Source: Buchnera aphidicola (Periphyllus acericola) (lineage in GTDB: Bacteria > Pseudomonadota > Gammaproteobacteria > Enterobacterales > Enterobacteriaceae). From it: DNA of 64,000 nt. The first letter of the stretch is position 1. Every line of letters begins with the position of its first letter. Below are positions 1 to 64,000 of the stretch, piece after piece. A program made the translations under genes and the position numbers. The notes under the pieces were generated by a model, which worked only from the letters and a program-made list of their open reading frames with translations, was not told where the DNA came from and made no database searches. The stretch lies in NCBI RefSeq assembly GCF_964019855.1, contig NZ_OZ026466.1, forward strand, positions 124,001-188,000, in the 5' to 3' direction.

Positions 1-1476
1 ATAAAGAATAATAAATTAGACGGAAACTTTGTATTTTATTTATATGATACAATTGGATTTCCAATAGATTTAACAAAAGATTTTTGTAAAGAAAAAAATA
101 TTAAAATTGATATTGAAACTTTTAAAGATGAAATAAATAAAAGAAAAAAAATTTCTAAAGAACAAAAATTTAATAAAAATAATAAAAAAATATTTATTTC
201 AATAAAAAAAAAAACAAAATTTAAAGGATATAATTTTTATCAATATAAAAGCTATATAAAATCTATTTATAAAAATTATAAATTAACTACTAAAATTAAT
301 AACTTTGAAAAAGGAAAAATTATACTTGATAAAACTCCTTTTTATCCAGAATCAGGTGGACAAATTGGAGATTCCGGATTTATTCAATCAAAAAATGGAA
401 TTTTTAAAGTTTCAAGTACTAAAAAATATGGAAATTTTATTATTCATACTGGAAAATTAATATCTGGAAAAATAAAAATAAAAGATAAAGTTGTTTCAAA
501 AATAAATTTCAAAAAAAGAAAATTAATAGAAAAAAATCATACAGCTACACATTTATTAAATTCTGCATTAAAAAAAGTATTAGGAAAAAATGTTATTCAA
601 AAAGGTTCATTAGTTAATGATAAAAAAATAAGATTTGATTTTTCTTATCATAAAAATTTAAAAGTCAATGAATTAGATGAAGTAGAAAATTTAGTAAATA
701 AATTTATTCATAAAAATAAAATTGTAAAAATTTTTTTCACAAATTTTAAAAAAGCAAAAAAAAAAAAAATAAATTTTCTATCTCATAAAATTTATAAAAA
801 AAATGTAAGAGTAGTTTCTATTAAACCTTTTTCTTGTGAACTATGTACAGGAACACATGTAAAAAAAACAGGAAAAATTTTTATATTTAAAATAATTTCT
901 GAAAAAAGCATTTCTTCTGGAATAAGAAGAATAGAAGCAATAACATATAAAAAAGCTATTTCTTTTATAAAAAAACAAGAAAATAATTTAGAAAAAATAA
1001 AAAAAATAGTAAAAAATAAAAATTTAAATTTAATTTTAAAAATAAAAAAAATTGTTCAAAATAACAAAAAAATAAAAAAAGAAAATAAAAAAATATTAAA
1101 AAAATACATCTTATTAAAATCAAAAAAAATTCTAAAAAAAAAATATGAAATTAACAATAAAAAAATAATATTTTCAACACTATATGACGAAAGTAATTTT
1201 ACTATTTTAAAAATAATAGATGAAATACAAAAAAAAAATAATTCAGTCATTATTATTTTAATTAATATTTCAAAAATAATAAATTTAAAGATAAAAATCA
1301 GTAAAAATTTAATATCTTTTTTTCAAGCAAATAAAATACTTTTATTAATATTTAAAAAAATCAATGGTAAAGGAGGAGGGAATAAATATATATCTGAAGG
1401 AATTATAAAATACTATAAATCAAAAAAAAAAATAATAAAAAAAATAAAAAAAATAATATTTTCTATAATAAAATAA
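1..1476 (+). CDS. alaS: Alanyl-tRNA synthetase, C-terminal part (cut by window edge)
   Basis: This is the 3' part of a class II synthetase gene that charges tRNA-Ala. It is open from base 1 in frame 1 and has no start in the window. The first visible residues (LDGNFVFYLYDTIGFPIDLT) match the end of the aminoacylation domain of AlaRS. The editing domain keeps both zinc and catalytic motifs: HTATH at about 538-552 and CTGTH at about 844-858. The C-Ala domain ends with the typical glycine-rich GKGGG at about 1366-1380. The frame is intact through several long A-runs. csrA follows, as in E. coli. Identity is firm; only the 5' extent is unknown. Confidence 0.95.
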   Translation: MKNNKLDGNFVFYLYDTIGFPIDLTKDFCKEKNIKIDIETFKDEINKRKKISKEQKFNKNNKKIFISIKKKTKFKGYNFYQYKSYIKSIYKNYKLTTKINNFEKGKIILDKTPFYPESGGQIGDSGFIQSKNGIFKVSSTKKYGNFIIHTGKLISGKIKIKDKVVSKINFKKRKLIEKNHTATHLLNSALKKVLGKNVIQKGSLVNDKKIRFDFSYHKNLKVNELDEVENLVNKFIHKNKIVKIFFTNFKKAKKKKINFLSHKIYKKNVRVVSIKPFSCELCTGTHVKKTGKIFIFKIISEKSISSGIRRIEAITYKKAISFIKKQENNLEKIKKIVKNKNLNLILKIKKIVQNNKKIKKENKKILKKYILLKSKKILKKKYEINNKKIIFSTLYDESNFTILKIIDEIQKKNNSVIIILINISKIINLKIKISKNLISFFQANKILLLIFKKINGKGGGNKYISEGIIKYYKSKKKIIKKIKKIIFSIIK

Positions 1477-1641
1477 ATTATAAATTTAATATAAAATATT
1501 TTTGACAAGATAAAAAAAAAAGAAAAAAATATAAAAAAAAATAAAATTAATTATTTTTTTTAAAAAAAAATAATTTTATAACTTTTAAATTAAAATTATA
1601 CGGAATTAAAAAAAAAAAACAATCTTTTTTAAGGAAAAAAA

Positions 1642-1818
1642 ATGCTAATTTTAACAAGAAGAATCGGGGAAACACTAGTTATAGGGGATGAAATTACAGT
1701 AACTGTGTTAGGAATAAAAGGAAATCAAGTAAGAATCGGAGTAAATGCTCCAAAAGAAATTTCTGTCCATAGAGAAGAAATATATCAAAAAATACAATCT
1801 GAAAAAAATAATAAATAA
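1642..1818 (+). CDS. csrA: Carbon storage regulator CsrA
   Basis: This 58-residue RNA-binding regulator binds GGA motifs in mRNA leaders to control translation. The N-terminal [16 protein letters not shown], the central [13 protein letters not shown] and VHREEIY near residue 46 are hallmark CsrA segments, including the RNA-binding arginines near both ends. A good ribosome binding site (AAGGA at about 1631-1635) lies a few bases upstream of the ATG. It follows alaS, the ancestral enterobacterial order. The usual antagonist RNAs CsrB and CsrC are not visible in this window. Length is close to the family norm of 61. Confidence 0.95.
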
Positions 1819-1908
1819 AATTTTATTAAATATAAAAATTTTAAAAAATATTTTTTTTTTAAATTTTTCTTAAAATTTAAAAAAATATTTTAAAATAAAA
1901 ATCTCAAA

Positions 1909-1936
1909 TTGACTTTTAAAAACAAAAAAGTATAAT
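1909..1936 (+). promoter_or_regulatory. Sigma70-type promoter for tRNA-Ser and tRNA-Arg
   Basis: TTGACT (1909-1914) and TATAAT (1931-1936) are separated by 16 bases and lie about 50 bases upstream of tRNA-Ser. This is the best consensus promoter I found, and it stands out because G and C are rare in intergenic DNA here. Its function is inferred from sequence and position. Confidence 0.7.
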
Positions 1937-1987
1937 ATACATAAAATAAAATAAAAAAAAATGATTGTTAAAAAATATCATATTTAC

Positions 1988-2074
1988 AGTGAGATGGCCG
2001 AGTGGTTTAAGGCGCTCCCCTGCTAAGGGAGTATGCATTAAAATGCATCGAGGGTTCGAATCCCTCTCTCATTA
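1988..2074 (+). tRNA. tRNA-Ser (anticodon GCU)
   Basis: A class II tRNA with a long variable arm. The seven-base acceptor arms pair (1988-1994 with 2067-2073, including one G-U). The anticodon loop CTGCTAA carries GCT, and the T-arm is GAGGG-TTCGAAT-CCCTC. The CCA end is not encoded. It lies 42 bases upstream of tRNA-Arg and is probably cotranscribed with it. Confidence 0.95.
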
Positions 2075-2116
2075 AAAATATTATATTTTTTTTATTTTAC
2101 TAGTAGTAAAAAATTT

Positions 2117-2190
2117 ACATCCGTAGCTCAGTTGGATAGAGCGCTCGGCTACGAACCGAGAGGTCGTGGGTTCAAATCCTACCGGATGTA
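2117..2190 (+). tRNA. tRNA-Arg (anticodon ACG)
   Basis: A standard cloverleaf. The acceptor ACATCCG pairs with CGGATGT, the D-arm is GCTC-AGTTGGATA-GAGC, the anticodon stem CTCGG/CCGAG flanks ACG, and the T-arm is GTGGG-TTCAAAT-CCTAC. ACG is normally edited to ICG by TadA to read CGN codons; tadA is not in this window. CCA is not encoded. Confidence 0.95.
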
Positions 2191-2267
2191 TATAAAATAA
2201 AATTTATATATACAATTTTAGTATAAAAAATTTTAATAAAATATTTTTAAAATATTAAAAAAATTAT

Positions 2268-3032
2268 ATGATTAAACAAACAATTAAAAAACTTCCAAGA
2301 ATTTATTTAAATCAAAAACTTAAAACAAATCAAGAAATTTCTATTTCAAACAAAAAAAATCATTATATTATTTCAGTAATAAGAATGAAATGTAAAGAAT
2401 TTATTAATATTTTTAATAATACAAATTATTTGTTTAAATCTAAAATAATAAAATTAAGTAAAAAAAAAATTGTTTTAAAAATAATTAAAAAAAAACTAGT
2501 TAATAATGAATCTTTTTTAAAAATAAATTTAGGACAATCAATTTCAAGAAATGAAAAAATGTCATGGATTATTCAAAAAGCATCAGAATTAGGAGTATAT
2601 TCAATTACTCCTTTAATATGTAAAAATTCATTTTTATTTAATAAAAATTATAATTTTTTAAAAAAAATTAATAGATGGAAAAAAATATCTATTTCAGCAA
2701 GCGAACAATGTCAAAGAAATTCAATAACAAAAATTTTTAATCCTACAAATTTAAAAGATTGGGTTAATTCCTGTAATAATGAAAAAAATATTATTTTTAC
2801 ACCAAATATTAATATGAAAAATAAAAAAAATTTTAAAAAAAAATTTAAAAAAATAAATATTTTAATAGGTTCAGAAATAGGATTCTCATTAAAAGAAATT
2901 AAATTTTGTATAAAAAATAATTTTTCTCATATGAATTTAGGAAATAGAATTTTACGAACCGAAACAGCATGCATTACTGCAATCTCTATAATTCAATATA
3001 AATATGGAGATTTAAACATTTTAAATAAGTAA
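2268..3032 (+). CDS. rsmE: 16S rRNA m3U1498 methyltransferase RsmE
   Basis: A SPOUT-family methyltransferase that methylates N3 of U1498 in 16S rRNA. It has 254 residues (E. coli 243). The C-terminal trefoil knot is clear: LIGSEIGFS near residue 200 and LGNRILRTETA at residues 224-234, the SAM-binding loop of the family. The N-terminal PUA-like part is lysine-rich and diverged. It is an isolated gene between tRNA-Arg and the convergent rpiA. Confidence 0.92.
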   Translation: MIKQTIKKLPRIYLNQKLKTNQEISISNKKNHYIISVIRMKCKEFINIFNNTNYLFKSKIIKLSKKKIVLKIIKKKLVNNESFLKINLGQSISRNEKMSWIIQKASELGVYSITPLICKNSFLFNKNYNFLKKINRWKKISISASEQCQRNSITKIFNPTNLKDWVNSCNNEKNIIFTPNINMKNKKNFKKKFKKINILIGSEIGFSLKEIKFCIKNNFSHMNLGNRILRTETACITAISIIQYKYGDLNILNK

Positions 3033-3061
3033 TTTTTATTCAAAAAATAATAAAATATAAA

Positions 3062-3727
3062 TTAAAATTTTTTAAATATAGTTTCTATTCTAGAATTTTT
3101 CCCTATTAATAAAACATCTGGTTTTCTTTTAGAAAAAATACCAACAGAAAGAACTCCTGGAATATTATTAATTTTTTTTTCTATATTTTTTGGATTTAAT
3201 ATAAAAAAATCATTAATGTCTAAAATATAATTGTTATTATCAGTTATTATATTTTTTCTTCTTATAACATTACCTCCAATTTTTTTTAACTCATTTTTAA
3301 CATATTTATAAGACATAGGTAAAACTTCTACAGGTAAAGGAAATTTTCCTAATATATTAACTTTCTTTGTTTTATCAATAATACAAATAAATTTTTTTGA
3401 AGCGGATGCAATAATTTTTTCTCGCATTAAAGCAGCTCCTCCTCCTTTAATCATTTCCATATTTTTATTTATTTCATCAGCACTATCAATATAAACAGGT
3501 AAATAATTTACTTCATTTAATTTAAAAATTTTAATTCCATATTTTTTTAAAATTTTAGTGGTTTTTTTAGAAGATGATACAACTCCTATTATTTTATCTT
3601 TAATTTTACTTAAATATTTTATAAAATAAGAAATTGTCGAACCCGTTCCAATTCCAATTATTTGTTTAAATGGAACAAATTTTAAAGCTTCAAATGCTAC
3701 TTTTTTTTTTAATTTCTCTAATTTCAT
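3062..3727 (-). CDS. rpiA: Ribose-5-phosphate isomerase A
   Basis: Interconverts ribose-5-phosphate and ribulose-5-phosphate in the non-oxidative pentose phosphate pathway. The 221 residues are the family length. GIGTGST (residues 25-31) forms the phosphate loop, DSADE holds D81 and D84, and KGGGAALMREK contains K94 and the catalytic base E103, all at E. coli numbering. It converges with rsmE across a 29-base gap. It supplies ribose phosphate for nucleotide synthesis. Confidence 0.96.
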   Translation of the reverse strand: MKLEKLKKKVAFEALKFVPFKQIIGIGTGSTISYFIKYLSKIKDKIIGVVSSSKKTTKILKKYGIKIFKLNEVNYLPVYIDSADEINKNMEMIKGGGAALMREKIIASASKKFICIIDKTKKVNILGKFPLPVEVLPMSYKYVKNELKKIGGNVIRRKNIITDNNNYILDINDFFILNPKNIEKKINNIPGVLSVGIFSKRKPDVLLIGKNSRIETIFKKF

Positions 3728-3991
3728 AAAATAAATACCATTTTATTAAAATAAAATTTAAAAAATATTTTTTTTTTATTGTACTATCTATAAAAATTTT
3801 AATAAATTATTTATTAAAAAATTTTAAAAATTAATTCATAATAAAGTATAAAATATTTTATTTAAAATATTTTTTAAAAAAAATATTTTAACATAAAATT
3901 TATAACTTAAAAAATTAATATAAATTTTTTTATAAAATAAAAATAATTAAAAATTTAATTCATTTTAAAAAAAAATAATTTAATTATCAAT

Positions 3992-4063
3992 CTGGGGTAC
4001 CTGGATTCGAACCAGGGATGTCGGTATCAAAAACCGATGCCTTAACCTCTTGGCTATACCCCA
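3992..4063 (-). tRNA. tRNA-Gln (anticodon UUG)
   Basis: Read on the minus strand, the acceptor TGGGGTA pairs with TACCCCA and the anticodon stem GGT/ACC region carries TTG. The T-arm is CCTGG-TTCGAAT-CCAGG and the discriminator base is G. It closely matches enterobacterial tRNA-Gln. It is the last member of a minus-strand Met-Leu-Gln cluster, as in the metT-leuW-gln operon of E. coli. Confidence 0.95.
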
Positions 4064-4123
4064 AAAAAAAAAGAAAAATAAAAAAATAATATAAAAAAAA
4101 AAATTTTTATTAATAAAAATTAT

Positions 4124-4207
4124 TACGGAAGGCGAGATTTGAACTCGCAAACCTAAAAAGGCGCCAGAACCTAAATCTGGTGCGTCTACCAATTTCGCCA
4201 CTTCCGC
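4124..4207 (-). tRNA. tRNA-Leu (anticodon UAG)
   Basis: On the minus strand the acceptor GCGGAAG pairs with CTTCCGT (one G-U). The anticodon stem CCAGA/TCTGG flanks TAG, the T-arm is GCGAG-TTCAAAT-CTCGC, and there is a class II variable arm. It is the middle gene of the Met-Leu-Gln cluster. Confidence 0.95.
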
Positions 4208-4255
4208 GAATAAAATATAAAATATTTTAATTTTATATTATTAAATTTTTTTAAA

Positions 4256-4329
4256 TAGCTATGATAGGAATTGAACCTATGACCTCAGCGTTATGAGTGC
4301 TGTGCTCTTACCAACTGAGCTACATAGCC
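4256..4329 (-). tRNA. tRNA-Met, elongator (anticodon CAU)
   Basis: On the minus strand the acceptor GGCTATG pairs with CATAGCT (terminal G-U). The D-arm GCTC-AGTTGGTAA-GAGC and the anticodon loop CTCATAA are standard. The sequence resembles elongator tRNA-Met, not initiator: it lacks the C1-A72 mismatch and the GGG/CCC anticodon stem. A CAU tRNA modified by TilS to read AUA is the alternative, but similarity to metT favours elongator Met. Confidence 0.88.
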
Positions 4330-4536
4330 TGAAAAATTTTTTTTTTAAAATATATAAAAAATTTAAAATAATAAAATTTTAATAATATAAAATATTAAAA
4401 ATAAATTTACTTTATATACATTAATATTATTAATTTTTTTAAATATAATAAATTTTAATTTAAATTTAAGTATTAAAATTATATCATATACAAAATAAAA
4501 ATTCTATAAAGAAAAAATAATTTAAAAAAATATAAA

Positions 4537-4567
<31 letters not shown>

Positions 4568-4576
4568 GGATTCAAA

Positions 4577-6229
4577 ATGTTAAATAACAAAATAAATAAA
4601 AATTTTATATTAAAAATAATAGATAAAGACTTAAAAAATAAAAAATATAAAAAAATACATACAAGATTTCCTCCAGAACCAAACGGTTTTCTTCATATTG
4701 GTCATGCGAAATCAATATATTTAAATTTTGAAATTGCAAAAATATATAATGGAAAATGTAATTTAAGATTTGATGATACAAATCCATTAAATGAAAAAAA
4801 AAAATATGTAACATCTATTAAAAAAAATATTAAATGGATGGGTTATAAATGGAATAAAAAAAGTTTTTATTCATCTAAATATTTTAAAAAACTTAATAAA
4901 TACGCAATTTATTTAATTAAAAAAAAAGTTGCTTATATAGATCAATTATCTAAAAAAGAAATTAAAGAATATAGAGGTACATTAATTAAAAAAGGTAAAA
5001 ATAGCCCTTATAGAAATCGCTCAACAAAAGAAAATTTAAAATTATTTAAAGAAATGAAAAATGGAAAATTTAAAGATGGAGAAATTTGTCTACGAGCAAA
5101 AATTAATATGAAATCATCAAATATTACTATGAGAGATCCTGTTCTATATAGAGTAAAACATAGTTTTCATTATAAAACTAAAAATAAATGGTGTATATAT
5201 CCAACATATGATTTTAGTCATTGTATATCAGATTTTATAGAAGGTATAACTCATTCTTTATGTTCTTTAGAATTTTTAAATAATAAAGAATTATATAAAT
5301 GGATTTTAAAAAAAATTAATGCAAAAAATTATCCAAAACAATATGAATTTTCTCGATTAAATTTAGAATATACAATTCTTTCCAAAAGAAAATTAAAGAC
5401 TCTAGTAAAAAAAAAAATTGTACAAGGTTGGAATGATCCTCGAATGCCAACTTTATCAGGTTTAAAAAAAAGAGGTTATACTCCTTCTTCTATTAAAAAT
5501 TTTTGTAAAAAAATTGGAATTTCTAAAAAAAATAATTTAATAGAATTATCACTTTTAGAACACTGTATTAGAAATGATTTAAATTCTAATGCTCCTCGTT
5601 TTATGGCAATAATAAATCCAATTAAAGTTATTATTATAAATATGAAAAAAAATTATAATAAAAAGATAATTGTACAAAATCATCCAAAAAATAAAAATAT
5701 GGGTACCCATAAAATTTATTTTAATAAAATTATATATATTGATAAATCTGATTTTAAAGAAAAATTTAATTCTAAATATCGTAGATTAGCCTTAAATAAA
5801 GAAGTAAGATTACGTTATTCATATGTAATTAAAGCTAAAAAAATTAAAAAAGATAATCAAGGTAATATAATAAAAATATTTTGTACTTATGATAAAAATA
5901 CATTAGGTAAAAATCCTTCTAATAGAAAAATTAAAGGAGTAATACATTGGATATCAAAAAAAAAATCAATTACAGCAAAGTTTCAACTTTTTAAACCTAT
6001 TTTTACTATTCCTAATCCAGAAAATAAAAAAAAATTTTTAAAATATATAAATTTTAAATCTATTACGATTAAAAATGGATTTATAGAAAAATGTCTTTTA
6101 AAAAATAAATTTAAAAATTTTCAATTTGAAAGAGAAGGATATTTTATTATTGATAAAAAACAATCTAAAATTAATAAAATGTTAACATTTAATAAAACAA
6201 TTTCTTTAAAAGAAAAAAAATTTAAATAA
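4577..6229 (+). CDS. glnS: Glutaminyl-tRNA synthetase
   Basis: A class I synthetase that charges tRNA-Gln, whose gene lies just upstream on the other strand. It has 550 residues (E. coli 554). The catalytic HIGH is at residues 40-43 within FPPEPNGFLHIGHAKS, and the KMSKS counterpart is LSKRK at residues 268-272. The anticodon-binding barrels fill the C-terminal half. AAGGA lies at the end of a 20-base A-run and ends nine bases before the ATG. Direct charging by GlnRS means that tRNA-Gln does not need GatCAB. Confidence 0.97.
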   Translation: MLNNKINKNFILKIIDKDLKNKKYKKIHTRFPPEPNGFLHIGHAKSIYLNFEIAKIYNGKCNLRFDDTNPLNEKKKYVTSIKKNIKWMGYKWNKKSFYSSKYFKKLNKYAIYLIKKKVAYIDQLSKKEIKEYRGTLIKKGKNSPYRNRSTKENLKLFKEMKNGKFKDGEICLRAKINMKSSNITMRDPVLYRVKHSFHYKTKNKWCIYPTYDFSHCISDFIEGITHSLCSLEFLNNKELYKWILKKINAKNYPKQYEFSRLNLEYTILSKRKLKTLVKKKIVQGWNDPRMPTLSGLKKRGYTPSSIKNFCKKIGISKKNNLIELSLLEHCIRNDLNSNAPRFMAIINPIKVIIINMKKNYNKKIIVQNHPKNKNMGTHKIYFNKIIYIDKSDFKEKFNSKYRRLALNKEVRLRYSYVIKAKKIKKDNQGNIIKIFCTYDKNTLGKNPSNRKIKGVIHWISKKKSITAKFQLFKPIFTIPNPENKKKFLKYINFKSITIKNGFIEKCLLKNKFKNFQFEREGYFIIDKKQSKINKMLTFNKTISLKEKKFK

Positions 6230-6580
6230 AAAATTGTTTTTTATAAAAATAAAAAAATATAAAAAAAATAAAAAATAAGAAAAATGTTACAATCGAATAA
6301 CATGAAAAATATTAAAAAAAATATTTTTGTATTATTTAATAAAAAAAAAATTAAAATAATATTTAATTTAAAAATATGTTTAAAATGTAAAAAAATAATT
6401 AAATTATTTATTTACAACTATTATTATAAATAAAAAAAATAATTTTAATTATTTTTATAATTTTTTATTATTATTTTTTTTTAATTTTAATTTTAATTAA
6501 ATAATTTTAAATTCCTTCAAAAAATATATCTTAAATATATTTATAAAATTTTAAAAATATCAATTATATTAGGAAAAAAA
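6230..6580. other. 351-base gene-free gap between glnS and eno
   Basis: No open frame, tRNA or convincing structure is seen; the stretch is almost pure A and T. In E. coli and many relatives pyrG lies directly upstream of eno. The gap could be what remains after deletion and erosion of pyrG or another gene, but no residual similarity is readable. Confidence 0.5.
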
Positions 6581-7888
6581 ATGTCTAAAATTATAAAAAT
6601 AATAGGTAGAGAAATTATTGATTCCAGAGGTAAACCAACTGTAGAAGCAGAAGTTCATACAAAAAGTGGATATGTTGGAATTGCTTCAGTTCCTTCTGGA
6701 GCTTCAAAAGGATCAAAAGAAGCGTTAGAGTTAAGAGATAAAAATAAAAATCGTTTTTTTGGTGAAGGAGTAAAGAAATCTGTACATTTAATTAATAAAT
6801 TAATTTCAAAAAAATTAATAAATAAAAATTCTATCGAACAAGAAAGAATTGATGAAATTATGATTAATTTAGATGGCACTAAAAATAAAAAATTTTTAGG
6901 AGCAAATACTATTTTAGCGGTTTCTTTAGCAAACTCTAAAGCTGCTGCAATGACTAAAAAAATTCCTTTATTTCAACATATTTCAGAATTAAATAACACT
7001 CCAAAAAAATATTCTATGCCATTACCTATGATGAACATTATTAATGGAGGAAAACATGCTAATAATAATATAGATTTACAAGAATTTATGATACAACCAA
7101 TCTCAGCAAATAATTTTAAGCATGCAATACAAATTGGTTGTGAAATATTTTTTAATTTATCAAAAATATTAAAAAATAAAAAAATGAGTACAGCAGTAGG
7201 TGATGAAGGAGGGTATTCTCCAAATTTAAATTCAAACGAATCAGCTTTACGTTTAATATTAAAAGCTGTAAAAAAATCAGGTTATATTATTGGAAAAGAT
7301 ATTACTCTTGCAATCGATTGTGCAGCTTCTGAACTTTATGATAAAAAATCTAAAACTTATTTTTTAAATGGAGAAAATAAATCTTATACTTCATTAGAGT
7401 TTACAAAATACTTAGAAAAATTAACTAAAAAATATCCTATTTTTTCTATAGAAGATGGACAAGATGAATCAGATTGGAAAGGTTTTCGAAAACAAACAAA
7501 AATTTTAGGTAAAAAAATTCAAATTGTTGGAGATGATCTTTTTGTAACAAATTTAAAAATTTTAAAAAAAGGAATAAAAAAAAAAATTGCTAACTCTATA
7601 CTTATTAAACCAAATCAAATTGGAACATTAACAGAAACTATTAAAACAATAAAATTAGCTAAAAAATCAAATTATAATGTAATTATATCTCATCGTTCTG
7701 GAGAAACTGAAGATATAACAATAGCAGATTTAGCTGTAGGAACAGCATCCGGACAAATAAAAACAGGTTCTTTAAGTAGAACAGATAGAATAGCTAAATA
7801 TAATCAATTAATTAGAATAGAAGAAAGATTAGGTTTTTTAAATGCTCCATACAATGGTTTTAAAGAAATAAATATTAAAAAAAAATAA
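6581..7888 (+). CDS. eno: Enolase
   Basis: Converts 2-phosphoglycerate to phosphoenolpyruvate in glycolysis and also scaffolds the RNA degradosome. It has 435 residues (E. coli 432). [14 protein letters not shown] is at the N-terminus, [15 protein letters not shown] contains the mobile loop, GDEGGYSPN holds the catalytic Glu near residue 210, IEDGQDE and GDDLFVTN hold metal ligands, and [10 protein letters not shown] is near residue 372. AGGA ends eight bases before the ATG. A strong hairpin follows the stop. Conservation is high for this genome. Confidence 0.98.
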
Positions 7889-7904
7889 TACCTTAAAAAA
7901 AATA

Positions 7905-7944
7905 GTAGTAAAATAAGATATTTAAAAATTTCTTATTTTACTAC
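7905..7944 (+). terminator. Perfect 14-bp hairpin downstream of eno
   Basis: The arm 7905-7918 is the exact reverse complement of 7931-7944, with a 12-base loop. It starts 16 bases after the eno stop codon and contains most of the G and C in this spacer. There is no long T-run after it, so it may act as a terminator or as an mRNA 3'-end stabiliser. Confidence 0.6.
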
Positions 7945-8071
7945 ATATTAAATTATTCTAGAAAAATTTTCTTTTAAAATATAATTTGTATTACTTAGAA
8001 TAAAAAAATTTTAAAAAACAAAATAAATAAATTTTTTTATTATAATTATAATTATAAAAAATAGAAAAAAT

Positions 8072-8980
8072 ATGACAAAATTAAAAAATAAATTATTAAT
8101 AATAGTAGATGGTACAAATTATTTATATAGATCATATTTTGCTTTTAAAAATTTTAAAAACAAAAAAGGAAAACCTACAGGTGTAATATACGGAATTTTA
8201 ATAATGTTAAAAAAAGTTTTTAATAAATATAATCCAGATAAAATAATAATAATATTCGATCATAAAAAAAAAACATTCAGAAAAGAAATATACAAAAAAT
8301 ACAAAAAAAATAGAAAAAAAATACCACAAGAATTAAAAAAACAAATAAAATCTGTAATAAAAATTATAAAATATATAGGTATTCCAGTATTAAAAATACC
8401 TAAATTTGAAGCAGATGATATTATATGTACTGTAGCAACTCAACAAATTAAAAAAATAGAAAAAATATTAATTTTAACAAATGATAAAGATATAACTCAA
8501 GTGGTTAATAAAAATATAAATATTCTTCACCATAATGGTAAAATTTTAGGAATTAAAGAAGTCAAAAAAAAATATGGAGTTCCACCTAAACTAATAAAAT
8601 ATTTTTTAGCAATTGTAGGAGATCGTTCAGATAATATTCCTGGAATTCCAGGTATTGGAATACAAACAGCAAAAAAAATTTTAAAAATTTTTAAATCATT
8701 AAAAGAAATTTATAAAAATTTAAATAAATTAAAATTGTTAAATATTAGAAATTCAAAAAATTTAAAAAAAATATTTGAAAAAAATAAAAAAATTGCTTTT
8801 CTTTCATATTCTTTATCAAAAATAAAAATGAATATAAAATTAAAAAAATTAAACAAAAATTTTAAATTAAAAAAACCAAATATAAAAAAATTATTTCAAT
8901 ATTTTAAAAAAAATGATTTTATTAAATTAAAAAAATCATTTAAAAAATCTTATTGGTTTAATCAATTAATAAAAAAATAA
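8072..8980 (+). CDS. polA: 5'-3' exonuclease, PolA N-terminal domain only
   Basis: A flap/5' nuclease that removes RNA primers and flaps during lagging-strand synthesis and repair. Its 302 residues correspond to the first third of DNA polymerase I (928 in E. coli). IIVDGTNYLYRSYFAF is at the start, FEADDII and TNDKD supply metal-binding acidic residues, and GDRSDNIPGIPGIG is the helix-hairpin-helix region. The proofreading and polymerase domains are absent: the frame ends cleanly and engB follows on the other strand 22 bases later. The polA-engB pairing is ancestral, which argues for shortened PolA instead of the paralogue Xni. Confidence 0.9.
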   Translation: MTKLKNKLLIIVDGTNYLYRSYFAFKNFKNKKGKPTGVIYGILIMLKKVFNKYNPDKIIIIFDHKKKTFRKEIYKKYKKNRKKIPQELKKQIKSVIKIIKYIGIPVLKIPKFEADDIICTVATQQIKKIEKILILTNDKDITQVVNKNINILHHNGKILGIKEVKKKYGVPPKLIKYFLAIVGDRSDNIPGIPGIGIQTAKKILKIFKSLKEIYKNLNKLKLLNIRNSKNLKKIFEKNKKIAFLSYSLSKIKMNIKLKKLNKNFKLKKPNIKKLFQYFKKNDFIKLKKSFKKSYWFNQLIKK

Positions 8981-9002
8981 TTTTTTTAAAGCAATAAAAA
9001 AA

Positions 9003-9608
9003 TTATATTTTTTTTATATATAAAGAATTAATTTTTTTTTTTAATTGCAAAATTCCAATTTTTTTAAAAGAAGAAAAAATTTGTATATCAGCTTTAATTT
9101 TTAAAGATAATATTTTTTTTTTAGCTAAAATATATTTTTCATTCTTTAAAAAATTATTAATTTTATCACATTTATTTAACAAAATTATTATTTTTATTTT
9201 TTTTTTATTAAGTACATTCATAATTTCTAAATCATTTTTTTTAAAAAAAAAATTAATGTCGACTAAAATTATTACTCCAATTAAATACTTTCTATAAGAT
9301 ATAAATTTTTTAATTTCTTCAACCCATTTTAATTGTGATTGTTTAGAAAATTTAGAATAACCATAACCAGGAAAATCTATTATTCTAAAATTATCAAAAA
9401 TATTAAAAAAATTAATTAATTGAGTACTTCCAGGAAGTTTACTAACTCGAGATAATTTTTTTTTATTTGATAAAACATTTATTAAAGTTGATTTTCCAAC
9501 GTTAGAATAACCAATACAAGCTATTTCAAATCCAAAATTAATATCTATTTCTTTTATACAACTAAAACTTTTTAAAAAAGAAAAAGAGTTAAAATTTAAT
9601 AATTTCAT
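9003..9608 (-). CDS. engB: Ribosome biogenesis GTPase EngB (YihA)
   Basis: An essential small GTPase needed for 50S subunit maturation. It has 201 residues (E. coli 210). G1 is GYSNVGKST at residues 33-41, G2 lies in the LPGSTQLINFF segment, G3 is DFPGYGYS, and G4 is NKCDK. The ribosome binding site AAGG precedes the ATG. It converges with the polA fragment and diverges from typA across a 205-base gap. Confidence 0.96.
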   Translation of the reverse strand: MKLLNFNSFSFLKSFSCIKEIDINFGFEIACIGYSNVGKSTLINVLSNKKKLSRVSKLPGSTQLINFFNIFDNFRIIDFPGYGYSKFSKQSQLKWVEEIKKFISYRKYLIGVIILVDINFFFKKNDLEIMNVLNKKKIKIIILLNKCDKINNFLKNEKYILAKKKILSLKIKADIQIFSSFKKIGILQLKKKINSLYIKKI

Positions 9609-9813
9609 AAAAAACCTTATATAAAAATAATTAATAATTTTTTAAACGTTTTATAAAAAATAATAATATAATTTATTATATAAAAAAAATTATATAATAC
9701 TGTTAAACTTTAATAAATGTATTATTATAAATAAATATTTTATAAAATATATTTTTTAAAAATTAAATAAATTTTAAAATATAAAAATAATTTAACAAAA
9801 AGGAAAATTTATA

Positions 9814-11640
9814 ATGAACAAAAACATTAGAAATATTGCAATTATTGCTCATGTTGATCATGGAAAAACAACATTAGTAGATAAATTATTACAACAATCA
9901 GGAATTTTTAAAAGTCATGAAGAAAAAAAAGAAAGAGTAATGGATAGTAATGATTTAGAAAAAGAAAGAGGAATTACAATTACTTCAAAAAATACATCTA
10001 TTATGTGGAATAAATATAAAATTAATATTGTTGATACTCCAGGACATGCTGATTTTGGAGGAGAAGTAGAACGTGTATTATCTATGGTTGATTCTGTCTT
10101 ATTAGTAGTAGATGCTTTAGATGGTCCTATGCCTCAAACAAGATTTGTAACAGAAAAATCTTTTAAATATAAAATAAATCCAATTTTAGTAGTTAACAAA
10201 GTAGATAGATCTAATTCTAGACCAGATTGGGTAGTAGATCAAGTATTTGATTTATTTATAAATTTAAATGCAACTGATCAACAATTAGATTTTCCAATAA
10301 TTTATACATCAGCTTTATTAGGAAAATCCGGATTAGATTATAAAAATTTAGTCAATAATATGGTTCCTTTATTAGAATCAATTATTAAATATACTCCAGC
10401 ACCAAAAAATAATGTAAAAAAAAAATTTAAAATGCAAATTTCACAATTAGATTATGATAATTATTTAGGAGTAATCGGAATTGGAAGAATTAATTCTGGA
10501 TCAATTGCAATAAATGAAAAAATTAAAATAATAAATAATAAAGGAAAAAATTATTATGGTAAAATTAATAAAATATTAACATATTTTGGATTAAAAAGAA
10601 TTAACGTAAATTCTGCAATATCAGGAGATATAATTGCTATTACTGGAATAGAAAATATTAAAATTTCAGATACAATATGTGATATTGAAAATTCTATTCC
10701 TTTACCTAAACTTAAAATAGATGAACCTACAGTAAAAATGTTTTTTTCAGTAAACTCTTCTCCATTTTCTGGAAGAGAAGGAAAATATATTACTTCAAGA
10801 CAAATTTTAGAGAGATTAAATAAAGAAAAAATTCATAATGTTGCTTTAAAAGTAAAAGAAACAAAAGATTCAAGTATTTTTTGTGTTTCTGGAAGAGGTG
10901 AATTACATTTATCTATTTTAATAGAAAACATGAGAAGAGAAGGATATGAACTAGAAGTCTCTCGACCTAAAGTAATATTTAAAAAAATTGATAATATAGA
11001 AAAAGAACCTTTTGAACATGTTATTCTAGATATAGAAGAAAAGCATCAAGGAGTAATTATGAAATATTTAGGAGAACGAAAAGGTGAAATTAAAAATATG
11101 ATTTCAGATAATAAAGGAAGAGTTAGACTTGAATATATTTTATCAAGTAGAGCATTAATTGGATTTCGTTCAGAATTAATTAATATTACATCTGGAACTG
11201 GTTTATTTTGTTCATCTTTTAGTCATTATGAAAAAATATCTAAAATACAAATTGGACAACGAAGAAATGGTGTTTTAATATCCAATAATACTGGATATGC
11301 AGTAGCATTTGCATTATTTAATCTACAAAATAGAGGAAAATTATTTCTTGGACATGGAGCAAATGTTTATCAAGGACAAATAATAGGAATGCATACTAAA
11401 TCAAATGATTTAACAGTAAATTGTTTAACAGGAAAAAAACTTACAAATATGAGAGCTTCAGGAACAGATGAAGCAATCAATTTAATTAAACCAATAAATT
11501 TTACTCTTGAACAAGCAATTAGTTTTATAAATGATGACGAATTGATAGAAATAACTCCAAAATCAATTCGTTTAAGAAAAAAACTTTTAACTGAAAATGA
11601 AAGAAAATGCGCTTTAAGAAAAAAAAATAATAAATTATAA
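9814..11640 (+). CDS. typA: Translational GTPase TypA/BipA
   Basis: An EF-G-like ribosome-binding GTPase involved in 50S assembly and in translation under stress or cold. It has 608 residues (E. coli 607). G1 AHVDHGKTT is at residues 12-20, G2 lies in [12 protein letters not shown]3 DTPGHAD at 74-80, and G4 NKVDR at 128-132. Domain II and domains III and V follow; the C-terminal BipA-specific domain includes [24 protein letters not shown] precedes the ATG. The last six bases overlap the convergent gmk. Confidence 0.97.
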
Positions 11641-12261
11641 TTCTAATAAGTTATGAATTAATTTTTTATTTTTTATATCTTGATATGAAGTTAATAAACT
11701 ATAAGAATGAATTATAGATTTTAAATTAGAAATTGAATAATCAAAATTATCATTTATGATTAAATAATCATATTCTAAATAATGCTTCATTTCTTTTAAA
11801 AAATTTTTCATTCTTTTTAATATAACTAATTTTGTATCTTGATTTCTCTTATATAATCTTTTGAGTAATTCTTTTTTAGAAGGAGGAATTAAAAAAATAC
11901 TTTTAGAATGAGGATAAATTTTTTTAATTTGTCGCGCTCCTTTCCAATCTATATCAAACAAAATATTTTTTCCTGATACTAAAATTTTTTTTGTATTTTT
12001 TAAAGATGTTCCATAATAATTATTAAAGACTTTAGCATATTCTAAAAATTTATTTTTTTTTATCATACATTTAAATTTTTTTTTAGAAATAAAATAATAA
12101 TCAATTCCATTTTTTTCATTAGGTCGAATTAATCTAGTTGTAAATGAAATAGATAATTTAACTTTTATTATTTTTTCTTTTTTTAAAAAAGCTTTTATTA
12201 AACTTGATTTTCCTGTTCCACTAGGAGCAGAAATAATAAAAATTTTTTCTGTATTAATCAT
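11635..12261 (-). CDS. gmk: Guanylate kinase
   Basis: Phosphorylates GMP to GDP. It has 208 residues (E. coli 207). The P-loop is SAPSGTGKSS at residues 11-20. The GMP-binding region includes TTRLIRPNEKNGIDYYF and the tyrosines near residue 80, and DIDWKGARQIKK follows. Its 3' end overlaps typA by six bases tail to tail. Confidence 0.97.
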   Translation of the reverse strand: MINTEKIFIISAPSGTGKSSLIKAFLKKEKIIKVKLSISFTTRLIRPNEKNGIDYYFISKKKFKCMIKKNKFLEYAKVFNNYYGTSLKNTKKILVSGKNILFDIDWKGARQIKKIYPHSKSIFLIPPSKKELLKRLYKRNQDTKLVILKRMKNFLKEMKHYLEYDYLIINDNFDYSISNLKSIIHSYSLLTSYQDIKNKKLIHNLLEL

Positions 12262-12438
12262 ATAGTTATTTTATACTCAGTAAATTTTAAAAATATAAAA
12301 AAATATTATTATAAATCTATATAAAAAAATCTTAAAATTTTAAATATTTTTAACTTTTAAATTATAAAATATAAAAATTAATAAATTTAACATTTTAATA
12401 ATTTTAATAAATTAAAAAATATATAACATTTTAATTTT

Positions 12439-13368
12439 TTATATAAAAACTTTAAAAAAAACATTATTTATTTTATAAATATTTTTTTTTTTATATAAAT
12501 TGTTTAATACTACTTGAACATAAATAATTTTTTTACTAACTATTACTGAAGATAATAAAATTCCTTTTTTAATCCAATTATCTTTAATTTTTACATATAC
12601 AAAATCTCCAGGAGAAAAAATATTCTGTTTATAAAAACAATATAAAATAAATAAAGATCTTTTATTTAATTTTTTATATTTAATTTTAGCTATATTTTCT
12701 TGTCCTATATAACATCCTTTTTTAAAACTTAATGCATTTTCAAATTTATGTAAATTAATTTCTTGAGGAAAAAAACATAATGAAGTTTTTTTTTCAATAA
12801 TCGGAATATTTTCTTTAATATCAATTAATAGCCACTGTTTATTATTTTTTAAAAAACCTGCTTTTTCAAATTTTTTTTTAAAAGAAAATAACTTCTTATA
12901 AGGAATAATTATCAAAAATCTTTCAAACAAATTTTTTAACCAAATAAGTGTATTTTCTTTTAAATAAATAATAGGATTTTTTTTTTTAGGTAAAATTTTA
13001 AAAATTTTTTTTAATTTTTTTTTAGCATTAACACCTGAAATACCAAATAAAAAAAATTTTTTATATTTTTTTATTTTAACATCAAAAAAAATAGAATACT
13101 TTTTCATAGCTTTGACTTGATTTAAATAAACACTATTTCTTAATATATAAAAATAATTATTATTTTTTTTAAAAAAAAATAATGTGCTCCATACTTTTCC
13201 TTTATCATTACAATGACCACAAAAAATATATTTATTTTTTTTTAATAAATTCATATTTGCTGTAATTTGATTTTGTAAATATCTATATGTATCTTTTCCA
13301 GAAACTTTAATAATAGTTAATTTCTTTAAAAAAGAAAAAGAAGGAAGAATTTCTGTTATAGGTATCAT
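12439..13368 (-). CDS. ygfZ: tRNA-modifying/iron-sulfur protein YgfZ
   Basis: A folate-binding protein that supports assembly or repair of some Fe-S enzymes, including MiaB, whose gene is also in this window. It has 309 residues (E. coli 326). The family signature KGCYIGQE sits at residues 217-224 with the conserved Cys219. The N-terminal VSGKDTYRYLQNQITAN matches the GcvT-like fold. The rest is strongly lysine- and phenylalanine-biased. It diverges from prfB. Confidence 0.9.
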   Translation of the reverse strand: MIPITEILPSFSFLKKLTIIKVSGKDTYRYLQNQITANMNLLKKNKYIFCGHCNDKGKVWSTLFFFKKNNNYFYILRNSVYLNQVKAMKKYSIFFDVKIKKYKKFFLFGISGVNAKKKLKKIFKILPKKKNPIIYLKENTLIWLKNLFERFLIIIPYKKLFSFKKKFEKAGFLKNNKQWLLIDIKENIPIIEKKTSLCFFPQEINLHKFENALSFKKGCYIGQENIAKIKYKKLNKRSLFILYCFYKQNIFSPGDFVYVKIKDNWIKKGILLSSVIVSKKIIYVQVVLNNLYKKKNIYKINNVFFKVFI

Positions 13369-13584
13369 AAAATTTTCTTTATCATAAGTATTGTATATTT
13401 TAAAGATAAAATTTTTTTTATTCTTTATTATAATATATTAAAAATAGAATGTTAAATAATATCTAAAAAATTTTTTTTGAAAATTTTTTTTTAATTTAAA
13501 ATATGTAATAATCTAAAAAAATTTATACGTTAGACAATTTATATTATATAATTTAAAATAATCAAAACAAAAATTTAAAAAAAT

Positions 13585-14683
13585 ATGTATAAAATTAAAT
13601 TAATTCAAAAAAAAATATTAAAATATATTAAAAAAAATAAAAAACTTAGGAAAAATCTTTGAATTAAAAAAAAAAAAAATAAAAATATTAGAAATAAATG
13701 ATAGAATAAATTCTAATAAAAATTGGAATAACATAAAATATATTAAAAAATATAATATTAAAAAAAAAAAAATAACAAAAATAATTGTTTTATTCAAATA
13801 TATAAAAAAAAAAATTGAAGAAAATAAAAAATTATTAAAACTTTCAATAAAATTATCTGATTTTTCTATTTTGGAAGATATAAAAAAATCATTAAAAAAA
13901 ATAAAAAAAAAAATAAATTATTTAGAATTTAAAAAAATATTTATCAAAAAAATAGATAAAAAAAATTGCTATATGGATATAAAATCTGGATCTGGAGGAA
14001 TAGAAGCACAAAATTGGTCCAAAATGTTACTAAAAATGTATTTAAACTGGTCTTATAAAAAAAAATTTAAAACAGAAATTATAAATATAAATAATAATGA
14101 ATTAAATGGAATAAAATATGCGACAATAAAAATTAAAGGAAAATATTCATTTGGTTGGTTACGAACTGAATCAGGAATACATAGATTAATAAGAAAAAGT
14201 CCATTTAATTCAGGAAATAAAAGACATACATCTTTTAGTTCAATATTTGTATATCCTATAATAAAAAGTAAAAATTTTAAAAAAATACACAAATCTGATT
14301 TAAAAATAGATGTTTATAAAGCTTCAGGAGCTGGAGGACAACACGTTAATAAAACAGAATCAGCTGTTAGAATAACACATATTCCTAGCGGTATCATATC
14401 AAAATGTCAAAGTAATCGTTCACAACATAAAAATAAAAAACAAGCAATAAAACAAATACAATCTAAAATATTTAATCTTCAAAATAAAAAAAATATATTA
14501 AAAAAAAAAAAAATAAACAAAAATAAATCAAAAATAAAATGGGGAAATCAAATCAGATCATATATATTAGATGATTCACGAATAAAAGATGAAAGAACTG
14601 GTTTAGAAACAAAAAATATACAAAAATTTTTAAATGGAAAAATAGATAAATTTATAAAAAAAAGTTTAAAATTAGGATTTTAA
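13585..14683 (+). CDS. prfB: Peptide chain release factor 2, with programmed +1 frameshift
   Basis: RF2 recognises UAA and UGA stop codons and triggers peptide release. A 25-codon leader starts at ATG 13585 and runs to CTT TGA at 13657-13662. The remainder is in the +1 frame from 13661 to the stop at 14681-14683. After the shift the protein reads ELKKKKIKILEIND, aligning with the E. coli segment after its own shift. The stop-recognition tripeptide SPF (in RKSPFNSGNK) and the catalytic GGQ (in GAGGQHVNK) are intact. AGG precedes CTT by two codons, the same spacing as in E. coli. A 14-base A-run (13666-13679) follows the shift site. lysS starts four bases after the stop. Confidence 0.93.
13648..13662 (+). 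promoter_or_regulatory. prfB programmed frameshift site
   Basis: AGG AAA AAT CTT TGA: an internal Shine-Dalgarno-like AGG(A), then CTT and the in-frame TGA followed by A. Ribosomes slip +1 on CTT when RF2 is scarce, which autoregulates prfB. The E. coli AGGGGG is weakened here to AGGA, but the spacing is identical. Confidence 0.9.
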
Positions 14684-14687
14684 AAGA

Positions 14688-16208
14688 ATGAAAATAGTAA
14701 AAAAAATAAAAAAAATAGAAAAAAATAATGAAAATGAAAATAACGAATTTCATAATAGAAAAAAAAAATTAAAATTTTTAAAAAAAGATGGTTTTAATTT
14801 TCCAAACAATTTTAAAAAAAAATATTCTTCAAAAAAAATTAAAGAAAAATACAATTTAAAAAATAGAGACTCTTTAAAAAAATTAAATATATCAATTAAA
14901 ATAGCAGGACGAATTATCCAAAAAAGAATCATGGGGAAAGCTACTTTCCTAAAATTACAAGACTATTATGGAAAAATACAAATATATTCATCTCAAAATT
15001 CATTTAAATCTAATAAAAATAATTATTTCGAATTTAAAAATATAGATTTAGGTGATATTATAGGAATCTATGGTATTTTATTTAAAACTAAAACTAATGA
15101 ATTAACAATTCATTGCAATAAATTTATTTTATTAACAAAAGCTTTAAGACCACTTCCTGAAAAATGGCATGGTTTAGTAAATCAAGAAATTAAATATAGA
15201 AAAAGATATATTGATTTTATTTCAAATAAAAAGTTAAAAAAAATATTTTATAATAGAGCAAAAATAATTTCTTATATTAGAAAATATATGATAAAGAAAA
15301 AATTTTTAGAAGTAGAAACTCCAATGTTACATGATATACCTGGAGGTGCTATTGCAAAACCATTTATTACATATCATAATTCATTAAATAAAAAAATGTA
15401 TTTAAGAATTGCTCCAGAACTATACTTAAAAAGACTAATAATAGGAGGATTTGAGAAAATTTTTGAAATTAATAGAAATTTTAGAAATGAAGGAATATCC
15501 TCTCGTCATAATCCAGAATTTACAATGATGGAAGTATATATTGCATATACTGATTATAAATATATTATTAAATTTACTGAAAATTTAATAAAATATATTT
15601 CAAAAAAAATGTTTAAAAAAAGAGAAATTAAATATCAAAATTATAATTTAAATTTTGAAAAACCCTTTCAAAAATTAACAATGATAGAATCTATTATAAA
15701 ATTTAATAAAAATATATCTAAAAAAGATTTAAAAAATCTGAAAAATATTAAAAAAATTGCTAACTTATTAAAAATAAATATAAAAAAAAAATGGAAATTA
15801 GGAAAAATAATTACAGAAATATTTGAAAAAACAGTAGAAAAAAAATTAATAGAACCAACATTTATTACAGAATATCCTATTGAAGTTTCTCCGTTATCAA
15901 AAAGAAATGATAAAAAAAAAAAAATTGCAGATAGATTTGAACTTTTTATTGGAGGATACGAAATTGGTAATGGTTTTTCAGAATTAAACGATTCAGAAGA
16001 ACAAAAAAAAAGATTTAAAAAACAAATAAGAAAAAAAGAAAATTTTAATAAATTTTATGATGAAGATTATATATTAGCTTTAGAACACGGATTACCGCCA
16101 ACTGGAGGTTTAGGAATAGGAATAGATAGATTAATAATGATTTTTACGAATCAAAAAAACATAAGAGATGTAATAATTTTTCCAACTATGCGTTCTATAA
16201 AAAAATAA
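14688..16208 (+). CDS. lysS: Lysyl-tRNA synthetase (class II)
   Basis: Charges tRNA-Lys, heavily used here because lysine codons dominate. It has 506 residues (E. coli 505). The N-terminal OB-fold includes IAGRIIQKRIMGKATF. Class II motif 2 is FRNEGISSRHNPEFTMME and motif 3 is GLGIGIDRL near the C-terminus. LRIAPELYLKR and EIGNGFSELND are LysRS-specific. Its start lies four bases after the prfB stop, as in the E. coli prfB-lysS operon, so the two are probably cotranscribed. Confidence 0.97.
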   Translation: MKIVKKIKKIEKNNENENNEFHNRKKKLKFLKKDGFNFPNNFKKKYSSKKIKEKYNLKNRDSLKKLNISIKIAGRIIQKRIMGKATFLKLQDYYGKIQIYSSQNSFKSNKNNYFEFKNIDLGDIIGIYGILFKTKTNELTIHCNKFILLTKALRPLPEKWHGLVNQEIKYRKRYIDFISNKKLKKIFYNRAKIISYIRKYMIKKKFLEVETPMLHDIPGGAIAKPFITYHNSLNKKMYLRIAPELYLKRLIIGGFEKIFEINRNFRNEGISSRHNPEFTMMEVYIAYTDYKYIIKFTENLIKYISKKMFKKREIKYQNYNLNFEKPFQKLTMIESIIKFNKNISKKDLKNLKNIKKIANLLKINIKKKWKLGKIITEIFEKTVEKKLIEPTFITEYPIEVSPLSKRNDKKKKIADRFELFIGGYEIGNGFSELNDSEEQKKRFKKQIRKKENFNKFYDEDYILALEHGLPPTGGLGIGIDRLIMIFTNQKNIRDVIIFPTMRSIKK

Positions 16209-16232
16209 TTTACTATTTTAAAATTTAAAAAT

Positions 16233-17471
16233 ATGAAAAAACTAAAAAAATTAATAATTAAAAAAAAAAATATATTATCTGCAATTAAAATTTATAAAAC
16301 TCCATTATGGATATATGATTATAAAACAATAAAAAAACAAATATTAAAATTAAAAAAATTTGATATTATTAGATTTGCTCAAAAATCTTGCTCAAATATT
16401 CATATTTTAAAAATCATGAAAAAATTAGGAGCAAAAATAGATGCAGTTTCTCTTGGAGAAATAGAAAGAGCATTAAAAGCTGGATTTAAAGGAAACTGTA
16501 ATGATATTGTATATACTTCAGATATTATAGATACACAAACATTAAAAAAAGTTGTTCTACATAAAATTCCAATTAATATTGGATCTATTGATATGATTAA
16601 AAAAATTGGAAAAATTTCACCAAATCATAAAGTCTGGTTAAGAATTAATCCAAAATTTGGAGATGGTCATAACAAAAAAACAAATACTGGAGGAAAAAAT
16701 AGTAAACACGGAGTATGGAATACACAGTTAGCTATTTCTTTAATACAAAAATATAATTTAAATTTAATTGGATTACATATGCATATTGGTTCTGGAGCAG
16801 ATTATAATCATTTAAAAAAAGTTTGTTATGCAATGATTAAATCAGCTTTATTAATTAATAAAAAAATTTCTTTTATTTCAGCAGGAGGAGGATTGCCAAT
16901 TCCATATAAAACAAATGATAAAAAAATTAATATAAAAAGTTATCATAAAATATGGAAAAAATCTATAAAAAATATATCAGAAACATTAAAATGTAAAATA
17001 AAATTAGAAATTGAACCAGGAAGGTTTTTAGTAGCTCAATCTGGAATTTTAGTATCAAAAATAGAAAGTATTAAAATAGTAAAAAATCAAACTTTTATAT
17101 TAGTTAATGTTGGATTTAATGATTTAATTAGACCAGCTTTATATGGAAGTTATCACTATATTTCAGTGATTTCAAAAGATAACAGAAAACTAAATACTTT
17201 AAAAAAAATAAAAGTTGTAATCGGAGGACCATTATGTGAATCTGGAGATATATTTACTCAAAAAGAAAATAGTGAAATTTATACAATAAAAATACCAAAA
17301 GTAAAATTAGGAGATTATATAATTTTTCACGACACTGGAGCATACGGAGCATCAATGTCTTCTAATTATAATAGTAGACCTTTAATCCCTGAAATTTTAA
17401 TAAAAAAAAATGTTTTAAATCAAATTCGAAGACGACAAACAATTAATGAAATGTTATCATTAGAAATATAA
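16233..17471 (+). CDS. lysA: Diaminopimelate decarboxylase
   Basis: Catalyses the last step of lysine synthesis, meso-diaminopimelate to lysine, with pyridoxal phosphate. It has 412 residues (E. coli 420). The PLP lysine is K51 in RFAQKSCSNIH. HMHIGSGAD near residue 183, EPGRFLVAQSG, GPLCESGD and the C-terminal DTGAYGASMSSNYNSRP are all present. It lies 24 bases after lysS. Retention fits nutritional provisioning of an insect host, and also supplies the lysine needed by this proteome. Confidence 0.97.
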   Translation: MKKLKKLIIKKKNILSAIKIYKTPLWIYDYKTIKKQILKLKKFDIIRFAQKSCSNIHILKIMKKLGAKIDAVSLGEIERALKAGFKGNCNDIVYTSDIIDTQTLKKVVLHKIPINIGSIDMIKKIGKISPNHKVWLRINPKFGDGHNKKTNTGGKNSKHGVWNTQLAISLIQKYNLNLIGLHMHIGSGADYNHLKKVCYAMIKSALLINKKISFISAGGGLPIPYKTNDKKINIKSYHKIWKKSIKNISETLKCKIKLEIEPGRFLVAQSGILVSKIESIKIVKNQTFILVNVGFNDLIRPALYGSYHYISVISKDNRKLNTLKKIKVVIGGPLCESGDIFTQKENSEIYTIKIPKVKLGDYIIFHDTGAYGASMSSNYNSRPLIPEILIKKNVLNQIRRRQTINEMLSLEI

Positions 17472-17530
17472 AAAATAATATATTATAAAATATAAATTAA
17501 TTATATAAAATTATAAAAAAAAGATAAAAA

Positions 17531-18397
17531 ATGTATATTTTATTTCCTCAAATTAATCCTACTTATTTTTCTTTTGGTATATTTTCTTTTAAATGGTATG
17601 GATTAATGTATTTAATTTGTTTTATATATTCTATATGGTATGGAAAAAAATATCTTAAAAAAAATAATAAATTATTTAAAAAAAAATATATTAACAAATT
17701 AATATATTATTGTTTTATTGGATTATTTTTTGGAGGAAGAATAGGATATGTTTTCTTATATAAATTTTTTTATTTTTTAAAACATAAATTTTATTTATTT
17801 CAAATTTGGAACGGAGGAATGTCTTTTCATGGTGGATTAATCGGAGTTATTATTTCATGTTTAATTTTTTCAATAAAAAAAAAAATTAAATTTTTTAAAA
17901 TAACTGATTTTATTGCAATTTTATCTCCAATAAGCTTAGGAATTGGTAGATTAGGAAATTTTATTAATGATGAATTATGGGGTAGAATAGCTATAAATGT
18001 GCCTGGAGCATTTTTATTTCCAAACTCTTTTAAATATGATTTAAATGAATCAAAAAAAAATCCAGAACTTCAAAAAATAATAGAAAAATATGGAGTTTTA
18101 CCAAGATATCCATCTCAATTATTTGAATTCTTTTTAGAAGGAGTAATTTTATTTATAATATTAAACTATTTTTCCAAAAAAATAAAAAAAAAAGGAATAA
18201 TTTCTGGTATTTTTTTAATTTTTTATGGAATTTTTAGAATATTTTTAGAAAATTTTAGAGAACCAGATATAGAAATTGGATTTTTATATAAAAAATATAC
18301 TCTAGGACAAATACTATCTATTCCAATGATTGTTGTAGGAGTATTTTTATTAATTTTTTTAAATATTAAAAATAAAAAAAAACGTTTTAATTTCTAA
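17531..18397 (+). CDS. lgt: Prolipoprotein diacylglyceryl transferase
   Basis: An inner-membrane enzyme that transfers diacylglycerol to the lipobox cysteine of prolipoproteins. It has 288 residues (E. coli 291) and several hydrophobic segments. GGRIGYVFLY (about residues 68-77), GGMSFHGGLIG (95-105, with His100) and GRLGNFINDELWGR are conserved catalytic and substrate regions. A substrate in this window is CyoA, which has a lipobox. Its retention suggests that lipoprotein maturation is still active. Confidence 0.95.
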   Translation: MYILFPQINPTYFSFGIFSFKWYGLMYLICFIYSIWYGKKYLKKNNKLFKKKYINKLIYYCFIGLFFGGRIGYVFLYKFFYFLKHKFYLFQIWNGGMSFHGGLIGVIISCLIFSIKKKIKFFKITDFIAILSPISLGIGRLGNFINDELWGRIAINVPGAFLFPNSFKYDLNESKKNPELQKIIEKYGVLPRYPSQLFEFFLEGVILFIILNYFSKKIKKKGIISGIFLIFYGIFRIFLENFREPDIEIGFLYKKYTLGQILSIPMIVVGVFLLIFLNIKNKKKRFNF

Positions 18398-18590
18398 AAA
18401 AAAAATAAATTTTAAATGTTCATTTTTAAAATAAAGAAAAAATAAAAAATTTTCAATATATAATATAAAAATAATTATTTAAAATTATAAAAAAAATTAA
18501 ATTTTTTTTTTAAATAATTTAAAAAATTAAAATAAAAAAAAATTTCCCTGTTATAATTCTTAAAATTTAAAAAAAAATATTATAAAAAAA

Positions 18591-19931
18591 ATGAAAAAAA
18601 TACATATAAAAACATGGGGTTGTCAGATGAATGAATATGATTCATCTATAATCTTAAAAGTTTTAAAAAAAAATTTTAATTGTAAAGAAACAAATCATGT
18701 TGAAAAATCAGATTTAATAATATTAAATACCTGTTCAATTAGAGAAAAAGCTCAAGAAAAATTATTTCATCAATTAGGAAGATGGAAAAATTTAAAAAAA
18801 AAGAAAAAAATAATTATAGCTGTTGGAGGATGTGTTGCAGTACAAGAAAAAAAAAATATATATAAAAGAGCTCCTTTTGTAGACATAGTTTTTGGTCCAA
18901 AAACAATTCATCGTTTACCAAAAATGATTCATTTAATCAAAAATAATACTAAAAATATTATTGATATTAGAGCAAAAAAACTAAAAAAATTTAAATTTTT
19001 TCAAAAAAAATCAATTCCACAAATTATTTCTTATATTTCTATTATGGAAGGTTGTGATAAATGTTGTTCTTTTTGTATTGTACCAAAAACACGAGGAAGA
19101 GAAATTAGTAGAACACCTGAAGAAATATATCTTGAATCTAAATTTTTATCAAAAAATGGAACAAAAGAAATTATACTTTTAGGACAAAATGTTAATAGTT
19201 ATAAAGGAAAATTTAATAATGGAAAAATATGTAAATTATCAAAACTTATAAAAATAATTTCAAAAATAAAAAAAATTAAAAGAATAAGATTTACAACAAG
19301 CCATCCAATAGAATTTACTAAAGATTTAATTCAAACATACAAAAAAATACCTAAATTAGTAAGCTATCTACATTTACCTGTTCAAAGTGGTTCTGATAAG
19401 ATTTTAAAAATTATGAAACGTTCTTATACCATTTTACAATATAAAAAAATTATTAAAAAATTGAAATTAATCAGACCAAACATACAAATTACTTCAGATT
19501 TTATAATAGGTTTTCCAGGAGAAACAAAAAAAGATTTTCAAAAAACTATAAAATTAATAAAAAAAATAAAGTTTGATATGAGTTTTAGTTTTATATATTC
19601 TCCACGTCCAGGAACAATAGCATCAAAATTAAAAGATAAAATAAATTTAAAAGAAAAAAAAAAAAGATTATATATTTTACAAAAAAAAATTAACAAAAAT
19701 ACTCTTTTTTGGAGTAAAAAAATGGTAGGTACATATCAAGACGTTTTAGTTGAAAAATATATTTATAAAAAAAATAAAAAAAAATTATATGGAAAAACTC
19801 AAAATAATAGAATAGTAATATTCAAAGGCCCAAAAAGTTTAATTGGAAAGATAGTTTTTATTAAAATTTATAAAGCTTACTTGTATAAATTAAAAGGAAA
19901 TTTAAAAAAAAAATATGTAAAAAATGGTTAA
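18591..19931 (+). CDS. miaB: tRNA-2-methylthio-N6-isopentenyladenosine synthase MiaB
   Basis: A radical-SAM methylthiotransferase that adds the 2-methylthio group at position 37 of tRNAs reading UNN codons. It has 446 residues (E. coli 474). The N-terminal cluster cysteines are C11, C48 and C81. The radical-SAM motif is C155, C159 and C162 in CDKCCSFC. A TRAM domain is at the C-terminus. It starts a miaB-ybeY-ybeX series like that of E. coli; the ybeZ PhoH-like gene usually found between miaB and ybeY is missing. Confidence 0.96.
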   Translation: MKKIHIKTWGCQMNEYDSSIILKVLKKNFNCKETNHVEKSDLIILNTCSIREKAQEKLFHQLGRWKNLKKKKKIIIAVGGCVAVQEKKNIYKRAPFVDIVFGPKTIHRLPKMIHLIKNNTKNIIDIRAKKLKKFKFFQKKSIPQIISYISIMEGCDKCCSFCIVPKTRGREISRTPEEIYLESKFLSKNGTKEIILLGQNVNSYKGKFNNGKICKLSKLIKIISKIKKIKRIRFTTSHPIEFTKDLIQTYKKIPKLVSYLHLPVQSGSDKILKIMKRSYTILQYKKIIKKLKLIRPNIQITSDFIIGFPGETKKDFQKTIKLIKKIKFDMSFSFIYSPRPGTIASKLKDKINLKEKKKRLYILQKKINKNTLFWSKKMVGTYQDVLVEKYIYKKNKKKLYGKTQNNRIVIFKGPKSLIGKIVFIKIYKAYLYKLKGNLKKKYVKNG

Positions 19932-19943
19932 ATATATTAAAAA

Positions 19944-20402
19944 ATGATTAAAATAAACATACAAAATTCTTATAAAAATAAAAAAAAAATACCAAATAAA
20001 AATTTAATAAAAAAATGGATTAAAAAAATTATAAAAAAATCTATTAAAAAATCTATTATTACTATTAAAATTGTAAAAAAAAAAGAAATTAAAAAATTAA
20101 ATTATATATATAGAAAAAAAAATGTAGAAACAAATATTTTATCTTTTTCTATTATTAATGGAGAAGATAATAATAATTCATTATTAATTGGAGATTTAAT
20201 AATTTGTAAAAGTGTTTTAGAAAAAGAATCTAAAAAATATAAAATTAAAATTATTGAACATTGGGCACATATTATTATTCATGGAATATTACATTTAATT
20301 GGATATAAACATAATAATTTATTAGATAGAAAAAATATGGAAAAAATAGAAATTCAAAAAATGATTTCCTTAGGTTATAAAAATCCATATTATATAAAAT
20401 AA
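19944..20402 (+). CDS. ybeY: Endoribonuclease/rRNA maturation factor YbeY
   Basis: A metal-dependent RNase involved in 16S rRNA 3'-end maturation and 70S quality control. It has 152 residues (E. coli 155). The zinc motif HGILHLIGYKH near residues 113-123 carries the three conserved histidines, and NILSFSI matches the upstream family motif. The N-terminal third is lysine-rich and diverged. It begins 12 bases after miaB. Confidence 0.94.
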   Translation: MIKINIQNSYKNKKKIPNKNLIKKWIKKIIKKSIKKSIITIKIVKKKEIKKLNYIYRKKNVETNILSFSIINGEDNNNSLLIGDLIICKSVLEKESKKYKIKIIEHWAHIIIHGILHLIGYKHNNLLDRKNMEKIEIQKMISLGYKNPYYIK

Positions 20403-20454
20403 ATTTATAAAAAATAAAAAAAATTTTAAAAAAAAAATATTTCAAATTAATTTA

Positions 20455-21051
20455 ATGAGAAATCAATATATGTATAAAAAAAAAAAGGGATTTATCTCTT
20501 TATTTTTAAATAATATTTTTTTTGATCAACCGAAAAATCAAAAAGAACTATTAATGTTAATAAAAAAATCTAAAAAAAATAAATTTATTAATAGTAATAC
20601 TTACAATATTATTAAAGGAGCTATTAATATAGAAAAACAAAAAGTAAAAGATATAATGATTCCTAGAACAAAAATTATAACTCTTAAAATAAATGATTCA
20701 TTAAATGTATGTTTAAAAAAAATTACAAATTCATCTCATTCAAGATTTCCTGTTATTAATTATAATAACAATTATATTAGCGGATTTTTAATGGCAAAAG
20801 ATTTATTAAAATATATTAATAATTCTAAAAAAAAATTTTCTTTAAAAAAAATTTTAAGACCACCAGTAATTGTTCCAGAAAGTCAAAGTTTAAATAGAAT
20901 TTTAAAAGAATTTAGATTAAAAAGAAATCACTTAGCTATAGTTGTAGATGAATTCGGAGTTATTACAGGATTAATAACAATTGAAGATGTATTAGAAATT
21001 ATTTTAAAAAAAATTAATAAAAAAAAATTATTCAAAAAAAATGATTCATAA
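20455..21051 (+). CDS. ybeX: YbeX/CorC CBS-domain protein, lacking the C-terminal domain
   Basis: A CBS-pair protein linked to magnesium/cobalt efflux and ribosome homeostasis. KKGFISLFLNN at the N-terminus, VKDIMIPRTKIITL, SSHSRFPVIN, FLMAKDLL, HLAIVVDEFGVITGLITIEDVLE and flanking residues align with E. coli CorC along both CBS motifs. It ends at residue 198 of a usual 292, right after the second CBS. The C-terminal CorC_HlyC domain is absent, and the 91 bases before leuS are too short to hold it. It is a trimmed but open gene. Confidence 0.88.
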   Translation: MRNQYMYKKKKGFISLFLNNIFFDQPKNQKELLMLIKKSKKNKFINSNTYNIIKGAINIEKQKVKDIMIPRTKIITLKINDSLNVCLKKITNSSHSRFPVINYNNNYISGFLMAKDLLKYINNSKKKFSLKKILRPPVIVPESQSLNRILKEFRLKRNHLAIVVDEFGVITGLITIEDVLEIILKKINKKKLFKKNDS

Positions 21052-21142
21052 AAGATTTTTAAAAAAAAAAATTAATAAAAAATTTTAAATTTATTAATTT
21101 ATTTGATAATAAAAATAAAATTTAATTATAAAAAAGATATCT

Positions 21143-23671
21143 ATGAAAAAAAAATATGATCCGCATATAATCGAAAAAGTTTTACAAAAAAAATGGAAAA
21201 AAAAAAAAACCTTTGAAGTACATAAAAATTTTAAAAAAAAAAAATATTATTGTTTACCAATGTTACCTTATCCATCTGGAAATTTACATATAGGACATGT
21301 TAGAAATTATACAATTAGTGATGTAATTTCTAGATATCATAGAATGTTAGGAAAAAATGTTCTACAACCTATTGGATGGGATTCATTTGGATTACCAGCA
21401 GAAGAAGCAGCAAAACAAAATGGAAAAAATCCATATGATTGGACAAAAAAAAATATTTTTTACATGAAAAAACAACTAAAAAAATTAGGTTTTAGTTATG
21501 ATTGGAGCAGAGAACTTTCTACCTGTGATCCAAATTATTATAAATGGGAACAATGGTTTTTTATAAAATTATATAAAAAAAAAATGATATATAAAAAAAC
21601 ATCTTTAGTAAAATGGTGTTCAAAAGATAAAACAGTATTAGCAAATGAACAAGTAATAAATGGAAAATGCTGGAGATGTGATTCAAAAATTAAGTTAAAA
21701 AAATTACCACAATGGTTTATAAAAATTAAAAAATATGCAGAAGAATTATATCAAGGAATAAAACTGTTAAAAGGATGGCCAAAAAAAGTTAAATTAATGC
21801 AAAAAAATTGGATAGGAAGATCTAAAGGAATAGAATTGTACTTTTTTATAAAAAATATAAAGAAAAAAATAAAAGTTTTTACAACTAAACCATATAGTTT
21901 AAAAAAAGCAAAATATATTGCAATATCACCAGATCATAAATATATCAAAAAACTAACTAAAAAAAATATATTTATAAAAAAATTTGTTAAAAAACAACTA
22001 AATAAATTAACATCAACATCTAATTTTAAAAAAATTAAAAATATTGGAATAAATACTGAAATATTTGCAATAAACCCTTTAAATAAAAAAAAAATACCGA
22101 TATGGATTTCAAATTTCGTTTATATAAAATATGGAACAAGTGCAATAATCGCATCTCCAGAATTTAGTTCTGATGATTTAGAATTTTATAATAAAAATTT
22201 TTTTTTAGACAAAAAAAAAAAAATTAAAAAAATTTTTTTAAGAAAAAAAAATATTAAAAAAAATAATATTGATTCAAAAAAAATTATAAAAAAAATTATA
22301 AAAAAAAAATATGGAAAAATTAAAATAAAATATAAACTTCAAAATTGGAATATTTCTAGACAAAGATATTGGGGTACTCCAATTCCAATAGCTTTTAAAA
22401 AAGATCAATCAATTATTACTATTCCAAAAAAAAAATTACCAGTATTACTTCCAAATTTTAATAATTATAAAAAAAATCAAGTAGAATATAAAATAAAAAT
22501 AAATAAAATTAAAGCAATAAGAGAAAAAGATACTTTTGATACATTTATGGAATCATCCTGGTATTATGCAAGATATACATGTCCAAATTTTTTAAAAGGA
22601 ATGTTAAATACTACTTCTACAAAATATTGGTTACCAATAGATCAATACATTGGAGGAATAGAACATGCAACTATGCATTTAATATATATAAGATTTTATC
22701 ATAAATTATTACGTGATTTTAATTTAGTAAATACAGATGAACCAATAAAAAAATTATTATGTCAAGGTATGGTACTTTCTAATGCTTTTTATTATTTAAA
22801 AAAAAATAATTCAAAAATATGGATTAATTCAAAAAAAATTAAAATAGAGTTTAATAAAAAAAACAAAATTATTTCAATAAAAAAATTTAAAGGAAAAAAA
22901 ATATTTCATGCAGGAATGATAAAAATGTCAAAATCAAAAAATAACGGCATAGACCCTATTAAAGTAATAAAAAAATACGGAGCTGATACAATCAGATTAT
23001 TTATAATGTTCGCAGCACCAATTAAATCAGATTTACAATGGAATAACTTAGCAGTAGATGGAATAAATAGATTTTTAAAAAAATTATGGAAGTTTTGTTA
23101 TTTTAATAATAAATATTTTGATAAAAAAATAGAAAAAAAATTAGAAAAATTTAATATTCAACAAAAAAAAATTTATTTAAATCTAAACAAAACAATTTTT
23201 TCTGTTACGCAAGACATTCATTTTAGACAATCCTTTCACACTGCAATATCAAAAATTATGAAATTTTTTAAATATATAAAAAAAATAAAAATATATAATA
23301 ATAATGATAATTTAATTATTAGAAAATCTCTCATAACTATTTTAAAATTATTAAATCCTTTTACCCCTCATTTTAGCAATTTTATTCTTTCTACATTTAA
23401 AAAAAAACAAAACATAAAAATTAATGTATGGCCGAAAGAAAAAAAAATATTTTTTAAAAATAATATTATAAAAATTATTATACAAATTAATGGAAAAAAA
23501 TGTTGTATTATTTCAACAAAAAAAAATATATCTAAAAAAAAAATATTTAAAATTTGTATAAAAAATCCTTTAGTAAATAAAAAAATTAATAAACAAATAA
23601 TTTTAAAAAAATTTTTTATTCCTAATAAAATTCTTAATTTAATAACACTTATAAAAAAGAAAAATACTTAA
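21143..23671 (+). CDS. leuS: Leucyl-tRNA synthetase, editing site degenerate
   Basis: A class I synthetase that charges tRNA-Leu. It has 842 residues (E. coli 860). HIGH is at residues 49-52 and KMSKS at 594-598. GGIEHATMHLIY and the C-terminal VNGK segment are conserved. In the CP1 editing domain T247 and T248 remain, but R249 is K, D251 is Y and T252 is S. In the second motif G340, H341 and D342 are replaced by E, F and S, while D345 is kept. Proofreading of misactivated residues may be impaired. holA starts five bases after the stop, an operon-like spacing. Confidence 0.96.
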   Translation: MKKKYDPHIIEKVLQKKWKKKKTFEVHKNFKKKKYYCLPMLPYPSGNLHIGHVRNYTISDVISRYHRMLGKNVLQPIGWDSFGLPAEEAAKQNGKNPYDWTKKNIFYMKKQLKKLGFSYDWSRELSTCDPNYYKWEQWFFIKLYKKKMIYKKTSLVKWCSKDKTVLANEQVINGKCWRCDSKIKLKKLPQWFIKIKKYAEELYQGIKLLKGWPKKVKLMQKNWIGRSKGIELYFFIKNIKKKIKVFTTKPYSLKKAKYIAISPDHKYIKKLTKKNIFIKKFVKKQLNKLTSTSNFKKIKNIGINTEIFAINPLNKKKIPIWISNFVYIKYGTSAIIASPEFSSDDLEFYNKNFFLDKKKKIKKIFLRKKNIKKNNIDSKKIIKKIIKKKYGKIKIKYKLQNWNISRQRYWGTPIPIAFKKDQSIITIPKKKLPVLLPNFNNYKKNQVEYKIKINKIKAIREKDTFDTFMESSWYYARYTCPNFLKGMLNTTSTKYWLPIDQYIGGIEHATMHLIYIRFYHKLLRDFNLVNTDEPIKKLLCQGMVLSNAFYYLKKNNSKIWINSKKIKIEFNKKNKIISIKKFKGKKIFHAGMIKMSKSKNNGIDPIKVIKKYGADTIRLFIMFAAPIKSDLQWNNLAVDGINRFLKKLWKFCYFNNKYFDKKIEKKLEKFNIQQKKIYLNLNKTIFSVTQDIHFRQSFHTAISKIMKFFKYIKKIKIYNNNDNLIIRKSLITILKLLNPFTPHFSNFILSTFKKKQNIKINVWPKEKKIFFKNNIIKIIIQINGKKCCIISTKKNISKKKIFKICIKNPLVNKKINKQIILKKFFIPNKILNLITLIKKKNT

Positions 23672-23676
23672 TTTAT

Positions 23677-24651
23677 ATGAATATAAAAGAAATTATAGAT
23701 AAAATTAATAAAAAAAATAAATTTTGTTATATAATATATGGAAAAGAATCTTTTCTTATAGAAAAATATAAAGAAATTATATTAACTAATTTAAAAAAAA
23801 AAAAAATAAATAAAATTAAAATTATAGAAATAAATAAAAACAAAGATTGGAAAAATTTTTTTTATTATAGCAAAAAAAAAAGTTTTTTATATGAAAAAAA
23901 AATTATTATTTTAAAAATTAATATAAAAAATATAAATAATGAAATAATTAAAAATTTTAAAAAAAAATATATTACAAAAATAAATATTATAATAATAATT
24001 TTAAAACAATCAAATTATACAAATATAATTAAAATAAACTCTAAAAAAAAGTTTTTTAATAAACAATTATTAATTCCTTGTTTTAATTTTAAAAAATATG
24101 AATTTTTTCAATGGATACAAGAAAACATAAATCATAAAATAATTGATATGAAATTAAAAAATTTTCTATATAATAAATATAAAAATAATTTTTTATTATT
24201 AAATCAAAATTTAAACATAATATCTTTAATATTTAAAAAAAAAATAACTTTAAAAAAATTAAAAAAAGTTTTAATTTATGATAAAATTTATACAATATTT
24301 GAATGGATTAATTTTTTATTGTTAGGAAACGTAAAAAAATGCTTATTAGTACTAAAATCATTAAATAAATCTAAAATACATCCATTAATTATTGTTAAAC
24401 ATCTTGAAAATAAATTAATTATTTTAATTTTGTTAAAGAAAATAAAAAAAAATAAACAAGAAAATTTTTTTAAAAAAATGAAAATCTGGAAAAGTTCTCA
24501 AAAATTATATATACGCTCAATAAAAAAAAATAATTATTCTAATTTTTTAAAAATAATAAAATCACTAAATTGGATAAAATTATCATTAAAAAAAATAGAA
24601 GAAGAATCAATTTGGATTGTTTTAAAAGAAATATCACTTATGTTTAATTAA
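23677..24651 (+). CDS. holA: DNA polymerase III delta subunit
   Basis: The clamp-loader delta subunit that opens the beta clamp. It has 324 residues (E. coli 343). YIIYGKESFLIEKYKEII at the start and FFQWIQENIN in the middle match the HolA fold, and the position after leuS is shared with enterobacteria. The sequence is very lysine/asparagine/isoleucine-rich, with a 14-base A-run at 23793-23806 that keeps frame. The partner DnaX is also in the window. Identity relies on position as well as on weak motifs. Confidence 0.85.
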   Translation: MNIKEIIDKINKKNKFCYIIYGKESFLIEKYKEIILTNLKKKKINKIKIIEINKNKDWKNFFYYSKKKSFLYEKKIIILKINIKNINNEIIKNFKKKYITKINIIIIILKQSNYTNIIKINSKKKFFNKQLLIPCFNFKKYEFFQWIQENINHKIIDMKLKNFLYNKYKNNFLLLNQNLNIISLIFKKKITLKKLKKVLIYDKIYTIFEWINFLLLGNVKKCLLVLKSLNKSKIHPLIIVKHLENKLIILILLKKIKKNKQENFFKKMKIWKSSQKLYIRSIKKNNYSNFLKIIKSLNWIKLSLKKIEEESIWIVLKEISLMFN

Positions 24652-24671
24652 AAAATAATATTAAAATAAAA

Positions 24672-24905
24672 ATGAAAAAAACAAATAATATATTTAATTT
24701 AAATGGATTAAGATGTCCAGATACAATGTTATTTTTACGAAATAAACTCCGATCAATAAAAATCGGAGAAAAAATTTTAATAACTTCAGACGATATTACA
24801 ATTAATAAAGAAATAAAATTTTTATGTAATTTTTCAAATTATATTTTATTAAAATCAGAAACTTCTAAAATTCCATTTTCTTACACTATAAAAAAAATAA
24901 TATAA
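24672..24905 (+). CDS. tusA: Sulfur carrier TusA
   Basis: A small sulfurtransferase that takes persulfide sulfur from IscS and passes it through TusBCD and TusE to MnmA for 2-thiouridine formation at tRNA wobble position 34. It has 77 residues (E. coli 81). LNGLRCPDTMLFLRNKLR contains the active Cys of the family CPxP-type motif, here CPDT. ISIKIGE-like and ITSDD segments follow the TusA fold. tusE is elsewhere in this window. Confidence 0.92.
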   Translation: MKKTNNIFNLNGLRCPDTMLFLRNKLRSIKIGEKILITSDDITINKEIKFLCNFSNYILLKSETSKIPFSYTIKKII

Positions 24906-24943
24906 ATTAATAATTCAAAAAAAAACAAAAAAAATAATTTTTA

Positions 24944-26059
24944 TTAAATGAGAAATTTTAACATCCTTCTTAAAGGTTCAGCTGCTCCCCATAATAATTG
25001 GTCCCCAATAGAAAATGCAGAAATATAATTATTTCCTAAACTTAATTTACGAATTCTACCTATAGGAATATTTAAAGTACCTGTAACAGATAATGGAGTT
25101 AATTTTTTAATACTATCATTTTTATTATTTTTTATTATTTTAACCCATTTATTATCACTAGATATGATGTCTTCAATATTTGAAATATCAATATTTTTTT
25201 TAAGTTTAATTAAAAATGATTGACTATGACAACGTAAAGATCCAATACGTACACAAGTTCCATCTATCAAAATTTTTTTATTATCTTTTAATGATAAAAT
25301 TTTATTAGTTTCTGCTTCCATTTTCCATTCTTCTTTACTTTGTCCAGAACTCATATCTAAATCAATCCAAGGTATTAAATTTAAAATTAAAGGTACTAAA
25401 GAATTTTTTATTGGAAAACTATTTTTTTGAGTAATTTTAGTAATTTTTTTTTCAATGTCTAAAATAGATTTCGATAAATTATCATCTTTAGATAAATATT
25501 TATTTAAAAATTTTATTTGTTTTAATAACTCTAAAATATAACCTGATCCACCTCCAGATGCCGCTTGATAAGTAGAAAAAGAAATCCATTCTATAAGATC
25601 ATTTCTAAATAAACCTCCTAAAGCAAGCATCATTAAACTTACTGTACAATTTCCTCCAATAAAAGTTTTTATTCCACGATCAATAGATTGTATTATATTT
25701 TTTTTATTAATTGGATCTAAAACAATAACTGAATCAATTTTCATTCTTAAATCAGAAGAAGCATCAATCCAATATCCAGACCAACCAGAATTTCTTAATT
25801 TATAATATATTTTATTAGTATAATCACTACCTTGACAAGTCAGAATAATATCTAATTCAAATAATTCATCTAAATTATTTGCATCTTTTAAAATTTTATT
25901 CGAATTAAACCTATTAAATTCAGGATTTTTAAAACTAAATTGTGAAGTTGAAAAAAAAATAAAATTAAAATTTAAAAAATCTTTTTTTTTTAAAATTCTA
26001 TTTAATAAAACTGAACCAACCATTCCTCTCCAACCAATAAATCCAACAGTTTTTTTCAT
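24944..26059 (-). CDS. asd: Aspartate-semialdehyde dehydrogenase
   Basis: Reduces aspartyl-phosphate to the semialdehyde feeding lysine, threonine, methionine and diaminopimelate synthesis. It has 371 residues from the chosen start (E. coli 367). VGFIGWRGMVGS is the NADP loop, GGNCTVSLMMLALGG holds the catalytic cysteine, TYQAASGGG follows, and RCHSQSF contains the catalytic histidine. I chose the ATG at 26059 because MKKTVGFIG aligns with the E. coli start and GAGAA precedes it; an in-frame ATG five codons earlier is possible. It diverges from yhgN and works with lysA. Confidence 0.96.
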   Translation of the reverse strand: MKKTVGFIGWRGMVGSVLLNRILKKKDFLNFNFIFFSTSQFSFKNPEFNRFNSNKILKDANNLDELFELDIILTCQGSDYTNKIYYKLRNSGWSGYWIDASSDLRMKIDSVIVLDPINKKNIIQSIDRGIKTFIGGNCTVSLMMLALGGLFRNDLIEWISFSTYQAASGGGSGYILELLKQIKFLNKYLSKDDNLSKSILDIEKKITKITQKNSFPIKNSLVPLILNLIPWIDLDMSSGQSKEEWKMEAETNKILSLKDNKKILIDGTCVRIGSLRCHSQSFLIKLKKNIDISNIEDIISSDNKWVKIIKNNKNDSIKKLTPLSVTGTLNIPIGRIRKLSLGNNYISAFSIGDQLLWGAAEPLRRMLKFLI

Positions 26060-26340
26060 AATGTTCTCATACAATTAATTTTAATAAAAAATTTTAAAAA
26101 AAAAGAAAAAATAAAAAAAAATAAAAAATTGTTTTTATATAAATTTTAATAACAATAAAATAAAAAAAAAAACAAATTAAAAATTTAAAATTATATACAT
26201 TATATACTTTTTAAAAAATATATTATCATTTAAATATATAATTTATTGAAATAAAATTCTAATAAAAAAATTAATCGTATATAATTAAAACATTATAAAA
26301 ATAAAAATTAAAAAATTTCAATAAAAATAGGAAAAAATTA

Positions 26341-26934
26341 ATGAAAAATATGATATCTAATACAATTTTACTTGTTCTAATAATGGATCCATTAGGGAAT
26401 CTTCCAATATTTATGACTATACTAAAAAATTTTGATTCAAAAAGACGTAGAATTATAATAATTAAAGAAATGTTAGTTGCTCTATTAATTATGTTTTCTT
26501 TTCTTTTTTCTGGAGAAAATATACTTTCTTTTTTAAATTTAAAAACCGAAACAGTTTCTATTTCTGGAGGAATTATTTTATTTTTTATTGCAATTAAAAT
26601 GATTTTTCCTAATGATGAAAATAATGAAAATAATATTTCATCAAAAGATGAACCATTTTTAGTTCCTTTAGCTATACCTTTAGTTGCAGGACCTTCAGTT
26701 TTAGCAACTCTAATGTTATTATCACATCAAAATTCAAGTTGTATAAAATCTCTTATTTTATCATTAATAATAGCTTGGTTAATTACATTAATTATTTTAT
26801 TAATGTCAGATATTTTTTTAAAAATATTTGGAAAAAAAGTAGTTAATGTTCTTGAAAGATTAATGGGATTAATTTTAATTATGTTATCTACACAAATGTT
26901 TTTAGATGGAATCAAAAAATGGTTTCAAAATTAA
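26341..26934 (+). CDS. yhgN: MarC-family membrane protein YhgN
   Basis: An inner-membrane protein of the UPF0056/MarC family, with no firmly established transport function. Its 197 residues are exactly the E. coli length. There are about six hydrophobic segments, with DPLGNLPIFMTIL near the N-terminus, SISGGIILFFIAIKMIFP and VPLAIPLVAGPSVLATLMLL as family motifs. AGGA precedes the ATG. In E. coli yhgN lies next to asd, and here the two remain neighbours, divergently oriented. Confidence 0.92.
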   Translation: MKNMISNTILLVLIMDPLGNLPIFMTILKNFDSKRRRIIIIKEMLVALLIMFSFLFSGENILSFLNLKTETVSISGGIILFFIAIKMIFPNDENNENNISSKDEPFLVPLAIPLVAGPSVLATLMLLSHQNSSCIKSLILSLIIAWLITLIILLMSDIFLKIFGKKVVNVLERLMGLILIMLSTQMFLDGIKKWFQN

Positions 26935-27142
26935 TTATTATTAATAAAATTAAATAAATATTATTTAAAAAAATATTTTACATAACAAAATTTTATTATA
27001 CAAATTTAAATTTATAAAAAATTTATTTAAATCAAATGTATTAAAAATTTATTTTTACTATTAGATTAAAAATAAATATTTTCTTTAAAATAATTTCTTA
27101 AAAAATATTTTAAAAAATCATCTTTATTTTATGGGTATAAAA

Positions 27143-28321
27143 ATGTTAATTAATACAATGAAAAAAATTAATATATATAAAAAAAAAATATTAATTAGAT
27201 TAGATTTAAACGTTCCTATGAAAAATAATAAAATAACTTCAGATGAACGAATAAAATCTTCACTTAATACAATAAAAATTGCTTTACAAAACAAATCAAA
27301 AATTATTATTTTATCGCATTTAGGTAGACCAACTGAAGGAAAATTTAAAAAAAAATATTCTTTACTTCCTATTGTAAAATATTTAAGAAAAAAATTTAAA
27401 AAAACTATAATTCATTTTAAAAAAAATATATATGAAGAAATTAAAATAAATTATGGAGAAATTTTAATTTTTGAAAATGTTCGATTTAATGTTGGAGAAA
27501 AAAATAATGATAAAAAATTATCAAAAAGATATGCTTCTTTATGTGATGTATTTATAATGGATGCTTTTGGCACAGCTCATAGAAAAGAATCTTCCACTTA
27601 TGGAGTCGGATTTTTTTCTAAAATATCTTGTGCAGGACCATTGTTAATGTCAGAAATAAAATCCTTACAAAAATCTATAAAAAATCCAAAAAGACCTTTA
27701 ATAACAATATTAGGTGGTTCAAAAATATCTACAAAATTCAATATCTTAAAAAGTTTATGTAAAATTTCAGATACAGTAATAGTTGGAGGAGGAATTGCCA
27801 ATACATTTTTAGCAATAAAAAATAATATTGGAAATTCAATATATGAAAAAAATTTTATTAAATTAGCTAAAAAATTAAAAAAAAAATATAATATAATTAT
27901 ACCAATTGATTCAAAAGTAAAACAAACTAATATAAATGAAATAAAATATATTTTTAAAAAATCTAATACAATTCAAAAAAATGATGAAATAATGGATATA
28001 GGAAAAAAAAGTATAAAAAAAATAGAGAAAATTATAAAAAAATCAAAAACTATTATTTGGAATGGACCAGTAGGAGTGTTTGAATCTTCTGAATTTAGAG
28101 ATGGTACAAAAAGAATTGCTTATTCTATTTCTAAAAATAAAAAAGCTTTCTCTATTGCAGGAGGAGGAGATACTTTAGCTGTAATTAATATGTTTAATTT
28201 AAAAAATAAAATTTCATATATCTCTACAGGAGGAGGAGCATTCTTAGAATTTATTGAAAAAAAAACTTTGCCTGCAATTAATATGCTTAAAAAAAAATAT
28301 TTAAAAAAAATTAATGTTTAA
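27143..28321 (+). CDS. pgk: Phosphoglycerate kinase
   Basis: A glycolytic kinase that makes ATP from 1,3-bisphosphoglycerate. It has 392 residues from this start (E. coli 387). LIRLDLNVPMKNNKITSDERI, SHLGRPTEG, GGSKISTK and WNGPVGVFE mark the substrate and nucleotide sites, and GGGDT and STGGGAFLE the C-terminal lobe. The ATG at 27143 puts LIRLDLNVP at the same position as in E. coli; an in-frame ATG four codons upstream (27131) is possible. fbaA follows after 20 bases, the E. coli pgk-fbaA order; epd upstream is lost. Confidence 0.97.
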   Translation: MLINTMKKINIYKKKILIRLDLNVPMKNNKITSDERIKSSLNTIKIALQNKSKIIILSHLGRPTEGKFKKKYSLLPIVKYLRKKFKKTIIHFKKNIYEEIKINYGEILIFENVRFNVGEKNNDKKLSKRYASLCDVFIMDAFGTAHRKESSTYGVGFFSKISCAGPLLMSEIKSLQKSIKNPKRPLITILGGSKISTKFNILKSLCKISDTVIVGGGIANTFLAIKNNIGNSIYEKNFIKLAKKLKKKYNIIIPIDSKVKQTNINEIKYIFKKSNTIQKNDEIMDIGKKSIKKIEKIIKKSKTIIWNGPVGVFESSEFRDGTKRIAYSISKNKKAFSIAGGGDTLAVINMFNLKNKISYISTGGGAFLEFIEKKTLPAINMLKKKYLKKINV

Positions 28322-28341
28322 CTTATAGGAATAGTAAATCA

Positions 28342-29424
28342 ATGAAAAAAATATTAAAAAATTTTAAAACTGGAGTATTAAACGGAAGTGAAACAAAAAA
28401 AATTTTTTATATAGCAAAAAAAAATAATTTTGCAATCCCTGCAATAAATTGTATTAATACAGACTCAATAAATATGGTTTTAAACACAGCATCAAAAATT
28501 AAATCTCCAGTAATTATACAATTTTCATATGGAGGATCAGTATTTATTTCAGGAAAAAAAAATACTGGAAAAAAATTATTTAAAGAAGCTATAGATGGAG
28601 CAATATCTGGAGCAAAACATGTTCACTTAATAGCAAAATATTATAAAATACCAATAATAATTCATACAGATCATTGTAATAAAGAACTATTACCTTGGAT
28701 TGATGGATTAATAAAAGCCGGAAAAAATTTTTTTTATAAAACAGGAAATCCATTATTTTCATCACATATGTTAGATTTATCTCAAGAAAGTTTAAAAGAT
28801 AATATCAAAACTTGTTATAAATATTTTAAAAAAATTAATAAAATAAAGATGTTTTTAGAAATGGAACTTGGTTGCACTGGCGGAGAAGAAGATGGAATAG
28901 ATAATACAAAAATAGATAAAAAATATTTATATACTCAACCAAAAGACGTAAATTTAGCATACAAAAAAATGTCAAAAATAAGTTCAAATTTTTCTATTGC
29001 AGCATCCTTTGGTAATGTCCATGGAGTATATAAACCAGGAAATGTATCTCTAAAACCAAAAATATTAAAAAAATCTCAAAAATATGTAAAAAAATTAAAT
29101 AAAATTAGAAAAATAAATCCATTAAATTTTGTTTTTCATGGAGGATCAGGTTCTTCTTTAAAAGACATAAAAAAATCTATAAAATATGGTGTAATAAAAA
29201 TAAATTTTGATACAGATATACAATGGTTTACTTGGAAAGGAATATTAAATTTTTATAAAAAAAATAAAAAATATCTTCAAAAACAACTAGGAAATCCTGA
29301 AGGAAAAAATAAACCAAATAAAAAATATTATGATCCGAGAAATTGGATACAAAAATCTAAAAATTATACTTCATCAAAGTTGAAAAAAATATTTTTTAAT
29401 TTAAATTCTTACAAATTATTATAA
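28342..29424 (+). CDS. fbaA: Fructose-bisphosphate aldolase, class II
   Basis: A zinc aldolase that cleaves fructose-1,6-bisphosphate. It has 360 residues (E. coli 359). HTDHCNKELLPWIDGL contains the zinc His and catalytic Asp region, ELGCTGGEEDG holds Glu ligands, FGNVHGVYKPGNV and FHGGSGSS hold the other zinc histidines and phosphate site, and INFDTDIQW completes the K+/phosphate loop. AGGA precedes the ATG. It is probably cotranscribed with pgk. Confidence 0.97.
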   Translation: MKKILKNFKTGVLNGSETKKIFYIAKKNNFAIPAINCINTDSINMVLNTASKIKSPVIIQFSYGGSVFISGKKNTGKKLFKEAIDGAISGAKHVHLIAKYYKIPIIIHTDHCNKELLPWIDGLIKAGKNFFYKTGNPLFSSHMLDLSQESLKDNIKTCYKYFKKINKIKMFLEMELGCTGGEEDGIDNTKIDKKYLYTQPKDVNLAYKKMSKISSNFSIAASFGNVHGVYKPGNVSLKPKILKKSQKYVKKLNKIRKINPLNFVFHGGSGSSLKDIKKSIKYGVIKINFDTDIQWFTWKGILNFYKKNKKYLQKQLGNPEGKNKPNKKYYDPRNWIQKSKNYTSSKLKKIFFNLNSYKLL

Positions 29425-29489
29425 AAATATTAAAAAATTTTTTATAAAAAAAATTAATATGTTAAATATTTAAAATTATATATATTATT

Positions 29490-29511
29490 AAAAAAAAAAA
29501 AAAAAAAAAAA
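29490..29511 (+). repeat. Poly(A) tract of 22 bases
   Basis: An uninterrupted A22 homopolymer in the fbaA-mscS spacer, the longest run I noticed. It is prone to length variation and to sequencing error. Confidence 0.85.
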
Positions 29512-29554
29512 TAAAAAAATATTTTTTTTCTAATACCTTAAAATGTAAAAAAAT

Positions 29555-30214
29555 ATGCGGATTTTTAATATGATTAAATATGCATTTATAATTACAGCAA
29601 TAATTATTTTATTAGGAAGATTTAATCATTTTCAACCTACTTTTATGATTGCTATGCTTGGAACTTTAGGAATGACAGTTGGATTTACTTTACAAGGAAC
29701 AATATCAAATTTTACTGCTGGAATTTTATTAAAAATTTTTAAACCTTTTAAAAAAAAAGAATTTATAAGTTTAGATAAAGTTTCAGGAACAGTCATAAAT
29801 ATTGATATATTTTATACAATTTTAAAAACAATAGATGGAAAAATAGCAGTAATTCCAAATAATAAAATTTTGTTAGGAGACATTATAAATTATACTCGAG
29901 CACCAATTAGAAGAAATGAATTTTTTATAAACGTGTCATATCATACTGATACAAAATTAATAATTGACATCTTAAAAAAAGTAATTGATAAAGAAGATAG
30001 GGTCATGAAAAATCAAGATATCTTAATTGGATTAAATAAATTATCACCATATTCTTTAAGTTTTGTTATAAGATGTTGGAGTGAAACAAAAGATTTACAA
30101 AATGTATATTGGGATCTAATGATTTCTTTTAAAAACGCACTTGATAAAAATAATATACAACAAATTCAAAATAATCAAGATCAATTAACATTAATAAAAA
30201 ACAAAAAAATATAA
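29555..30214 (+). CDS. mscS: Small-conductance mechanosensitive channel MscS, N-terminally truncated
   Basis: MscS relieves turgor under osmotic downshock in the inner membrane. Of the E. coli 286 residues, 219 are present. The pore helix TM3 (LGTLGMTVGFTLQGTISNFTA and neighbours) and the cytoplasmic beta/alpha-beta cage (KIAVIPNNKI, INYTRAPIRRNEF, LQNVYWDL) are conserved. The first membrane helices (TM1 and most of TM2) are missing: the protein starts just before TM3, and the 130-base spacer from fbaA cannot encode about 70 more residues. It follows fbaA as in E. coli. Function as a gated channel is doubtful. Confidence 0.9.
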   Translation: MRIFNMIKYAFIITAIIILLGRFNHFQPTFMIAMLGTLGMTVGFTLQGTISNFTAGILLKIFKPFKKKEFISLDKVSGTVINIDIFYTILKTIDGKIAVIPNNKILLGDIINYTRAPIRRNEFFINVSYHTDTKLIIDILKKVIDKEDRVMKNQDILIGLNKLSPYSLSFVIRCWSETKDLQNVYWDLMISFKNALDKNNIQQIQNNQDQLTLIKNKKI

Positions 30215-30302
30215 ATATTTTAGTAATTAAATTAATTAATTTTTTATAAATAAATAAAAAAAATGATTAAATTTAATTACTTTAAAAAAAATTCATAAAA
30301 AT

Positions 30303-33300
30303 ATGATAAAAATTTATACTTCTAATGATTTTAATTATTTAATAAAAAAAATATGTCATATTATGAATAAAAAATCATTTAAAAATATATTTATAAAAGA
30401 AATAATTGTAGTTCCAGATATTGAAATTTCACAATTTATTAAAAAAATAATTAAAAAAATTTTTGGAATATTTTGTAATATTTCATTTTTTACAAAAGAA
30501 AAATTTATATTTTATATATTAGAATTATTTATATATAAAAAAAAATATAAAAGATTTAATAAAAAATTTATTTTATGGGAATTAATGAATTTATCTGAAT
30601 CTTTTCAAAAAAAAAATATTTTTAAAAAAAAAGAAAACGAATACACAAAATTAAAATATTTTAATAATATTTCAAAATTTTTTTTTCAATATCTTATTTA
30701 TAGAAAAAAATTAATAAACAATTGGGAAAAAAATAATAAAAAATATAAAGAAAAAATAATATTAAAACAAAAAAAAATGTGGAAAAAAATTATAAAAAAA
30801 AATAATTTTCATTATTTAAATTTAAAAAAAAATTTAATCAAAAAACATAAAATAAAAAAAAAATATAAAAATTTACCTCATAGAATATTTATTATAAATC
30901 CAATAAACTATCCAATTTCTTATATTAAAATTTTAAAAAAAATTAGTTATAAAATAGATATTTATTTTTTTTTATGTACACCTTTTAATCATAATATATT
31001 AGAAAAAAAATATTTTTTTAAAAATTCAAATATACTATATTGGACTAAAAATTATATAAACAAAATAAATTATATTTTCTCACTCACAACAAAAAAAAAA
31101 AAATTATATATTAATAATAAAAAAAATACGTTATTAAATGTTATTAAAAATAAAATCTTTAATTATAAAAATAATATTTTTTTTCAAAACAAAATAATTG
31201 AAAACGATAATTCAATATCTATACATGAATGTTCAAATCGTTTAAGAGAAATAGAAATATTACAAGACAATATATTAAATATTTTAAAAAAAAATAAAAA
31301 TATAAAACCAAAAGATATAATTGTAAAAACAAAAAATATTCAAAAATATATACCATATATAAATTCAGTTTTTAAATCAGAAATTAAAAAAAATAATATT
31401 CCTTATTTAATACATGAAAAAATTTTTGATAAAAATAATCCTATTTTATACATTTTTAATAAAATTTTATCTTTACAAAAAAATAAATTTAAAAGTACAA
31501 AAATATTAAATTTTTTAAATTTCAATTTTATAGCTAAAAAATTTTCTATTACAACTAAAGAAGTAAAAACTATTAAAAAATGGGTTTTTGATACAAAAAT
31601 ATGTTGGGGAATTAATAAAAAACATAAAAAAAAAATAAATTTTCCTGAAATAAATCAAAATACATGGAAATATGGAATAAAAAAAATAATTTTTGGTTAT
31701 GGAATGTATAAAAAAGATATACAATGGAAGAATATTTTTCCTTATAATATTCATGAAAAAAAAGATATAAAAACATTAGAAAAACTAATATTTTTTATAA
31801 CAACATTAAAAAAATGGAAAAAAAAGTTATCAACAAAAAAAACATGTAAAACATGGAAAAAAATATATAAAAATATAATCGATGATTTTTTTTATAAAAA
31901 TAAAAAAACAAAAATATATTTAAAACATATAAAAAAAAAATGGAACTCTTTATTAAAAGAAATTTTAGATAGCTCTTATAAAAAAAAAATATCTATAAAA
32001 ATTATAAAATATATAATAAACAAAAAAATTAAAAAAATATATTTAAAAAAAAACTATAATAATAATATAATTTTTACAAATTTTAATGTTTTACAAACAC
32101 TTCCATTTAAAATTACTTATATATTAGGAATGAATAATAATTTTCCTAAAAAATATATAAGTAATCAAGAAAACTTAATTAATTTATATAAAGAAAAAAT
32201 GGATTTAAAAAAAAATAAAGAAGATTTTTTAAATTTTTTGGAATTAATTGGATTTACTAAAGAAAAAATTTTTATAAGTTATATATATAATTCATCAGAA
32301 AATATTCTAAATAGATATTCTTTTTTATTAAAATATTTAATTGAATATATAAAAAAAAATTTTTCTTTTAAAAAAAATAAGTTATTATTTATACATACAA
32401 AAAATGATTTTTATAAAGAAAATTTTTATTTAAATAATAATTTTAATAGTTTTCATTCAATATGGAATTTATCTAAAAAAAAAAAATTTATAAAAAAAAA
32501 ATTTATAAAAAAAATTTTAAAATCTAAAAAAATTAAAAAAATAAAATCTATAAAATTAATTGAATTTTGGAAAAATCCAATAAATTATTTTTTTCATAAT
32601 ACATTAAAAATATATTTTAAAAAAATAAATTTAATACAAAAAAATCATGAACCATTTTATACAAACTTGAAAGATCATTATTTAATAAATATAAAAATTT
32701 TAAACTATTTAATTTTTAAAAAAAATATTAAAAAATTATTCAAAAAAATAAAATCTACAGGAATATTACCATATGGAAATTTAGGTAAAATATATTTTAA
32801 TGAACAAATAAAAAAAAATCAAAAAATTTATAAAAAAATAAATAAATTAAAAGTTTCTTTAAAAGAAATAAAAATTAAATTAAAAATAAAAAAATTTAAA
32901 ATATACGGAAAAATAAAAAATATTTCATCTAAAAATGGAATTTTAAGATGGAAACCATTTAATTTAAACTATCATGATAAATTAAGTTTGTGGTTAGAAC
33001 ATATTTTATATTGTTCAAATGGAGGAAAACATAAAAGCACATATATTGGATTAAATAATAAAATTATTTTTAAAAATATAAAAAAAAAAAAAGCAAAAAA
33101 ATATCTTTTAAAATATATATTTGGATATATTCAAGGATTAACTAATCCAATACCTTTAATTCAAACAGGTATAAACTGGTTTCATTATATATATAACAAA
33201 AAAAAAAATAAAATTTCAAAAGATAGAGAAATTATTCAATATAGTAAAAAAAAAATGATTGAAACATGGAATGGAAACAAATACTTTATAGGTGAAAAAA

Positions 33301-33410
33301 ATAATTTATATATAAAAAAAATATTTAAAACTTTAAATAAAAAATCAATTAAAAAAATATTTAGAATAACAAAATATTGGATTAAACCTATGTATAAAAA
33401 TATTTTATAA
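30303..33410 (+). CDS. recC: Exodeoxyribonuclease V gamma subunit RecC
   Basis: The Chi-recognition and scaffold subunit of RecBCD, which processes double-strand ends for recombination. It has 1035 residues (E. coli 1122). The reading frame is intact but extremely lysine/isoleucine/asparagine-rich. Recognisable blocks include HECSNRLREIEILQDNIL, LPFKITYILGMNNNFPK and ILPYGNLGKIYF. Position upstream of recB and recD is decisive; ptrA, which lies between recC and recB in E. coli, is gone (31-base spacer). Confidence 0.9.
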   Translation: MIKIYTSNDFNYLIKKICHIMNKKSFKNIFIKEIIVVPDIEISQFIKKIIKKIFGIFCNISFFTKEKFIFYILELFIYKKKYKRFNKKFILWELMNLSESFQKKNIFKKKENEYTKLKYFNNISKFFFQYLIYRKKLINNWEKNNKKYKEKIILKQKKMWKKIIKKNNFHYLNLKKNLIKKHKIKKKYKNLPHRIFIINPINYPISYIKILKKISYKIDIYFFLCTPFNHNILEKKYFFKNSNILYWTKNYINKINYIFSLTTKKKKLYINNKKNTLLNVIKNKIFNYKNNIFFQNKIIENDNSISIHECSNRLREIEILQDNILNILKKNKNIKPKDIIVKTKNIQKYIPYINSVFKSEIKKNNIPYLIHEKIFDKNNPILYIFNKILSLQKNKFKSTKILNFLNFNFIAKKFSITTKEVKTIKKWVFDTKICWGINKKHKKKINFPEINQNTWKYGIKKIIFGYGMYKKDIQWKNIFPYNIHEKKDIKTLEKLIFFITTLKKWKKKLSTKKTCKTWKKIYKNIIDDFFYKNKKTKIYLKHIKKKWNSLLKEILDSSYKKKISIKIIKYIINKKIKKIYLKKNYNNNIIFTNFNVLQTLPFKITYILGMNNNFPKKYISNQENLINLYKEKMDLKKNKEDFLNFLELIGFTKEKIFISYIYNSSENILNRYSFLLKYLIEYIKKNFSFKKNKLLFIHTKNDFYKENFYLNNNFNSFHSIWNLSKKKKFIKKKFIKKILKSKKIKKIKSIKLIEFWKNPINYFFHNTLKIYFKKINLIQKNHEPFYTNLKDHYLINIKILNYLIFKKNIKKLFKKIKSTGILPYGNLGKIYFNEQIKKNQKIYKKINKLKVSLKEIKIKLKIKKFKIYGKIKNISSKNGILRWKPFNLNYHDKLSLWLEHILYCSNGGKHKSTYIGLNNKIIFKNIKKKKAKKYLLKYIFGYIQGLTNPIPLIQTGINWFHYIYNKKKNKISKDREIIQYSKKKMIETWNGNKYFIGEKNNLYIKKIFKTLNKKSIKKIFRITKYWIKPMYKNIL

Positions 33411-33441
33411 AAATATATTTAAAAAAAATGAAAATAAAAAA

Positions 33442-36400
33442 ATGAATAATAAAACTAAAAAAAAAATTTTTTCAATTTTATTTAATGGAATAAATATGAT
33501 TGAAGCTTCAGCAGGAACAGGAAAAACTTTTACAATTATATTATTATATCTTAGATTACTATTAGGATTTAATAACAAAAAAAAAAATATTTAGTAAAAG
33601 AAATTTTAATTATTACATATACTAATAATGCAAAGATAGAAATACAAAATAGATTATCAAAAAATATTTATAATTTTTACATTGATTTAAAATTAAAAAA
33701 AACAAGAAATAAAAACTATAAAAAAATATTTAAAAAAATAAAAAATTTTAAAAAAAGTAGAAAAATATTAAAAATTGCTTATTTAAAAATAAATCATGCT
33801 CCAATCTATACAATTCATGGATTTTGTAAAAACATACTAAAAAGTTATAATCTTACTTATAAAAACACTATTAAAAAAAAAATATATCAAGATCAAGAAA
33901 TATATAAAAAATCTACATATGATTTTTGGAGAAAATTTATTGTTCCACTTGAAAAAAATATTTTAAATATAATTTTAAAATATTGGAAACATCCAAAATA
34001 TTTATTATTAGAAATAAATTCATGGTTAAATATTAAATCAAAAGTTTTTATATATAAACAAAAAAAATATAATATTTTAAAAAAACATAAAAAAAATATT
34101 AAAAAAATTTATAATTTTAAAATAAAATGGAACAAAATTAAATCAATTTTGAAAAAATTTTTTTTAAAAAAAAAATTAAATAAAAGAATTTATAATAAAA
34201 AAAATATTTTTAACTGGATCAAAAAAATAACGATATGGTCAAAAAAAAAAACTATAAATTATAATTTTCCAAAAGAAATAAATAAATTTTATGAAAAAAA
34301 AATATATGATAAATTATCTAAAATTGAAAAAATAAAATATAAATTTTTAAAAATAATAAAAAATTTTTTAAAAAACAATTTTTCATTAAAAAATATTATT
34401 TTACTACAAGCAATAAAAAAAATTAAACATATTTCTAATATAAAAAAGAAAAAAAAATTTTGTTTTGATAACTTAATTAAATTTCTTCTTTTAAAATTAA
34501 AAAATAATAAAAAACTATGTCATTCTATTGAAAAAAAATTTCCTATTGCATTTATTGATGAATTTCAAGATACAGATTATCAACAATATGAAATTTTTAA
34601 AAAAATTTATCAAAATTATAAAAAATCTTCTTTAATTTTAATAGGAGATCCAAAACAATCTATATATGCATTTAGAGGAGCAGATATATTTTTTTATTTT
34701 AAAATAAAATCTAAAATATCAAATATATATAAGTTAAATACAAATTGGAGATCCTCATATAAAATAATTAAAAATATAAATTTTTTATTCAGCCAAATAA
34801 AAAACAGTTTTATTTTTAAAGAAATAAAATACACACCATTAAATTATACGAATGAATCAAAAAAAATAAAATTAATAATAAAAAAAAAAGAACAACCTTC
34901 AATAACATTTTGGTTTAAAAAACAAAAAAATAAAAAATTTTTAGAATATGATTCTTGGATTGCAAAAAAATGTGCAAAAAATATTTTTTATTTAATAAAA
35001 CAAATTAAACAAAATAATGCTTTTTTAAAAACATCTAATTCTACAAAAAAATTAGAAATAAAAGATATTTGTATATTAATTAAAAATTATAAAGAATATA
35101 AAAAAATAAACCATGAATTAAAAAAATTTAAAATAAATTCTCATTATACTTCTAATAAAAAATCTATCTTTCAAACACTGGAAGTTCAAGAAATGTTTTA
35201 CATATTAAAATCTATTTTAAATATATCAAACGAATTATATTTAAAAAAAGCGCTTTCTACTTCTATAATATTTAAAAACTCTTATGAAATATATCAATTA
35301 AAAAAAAAATATAATATATTATCAAATATATATAAAAAATTTTATAATTATTTAAAAATATGGAAAAAAAATGGAATTTTAAATTTAATAAAAAAAATTA
35401 TTTATGAAAGTCACTTATATAAAGAATATTTTTTTAAAAATAAAAATAAAAAAAAAATTTCAAATTTAATTCATTTATCTGAAATATTAGAAAAAAAATC
35501 TATTTTAAAAAAAAAATTCGATGCATTATTAATTTGGTTTAAAGAAAAAATAAAAAATAAAAAAAATATAAAGAAAAAATATTATGAAAGATCTGATTAT
35601 AAAAAAAAAAATACTATACAAATAGTAACAATATATAAATCAAAAGGTTTAGAATATCCAATAGTATGGATTCCATTTATTTCAAATTTCAAAATTTCAA
35701 AAAAATTAATTTATCATAATAGAAAAACATTTAACACTTATATTAATATTAATAATAATAAAAAAAAAAATAAACTTGAAGAAGAAGAAAGATTATCAGA
35801 AGATATTAGATTATTATATGTTGCAATAACTAGATCAAAATTTCATTGTAGTATAGGAATAAATCCATTAATTCAAAAAAAATCAATTACAAAAAATACA
35901 AATTTTCATAAAAGTGGACTAGGATATATTTTACAAAAAGGAAAAAAAATGAATATTTGTCAATTATCAAATAAACTTAAAAAAATTTGTTTAAATAAAG
36001 GAATGTCAATAAAATCAAAAGAAAAAAAATATTTACTTAAAAATAAAAAAAAAGAAAATAAAAAACAATGTATAAAAAATATATTTAATAGAAATTTTAA
36101 AAAAATATTATATACAAGTTATACAAAAATTAATAAAAATAATTTAAAAAAAAATATAGCTATTATAAAAAATAAAAAAAAAACAAAATATAATCAATAT
36201 TTCTTTCCACAAGGTAAAAAATACGGTATTTTACTTCATAAAATACTAAAAAAAATAAATTTTAAAAAAAAAATAAAAAAAAAATTTTTGTTTAAAATAT
36301 TTAAAAAAAAAATATGTAAAAAATGGTTAAATATATTAAAAAAATGGATTAAAAATATAATTTTAACACCATTAAATGATTATGGAATAAATTTATTTAA

Positions 36401-36884
36401 ATTAAATCAAGAAAATTACTTAAAAGAATTAGAATTTTCTTTATTATTAAAAAAAAAAATAGATTTTAATTCTATAAATAATTTAATAAATAATAAAAAA
36501 AATATATATGAAAAAAAAGTTAAAGGAGTATTAAAAGGTTTTATTGATATTGTTTTTCAAGATAAAAAAAAATATTATTTAATTGACTTTAAATCTAATT
36601 ATTTAGGAAAAAATAAAAAAAAATATAAAAATAAAGAAATTGTTAGAACAATAAAAAAAAATAGATATGATATTCAATATTATATATATTCTGTTGCTTT
36701 ACATAAATTTTTAAAAAAAAAGTTAAAAAATTACAGTTTTAAAAAAAATTTTGGAGGAATTTATTATCTTTTTTTAAGAGGAATGAATGGTAAAGATAAT
36801 AAAACAGGAATTTTTTTTTATAAACCAAAAAAAAAAATTATTAAAAAATTAGATAAAAATTTTTTTACACAATCGAAAATATAA
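33442..36884 (+). CDS. recB: Exodeoxyribonuclease V beta subunit RecB, interrupted by a frameshift in an A11 run
   Basis: The helicase-nuclease subunit of RecBCD. ATG 33442 opens a frame with Walker A (EASAGTGKTFTI) that stops at TAG 33592-33594. Right after an 11-base A-run (33577-33587) the gene continues in another frame with ILIITYTNNAKIE, IYTIHGFCK, DEFQDTDYQQYEIF, GDPKQSIYAFRGADIF, RLLYVAITRSK and the nuclease motifs GFIDIVF and LIDFKSNYLG. One extra A would join them into about 1148 residues (E. coli 1180). The rest is intact over 3.2 kb. Polymerase slippage could rescue it; otherwise it is a young pseudogene or a sequencing error. recD starts six bases after the stop. Confidence 0.88.
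33577..33587 (+). other. A11 homopolymer at the recB frame break
   Basis: Eleven A residues at the exact point where recB loses frame. Reading 12 As restores the frame. This is a candidate site for transcriptional slippage. Confidence 0.85.
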
Positions 36885-36890
36885 AATATT

Positions 36891-38720
36891 ATGTTAAATA
36901 TAATTAAAAATCTTCTAAAAAAAAAAAAAATAAAATTAATAGATTTCTATTATGCAAAAAATATTTCAAAAAAAAATGATCCATTAATTTTAATTATTTC
37001 AATTTATATAAGTTTTCAATTAAGAAAAGGAAATACTTATGTTTCTTTAAAAAAAATTTTTAAAGATATGTTTTTTTCAAAAAAAATTTTAAAGAAAATT
37101 AAAATAAAATATAATTTAAAAAAAATTAAAAATTATTTATTAAAAAGTGATTCAATAGGAAAAAAAAATACAAATTATCCATTAATAATAGAAAAAAATT
37201 ATTTGTTTTTAAATAAAATATGGAATATTGAAAAAAATATATATAACTTTCTTAATAAAAAATATGAATTAAAAAAATATAAATATTCTAAATGGAAAAA
37301 AATATTAAACAAAAATTTTTTTAAAAAATTAAATACTGAACAAAAAAATGCAATAATATTATGTTTGTTAAATAAATTTACTTTTATAATAGGTAAACCT
37401 GGAACAGGTAAAACAACTATCATTTCTATTATAATTTACTTTTTCTTAAAACTATCTAAAAATAAAAAAATAATTTTAACAGCTCCAACTGGAAAAGCTA
37501 GTGCAATTCTTCTAGAATCAATAAAGAAAAACAAATTATTATTAAAAATAAATAAAAAATTTAAAAAATATATACCTAATTCATCATTTACAATACATGA
37601 TTTTTTTAAAATAAATTTATATAACGAAAATAATATATTTTATAAAAAAAAAAAAGTTCAAGCAAATATATTAATTATTGATGAATCATCAATGATTGAT
37701 ATTTTTATGTTTGATAAAATAATTAATTTAATATATAAAAATACACAAGTAATTTTCATAGGAGATAATTATCAATTACCTTCTATTAATATAGGATCTA
37801 TTTTAAATGATATTTATATATTTTTTTTAAAAAATAAAAATATAAATTTATATTTAAATTTTAAAGAATGTATAAAAAATAAAAAATTTAATCAAAAATT
37901 CTATAAAAAAAATATTTTTTTAAAAAATAAAATATGTATTTTAAATAAACAATATCGATATAAAAAAAAATCAGATATAGACATATGTTCTAAAATAATT
38001 AAAAAATTTAAAAAAAATAAAATTAAAAAAATTATAAATAATAAATATAAAAATTTTAAATTTTTTATTATTAAAAATAAAAAAAAAATTTATTTAAAAA
38101 TAACAAAAAAAATATTTTTATTGTATAAAAACTATTTTAAAATGGTTATAAATAAACAATCTATAAAAAAAATTTTAGAGGAATTTAATAGAATAAGAAT
38201 TTTATGTATTTTAAAAAAAGGTTGGTATGGAGTAAAAGGAATTAATAAAATTTTTAAATTTTTTATAAAAAAAAAAAAAATAACATACTTTAAAAAAATT
38301 AATAAAAAAGAATGGTATATAGGAAAACCTATTATAATTAAAAAAAATTTAAAAAATATTAAATTATTTAATGGAAGTATAGGAATTACTCTTTTAGATA
38401 AAAAAAATGAAATGAAAATATTTTTTTTAATGCCTAATAATTCAATTAAAATAATTCCAATAAACATAATTAAAAAATATAAAACAACATGGGCAATTAC
38501 TGTTCATAAATCTCAAGGTTCAGAATTTAATCATATAATTTTAATTTTACCTTTAAAAAAAAATAAAATTATGTCAAGAGAAATAATTTATACAGCAATT
38601 ACAAGAGCAAAAAAATATGTTTGGATTTATTCAAAAAAAAATATTTTTATAAAATATATTAAAAATAGAATTATTAAAAAAAGTGGACTAATAAAAAAAT
38701 TAAAAAATATAAAATATTAA
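36891..38720 (+). CDS. recD: Exodeoxyribonuclease V alpha subunit RecD
   Basis: The 5'-3' superfamily 1B helicase of RecBCD. It has 609 residues (E. coli 608). Walker A is IGKPGTGKTTII near residue 170, the next block is TAPTGKASAILLESI, Walker B is ILIIDESSMID, IFIGDNYQLPS is motif III, and the C-terminal VHKSQGSEFNHIILILP and IYTAITRAKK are motifs V and VI. It begins six bases after recB and probably shares its transcript. It contains an A14 run (38267-38280) without loss of frame. Confidence 0.95.
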   Translation: MLNIIKNLLKKKKIKLIDFYYAKNISKKNDPLILIISIYISFQLRKGNTYVSLKKIFKDMFFSKKILKKIKIKYNLKKIKNYLLKSDSIGKKNTNYPLIIEKNYLFLNKIWNIEKNIYNFLNKKYELKKYKYSKWKKILNKNFFKKLNTEQKNAIILCLLNKFTFIIGKPGTGKTTIISIIIYFFLKLSKNKKIILTAPTGKASAILLESIKKNKLLLKINKKFKKYIPNSSFTIHDFFKINLYNENNIFYKKKKVQANILIIDESSMIDIFMFDKIINLIYKNTQVIFIGDNYQLPSINIGSILNDIYIFFLKNKNINLYLNFKECIKNKKFNQKFYKKNIFLKNKICILNKQYRYKKKSDIDICSKIIKKFKKNKIKKIINNKYKNFKFFIIKNKKKIYLKITKKIFLLYKNYFKMVINKQSIKKILEEFNRIRILCILKKGWYGVKGINKIFKFFIKKKKITYFKKINKKEWYIGKPIIIKKNLKNIKLFNGSIGITLLDKKNEMKIFFLMPNNSIKIIPINIIKKYKTTWAITVHKSQGSEFNHIILILPLKKNKIMSREIIYTAITRAKKYVWIYSKKNIFIKYIKNRIIKKSGLIKKLKNIKY

Positions 38721-38775
38721 AATTTATTTTTTTTTTATAATTTTTTTATATTTTTTATTTTTATTTTTTTATTTT

Positions 38776-38849
<74 letters not shown>

Positions 38850-40191
38850 ATATTTTTTATAACAAATATAATAACATTTATTAAAAATAAATACAATATT
38901 TTTTTTTTTTTTTATAAAAAAATATAAACAAACTTTAAAAAAAAATATTAATTTATGATAAAATAATATATCTTATTTTTTTAAAAACATTATATTTTAA
39001 TAGAATAAAAAAATTAAATCTAGTTTATTCTCTAAAAATTTAAAAAATTTATATAAAATAATAAGATTCAATAAATCATTAATAATAAATTATTAAAAGA
39101 ATATATTAACATATTAAAAAAAATAGAAAATATTCATAAAGAAAATATTAATATTATAAAATACTAGAAACCTATGATATAAAAATTACTCCAAAAAATA
39201 TTTTTTTTAAAAAAAAAATCATAAAATTATTACATTAAAATAAAATTATTAAAAATAAAAAATATATCATAAATTTATAGAAAAATCATTTATATATTTA
39301 ATATATAAATTAAATTTATCTTCTCATATTTTAATTACGTTAGTTTTATTAATAACTAAAAATTTTAATCAAAAATTAGAAAAATATGGAATAAAAAGTC
39401 AATAATAAAAAATTAAAAAAACTACATTAACTACACTAAAAATTATTAACGTTATATAAAAAGTTAAAAAACTATAAATATAATAAAATTTTTTTTATTA
39501 TATTATATTAAAAAATATTTATATAAAAAATATATATGTGAAAAATCACAAAAAATATATAAAAAAATGAAATAAATTTAATAAAAAAATTAATTTTTAA
39601 AACCTTTAAAAACCTAATAGTTAATTATATTATTGTAAAAAATAATATTATTGTTAAAACAAGATGCATAAAAATTTAATTAAAAAAATATAGAAATTTT
39701 TAATTCAAAAGAAGCTAAAAAAATCTTCTTATAGAATAATAATGTGTGTTAAATTAAACAATTTTTTTACTATAGTAAAATAGATTAATTATAATCTGAC
39801 ATAAAAAAATTTTTATTACAATCAAAAAATAAAAATATAAAAATTTCAGAAAAAATATAAAAAAATTTTAAAAAATTATATATCTTGTATTATTAAAAAA
39901 AAAAAAAAAAAAAATATATTAATTGAAATTTATTTTAAATAATTTAAAAAAAAAAAAATAATAAAACAATAAAAATTCAAAATAAAATTTTATTAATTCG
40001 AATAAAAAACAATAATTTAAAAATAGAGAAAAATATTTAATCAATAAAGATAAAAAATTTTTTAATCTAAAAAAATAAAGTTTAAAAAAATTTCAAAAAT
40101 ATACCCTGACATAAAATTTGTTATTATATTTTAAAAAAAAACATATAAAATATATAAATAAAATTTAATATATAAAGAAAATAAAATAAAA
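38850..40191 (+). other. 1.34-kb gene-free decayed region
   Basis: No open frame of convincing length exists on either strand. Stops are frequent in all frames, and short coding-like patches (for example around 39292-39405, reading SSHILITLVLLITKNFNQK before a stop) are scattered on the plus strand. A 20-base A-run is at 39895-39914. The pattern fits one or more genes eroded between the initiator tRNA and nusB. In E. coli argA follows recD and ribE precedes nusB, but no similarity to either is readable. Confidence 0.55.
39895..39914 (+). repeat. Poly(A) tract of 20 bases in the decayed region
   Basis: An uninterrupted A20 run in the gene-free stretch before nusB, consistent with loss of coding constraint. 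Confidence 0.8.
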
Positions 40192-40599
40192 ATGAATATT
40201 AATTTAAGAAAAAAAGCTAGAACATGTATTGTGCAAGCAATTTATTCTTGGCAAATATCAAATAATACAGTATCAGAAATAAAAAAATATTTTTATAAAA
40301 AAAATAAAAAAATTGTAGATATAAAATACTTTAATGAAATTTTTACTGGAATTATAAAAAATAAAAATAAAATAGATATACTAATAAAAAAATATATTAA
40401 AGAAAATTTAAATAGATTAGGACAAATTGAAAAATCAATTCTTAGAATGTCTTTTTATGAACTTATAAAAAGAAAAGATATACCATATAGAGTAATAATT
40501 AATGAAGGAATTGAAATTTCAAAAATTTTTTGTTCTAAAGATAGTCATAAATTTATTAATGGAGTGTTAGATAAAGCTGCATCAAAAATAAGAATATAA
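40192..40599 (+). CDS. nusB: Transcription antitermination protein NusB
   Basis: Binds boxA RNA with S10 (NusE) to promote antitermination in rRNA operons. It has 135 residues (E. coli 139). [18 protein letters not shown] at the N-terminus, [16 protein letters not shown] and [17 protein letters not shown] in the second half and [11 protein letters not shown] at the end are standard NusB blocks. The ribD, ribE and thiL neighbours found in E. coli are absent here. Confidence 0.95.
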
Positions 40600-40701
40600 A
40601 ATTAAAATTATTTAAAAAAAAATAATTAAATTTTTAATAAAAATAATTTATTAAATAATATATAAAAAATAATTTCTTATAAAAATTTAAAAAAAATAAA
40701 A

Positions 40702-40989
40702 ATGATAAAAAAAATAAAAGAATTATTATGGAATAAAAAATATGCTGTTAGAATAGCTAAAAAAAATGGAATAAAATTAAATAAAAATCATTGGAGAATA
40801 ATAAAATTTACAAGAAATTTTTATTATAAATTTTACATTAGTCCATCTATTAGAATATTACTAACAGCAATAAATAAAAAATATAAAATAAATATAACTA
40901 GCATTGATTTGATTAAATTGTTTCCTAAAAATCCATCTCTTCAAATTAGTAAAATCTCAGGAATACCAAAACCAAATAAATGTTTTTAA
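40702..40989 (+). CDS. tusE: Sulfurtransferase TusE
   Basis: The last carrier of the TusA-TusBCD-TusE sulfur relay, handing sulfur to MnmA for tRNA 2-thiolation; it is related to the dissimilatory sulfite reductase gamma subunit (DsrC). It has 95 residues (E. coli 109). NHWRIIKFTRNFYYKF, SPSIRILLTAI, LIKLFPKNPSLQISKISGIPKP and the C-terminal KCF match TusE, including the penultimate catalytic cysteine. The N-terminal 10-15 residues of the E. coli protein are missing. It converges with cyoE across a 4-base gap. Confidence 0.9.
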   Translation: MIKKIKELLWNKKYAVRIAKKNGIKLNKNHWRIIKFTRNFYYKFYISPSIRILLTAINKKYKINITSIDLIKLFPKNPSLQISKISGIPKPNKCF

Positions 40990-40993
40990 AAAT

Positions 40994-41881
40994 TTATATA
41001 TAATTTATACAAATAGAAATATTAAAAATAAATATATAAAATATAGAAAATTTGAAAATCTTTAATAACCATTTTGAATAATTTAAAAAAATATTATAAC
41101 CTTTAGTAATATAAAACAACCAAAAAAAACCTAAAATAATAAATATTATTAAATGAAATTTATTTAAATTACTATTAATACTAAAAATAAAATTAAAAAA
41201 AATTAATAAATTAACAAAAAAATACATATTATCTAAAGTAAATTCAAAACTATATATTATAGGAAAAACTTTTATATTTGCATTTTTATAATCTTTAAAA
41301 TTTAATAAAGAAACTGAGTAAGAATGTGGAATTTGCCAAATAAAAAAAATAAGAAAAAGTAAAAGTCCAATATATATATCATAATTTAAAACTGATAAAT
41401 AACCAATTAATATTGGGCAAGAACCAGAAAATGCTCCTACAATAGTTGAACATGGATATTTTTTTTTCAGTAAAAACGTATATAAAAAAACATATACAAA
41501 TAAACCAAAAAAAGATATTAAAAATACTATTTTTGAAACAAAATAACATAAAAAAAACGTTCCTAAAATAAATAAAATAATAGAAAATATAAATGATTCT
41601 TTAATAGAAATTTTTTTTTTTGCTAAAACCCTATTCATAGTTCTTTTCATTTGTCTATCACATTTTCTATCTAAAATATTATTTAATACACACCCACAAG
41701 ATATTATAAAAAATAAACCAAAAATCATAAAAAAAAAAATCGAATAATTAATAGAATTATTTTTGATACCAAAAAAATAACCAGAAACAGAAGAAAATAA
41801 ATTAGAAAATAATATTCTTGGTTTAATTAATTCAAAAAAATATAAAAAATTTTTTGTAAAATATTTAAATAGATATAACAT
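40994..41881 (-). CDS. cyoE: Heme O synthase (protoheme IX farnesyltransferase)
   Basis: An inner-membrane prenyltransferase that makes heme O for cytochrome bo oxidase. It has 295 residues (E. coli 296) with multiple hydrophobic helices. LIKPRILFSNLFS, NNILDRKCDRQMKRTMNR (the prenyl-diphosphate aspartate motif) and DYKNANIKVFP are signature blocks. It is the last gene of the minus-strand cyoABCDE operon; its start overlaps the end of cyoD by 17 bases. Confidence 0.96.
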   Translation of the reverse strand: MLYLFKYFTKNFLYFFELIKPRILFSNLFSSVSGYFFGIKNNSINYSIFFFMIFGLFFIISCGCVLNNILDRKCDRQMKRTMNRVLAKKKISIKESFIFSIILFILGTFFLCYFVSKIVFLISFFGLFVYVFLYTFLLKKKYPCSTIVGAFSGSCPILIGYLSVLNYDIYIGLLLFLIFFIWQIPHSYSVSLLNFKDYKNANIKVFPIIYSFEFTLDNMYFFVNLLIFFNFIFSINSNLNKFHLIIFIILGFFWLFYITKGYNIFLNYSKWLLKIFKFSIFYIFIFNISICINYI

Positions 41882-42194
41882 GATGATTTAAATTCCGCAT
41901 AATCCATACTGAACCAGAAACAATAATAGTTATAATAGTAAACGTAAAAATTATTGAAAAAAAATTCCAACTATTTTTGTTTAAATCATTAAGATGTAAA
42001 TAAAATAATATATGTAATAAAATTTGTAAGAAACAACAAATTATAATTAAAAAATATAAAATATTTTTAGAAAACATATGAAAACTTACTATCAAAAAAG
42101 GAAAGAATGATAAAATTAAAGATAGAAAAAATATAATTATATAAAAAAAAATAGTTGTCTTTATAAAAGATAATAATTTATTATGAAAATTCAT
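41865..42194 (-). CDS. cyoD: Cytochrome bo oxidase subunit IV
   Basis: A small membrane subunit that helps assemble the CuB site of subunit I. It has 109 residues from the chosen start, equal to E. coli, with three membrane helices. LLHILFYLHLN and VSGSVWIMRNLNHH match the family. I place the start at the ATG overlapping the cyoC stop (TAATG), which gives translational coupling. An in-frame extension 15 codons upstream exists but lies inside cyoC. Confidence 0.94.
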   Translation of the reverse strand: MNFHNKLLSFIKTTIFFYIIIFFLSLILSFFPFLIVSFHMFSKNILYFLIIICCFLQILLHILFYLHLNDLNKNSWNFFSIIFTFTIITIIVSGSVWIMRNLNHHVISI

Positions 42195-42814
42195 TATATT
42201 ACTCCAAATAAATATACAAAAGTAAATACAAAAATCCATATAATATCAAGAAAATGCCAAAAAATACTTAAACATAATATTCTTGTATTTGTTGTTTTAT
42301 TTATTCCAATCAATATAATTTGAAAAATCATTAAAATAATCCAAATTAAACCAGAAATTACATGAAATCCATGTAAAAATAATAGAGTATAAAAAACTGA
42401 AAGAAAACCACTACAAGTTGGATAATAATTTTTTTTAGATAAAAGAAAAAATTCATATCCTTCTAATAATAAAAAAGATAAACCTAATAAAAAAACAAAT
42501 AATAAAAACAAACAAACCATATTAATATTATATTTTTTTAAAAAATCTACAGCAATACTAAAAAATAATGAACTAAGCAATAAAAAAAATGTTTCTAACT
42601 CAACAAAATGTAAGTTAAAAAATTCTTTTCCAGATGGACCATTTGAAATATTTTTAACCATAACAAAATATACTGAAAAAACTGTAGCAAAAATAATACA
42701 ATCACTCATAATATAAATCCAAAAACCAAAAATTATCTTTTTATCTATTTTTAAATCATTAAAAAAATTATCTATATTTCCTTTAAAAAATTTATTAAAA
42801 AAATTATAAAACAT
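42194..42814 (-). CDS. cyoC: Cytochrome bo oxidase subunit III
   Basis: A membrane subunit of the ubiquinol oxidase. It has 206 residues (E. coli 204) and five membrane helices. FGFWIYIMSDCIIFATVF at the start, SNGPSGKEFFNLHFVELETF and FLHGFHVISGLIWI are conserved in subunit III. The stop overlaps the cyoD start by one base, and cyoB ends ten bases upstream. Confidence 0.96.
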   Translation of the reverse strand: MFYNFFNKFFKGNIDNFFNDLKIDKKIIFGFWIYIMSDCIIFATVFSVYFVMVKNISNGPSGKEFFNLHFVELETFFLLLSSLFFSIAVDFLKKYNINMVCLFLLFVFLLGLSFLLLEGYEFFLLSKKNYYPTCSGFLSVFYTLLFLHGFHVISGLIWIILMIFQIILIGINKTTNTRILCLSIFWHFLDIIWIFVFTFVYLFGVI

Positions 42815-42824
42815 ATTTTCAACT

Positions 42825-44810
42825 CTATTTAATTAAGTTTTTGTTATGAATTTCTTCTATTTTCTGTATAAATTTTTTATCTATACAAATTTTTTTTTGT
42901 TTTTGAAAACTTTTGTAAAAACAAACAAAAACAACACTAAAAAAAGAAATATAAAATAACCACCAAATATGCCAAATCGCAGAAAATCCAAAAATTAATA
43001 GAAAAAAACTTATTAACATTCCATAAAAACTATTATCTGGTAAATAAATATTTTTATATATTTTATTTTTTCTTATTTTATTATTTAAATTATCTTTATT
43101 ATTCTTAATATTCCAAAATTCATCACGATTACTTATATTAGGTATATTAAAAAAATTATACATAGGAGCTGGAGAAGAAATATACCATTCTAAAGTTCTT
43201 CCATCCCAAGGATCACCAGTAATATCTAAATTTTTTTTTCTATTTTTAATAGATATAATAAACTGTATAACTTGAGAAATAATTCCTAAAAATATTAATA
43301 CTACACCAATACAAGCAATCGAAAGTAAACTATGAAAACTATAATCTATATTCTGACTTAATCTTCTAGTCATTCCCATTAATCCTAAAAAATATAAAGG
43401 AATAAAAGCAAATAAAAATCCAAGAATCCAAAAAATAAAAGCTATTTTACCCCAAGTTTCATTTAAAACAAAACCAAAAAATTTAGGAAACCAATATGTA
43501 ATTCCTGCAAAACAACCAAAAACAACTCCTCCAATAATAACATTATGAAAATGAGCTACTAAAAATAAACTATTATGTAAAACAAAATCTGCAGGCGGTA
43601 AAGATAAAAGAACACCAGCCATACCCCCAACCGAAAAAGTAATTAAAAAACCAATAGTCCATAACATACAAGAATGAAAATAAATTTTTCCTCTATACAT
43701 TGTAAATAACCAATTAAAAATTTTTACTCCAGTAGGAACTGCAATAATCATTGTAGTAATTCCAAAAAAAGCATTGACATTAGCACCAGCTCCCATTGTA
43801 AAAAAATGATGTAACCATACTATAAAAGATAAAAGAGTAATCGACAAAGTTGCCCAAACTAATGAAGTATATCCGAATAAAGACTTTTTTGAAAAAGTTG
43901 AAACTATTTCAGAAAAAATTCCAAAAGCAGGTAAAATTAAAATATAAACTTCTGGATGACCCCAAATCCAAATTAAATTTACATACATCATCATATTTCC
44001 ACCCATATCATTTGTGAAAAAATGAAATCCTAAATATCTATCTAAAGTTAAAAACAATAAAGTAATAGTTAAAACAGGAAAAGAAGCAATAATTAATAAA
44101 TTAGAACAAAGAACAGTCCATGTAAAAACTGGCATTTTAAATAACGTCATACCAGGAGCACGCATTTTTAAAATTGTAACTAAAAAATTAATTGCTGTTA
44201 AAGTAGTACCAAGACCAGCAATTTGTAAACACCAAATCCAATAATCTACTCCTACTCCTGGACTAAATGTCATTTCAGATAATGGAGGATATGCTAACCA
44301 ACCTGTTTTTGCAAATTCACCTACACCTAAAGATAAATTAATTAAAACAACAGCACTGAATGTAAGCCAGAAACTTAAATTATTTAAAAATGGAAAAGCT
44401 AAATCACGTGCTCCAATTTGTAAAGGAACAACTAAATTCATAAGACCAATAATAAGAGGCATAGCAACAAAAAAAATCATAATTACACCATGAGCAGTAA
44501 ATATTTGATCATAATGATGTGGAGGTAAAAAACTAGAAGGATTTTTTAAAGATGCAAGATATTGTTGAATTCTCATCATAATTGCATCAACAAAACCTCT
44601 GAATAACATTATAAATGCTAAAATTATATACATTATTGCAATTCTTTTATGATCTAAAGATGTAAACCATTCTTTCCATAAATATTCCCATTTTTTGAAA
44701 TAAGTAATTAAACATGTAACAACCATAGAAACTAAAAAAATACAAATATAAGTAACTACAATAATAGGTTCATGAAAAGGTATGTCTTTCCATGATAATT
44801 TTCCAAACAT
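42825..44810 (-). CDS. cyoB: Cytochrome bo oxidase subunit I
   Basis: The catalytic heme-copper subunit that reduces oxygen to water and pumps protons. It has 661 residues (E. coli 663). Heme and copper ligands are visible: [10 protein letters not shown] (low-spin heme His), [17 protein letters not shown] (CuB His cross-linked to Tyr), [11 protein letters not shown] (two CuB histidines) and HFHNVIIGG (heme histidines). It is the best conserved protein of the operon and indicates functional aerobic respiration. Confidence 0.98.
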
Positions 44811-44875
44811 ATTATTTTCCTAATTATTAAAAATTTTAAAAGTTATTAAAAAAAAATATTAAAAAAAATTAAATA

Positions 44876-45706
44876 TTAATTACCTTTTTGAATGAATTTT
44901 TCAATTAATTTTAAATCATTAAAAGAAAAATATTTAATTAATTTATTTGTATAAACTTTCTTAAAATCATTAAAAGTAAATATATTTTTTCCAATTTTTT
45001 TTACTTTATTTAACCATGAATTAAAAAATTTATAATTTATTGTTGAAATTACTTTGAATTTCATATCTGAAAAACCTGCTCCACTGTAATTTGAAGAAAT
45101 CCCTTTATATATTCCAGAAAAATTTGAAATTAAATTTAATTTTGAAGTCATACCAGGCATAGCATAAACTTGACTTCCTAAAGAAGGAATAAAAAAAGAA
45201 TTCATTACTGCATTTGAAGTAATATAAAATTCTATTGGAACGTTTGTCGGTAAAACAAGTTCATTTACTGAAATTATTTTTTGTTTAGGATAAATAAATA
45301 ACCATTTCCAATCTAATGAAACTACTTCTATTTTAATTGGAGTAGATTGTACTTGTAAACTTTTTCTTGGATCTAATTCATGAGTTTTCTTCCATGATAA
45401 AATAGATAGAAAAAATATTATTAAAATTGGAATTCCCCAAGTAAAAAATTCAATTATGTAAGAATGATTCCAATCAGGATTATAATCTTTATTTATAGAT
45501 TTTTTTCTATATTTATAAGAAAAAAATATTGTCATAAAAATAACTGGAATTATAACTAATAACATTACAAAAAATGAAATCAAAATTAAATTTTTTTGTT
45601 GAATAGATATTTCTCCAGCAGGAAAAAATAATCCTTCATGACAACCACTTAAAAGAGATGTTAAACAAAATATTAAGAAAAACCTTTTAAATCTATAAAA
45701 ATTCAT
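44876..45706 (-). CDS. cyoA: Cytochrome bo oxidase subunit II (lipoprotein)
   Basis: The periplasmic/quinol-side subunit, anchored by a lipid and two membrane helices. It has 276 residues (E. coli 315, so the C-terminal tail is shorter). The signal peptide ends in lipobox LLSGC, a substrate for Lgt, whose gene is in this window. WNHSYIIEFFTWGIPI, SLDWKWLFIYP, NSFFIPSLGSQVYAMPGM and YSGAGFSDMKF match CyoA. I chose the ATG at 45706, with GAGG upstream. A TTG-initiated extension of four codons would place that site inside the gene. Confidence 0.95.
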   Translation of the reverse strand: MNFYRFKRFFLIFCLTSLLSGCHEGLFFPAGEISIQQKNLILISFFVMLLVIIPVIFMTIFFSYKYRKKSINKDYNPDWNHSYIIEFFTWGIPILIIFFLSILSWKKTHELDPRKSLQVQSTPIKIEVVSLDWKWLFIYPKQKIISVNELVLPTNVPIEFYITSNAVMNSFFIPSLGSQVYAMPGMTSKLNLISNFSGIYKGISSNYSGAGFSDMKFKVISTINYKFFNSWLNKVKKIGKNIFTFNDFKKVYTNKLIKYFSFNDLKLIEKFIQKGN

Positions 45707-45991
45707 AATAAACCTCAAAATTTAAAAATATTTTTTTTTATATTTTATAATATTTTAAAATAAAAAAATAAAAAAAATTTTATATACTTTAAAAATATAT
45801 CAAAAATAAAATTATCTTAATATAAAAATAATAGTGTTGAAATATTTTTTTCATAATATAATTATATAAGAAATTTATAAATTAAAAAATTTTTTATAAT
45901 TAAATTAAAAAAAAAATAAATTATTAATTAAATTTAATTAATTAAAAACAAAAAAATATAATTACCTTAAAAAAAATAATAAAAACTAAAC

Positions 45992-46291
45992 ATGAAAAAA
46001 ATTATTAAAAGAAAAATAAAAAATAAAATAAAAATAAAATATATTAAAATATATAATATAAGTAATAGACATAAAAAATTTAATAAAAAAAACTCTCATT
46101 ATAAAATAATTATTGTTAGTAATAATTTTTATAAAATAAACATATTAAGAAGACATCAAATAATTTATAATATTTTATCTAATGAAATAAATATAAATAT
46201 ATATGGAATAGAAATATTTACGTATACAAAAAAAGAATGGGATATTGAAATAAATAAAAAATTTTCCTCTACAAAATGTATAAATCAATAA
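45992..46291 (+). CDS. bolA: BolA-family protein
   Basis: A small monothiol-glutaredoxin partner with a KH-like fold, linked to cell shape and iron-sulfur handling. It has 99 residues (E. coli 105). NSHYKIIIVSNNFYK, RRHQIIYNIL and IEIFTYTKKEWDI match BolA, with the conserved RHxxIY and HTYTxxEW motifs (His replaced by Phe in the latter). It opens the bolA-tig-clpP-clpX-lon run, as in E. coli, and diverges from cyoA over a 285-base spacer. Confidence 0.92.
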   Translation: MKKIIKRKIKNKIKIKYIKIYNISNRHKKFNKKNSHYKIIIVSNNFYKINILRRHQIIYNILSNEININIYGIEIFTYTKKEWDIEINKKFSSTKCINQ

Positions 46292-46369
46292 AAAATTTAT
46301 TTAAATAAAATAATTTTAAATTATTGAAGTTTAAAAAAGTAAAAATAATAAATAATAAAAGAGGTATAT

Positions 46370-47668
46370 GTGAATCTTATTGTTTCAAAAAAAAATAAAA
46401 AAAAAATACAAATAAAAAATATAATATCATCTAAAATTATTAAAAAAAAAATATTTAAAAAACTTTTATTTTTAAAAAAAAACACAATAATTGATGGATT
46501 TCGTAAAGGAAAAGCACCTATAAAATTAATAAAAAAAAAATTTAAAAAAAATATTCTTAAAGAAATTCTAGAAAAAATAATAAACAAAAATTTTTTAAAA
46601 TATATAAAAAAAAAAAATATTACAAAATATTCAAATGTAAAATACTTTTTAGAAAAATATAAAAAAGGAATGGACTTAAATTATACAATAGAATTTAATA
46701 TTAATTATCATATATTGTTAAAAAAATTAAAAAAAATTAAACTTTATAAATTAAATATTAAAATAACAAAAAAAGATATTAATAAATTAATTTTAAATTT
46801 TCAAAAAAATATATCCAAATGGACTATAAAAAATGGATTAATAAAAGAAAATAATAAAGTTTATATTAATTTTAAATTACTTTCAAAAAATAAAAAAGTT
46901 ATAATAAAAAAAAATAATTTTAAAATTATAATGAATAAAAATTTTTTATTAAAAAAAATATATAAAAAACTAATTAATAAAAAAAAAAATGATAAAATCA
47001 TTGTAAAAATTAAATTTTCAAAACATCATCCAGAAAAAAAAATTACTGAAAAAAAAAGTTTCTTTATAATTAAAATAATTAAAATAAAAAAAAAAGAAAA
47101 CAACAAAATAAATTTTAAAAAAATTAAAAAACTTGGATTCCAGATAAAAAATATTAAAGAACTAAAAAAAAATATTCTTTTAAATTTAAAAGAAGAATCA
47201 AAAAAAATTACTGAAGAAAATTTAAAAAATCAATTTATAAAAAAATGGAATAAAATTTTTAAAAAAAAATTTTCTATAAAAAAAAAAAAAAATCAAATAA
47301 AAACTATTAAAAAAAATATTTTTTTAAAATATAAGAAAAAAAAAAATATATTTAAAAAATCATACAACATAAATGTAATAAAAAAAGCTAAAAAAGAACT
47401 TAAAATAAATTATATACTTAATAAAATTATTAAAAATGAATCGTTATTTGTTAGTAATCAATTAATAAAAAAAATATATCAACAAACGATAAAAAATTTT
47501 TATAAAAATAAATTAGATAAAATTAAAAAAAATAAAATAAAAAATAATATTAGAAAAATATTATTAATAAATAAAACATTTTCATTTATTTTTAAATATA
47601 TATTGATAAAAAATAAACATTGTTCTTTTAAAAAAGCTTTAAAAATACATAAAAATATTAAACTATAA
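46370..47668 (+). CDS. tig: Trigger factor
   Basis: A ribosome-bound chaperone and peptidyl-prolyl isomerase for nascent chains. Its 432 residues are exactly the E. coli length. The ribosome-binding signature is GFRKGKAPIKLIKKKF (G-F-R-x-G-x-x-P). The sequence elsewhere is dominated by lysine. Start is GTG at 46370, with GAGGT nine bases before; an overlapping ATG is followed at once by TGA. A 15-base A-run (47278-47292) keeps frame. clpP follows 44 bases later. Confidence 0.94.
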   Translation: MNLIVSKKNKKKIQIKNIISSKIIKKKIFKKLLFLKKNTIIDGFRKGKAPIKLIKKKFKKNILKEILEKIINKNFLKYIKKKNITKYSNVKYFLEKYKKGMDLNYTIEFNINYHILLKKLKKIKLYKLNIKITKKDINKLILNFQKNISKWTIKNGLIKENNKVYINFKLLSKNKKVIIKKNNFKIIMNKNFLLKKIYKKLINKKKNDKIIVKIKFSKHHPEKKITEKKSFFIIKIIKIKKKENNKINFKKIKKLGFQIKNIKELKKNILLNLKEESKKITEENLKNQFIKKWNKIFKKKFSIKKKKNQIKTIKKNIFLKYKKKKNIFKKSYNINVIKKAKKELKINYILNKIIKNESLFVSNQLIKKIYQQTIKNFYKNKLDKIKKNKIKNNIRKILLINKTFSFIFKYILIKNKHCSFKKALKIHKNIKL

Positions 47669-47712
47669 AAAATAAAATTATTTTTAAAAAATTTTCATAA
47701 AAAGGAAAAAAA

Positions 47713-48345
47713 ATGTTTTATAAAAAAAAATCTATTATAAATCAAAATTTAATACCTATTGTATTAGAAAAAACATATTCTGGAGAAAGATCATTTGATA
47801 TTTATTCTCGTTTATTAAGAGAAAGAATAATATTCTTAACAGGAGAAATTAATGATAATCTATCTAATCTTATTATTGCACAATTATTATTTCTAGAATC
47901 TGAAAATATAAAAAAAGATATATTTTTATATATAAATTCGCCAGGAGGAATTGTATCTTCTGGATTATCTATATATGATACTATAAAATTTATTAAACCA
48001 GACGTAAATACAATATGTGTAGGTCAAGCATCATCTATGGCTGCAATAATACTTTCTTCTGGAAAAAAAGGTAAAAGATTTAGTTTACCAAATTCTAGAA
48101 TTATGATACACCAACCTTTAGGAGGTTATAAAGGACAAGCATCTGATATAAAAATACATGCATTAGAAATATATAAAATTAAAAAAAATATTAATGAAAT
48201 ACTATCTCGACATACAAAAAAAAATATTAAACAAATAGAAAAGGACACAGAAAGAGATTATTTCCTATCAGCTAAAGAAGCTCTTGAATACGGTTTAATA
48301 GATTCAATTTTAAATAAAAAAAATGAAAATACAAAAAAAAAATAA
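47713..48345 (+). CDS. clpP: ATP-dependent Clp protease proteolytic subunit
   Basis: A serine peptidase that forms a 14-mer chamber with ClpX. It has 210 residues (E. coli 207). The catalytic triad is visible: Ser in [11 protein letters not shown], His in [13 protein letters not shown], and Asp in KDTERDYF. The N-terminal propeptide region is replaced by a short lysine-rich stretch. AAGGA precedes the ATG. clpX follows after 44 bases. Confidence 0.98.
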
Positions 48346-48389
48346 TTAAAATATTAAAAAAATTTTAATATAATATTAAGAGAAAATTA

Positions 48390-49643
48390 ATGACAAATAA
48401 AAAACAAACAGATAACAATAAATTATATTGTTCTTTTTGTAAAAAAAACCAAAATGAAGTAAAAAAAATAATTGCTGGTTCTACAGCATATATATGTGAT
48501 CAATGTATTTATTTATGCAATAATATTCTTACTGAAGAATATAAAAAAAAACCATTTTTTTTTAAAAAATTTAAAGAACTCCCAAAACCTAATCAAATAA
48601 AAAAAAAATTAGATGAATATGTAATAGGTCAAAATAAACCTAAAAAAATTTTATCAGTTGCTGTATATAATCATTACAAACGTTTATATAGAATAGAAAA
48701 AATTAAAAAAAATAAAATAGAAATTGGTAAAAGTAATATATTAATTATTGGACCTACAGGAAGTGGTAAAACTTTACTCGCTGAAACATTAGCAAAATCA
48801 TTAAATGTTCCATTTTCAATTTCTGATGCAACAACTTTAACTGAAGCTGGATATGTTGGAGAAGATGTAGAAAATATTCTACAAAAATTACTACAAAAAT
48901 GTAACTATGATGTAAATAAAGCTCAAACTGGAATAATTTATATAGATGAAATAGATAAAATATCAAAAAAATCAAATAATCCATCAATTACTAGGGATGT
49001 TTCTGGAGAAGGAGTACAACAATCTTTATTAAAAATAATAGAAGGAACAATAGCTTCTGTATCCCCACAAGGAGGAAGAAAACATCCACAACAAGAATTT
49101 ATTCAAATTGATACATCAAAAATTTTATTTATATGCGGAGGAACTTTTTCTGGACTTGAAAAAATAATTGAACAAAGAATTAATAAAAGTACAAAAATTG
49201 GATTTTTAAAAACAAATAATCAAAAAAAAACTATACAAAAAAAAAATCTAATACAGTTAGAACCAGAAGATTTAATTAAATTTGGAATGATTCCAGAATT
49301 TATAGGTAGATTACCAATTATAACAACATTAAATGCTTTAAATACAAATGAATTAATAAAAATTTTATGTAAGCCTAAAAATGCTCTTATAAAACAATAT
49401 AAAGAACTTTTTAAAATGGATGGAGTTAAATTAGAATTTTGTAAAAAATCAATTAAAAAAATCGCAGAAAAATCTATATTAAAAAAATCTGGAGCAAGAG
49501 GATTAAGATCCATATTAGAAAAAATGTTGTTAGAAACAATGTATAACTTACCATCTATTTCAAATGTTGATAAAGTGATAATTAATGAATCTACAGTCGT
49601 TAAAAATACTTCTCCTCAAATTTTATTAAAAAAAACATTTTAA
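48390..49643 (+). CDS. clpX: Clp protease ATPase subunit ClpX
   Basis: A AAA+ unfoldase that feeds substrates to ClpP. It has 417 residues (E. coli 424). The N-terminal zinc-binding domain has CSFC and CDQC cysteine pairs (about residues 12-38). Walker A is [15 protein letters not shown], Walker B is [19 protein letters not shown] is the pore loop, and RGLRS holds the sensor-2 arginine. The ClpP-docking IGF-type loop appears as KIGFLKTN. Confidence 0.98.
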
Positions 49644-49798
49644 AAAAAAAAAAAAAAAATAAAATAATAATTTTTTTTATTTGATTAAATATTAACAATT
49701 TTTTATTTATATTAATTAAAAAATAATTTTTATCTTTTTAAGATTTTAAAAATTTAATTAAAATTTTTTAAAAATTAAAAAAAAAGAGACAAAATAAT

Positions 49799-52129
49799 AT
49801 GAAAAAAAAAGATAAATATATTAAAATTCCAATTTTACCATTAAGAGATACAGTAGTATATCCAAATATGGTAATTCCATTATTTGTAGCTAGAAAAAAA
49901 TCAATTAAATTAATTGATATTGCTTTAAAAATTAACAAAAAAATTATGTTAGTAACGCAAAAAAAATATTCAATAGAAAAACCAATAATGAAAGATTTAT
50001 TTAAAATTGGAACAATATCATCTATTTTACAATGTTTAAAATTACCAGATGGAACAGTAAAAGTTTTAATAGAAGGAAAAAAAAGAGCAAAAATAATTAA
50101 TTTAGGTACAAAAGAAAACAATTTAATAGGAACAGTAAAATTTATTTCTTTAAAAAAAATAAAAAAAGAAAAACAAATTATTTTAAAAAGAACAATTCTT
50201 AATCAATTTGAAAAATATATAAATTTAAATGAAAAAATCCCGCAAAATGTTTTAGAATCATTAAAAAAAATTAAAAATATAAATAAATTAACTGATACAA
50301 TTTCTAGTTATATTCCTTGTAAATTACTTGAAAAACAAAAAATATTAGAACAAATAGATGTAAATAAAAGATTTAAAAAATTAATGATGATACTAGAATA
50401 CGAAATTAAATTATTTCAGATTGAAAAAAATATAAGAATTAGAATAAAAAAGCAAATGGAAAAAAATCAGAAAGAATATTATCTTAATGAACAAATAAAA
50501 GCAATACAGAAAGAATTAGGAAAAAATGATAAAGATTTTAATGAATCTTCTATTTTAAAAAAAAAAGTTTTAAAATCTAAAATGCCAAAAAAGATAGAAA
50601 AAGAAGTTATAAAAGAAATAAAAAGACTAAAATTTATGCCATATATGTCTTCTGAAACAACAGTTGTAAGAAGCTATATTGAATGGATGATAAAAGTTCC
50701 TTGGACAAAACAAACAATAATAAAAAAAAAACTCTCAAATGCTTTATCAATATTAAATAATAATCACTATGGTTTAGAAAAAATTAAAAATAGAATATTA
50801 GAATATCTAGCAGTACAAAATAGAATGAAAAAAATAAAAGGACCAATTTTATGCTTTGTTGGACCTCCTGGTGTAGGTAAAACATCACTTGGAAAATCCA
50901 TCGCACAAGCTACAGGAAGAAAATATACTAGAATGTCATTAGGTGGAATAAAAGATGAATCAGAAATTCGAGGTCATAGAAGAACGTATATTGGTTCAAT
51001 GCCAGGTAAAATAATACAAAATATTTCAAAAACTGGTGTAAAAAATCCATTATTTTTATTAGATGAAATAGATAAAATGTCTTATGAAGCAAGATCTGAT
51101 GCATCTTCTGCATTATTAGAAGTACTAGATCCTGAACAAAATTTTTCATTTAATGATAATTATTTAGAATTTAGTTATGATTTGTCAGAAGTAATGTTTA
51201 TTGCTACTGCAAATTCTCTTAATATTCCTCTTCCATTACTTGATAGAATGGAAATTATAAAACTACATGGATATACAGAAGATGAAAAAATAAAAATATA
51301 TAATTCATATCTAAAACCAAAACAAATTAAAGAAAATGCTTTAAAAAAAAATGAAATTTCAATTACAAAATCAGCAGTAATAAAAATTATTCGTAATTAT
51401 ACAAAAGAATTTGGAGTAAGAAATTTAGAAAGACAAATTTCTAAAATATGTAGAAAAATAGTAAAAAAAATACTTCTAAATAAAAAAATTAAAAAAATAC
51501 AAATAAATAAAAAAAACTTAAAAAAATATTTAGGAACAAAAAAAAATTATACAATTAAAAATAATAAAAAAAACGAAATAGGAGAAGTAATAGGTTTAGC
51601 ATGGACGAAATTTGGAGGAGAATTACTAAAAATTCAATCTGTTTGTATTTCAGGAAAAGGAAAATTATCATTTACTGGATATTTAGGAAAAATAATGAAA
51701 GAATCAATTCAAACAGCTATTACAGTTATTCGTACAAAAATAGATATATTAAAAATTCCTAAAGATTTTTATGAAAAAAATGATATTCATGTACATATTC
51801 CTGAAGGAGCTACTCCAAAAGATGGACCAAGTGCTGGAATTTCAATATGTACAGCTATTACTTCTTCTTTAACAAAAAATCCAGTTAAGAAAAATTTTGC
51901 TATGACTGGAGAAATTACTCTCAATGGAAATGTAATGGCTATTGGAGGTTTACGAGAAAAAATTTTATCAGCTTATCAAGAAAGAATTAAAAATGTCATA
52001 ATTCCTTATGAAAATAAAAAAGATTTACATAAAATTCCAAAAAAAATACTTTCTAAAATAAAAATACATTTAGTAAAAAATATTGATGAAGTATTTAAAT
52101 TATCTTTAGAAAAGAACCCTTATAAATAA
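49799..52129 (+). CDS. lon: ATP-dependent protease Lon
   Basis: A homo-oligomeric AAA+ serine-lysine protease for misfolded and regulatory proteins. It has 776 residues (E. coli 784). The N-terminal LON domain begins IPILPLRDTVVYPNMVIPLFV. Walker A is GPPGVGKTSLGKSIA, Walker B is LFLLDEIDKM. The catalytic Ser is in PKDGPSAGIS and the Lys in GGLREKILSAY. The frame is intact. hupB, between lon and ppiD in E. coli, is absent (89-base spacer). Confidence 0.98.
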   Translation: MKKKDKYIKIPILPLRDTVVYPNMVIPLFVARKKSIKLIDIALKINKKIMLVTQKKYSIEKPIMKDLFKIGTISSILQCLKLPDGTVKVLIEGKKRAKIINLGTKENNLIGTVKFISLKKIKKEKQIILKRTILNQFEKYINLNEKIPQNVLESLKKIKNINKLTDTISSYIPCKLLEKQKILEQIDVNKRFKKLMMILEYEIKLFQIEKNIRIRIKKQMEKNQKEYYLNEQIKAIQKELGKNDKDFNESSILKKKVLKSKMPKKIEKEVIKEIKRLKFMPYMSSETTVVRSYIEWMIKVPWTKQTIIKKKLSNALSILNNNHYGLEKIKNRILEYLAVQNRMKKIKGPILCFVGPPGVGKTSLGKSIAQATGRKYTRMSLGGIKDESEIRGHRRTYIGSMPGKIIQNISKTGVKNPLFLLDEIDKMSYEARSDASSALLEVLDPEQNFSFNDNYLEFSYDLSEVMFIATANSLNIPLPLLDRMEIIKLHGYTEDEKIKIYNSYLKPKQIKENALKKNEISITKSAVIKIIRNYTKEFGVRNLERQISKICRKIVKKILLNKKIKKIQINKKNLKKYLGTKKNYTIKNNKKNEIGEVIGLAWTKFGGELLKIQSVCISGKGKLSFTGYLGKIMKESIQTAITVIRTKIDILKIPKDFYEKNDIHVHIPEGATPKDGPSAGISICTAITSSLTKNPVKKNFAMTGEITLNGNVMAIGGLREKILSAYQERIKNVIIPYENKKDLHKIPKKILSKIKIHLVKNIDEVFKLSLEKNPYK

Positions 52130-52218
52130 TATATCTTTTAAAATAGAATTTTATTTAAAAAATAAAATAAAAAAAATATTTTTTATTATAAATTATTTAA
52201 AAAGATGGATTTAATAAA

Positions 52219-53742
52219 ATGAATATAAACTCTTTTTCATTATGTAAAAAAATTATTTTAAAAATAATGTTAATTATTTTAATAACTTCTATTATTATTA
52301 CTAATGTTAATAACTATATTAATAACTACAATAAATCATGGTTAGTAGAAGTAAATAAAATACTAATTAAAAAAAATAAAGTTCAAAATATTTTAATCAA
52401 TAAATTAAATCAAATAAAATCAAAAAATAAAAAAAAATATTTTAAAATTATAGAAAATAAAAATAAAATAAAAAATTTATATAAAAAAATTGTTTCAAAT
52501 ACAATAAATAATATCTTAATTGAAAATTATTTAAATAAACTTAATATTAAAAATAATAAAAAAAATATTAAAAACTTAATATTAAAACTAGATATTTTTA
52601 AAAAAAATAATAAATTTAATAAAAAAAAATATATTAAATTTTTATATAAAAACAATTTAAACGAACAAAAATATTTTAAAATAATAAATGATAATTTAGT
52701 TCAAAACTATTTTTTAAATGATATAATAAATTCAGAATTTTTATTAAAAAACGAAAAAAAATTAAATTATAAAAAAAAATCAAAAATAATATTTTATAAA
52801 AAAGCATCATTAAACTTTAAAAAATTAATATCTAAACAAAAAGTTTCTAATAAAGAAATATTAAATTTTTATAATAAAAATAAAAATTTTTTTGTTTTTC
52901 ATAAAAAATTTAAATTAAAATTTCTAGATTTATCACAATTATCAAAAAAATACTATAATGATAAAAAAAAATATTTTAAAATTTTGAATATAAAAAAAAA
53001 AATAAATAATTTATCTATTAATAAAAAAAACTACTTTAATTTAATAGAAAAGATTTCAAAAATTAAATCAAATAAAACAAAGTGGTTTACAATAAAAAAC
53101 ATACCTAAACAAATTAATTTTAAAAAAATAATAAATTTTCTAAAAATGCAAAAATATTATAAAATTTATAAAAAAAAAAATTGTATAAATTATCACTTCC
53201 AAGATAAAAATAAAAATTTTTATATTCAAATAATAGGATTTAAAAAAGAAAAAAATAAATCATTTAAAAATACAAAAAAACAAATAAAACATTTGTTAAA
53301 AATAAATAAAGCAAAAATTAAAGCATATAAAAAATTAAAAAAAATAGAAAAAGAATTAAATAAAAAATCATTTAAAAATTTTAATCATGAAAAATTAAAA
53401 TTTGAAAAAAAAATATATAATACTAAAAAAAATAAAAAAAAATTTTCAAAATATATTAATAATTTAAATAAAAAATTTAATAATAAAAAACCAATTTATG
53501 TTAAAATAACTGATTATAAAAAAAAATGGATAATATTAAAATTATTTAAAAAAAAATATATAAAAATGAATAAAAATAAAAAAAATAATTTAGACATTCG
53601 TTCTAATCTTTTTAATCAAAAATTATTAATTAGTCTTATCTTAAAAAATTTACGTTCAAAATCTAAAATAAAATATAACGATAAATATCTCATTTTAAAA
53701 AAAAAATCTAAAAATAAAAATTTACTTTTTAAAAAATTTTAA
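52219..53742 (+). CDS. ppiD: Periplasmic folding chaperone PpiD, diverged
   Basis: An inner-membrane-anchored parvulin-like chaperone near the Sec translocon. It has 507 residues (E. coli 623). One N-terminal membrane helix (about residues 12-32, isoleucine/leucine-rich) is followed by SWLVEVNKI, matching the start of the SurA_N-type region. The rest is extremely rich in lysine and asparagine, and the parvulin domain is hard to see, apart from a possible TKWFTIKNIP. Its position between lon and mdlA gives the name. Enzyme activity cannot be claimed. Confidence 0.78.
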   Translation: MNINSFSLCKKIILKIMLIILITSIIITNVNNYINNYNKSWLVEVNKILIKKNKVQNILINKLNQIKSKNKKKYFKIIENKNKIKNLYKKIVSNTINNILIENYLNKLNIKNNKKNIKNLILKLDIFKKNNKFNKKKYIKFLYKNNLNEQKYFKIINDNLVQNYFLNDIINSEFLLKNEKKLNYKKKSKIIFYKKASLNFKKLISKQKVSNKEILNFYNKNKNFFVFHKKFKLKFLDLSQLSKKYYNDKKKYFKILNIKKKINNLSINKKNYFNLIEKISKIKSNKTKWFTIKNIPKQINFKKIINFLKMQKYYKIYKKKNCINYHFQDKNKNFYIQIIGFKKEKNKSFKNTKKQIKHLLKINKAKIKAYKKLKKIEKELNKKSFKNFNHEKLKFEKKIYNTKKNKKKFSKYINNLNKKFNNKKPIYVKITDYKKKWIILKLFKKKYIKMNKNKKNNLDIRSNLFNQKLLISLILKNLRSKSKIKYNDKYLILKKKSKNKNLLFKKF

Positions 53743-53804
53743 ATATTCCACTTAAATTCATGAATAATGTTTTTTTTAAAATATTAAATTACTAAGGTTA
53801 TCTT

Positions 53805-55529
53805 GTGCGATTATTTAAACAATTAAATTGGTATTTTCTACAAGAATGGAAAAGATATACTGGATCAATTATAATATTAATTATTGTTGCATGTTTACAA
53901 ACTATTCCTCCAAAAATAGTTGGAAAAATTGTAGATTCAATTGTAAAAAAAAATTTAAAATTTCATGATTCAATAAAATTAATTTATATTATGATATTTA
54001 TTGCTCTTACAACATATTTATTAAGATATATATGGAGAATATTACTATTTGGAGCATCATATAAATTAGCAATTAAATTAAGAACATTATTTTATAATTC
54101 AATTGTTCAACAAAATCAAGATTTTTATATTAAAAATAGAACAGGAGATTTAATAACACGAGTAAGTAATGACATTGAACGTATTATCTTTGCAGCTGGA
54201 GAAGGAGTACTAACACTAGTTGATTCCTTAGTAATGGGTATTTCTGTACTAATAGTAATGTGTACTCAAATAAGTTATAAATTAACTTTTTTTGCATTAA
54301 TTCCAATGCCTATTATGACTATTTTTATAAAAAAATACGGAAAAGAACTTCATAAAAAATTTTTTAAATACCAAATTTCTTTTTCAGCGTTAAACAATAA
54401 AACTCAAGAAATTTTAACTAGTATAAGAATGATTAGAGCATATGGATTAGAAAAATTTCAATTAAAAGAATTTGAAAAATTAGTAAAAAAATCAAGCCAA
54501 AGAAGTATGAAAGTCACTAAAGTTGATGCAAAATTTGATCCAGTTATTTATCTATCTATTGCTTTTTCAAACCTTTTAACAATTTCTATTGGAAGTTGGT
54601 TAGTTTGGAATAATAAAATTACTTTAGGGCAATTAACAAGTTTTATTATGTATCTAGGATTAATGATTTGGCCAATGTTAGCTTTAGCATGGATGTTCAA
54701 TATTGTTGAAAGAGGAAGTTCAGCATGGAATAGAATACAAAAAATAATTACTTATCCAATTAAATTAAAAAATGGTAATAAATCTGTCCCAAAAAAACCA
54801 AAAAAAATAACAATTTTAATTAAAAAATTTTTTTATGAAAAAAATGAAAAACCTATATTAAAAAATATTTCAATTTCTATAAATAATGGAAAAATTTTAG
54901 GAATTTGTGGACCTACGGGTTCAGGAAAAAGTACATTAATAAAAATTATTCAAAGAAATTATGATATTTGTAAAGGAAAAATATTATATGGAAAAACACC
55001 ATTAAAAAAATTTAAATTAAAACAATGGAGAAAAAAAATATCTATAGTAAATCAAGAAATATTTTTGTTTTCAGATACAATTATAAATAATATTACTTTT
55101 GGAAATAAAAATATACCTTTTAAAAAAGTTAAAAAATACCTTAATATAGTTGCATTAACAAATGAAATTTTAAAATTAAAAGATACATATAATACATTAA
55201 TAGGAGAAAAAGGAATTTTATTATCAGGAGGTCAAAAACAAAGAATAGCGATTGCTCGTGCTTTAATTTTAAAACCAGAAATTTTAATTTTAGATGATGC
55301 GTTATCAGCAATAGATGGAAGAACATCAAAAATAATTATTAAAAATATTTTTAAATGGAAAAGTAAATATACAACAATAATAATAAGTTCTCATAAAACC
55401 TCAATACTAAAAAAATCAGATGAAATTATAGTAATGAAAAAAGGAGAAATTATTAATAAAGGAAATCATACTTCACTTATTAAAAAAAAAAATTGGTATA
55501 GAAACTCTTTTTCTTATAAAGCATCATAA
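53805..55529 (+). CDS. mdlA: ABC exporter half-transporter MdlA
   Basis: A membrane-fused ATPase of the multidrug/lipid exporter type, probably pairing with MdlB; the substrate is unknown. It has 574 residues (E. coli 590). Six membrane helices occupy the first half (MRLFKQLNWYF, NRTGDLITRVSNDIER, GEGVLTLVDSLVMG). In the second half Walker A is GPTGSGKSTLIK, the signature is LSGGQKQRIAIARAL and Walker B is ILILDDAL. Start is GTG, matching the E. coli N-terminus. Confidence 0.95.
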   Translation: MRLFKQLNWYFLQEWKRYTGSIIILIIVACLQTIPPKIVGKIVDSIVKKNLKFHDSIKLIYIMIFIALTTYLLRYIWRILLFGASYKLAIKLRTLFYNSIVQQNQDFYIKNRTGDLITRVSNDIERIIFAAGEGVLTLVDSLVMGISVLIVMCTQISYKLTFFALIPMPIMTIFIKKYGKELHKKFFKYQISFSALNNKTQEILTSIRMIRAYGLEKFQLKEFEKLVKKSSQRSMKVTKVDAKFDPVIYLSIAFSNLLTISIGSWLVWNNKITLGQLTSFIMYLGLMIWPMLALAWMFNIVERGSSAWNRIQKIITYPIKLKNGNKSVPKKPKKITILIKKFFYEKNEKPILKNISISINNGKILGICGPTGSGKSTLIKIIQRNYDICKGKILYGKTPLKKFKLKQWRKKISIVNQEIFLFSDTIINNITFGNKNIPFKKVKKYLNIVALTNEILKLKDTYNTLIGEKGILLSGGQKQRIAIARALILKPEILILDDALSAIDGRTSKIIIKNIFKWKSKYTTIIISSHKTSILKKSDEIIVMKKGEIINKGNHTSLIKKKNWYRNSFSYKAS

Positions 55530-55555
55530 CAAAAAATAAAAAAAAAGAAATTAAA

Positions 55556-57295
55556 ATGAATAATTTTATAAAATATTGGCCGACTCTTAAAAGACTCTCA
55601 AAATATGTAAAACCTTTTCAAAAACTATTATATTTTGGAATTTTTTTACTTTTATCTGCTGCTTTATCTGAAGTTTTAGGACCTATATTAATTAGTAATT
55701 TTATTAAAAATATATTAGAAAAACATGAATTTTCAAAAACTATTGTTTTATTTAATATTATCAGTTTTATTGTATTACAAATAACTTCTGTAATTTTATA
55801 TTATTCTCAAAATATTATATTTAATAAAATATCTATAAAAATTATTCAAAATTTAAGATATGATATAATGAAATCTACATTACTTTTACCTATTGAAATA
55901 TATGATAGTCAACCAATAGGACATATCATATCAAAAATAACTAATGATACTGAATCAGTAAGAGAACTATATGATACAATACTTGGTTCGATTGTAAATA
56001 GTTCTGTTTTAGTACTAATAGTTTTAATAGCAATGTTCATTTTATCCTGGAAAATGGCATTGATTTCAATGATTTTAATACCTATTGTAATTCTTATTAT
56101 TTTTACTTATCAAAATTATAGTGTTCCTATATTAAAAAAAATAAGATATTTTTTATCAAAAATATATCATGAATTTAATGAAATTGTTAATGGAATTTCA
56201 ATTATTCAACAATTTAATCAAGAAAAAAGATTTAAAAAACAAATTATTAACACTAGTTATATGCATTACAAATATAAAATGAAAGCATTAAAATTAGAAG
56301 GATTTTTATTAAGACCTTTATTAAATTTATTATCTTCATTAATATTATGCGGTATTATGTTTTTATGTATTATATCTGATGAAAATACTTTTAAAGTGGG
56401 AGTATTATATGCTTTCATAAGTTATTTATCAAGATTAAACGAACCACTTATTTCAGTTTCAAGTCAACAACCACTTTTACAAAAAGCAATTGTTTCAGGA
56501 GAAAGAATTTTTGAATTAATGGATATACCTAAACAAAAATACGGTAAAATCAATAAACCTCTTAAAACAGGAAAAATATTTATAAAAAAATTGTTTTTTA
56601 AATATAAAAAAAATTTTTATAATACTTTATCTAATATAAATATTGATATTAAATCTAATAAATTTATTGCTTTTGTCGGAAAAACAGGAAGTGGAAAAAG
56701 TACTTTAGCAAATTTATTAATGGGATACTATTCACCAAAATCTGGATCGATTTTTTTAGATAATAAAAAAATTGAACAAATTAGTCATAAATCTTTAAGA
56801 AAATCTGTTTCTATAATACAACAAGAACCTGTAATATTTCCAAATACTATTTTAAAAAATATTACTTTAGGAAAAAAGATATCTAATAAAAAAATAAATA
56901 AAATATTAAAATTATCTCATTTAAAAAATTTAATATCTTCTTTTAAAAAAGGAATAAAAACTATATTAAGTGAAAAAGGAAATAATATTTCAGTTGGACA
57001 AAAACAACTAATTTCTATTGCACGAGCTTTAATAAATAATCCAAAAATATTAATTTTAGATGAAGCAACTGCAAATATAGACATATATACAGAAAAATTA
57101 ATACAAAAATCTTTATTAAAAATTAAAAATAAAACAACTTTAATAATGATTGCTCATAGATTAGAAACAGTAAAAAAAGCCGATCAAATAATAGTGTTAG
57201 ATAAAGGTCGGATTGTTGAAAAAGGAAATCATGAACAACTAATAAAGATGAAACAAAAATATTATAAAATGTATAAATCACAAGAATTAAAATAA
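55556..57295 (+). CDS. mdlB: ABC exporter half-transporter MdlB
   Basis: The second half of the MdlAB heterodimeric exporter. It has 579 residues (E. coli 593). The membrane domain includes GHIISKITNDTESVREL and SYLSRLNEPL. Walker A is GKTGSGKSTLANLL, the signature region is ISVGQKQLISIARAL (a variant LSGGQ) and Walker B is ILILDEATANID. It starts 26 bases after mdlA, so the two are cotranscribed. Confidence 0.95.
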   Translation: MNNFIKYWPTLKRLSKYVKPFQKLLYFGIFLLLSAALSEVLGPILISNFIKNILEKHEFSKTIVLFNIISFIVLQITSVILYYSQNIIFNKISIKIIQNLRYDIMKSTLLLPIEIYDSQPIGHIISKITNDTESVRELYDTILGSIVNSSVLVLIVLIAMFILSWKMALISMILIPIVILIIFTYQNYSVPILKKIRYFLSKIYHEFNEIVNGISIIQQFNQEKRFKKQIINTSYMHYKYKMKALKLEGFLLRPLLNLLSSLILCGIMFLCIISDENTFKVGVLYAFISYLSRLNEPLISVSSQQPLLQKAIVSGERIFELMDIPKQKYGKINKPLKTGKIFIKKLFFKYKKNFYNTLSNINIDIKSNKFIAFVGKTGSGKSTLANLLMGYYSPKSGSIFLDNKKIEQISHKSLRKSVSIIQQEPVIFPNTILKNITLGKKISNKKINKILKLSHLKNLISSFKKGIKTILSEKGNNISVGQKQLISIARALINNPKILILDEATANIDIYTEKLIQKSLLKIKNKTTLIMIAHRLETVKKADQIIVLDKGRIVEKGNHEQLIKMKQKYYKMYKSQELK

Positions 57296-57314
57296 AATGT
57301 TTAAAAATTTTTTT

Positions 57315-57434
57315 TTAAGTGTTCTATTAATAAAAAAATATATGCATGAATAAATTTAAGTTAGCTGCTTCTTTCCAGACCTGACTAGTTATTTAAATCA
57401 AACATCATATATATGATACTAATAAAACACTTAA
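57315..57434 (-). ncRNA. ffs: Signal recognition particle RNA (4.5S)
   Basis: On the minus strand the conserved Ffh-binding core reads GTCAGGTCTGGAAAGAAGCA, matching the E. coli 4.5S loop with only small changes. The ends 57315-57323 and 57426-57434 are reverse complements and close the long hairpin. It lies between mdlB and dnaX on the opposite strand. With Ffh and FtsY (not seen here) it targets membrane proteins such as the Cyo subunits. Confidence 0.9.
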
Positions 57435-57592
57435 AAAAATAATATTTTGTACAATAAATATACATTATTTTAAATAAAAAAACAATTTTTTTTATTTTTG
57501 TTAAAATTTTATTTTAAAATTTTATGATTAATGAAAATTATTTATAATTATGATAGCATATAAATAAATAAATAAAAAATATAATAAAAAAA

Positions 57593-58678
57593 ATGACATA
57601 TAAAGTTTTTGCAAGAAAATGGAGACCAAAAAATTTTAATGAAGTCATTGGTCAAAAATACGTTATAAAAGCTCTTTCAAATAGTTTAAAATTAAATAGA
57701 ATTCATCAAGCATGGATATTATGTGGTACAAGAGGAATTGGTAAAACAACAATTGCAAGAATTTTATCAAAATGTTTAAATTGTAAAAAAAAAATAACAA
57801 CTACTCCATGTGAAAAATGTAATTCATGTAAAGAAATAAAAAAAAACTGTAGTCCTGATCTAATCGAAATTGATGCAGCTTCAAAAACTAAAATAGAAGA
57901 TATTAAAGAAGTTTTAAGTAATTCAAAATATTTTCCTGTTAAAGAAAGATTTAAAATTTATTTAATTGATGAAATACATATGCTATCAAGATATAGTTTT
58001 AATGCACTACTTAAAACATTAGAAGAACCACCAAAATATGTAAAATTTATTTTAGCTACAACAAATATTGAAAAACTTCCTAAAACTATTGTATCAAGAT
58101 GTATTAGATTAAATTTAAAAATAATTTCAGAAAAAAAAATTGAATACCACATTAAAAAAATATTAAAAAAAGAAAATATTTTATTTGAAAAAAATAGTTT
58201 AAAATTAATTTCAAAAGCAGCTGATGGAAGCATGAGAGATGCTTTAAGTATTACAGAACAAGCAATATCTATTGGGAATGGAACAATAAAAAAAAATAAT
58301 GTAAAAAAAATGTTAGGAATATTAAAATATGAAAATTTTTTAATATTATTAAAATATATTTTTAAAAAAAATATTATAAAAATTTTTTCTACAACAGAAA
58401 AAATTTTATCATTAGATGTCGAACCAGATACTATTTTAATAGAATTATTAAGATTATTACATCATTTGCACATTTTAAAAATGTATTCAATGCATTGGAA
58501 ATCTAACATATATAACATAAAACAAAAAAAATTTTTAAAACATATATCTAAAAAAAATAGTTATTCTACAATTAAAAATTGTTATTCAATTATATTAAAT
58601 GGAAGAAAAGATCTTTCTTTTTCTCCATCTAAAAAATTAGGAATGGAACTAACTTTATTAAAAACATTAGAAATTTAA
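57593..58678 (+). CDS. dnaX: DNA polymerase III clamp-loader subunit DnaX (gamma-like)
   Basis: The ATPase of the clamp loader. It has 361 residues, compared with 643 (tau) or 431 (gamma) in E. coli, so only AAA+ domains I-III remain and the tau DnaB/polymerase-binding domains are missing. Walker A is CGTRGIGKTTIARIL, the zinc module has CLNCK and CEKCNSC, Walker B/DExx is YLIDEIHMLS, and SRC is the arginine-finger motif. The E. coli frameshift signal lies beyond this end. ybaB follows, as in E. coli. Confidence 0.96.
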   Translation: MTYKVFARKWRPKNFNEVIGQKYVIKALSNSLKLNRIHQAWILCGTRGIGKTTIARILSKCLNCKKKITTTPCEKCNSCKEIKKNCSPDLIEIDAASKTKIEDIKEVLSNSKYFPVKERFKIYLIDEIHMLSRYSFNALLKTLEEPPKYVKFILATTNIEKLPKTIVSRCIRLNLKIISEKKIEYHIKKILKKENILFEKNSLKLISKAADGSMRDALSITEQAISIGNGTIKKNNVKKMLGILKYENFLILLKYIFKKNIIKIFSTTEKILSLDVEPDTILIELLRLLHHLHILKMYSMHWKSNIYNIKQKKFLKHISKKNSYSTIKNCYSIILNGRKDLSFSPSKKLGMELTLLKTLEI

Positions 58679-58753
58679 TGGAAAAAATTTTTAATTAAAA
58701 TAAATATTTAAATATAAAAAAAATCGTATAATTAACTTAAAGAGAACAAATAT

Positions 58754-59086
58754 ATGTTTAATAAAGGAAATTTTGGAAATTTAATCCAACAAGCTCAAAA
58801 AATGCAAGAAAATATGAAAAATATAAAAAAAAAAATAAAATCTATTCAAGTAATAGGAGAATCTGGAGCTGGATTAGTTAAAATAACTTTAAATGGATCA
58901 CATCATTGTAAAAAAATAGAAATAGATAAATCTTTATTTAAAGATAACGATAAAGAAATTATTGAAGATTTAATAGTTGCAGCTTTTAATGATGCATCAA
59001 GAAAAATTTTAGATGAACATAAAAAAAGAATGTCTAAATTTTCTAATGGTATACCTATTCCAAATGATTTAAATTTTTCTATATAA
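58754..59086 (+). CDS. ybaB: Nucleoid-associated protein YbaB/EbfC
   Basis: A small dimeric DNA-binding protein. It has 110 residues (E. coli 109). The N-terminal helix FGNLIQQAQKMQENMKNIK and GESGAGLVKITLNG followed by the DLIVAAFNDASRK segment are highly typical. recR and htpG, which separate ybaB from adk in E. coli, are missing: adk begins 90 bases later. AGAGA precedes the ATG. Confidence 0.96.
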   Translation: MFNKGNFGNLIQQAQKMQENMKNIKKKIKSIQVIGESGAGLVKITLNGSHHCKKIEIDKSLFKDNDKEIIEDLIVAAFNDASRKILDEHKKRMSKFSNGIPIPNDLNFSI

Positions 59087-59176
59087 AATTTATTTAAAAA
59101 TATAAAATTTATACTAATTTTTATACAGTATTATTTAATCAATCTTATAATACAAAGGATTTTTTTAAGGAAAAAA

Positions 59177-59818
59177 ATGAAAATTATTTTAATTGGTTAT
59201 CCATGTTCTGGAAAAGGAACTCAAGCAAAATTTATTTCAAAAAAATATAAAATACCAAATATATCTATAAGTAATTTACTAAAAAAAGAAATAAAAAAAA
59301 AAAAAAATATTAATTTGATAAAAAAAATAAAAAATAAAATTAAATCTGGAAAATTAGTCCCAGACTCAATAATTATAAATTTACTTGAAAAAAGATTAAA
59401 AAAAAAAGATTGCTCAATTGGATATATATTAGATGGATTTCCTCGTACATTAAATCAAGCAAAAATAATGTACAAAAAAAATATTAAAATTGATTATGTA
59501 ATAGAAATATTAGTTTCAAGAGAAAATATCTTTAAAAGAGCATTAGGAAGAAAAATTCATATCCCATCTGGAAGAACATATCATAAAATATACAATCCCC
59601 CTTTAATAAAAAATATAGATAATATTACAGGAGAAAATTTAACAACTAGAATTGATGACACAAAAGAAATTGTTAAAAAAAGATTAAATGAATATGATTT
59701 ATTTCAAAAACAAATATTTTTATTTTATAAAAAAAAAGAAAATATAAAATATTTTCAAATAAATGGAAATAAAAAATTTAAAAATGTAAAAAATTCTATA
59801 AAAAAAATTCTTAATTAA
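59177..59818 (+). CDS. adk: Adenylate kinase
   Basis: Interconverts ATP, ADP and AMP. It has 213 residues (E. coli 214). The P-loop is GYPCSGKGTQ at residues 7-16 (GAPGAGKGTQ in E. coli). The AMP motif DGFPRTLNQA and the LID region GRKIHIPSGRTYHKIYNPP are present. AAGGA lies eight bases before the ATG. A 15-base A-run (59292-59306) keeps frame. Confidence 0.98.
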   Translation: MKIILIGYPCSGKGTQAKFISKKYKIPNISISNLLKKEIKKKKNINLIKKIKNKIKSGKLVPDSIIINLLEKRLKKKDCSIGYILDGFPRTLNQAKIMYKKNIKIDYVIEILVSRENIFKRALGRKIHIPSGRTYHKIYNPPLIKNIDNITGENLTTRIDDTKEIVKKRLNEYDLFQKQIFLFYKKKENIKYFQINGNKKFKNVKNSIKKILN

Positions 59819-59854
59819 AATATTTTATTTATTTATTTTTTTTTATAAAAAATG

Positions 59855-59928
<74 letters not shown>

Positions 59929-60062
59929 TGAAAAAATTTTTAAAAAAAAATAAAAATATTTGTTTTTTAAACATTATAAATTATTTCTTTTAAAAATACC
60001 AGTATAAATAAACATATTAAATAAATTACAAAAATTATCTAATAAAAAATAAGAAAAAAAAA

Positions 60063-60917
60063 ATGAATGCAAAAATAATTAATGGGTCAAAAATTGCTAA
60101 AAAAATTCAAAAAAAAATTAAAAAAGAAGTAGATCAAAGAAGAAAAAAAAAATTATTAACACCTGGTTTAGCTGTCATTCTCGTAGGAAATAATTATTCA
60201 TCAAAAATTTATGTAAAAAAAAAAAAAATTGCATGTAATAATGTAGGTTTTTTTTCAAAAGTTTTTAAATTTTCAAAAAAAATTCATGAAAAAAAAATTC
60301 TTAATCTTTTAGAAAAACTTAATAAAAACAAATATATACACGGAATTTTAATTCAATTACCATTACCAAAAAAAATTAATACATATAAAATATTAAAAAA
60401 AATTTCTTATAAGAAAGATGTAGATGGATTTCATCCATTTAATATAGGATTATTATGTCAAAAACATCCAAATCTAAGATCATGTACTCCATTTGGAATT
60501 ATACAATTATTAAAAAAAATAAAAATTAAAATAAAAGGGTTAAATGCTCTTATTATAGGAGATTCAAATATCGTCGGAAAACCAATGATGCTAGAATTAT
60601 TATTAAAAAATTGTACGACAACAATAGCAAATAAATTTACAAAAAATTTATATAAACATATAAAAAATGCAGATTTAATTATTATTGCTATAGGTAAACC
60701 AAATTTTTTAAATGGAAAATGGATTAAAAAAGGAGCAATAATTATAGATGTTGGGATTAATAGATTAAAAAATGGAAAAATAGTTGGAGATGTTGATTTT
60801 TATTCAAATTATAAAAAAGCTTCATATATTACTCCAGTTCCTGGAGGAGTTGGACCTATGACAGTAACTAGTTTATTACAAAATACTTTATATGCTTGCA
60901 AAAAATATTACGATTAA
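60063..60917 (+). CDS. folD: Bifunctional methylenetetrahydrofolate dehydrogenase/cyclohydrolase
   Basis: Interconverts methylene-, methenyl- and formyl-tetrahydrofolate, supplying formyl groups for purines and initiator tRNA. It has 284 residues (E. coli 288). [12 protein letters not shown] contains the catalytic Tyr and Lys, [10 protein letters not shown] and [10 protein letters not shown] are substrate motifs, [10 protein letters not shown] is the NADP loop and [11 protein letters not shown] is near the end. It converges with cysS across an 11-base gap. Confidence 0.97.
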
Positions 60918-60928
60918 TAATAAAAAAA

Positions 60929-62281
60929 TTATATTTTTTTGTCTTGCAAAAATACTCCAAGTTTTAATAATTTTTTTCTTAAAATATCAGATTTTTTCCA
61001 AAGTTTTAATTTTCTAGCTTTTTTTCTTTTACTTATTAATTTTTTAATTTTTTTATCTAATTTACTAAAAGTATTTTTTTTTAATAAATTTTTTTTAGAA
61101 ATTTCATTAAAAAAACCTAAAATACTTCCTAAATTAAATAAAATTTTAGACAAAATTTTAGACTTTTTAAAATTCTTTATTTTATGAAAAAAAATTATTT
61201 TTTTTGATAATTTTAATAAAACATTTAAAGCTAAAGGAGTATTAAAATTATCATTCATTGCATTATAAAACAATTCTATATAAGAAGAATTTTTTAAAAA
61301 TTTTTCTTTTTTATTAATGTTAAATAAATTTAAACAAAAATAAAATTTTTTTATAATATTTTCTGATTTTTTTAAATTAAATACATCATAATAAATTGGA
61401 TGTCTATAAATTGTTGATAAGAAATAATAACGTATTGAATCAGAATTATAATTAACAATTAAATCTTTAATTAAAAAAGTGTTTCCAATAGATTTTGACA
61501 TTTTTTTTTTATTTAAAACAATCATTCCTGTATGCATCCAATAATTTACAAATTTTGAATTATTAAAACATTCTGATTGAGCACGTTCATTTTCATGATG
61601 AGGAAAAATTAAATCGTTTCCTCCTCCATGAATATCTAAATTTTTATTAAAATATCTATAATTTATAGCAGAACATTCTATATGCCATCCAGGTCTTCCA
61701 TTTCCCCATGGTGAATTCCAAAAAAATTCTTCTGATATACTTTTTTTCCATAAAACAAAATTATTTTTTTTATTAAAACTATTTTTTTTTAAAAAATTTT
61801 CTTTATTTTTATTATATAAATTTCCATAATTTTTATATTTTTTAATAGAAAAAATAACATCTCCATTAACATCTATATAAGCAAATTTTTTTTTTAATAA
61901 ATTACTAATAATTTTAATTATTTCAGAAATATGATCTGTAGCAAGTGGTTCGAAAGTAGGAGAAATTATATTTAATGAACTAAAATCTATATTCATAAAA
62001 TTAATAATTTTTTTTGTAAAACTTTTAATACTTAATTTATTTAATTTTGCTTTTTTTATTATTTTATCATCAATATCTGTAATATTTCTAATATATTTAA
62101 TAGAGTATCCAAGATTTTTAAAATAACGATATACAACATCAAAAAATATAAAAGTTCTTGCATGACCGATATGACAAAAATCATATACTGTAACTCCACA
62201 AACATACATACAAACTTTTTTTTTTTTAATAGATTTGAATATTTCTTTTTTTCGAGTTAAAGTATTAAATATTTTTAACAT
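60929..62281 (-). CDS. cysS: Cysteinyl-tRNA synthetase
   Basis: A class I synthetase that charges tRNA-Cys. It has 450 residues from the chosen start (E. coli 461). HIGH is in YDFCHIGHARTF, KMSKS is KKMSKSIGN, and the zinc ligands are C in MYVCG, C in IECSAIN and HHENE. The ATG at 62281 gives MLKIFNTLTRKKE, identical in layout to the E. coli start, with GAGA before it. An ATG eight codons upstream would extend it without homology. It diverges from ybeD. Confidence 0.97.
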   Translation of the reverse strand: MLKIFNTLTRKKEIFKSIKKKKVCMYVCGVTVYDFCHIGHARTFIFFDVVYRYFKNLGYSIKYIRNITDIDDKIIKKAKLNKLSIKSFTKKIINFMNIDFSSLNIISPTFEPLATDHISEIIKIISNLLKKKFAYIDVNGDVIFSIKKYKNYGNLYNKNKENFLKKNSFNKKNNFVLWKKSISEEFFWNSPWGNGRPGWHIECSAINYRYFNKNLDIHGGGNDLIFPHHENERAQSECFNNSKFVNYWMHTGMIVLNKKKMSKSIGNTFLIKDLIVNYNSDSIRYYFLSTIYRHPIYYDVFNLKKSENIIKKFYFCLNLFNINKKEKFLKNSSYIELFYNAMNDNFNTPLALNVLLKLSKKIIFFHKIKNFKKSKILSKILFNLGSILGFFNEISKKNLLKKNTFSKLDKKIKKLISKRKKARKLKLWKKSDILRKKLLKLGVFLQDKKI

Positions 62282-62339
62282 TAATTTTTCTCTATAAAAA
62301 TTCATTTAATATAATAAAACAAAAAAGAAGGATAAATAT

Positions 62340-62603
62340 ATGTATAAAAAACTTAAAAAACTTTTGAATTTTCCAACTAAATTTACTTTTAAAATAATAT
62401 GTTTTAATAAAAAAAATGTAGAAAAAAAAATATTTTATATATTAAAAAAAAAAAAAATAAAAATAGAAAAAAAAAATATAATCTTTAGTAAAAACAAAAA
62501 ATATTTATCTATTTCTATTAAAATTTTCTGTAATAATTTTAATTCAATAAAATTTATTTATAAAAATATTAGTAAATTAAATTTTATAAAAATTATTTTA
62601 TAA
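62340..62603 (+). CDS. ybeD: DUF493-family protein YbeD
   Basis: A small alpha/beta protein of uncertain function, related in fold to regulatory ACT-like domains. Its 87 residues are exactly the E. coli length. LKKLLNFPTKFTFKI at the N-terminus, YLSISIKIFCNNF in the middle and the C-terminal ISKLNFIKIIL follow YbeD (LNELLEFPTPFTYKV in E. coli). AAGGA precedes the ATG. A bidirectional hairpin separates it from the cold-shock gene. Confidence 0.88.
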   Translation: MYKKLKKLLNFPTKFTFKIICFNKKNVEKKIFYILKKKKIKIEKKNIIFSKNKKYLSISIKIFCNNFNSIKFIYKNISKLNFIKIIL

Positions 62604-62617
62604 AAAATTAATTTTAT

Positions 62618-62657
62618 CTGTCCAGTACAAATATAATAAAGTACTGAACAGTTTTTT
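62618..62657. terminator. Bidirectional Rho-independent terminator between ybeD and the cold-shock gene
   Basis: Arms 62618-62628 and 62641-62651 pair over 11 positions (one C-A mismatch on the plus strand, G-U on the minus strand) around a 12-base loop. On the plus strand a six-base T-run (62652-62657) follows directly. It can end ybeD from the left and the cold-shock gene from the right. Confidence 0.75.
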
Positions 62658-62693
62658 AAAATTTTATTAATAATAAGATTATTATTAATAAAA

Positions 62694-62903
62694 TTAAAGA
62701 CTGGTAACGTTAGCTGCAGATGGACCTTTTTCTCCTTCAACAATTTCAAACTCTACACTCTGCCCTTCTGCTAAAGTTTTAAATCCATCACTTTGAATAG
62801 CTGAAAAATGAACAAAAACATCTTTACTACCATCTTCAGGAGTAATAAATCCAAAACCTTTTGATTCATTAAACCATTTAACATTACCTTTTATCTTAGA
62901 CAT
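62694..62903 (-). CDS. cspE: Cold-shock protein CspE/CspC
   Basis: A single OB-fold RNA chaperone that melts mRNA structure and acts as an antiterminator. Its 69 residues are the family length. RNP1 is KGFGFITP and RNP2 is DVFVHFSAI. The N-terminal half is almost identical to E. coli CspE ([16 protein letters not shown]), unusually high conservation for this genome. It is called cspC in some Buchnera annotations. AAGGTAA lies upstream of the ATG. Confidence 0.95.
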
Positions 62904-63128
62904 CTTTTATTACCTTTACATGAAAAATATAAATAATTCTAATATTTAAAAAATTAATTTTTTAAAATGTTCTATAAATAATAAATTTTTAATATATTGT
63001 TTTATTAATAAAATAATGTATTAAATTATTAATTTGAGTATAAATAAAATAAAATTATATTTTTAATAACTTATTTAAAAAATAAAATTTTATTTTATTT
63101 AAAATTTTAATTTTTAATTAAAAAATAA

Positions 63129-63245
63129 GCCTGGAAATTACCTACTCTCACACAGGGAAACCCTGTACTACCATTGGCGTTATAATGTTTCACTTCTGAG
63201 TTCGATATGGATTCAGGTGGTACCATTACACTATTTTAACCAGGC
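63129..63245 (-). rRNA. rrf: 5S ribosomal RNA
   Basis: On the minus strand it starts GCCTGG and ends CCAGGC, closing helix I. Internal blocks CGAACTCAGAAGTGAAAC and GAGAGTAGG match enterobacterial 5S rRNA. It lies downstream of 23S rRNA with about 150 bases between. Ends are set by helix I and may be off by one or two bases. G+C is far higher than in the surroundings. Confidence 0.95.
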
Positions 63246-63392
63246 TATTTAAAATTTTTTATGTTATATATTTTAATATATAATTTTATATATTAAAATA
63301 TACATCTATATTTTATTTTCGGAAATAAGCATTTTTTTTTTAAAATTTTTAATTTAAAAATAAAAATCATTTAAAAACACCTCTGGTGTTGT

Positions 63393-64000
<608 letters not shown>

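Follow-up and report, generated by a model that had tools for sequence, protein, structure and literature searches.

The recB gene of Buchnera aphidicola from the aphid Periphyllus acericola, which lies in the 64,000-nucleotide window analysed here (part of a 459,522-bp single-contig genome), is interrupted by a frame break at a run of eleven adenines (A11). Sequence comparison leads us to posit, with a probability of about 0.62, that recB is functional and carries a tolerated −1 poly(A) frameshift, its product probably being made through RNA polymerase slippage on A11. Breaks of this kind recur across recB, recC and recD of many Buchnera, a pattern absent from the original prediction.

The recB frame break and its occurrence in close relatives

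The two parts of recB had been predicted to lie in different frames that meet at the A-run, and the open reading frames and profile matches both agree with this (Table 1). The frame opened by the first ATG reads MNNKTKKKIFSILFNGINMIEASAGTGKTFTIILLYLRLLLGFNNKKKNI and ends at a TAG (33592-33594) two codons past the run, while the frame of position 33588 begins YLVKEILIITYTNN and continues stop-free to 36884; both pieces match the RecB profile TIGR00609, in order, and its whole length is covered when both frames are read. In a frameshift-aware alignment with an intact relative, the window gene shows one break and zero stops over 1,137 aligned codons. The accompanying claim that recB is intact past the run and that recC and recD are open is likewise borne out by the lack of a stop to the end of the gene, by the single break and by the profile matches. 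The 1.47 kb 3' of recD (38721-40191), in which there is no ORF of at least 60 aa and a tRNA-Met (cat) lies on the minus strand at 38775-38850, are possibly the remains of a lost gene.

Table 1. Features of the recBCD locus (positions are those of the window)
Feature	Position	Strand	Evidence
recC	30303..33410	+	1035 aa, uninterrupted; NF008289 1.2e-171; survey: no frameshift
recB 5' piece with Walker A (EASAGTGKT)	33442..33594	+	TIGR00609 2.3e-12, profile 4-38
A11 run, frame break	33577..33587	+	A12 in frame in P. aceris symbiont; out of frame in G006 (A11) and G001 (A14)
recB remainder, helicase motifs and nuclease domain	33588..36884	+	1,098 codons plus stop, open throughout; TIGR00609 1.6e-248, profile 41-1173
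recD	36891..38720	+	609 aa, uninterrupted; TIGR01447 6.9e-129

Among the genomes compared, the nearest relative is the Buchnera of Periphyllus aceris, whose RecB is 91% identical and matches E. coli RecB in an alignment to 1w36_B. Its orthologous run (L022) is A12 with one frame reading through, so that the A11 of the window represents a real deficit of one base (or, equivalently, two extra bases). At the position of the run, the same alignment places a loop that reads LGLGGSAAFPRPLTVEE in E. coli RecB and LGFNNKKKKYLVKE in this lineage, with differing lengths; in the window gene, the fourth lysine of the LGFNNKKKKYLVKE loop is present only after repair of the frame. In the P. aceris recB itself, the first ATG is out of frame by way of an A12 run near the start (L022:7840-7910), while an in-frame internal ATG lies just before Walker A, an arrangement that could reflect a start further in or a second site of slippage.

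Two of the four other close genomes, from projects separate from one another, carry a recB break at the site seen in the window: G006 (451,592 bp) has an out-of-frame A11 there and G001 (456,890 bp) an out-of-frame A14. The G007 recB is broken at a different A11, at codon 202, and has no run at the window's site. In all four interrupted genes, the window's included, one extra base is needed at these breaks. An ancestral frameshift shared at the recB site was considered and found unsupported, given that the P. aceris run is A12 and in frame and that G007 lacks a run there. The G001 gene has a second break in an A-rich linker region at codon 874 (L038, reverse strand), the sole +1 case counted, which fits decay in the G001 lineage; G001 falls outside the clade of the P. 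aceris, G006 and window genomes in both trees.

The extent to which such breaks are confined to recB was read from a survey of the five close genomes, covering about 90 genes in the P. aceris symbiont and about 130 in each of the others (192,000 codons), which for the window genome amounts to about a third, in stretches, and which takes in some 260-380 coding A/T runs of at least 9 per genome. No convincing internal break was found outside recB in the surveyed genes of the five genomes, the leftover calls being confined to the last 20 or so codons of genes and to a single ORF of 90 residues that overlaps a tRNA region. If breaks were spread evenly over coding A/T runs of at least 9, the probability that all four close-genome breaks fall in recB would be 1.5e-5. 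In the window assembly, all 357 coding A/T runs of at least 9 in the surveyed genes other than recB are in frame; the rate of frame-changing errors is therefore at most 0.84% per run (95% upper bound), with at most 0.22 expected in recB.

These counts bear directly on whether the break is an artefact, the true run being A12 and recB intact. Homopolymers are error-prone, and one related assembly, G250, is clearly affected. Generic sequencing error as the main cause was nevertheless rejected, as the other coding runs of the same assemblies stay in frame, and because the same-site breaks in G006 and G001 come from independent projects, we consider an error at this run improbable. The original prediction had held slippage or a homopolymer error to be likelier than a freshly dead gene; its second option is thus weakened, while its preference for slippage gains indirect support.

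Selection on the recBCD genes

Between the window genome (G000) and that of the P. aceris symbiont (G002), recB past codon 50 shows a dN/dS of 0.336, below recD (0.419) and recC (0.493) but above the median of 0.152 over 91 genes. Ranked by increasing dN/dS among these 91, recB stands at 80, recD at 83 and recC at 87; the three genes are thus among the less constrained, and some of this relaxation is real. recB is the most constrained of the three, though it is the sole one broken here. Its ratio of nonsynonymous to synonymous changes is 1.50 on the window branch and 1.49 on the sister branch, against a neutral expectation of 4.49 (P = 0.001). The recB of the window lineage is therefore under purifying selection, with no acceleration of its rate. 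No stop has arisen in it, whereas neutrality along the entire branch predicts about 11, and a dead phase longer than about one quarter of the branch is unlikely.

A pair of sister genomes, G214 and G216, extends this picture to recC. Both have recC broken at the same A10, at codon 639, and otherwise free of stops and further breaks, and their recC has a dS of 0.39 and a dN/dS of 0.26, close to the values for their recB (0.24) and recD (0.25). If the break was inherited, the recC frame has been broken over a dS of 0.39 while constraint was kept. The recB of G214 is also broken, at about codon 108, giving this genome two breaks; a +1 call at the N-terminus of G214 reflects alignment noise and was not counted, nor were two other weak calls (recC of G102 and recD of G040).

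Recurrence across Buchnera

In other Buchnera genera, the breaks first seen in these three genes occurred singly and were nearly all one base short and early in the gene, and the same was predicted for held-out genomes before their breaks were assessed; as the frame status of the held-out recB genes was partly visible before the prediction, recC and recD provide the cleanest test. In the two held-out genera, half of the genomes (25 of 50) have one or two recB, recC or recD breaks at A-runs. One of these genera has recC interrupted in 12 of 36 genomes; its recB is interrupted in 4, with a further draft containing Ns. In the other, Cinara-type genus, recC is interrupted in 10 of 15 and recD in 1 of 15. 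These last counts leave out G250, which was dropped on the grounds that its control genes are broken too. Its recBCD (L176, L207) holds about 18 breaks, mostly one base short, alongside the further breaks in control genes, and we attribute these probably to homopolymer under-calling in the public assembly.

Across Buchnera, 36 of 37 recBCD breaks fall one base short of the frame (P 5.5e-10, two-sided, under symmetry), a sense in which a single-base insertion repairs the frame; part of this excess could come from replication or sequencing being biased towards deletions. The breaks also lie early, at a mean relative position of 0.217 as compared with 0.494 for the available runs (P < 5e-5), and this 5' bias survives a collapse to 18 sites (P = 0.0002). 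We suggest that such clustering would fit selection against long truncated subunits able to bind their partners. Certain sites are hit repeatedly: recB near codon 50, in the same loop as the window break, in G226, G233 and G240, and recC at codons ~193, ~256, ~315 and 639. Since these same-site breaks are scattered over the tree, most recurrences look independent.

A special status of recBCD throughout Buchnera was considered and rejected, as in the Aphidinae-type genus the rate of breaks per A-run is 2.6% in recBCD and 2.6% in control genes; enrichment is clear only among the close relatives of the window genome. The frequent hits in the Aphidinae-type genus instead follow from the richness of these genes in A-runs. 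Other genes are affected as well, with −1 poly(A) breaks in ispA (farnesyl diphosphate synthase) at codon 273 (G208, G212, G226) or codon 168 (G213), and in a gene for an MFS transporter in G210 (located in L182, L184, L185 and L194, and in L183).

Proposed expression across the A-run and related systems

We hypothesize that RNA polymerase slips on A11 and adds one A in a minority of transcripts, so that A12 (or A15) messages would direct synthesis of full-length RecB. On A11 messages, most translation would stop shortly past the run and yield a 50-residue peptide of no use. The run falls within a loop, rich in lysine and variable in length, that links helicase motifs I and Ia, and because the loop tolerates differences in length, whole-codon gains or losses in the messages should also yield working protein that differs only in the number of lysines. 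RecA was not found in the window genome, nor was Hfq, and RecBCD probably acts here as a DNA-end exonuclease and helicase without RecA, needed in few copies. Given such a role, little RecB would be required, partial expression would be enough and selection would keep the rest of the gene. The sequences themselves show the break, its recurrence, its sense and selection on the downstream frame; that slippage takes place, how efficient it is and that little RecB is needed we infer. An E. coli cell makes do with fewer than 10 molecules of RecB and is harmed by an excess (PMC12342828). Insertions during Buchnera transcription occur mostly in A/T runs and rise exponentially up to the longest runs examined, 11 nt (PMC5574713); the same transcriptome-wide study found no restored frame, which counts against rescue. 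The harm done by excess RecBCD raises the further idea that −1 breaks are favoured as a brake on its dosage where neither Hfq nor RecA is detected; lineages would acquire and shed such breaks, as a rule one per genome, in a small number of permissive recB, recC and recD loops. We regard this as quite doubtful.

A recent pseudogene is one rival reading, homopolymer indels in Buchnera being commonly taken as the first steps of gene loss (PMC3164680). Here the base would have been lost very recently, leaving recB dead and its decay to follow, as would suit a gene with a single lesion in a weakly constrained complex; a very recent death could account for the window genome considered alone. The wider data would, however, demand independent recent deaths in many lineages, nearly all of one sense, lying in the first part of the gene and in many cases at a shared site, while both recC and recD are intact in the window; the shared recC break of G214 and G216 indicates that such genes can stay constrained, and the window branch lacks the stops expected over its whole length. 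Purifying selection, a single break that recurs in relatives, its repairable sense and the intact partners together lead us to prefer slippage to fresh death, which we consider unlikely. That restart of translation downstream gives a truncated RecB without Walker A, still able to bind RecC and to cut DNA, is far less probable again. Clustering of breaks towards the 5' end would also be expected if restarts were possible, but the first listed start past the break (TTG 34149) forfeits about 190 codons along with helicase motifs I and Ia, and recC breaks reach codons 639-803, where a restart could not help.

The frames could also be joined by −1 ribosomal frameshifting on A AAA AAA, with no part for polymerase slippage and the same biological outcome. 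The A11 run contains this slippery heptamer in a workable phase, the sequence AAC AAA AAA AAA AAT permits a −1 shift into the right frame just ahead of the TAG, and the prevailing sense of the breaks suits −1 shifting as well as it suits base insertion. However, no downstream stimulatory structure was found at two sites (fold z 0.55 and 0.65), and polymerase slippage is the better-known effect of long A-runs, being also the mechanism at work on the A11 of tssM1 (PMC4256274). Ribosomal frameshifting as the sole mechanism is therefore also unlikely, while −1 shifting possibly serves as a helper to polymerase slippage.

Polymerase slippage on A11 as the route to full-length RecB would make the window gene a new case of a known phenomenon in these symbionts. 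That such slippage has precedents in Buchnera and Blochmannia, as had been noted beforehand, is confirmed by the portion of PMC5009743 that reports corrected transcripts at 12-50%. The poly(A) frameshifts described there (Tamas et al. 2008, in PMC5009743; Wernegreen et al. 2010, in PMC3017870) resemble recB in the group of organisms, the long A-runs, the single indel in an otherwise intact gene and the retention across species, and differ in that transcripts were measured whereas recB is known from its sequence; recBCD is not among the genes described in the poly(A) passages of these two accounts. The catalogue of Aphidinae Buchnera (Degnan et al. 2011, PMC3164680) lists 1-18 genes with homopolymeric frameshifts per genome, some convergent, such as murF, and raises regulation through such frameshifts as a possibility. 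Its main text does not name recB, recC or recD, and its passages on these frameshifts, unlike the present analysis of recBCD, discuss no bias in sense or position, so that the recurrence in RecBCD across Buchnera and the sense and 5' biases appear to be additions when judged against that text. A lone homopolymer indel often leads to a gene being scored as a pseudogene, by which standard about half of the 50 sampled Buchnera would count as lacking a working RecBCD, yet selection still acts. Same-site recurrence, a one-short sense and 5' clustering taken together offer a simple comparative test of tolerated slippage versus gene death.

The closest mechanistic parallel is tssM1 of Citrobacter rodentium, in which transcriptional slippage on an A11 run restores the frame at 20-25% (PMC4256274) and full-length product comes from a minority of transcripts, as proposed for recB. 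The stop lies 28 nt past the run in tssM1 and two codons past it in recB, and both tssM1 products are used whereas the short recB product is probably useless. The dnaX and dnaG genes of Blochmannia (PMC3017870) likewise serve information processing in an insect symbiont and carry one homopolymer indel each without any increase in rate, although they are other genes in a symbiont of another host group.
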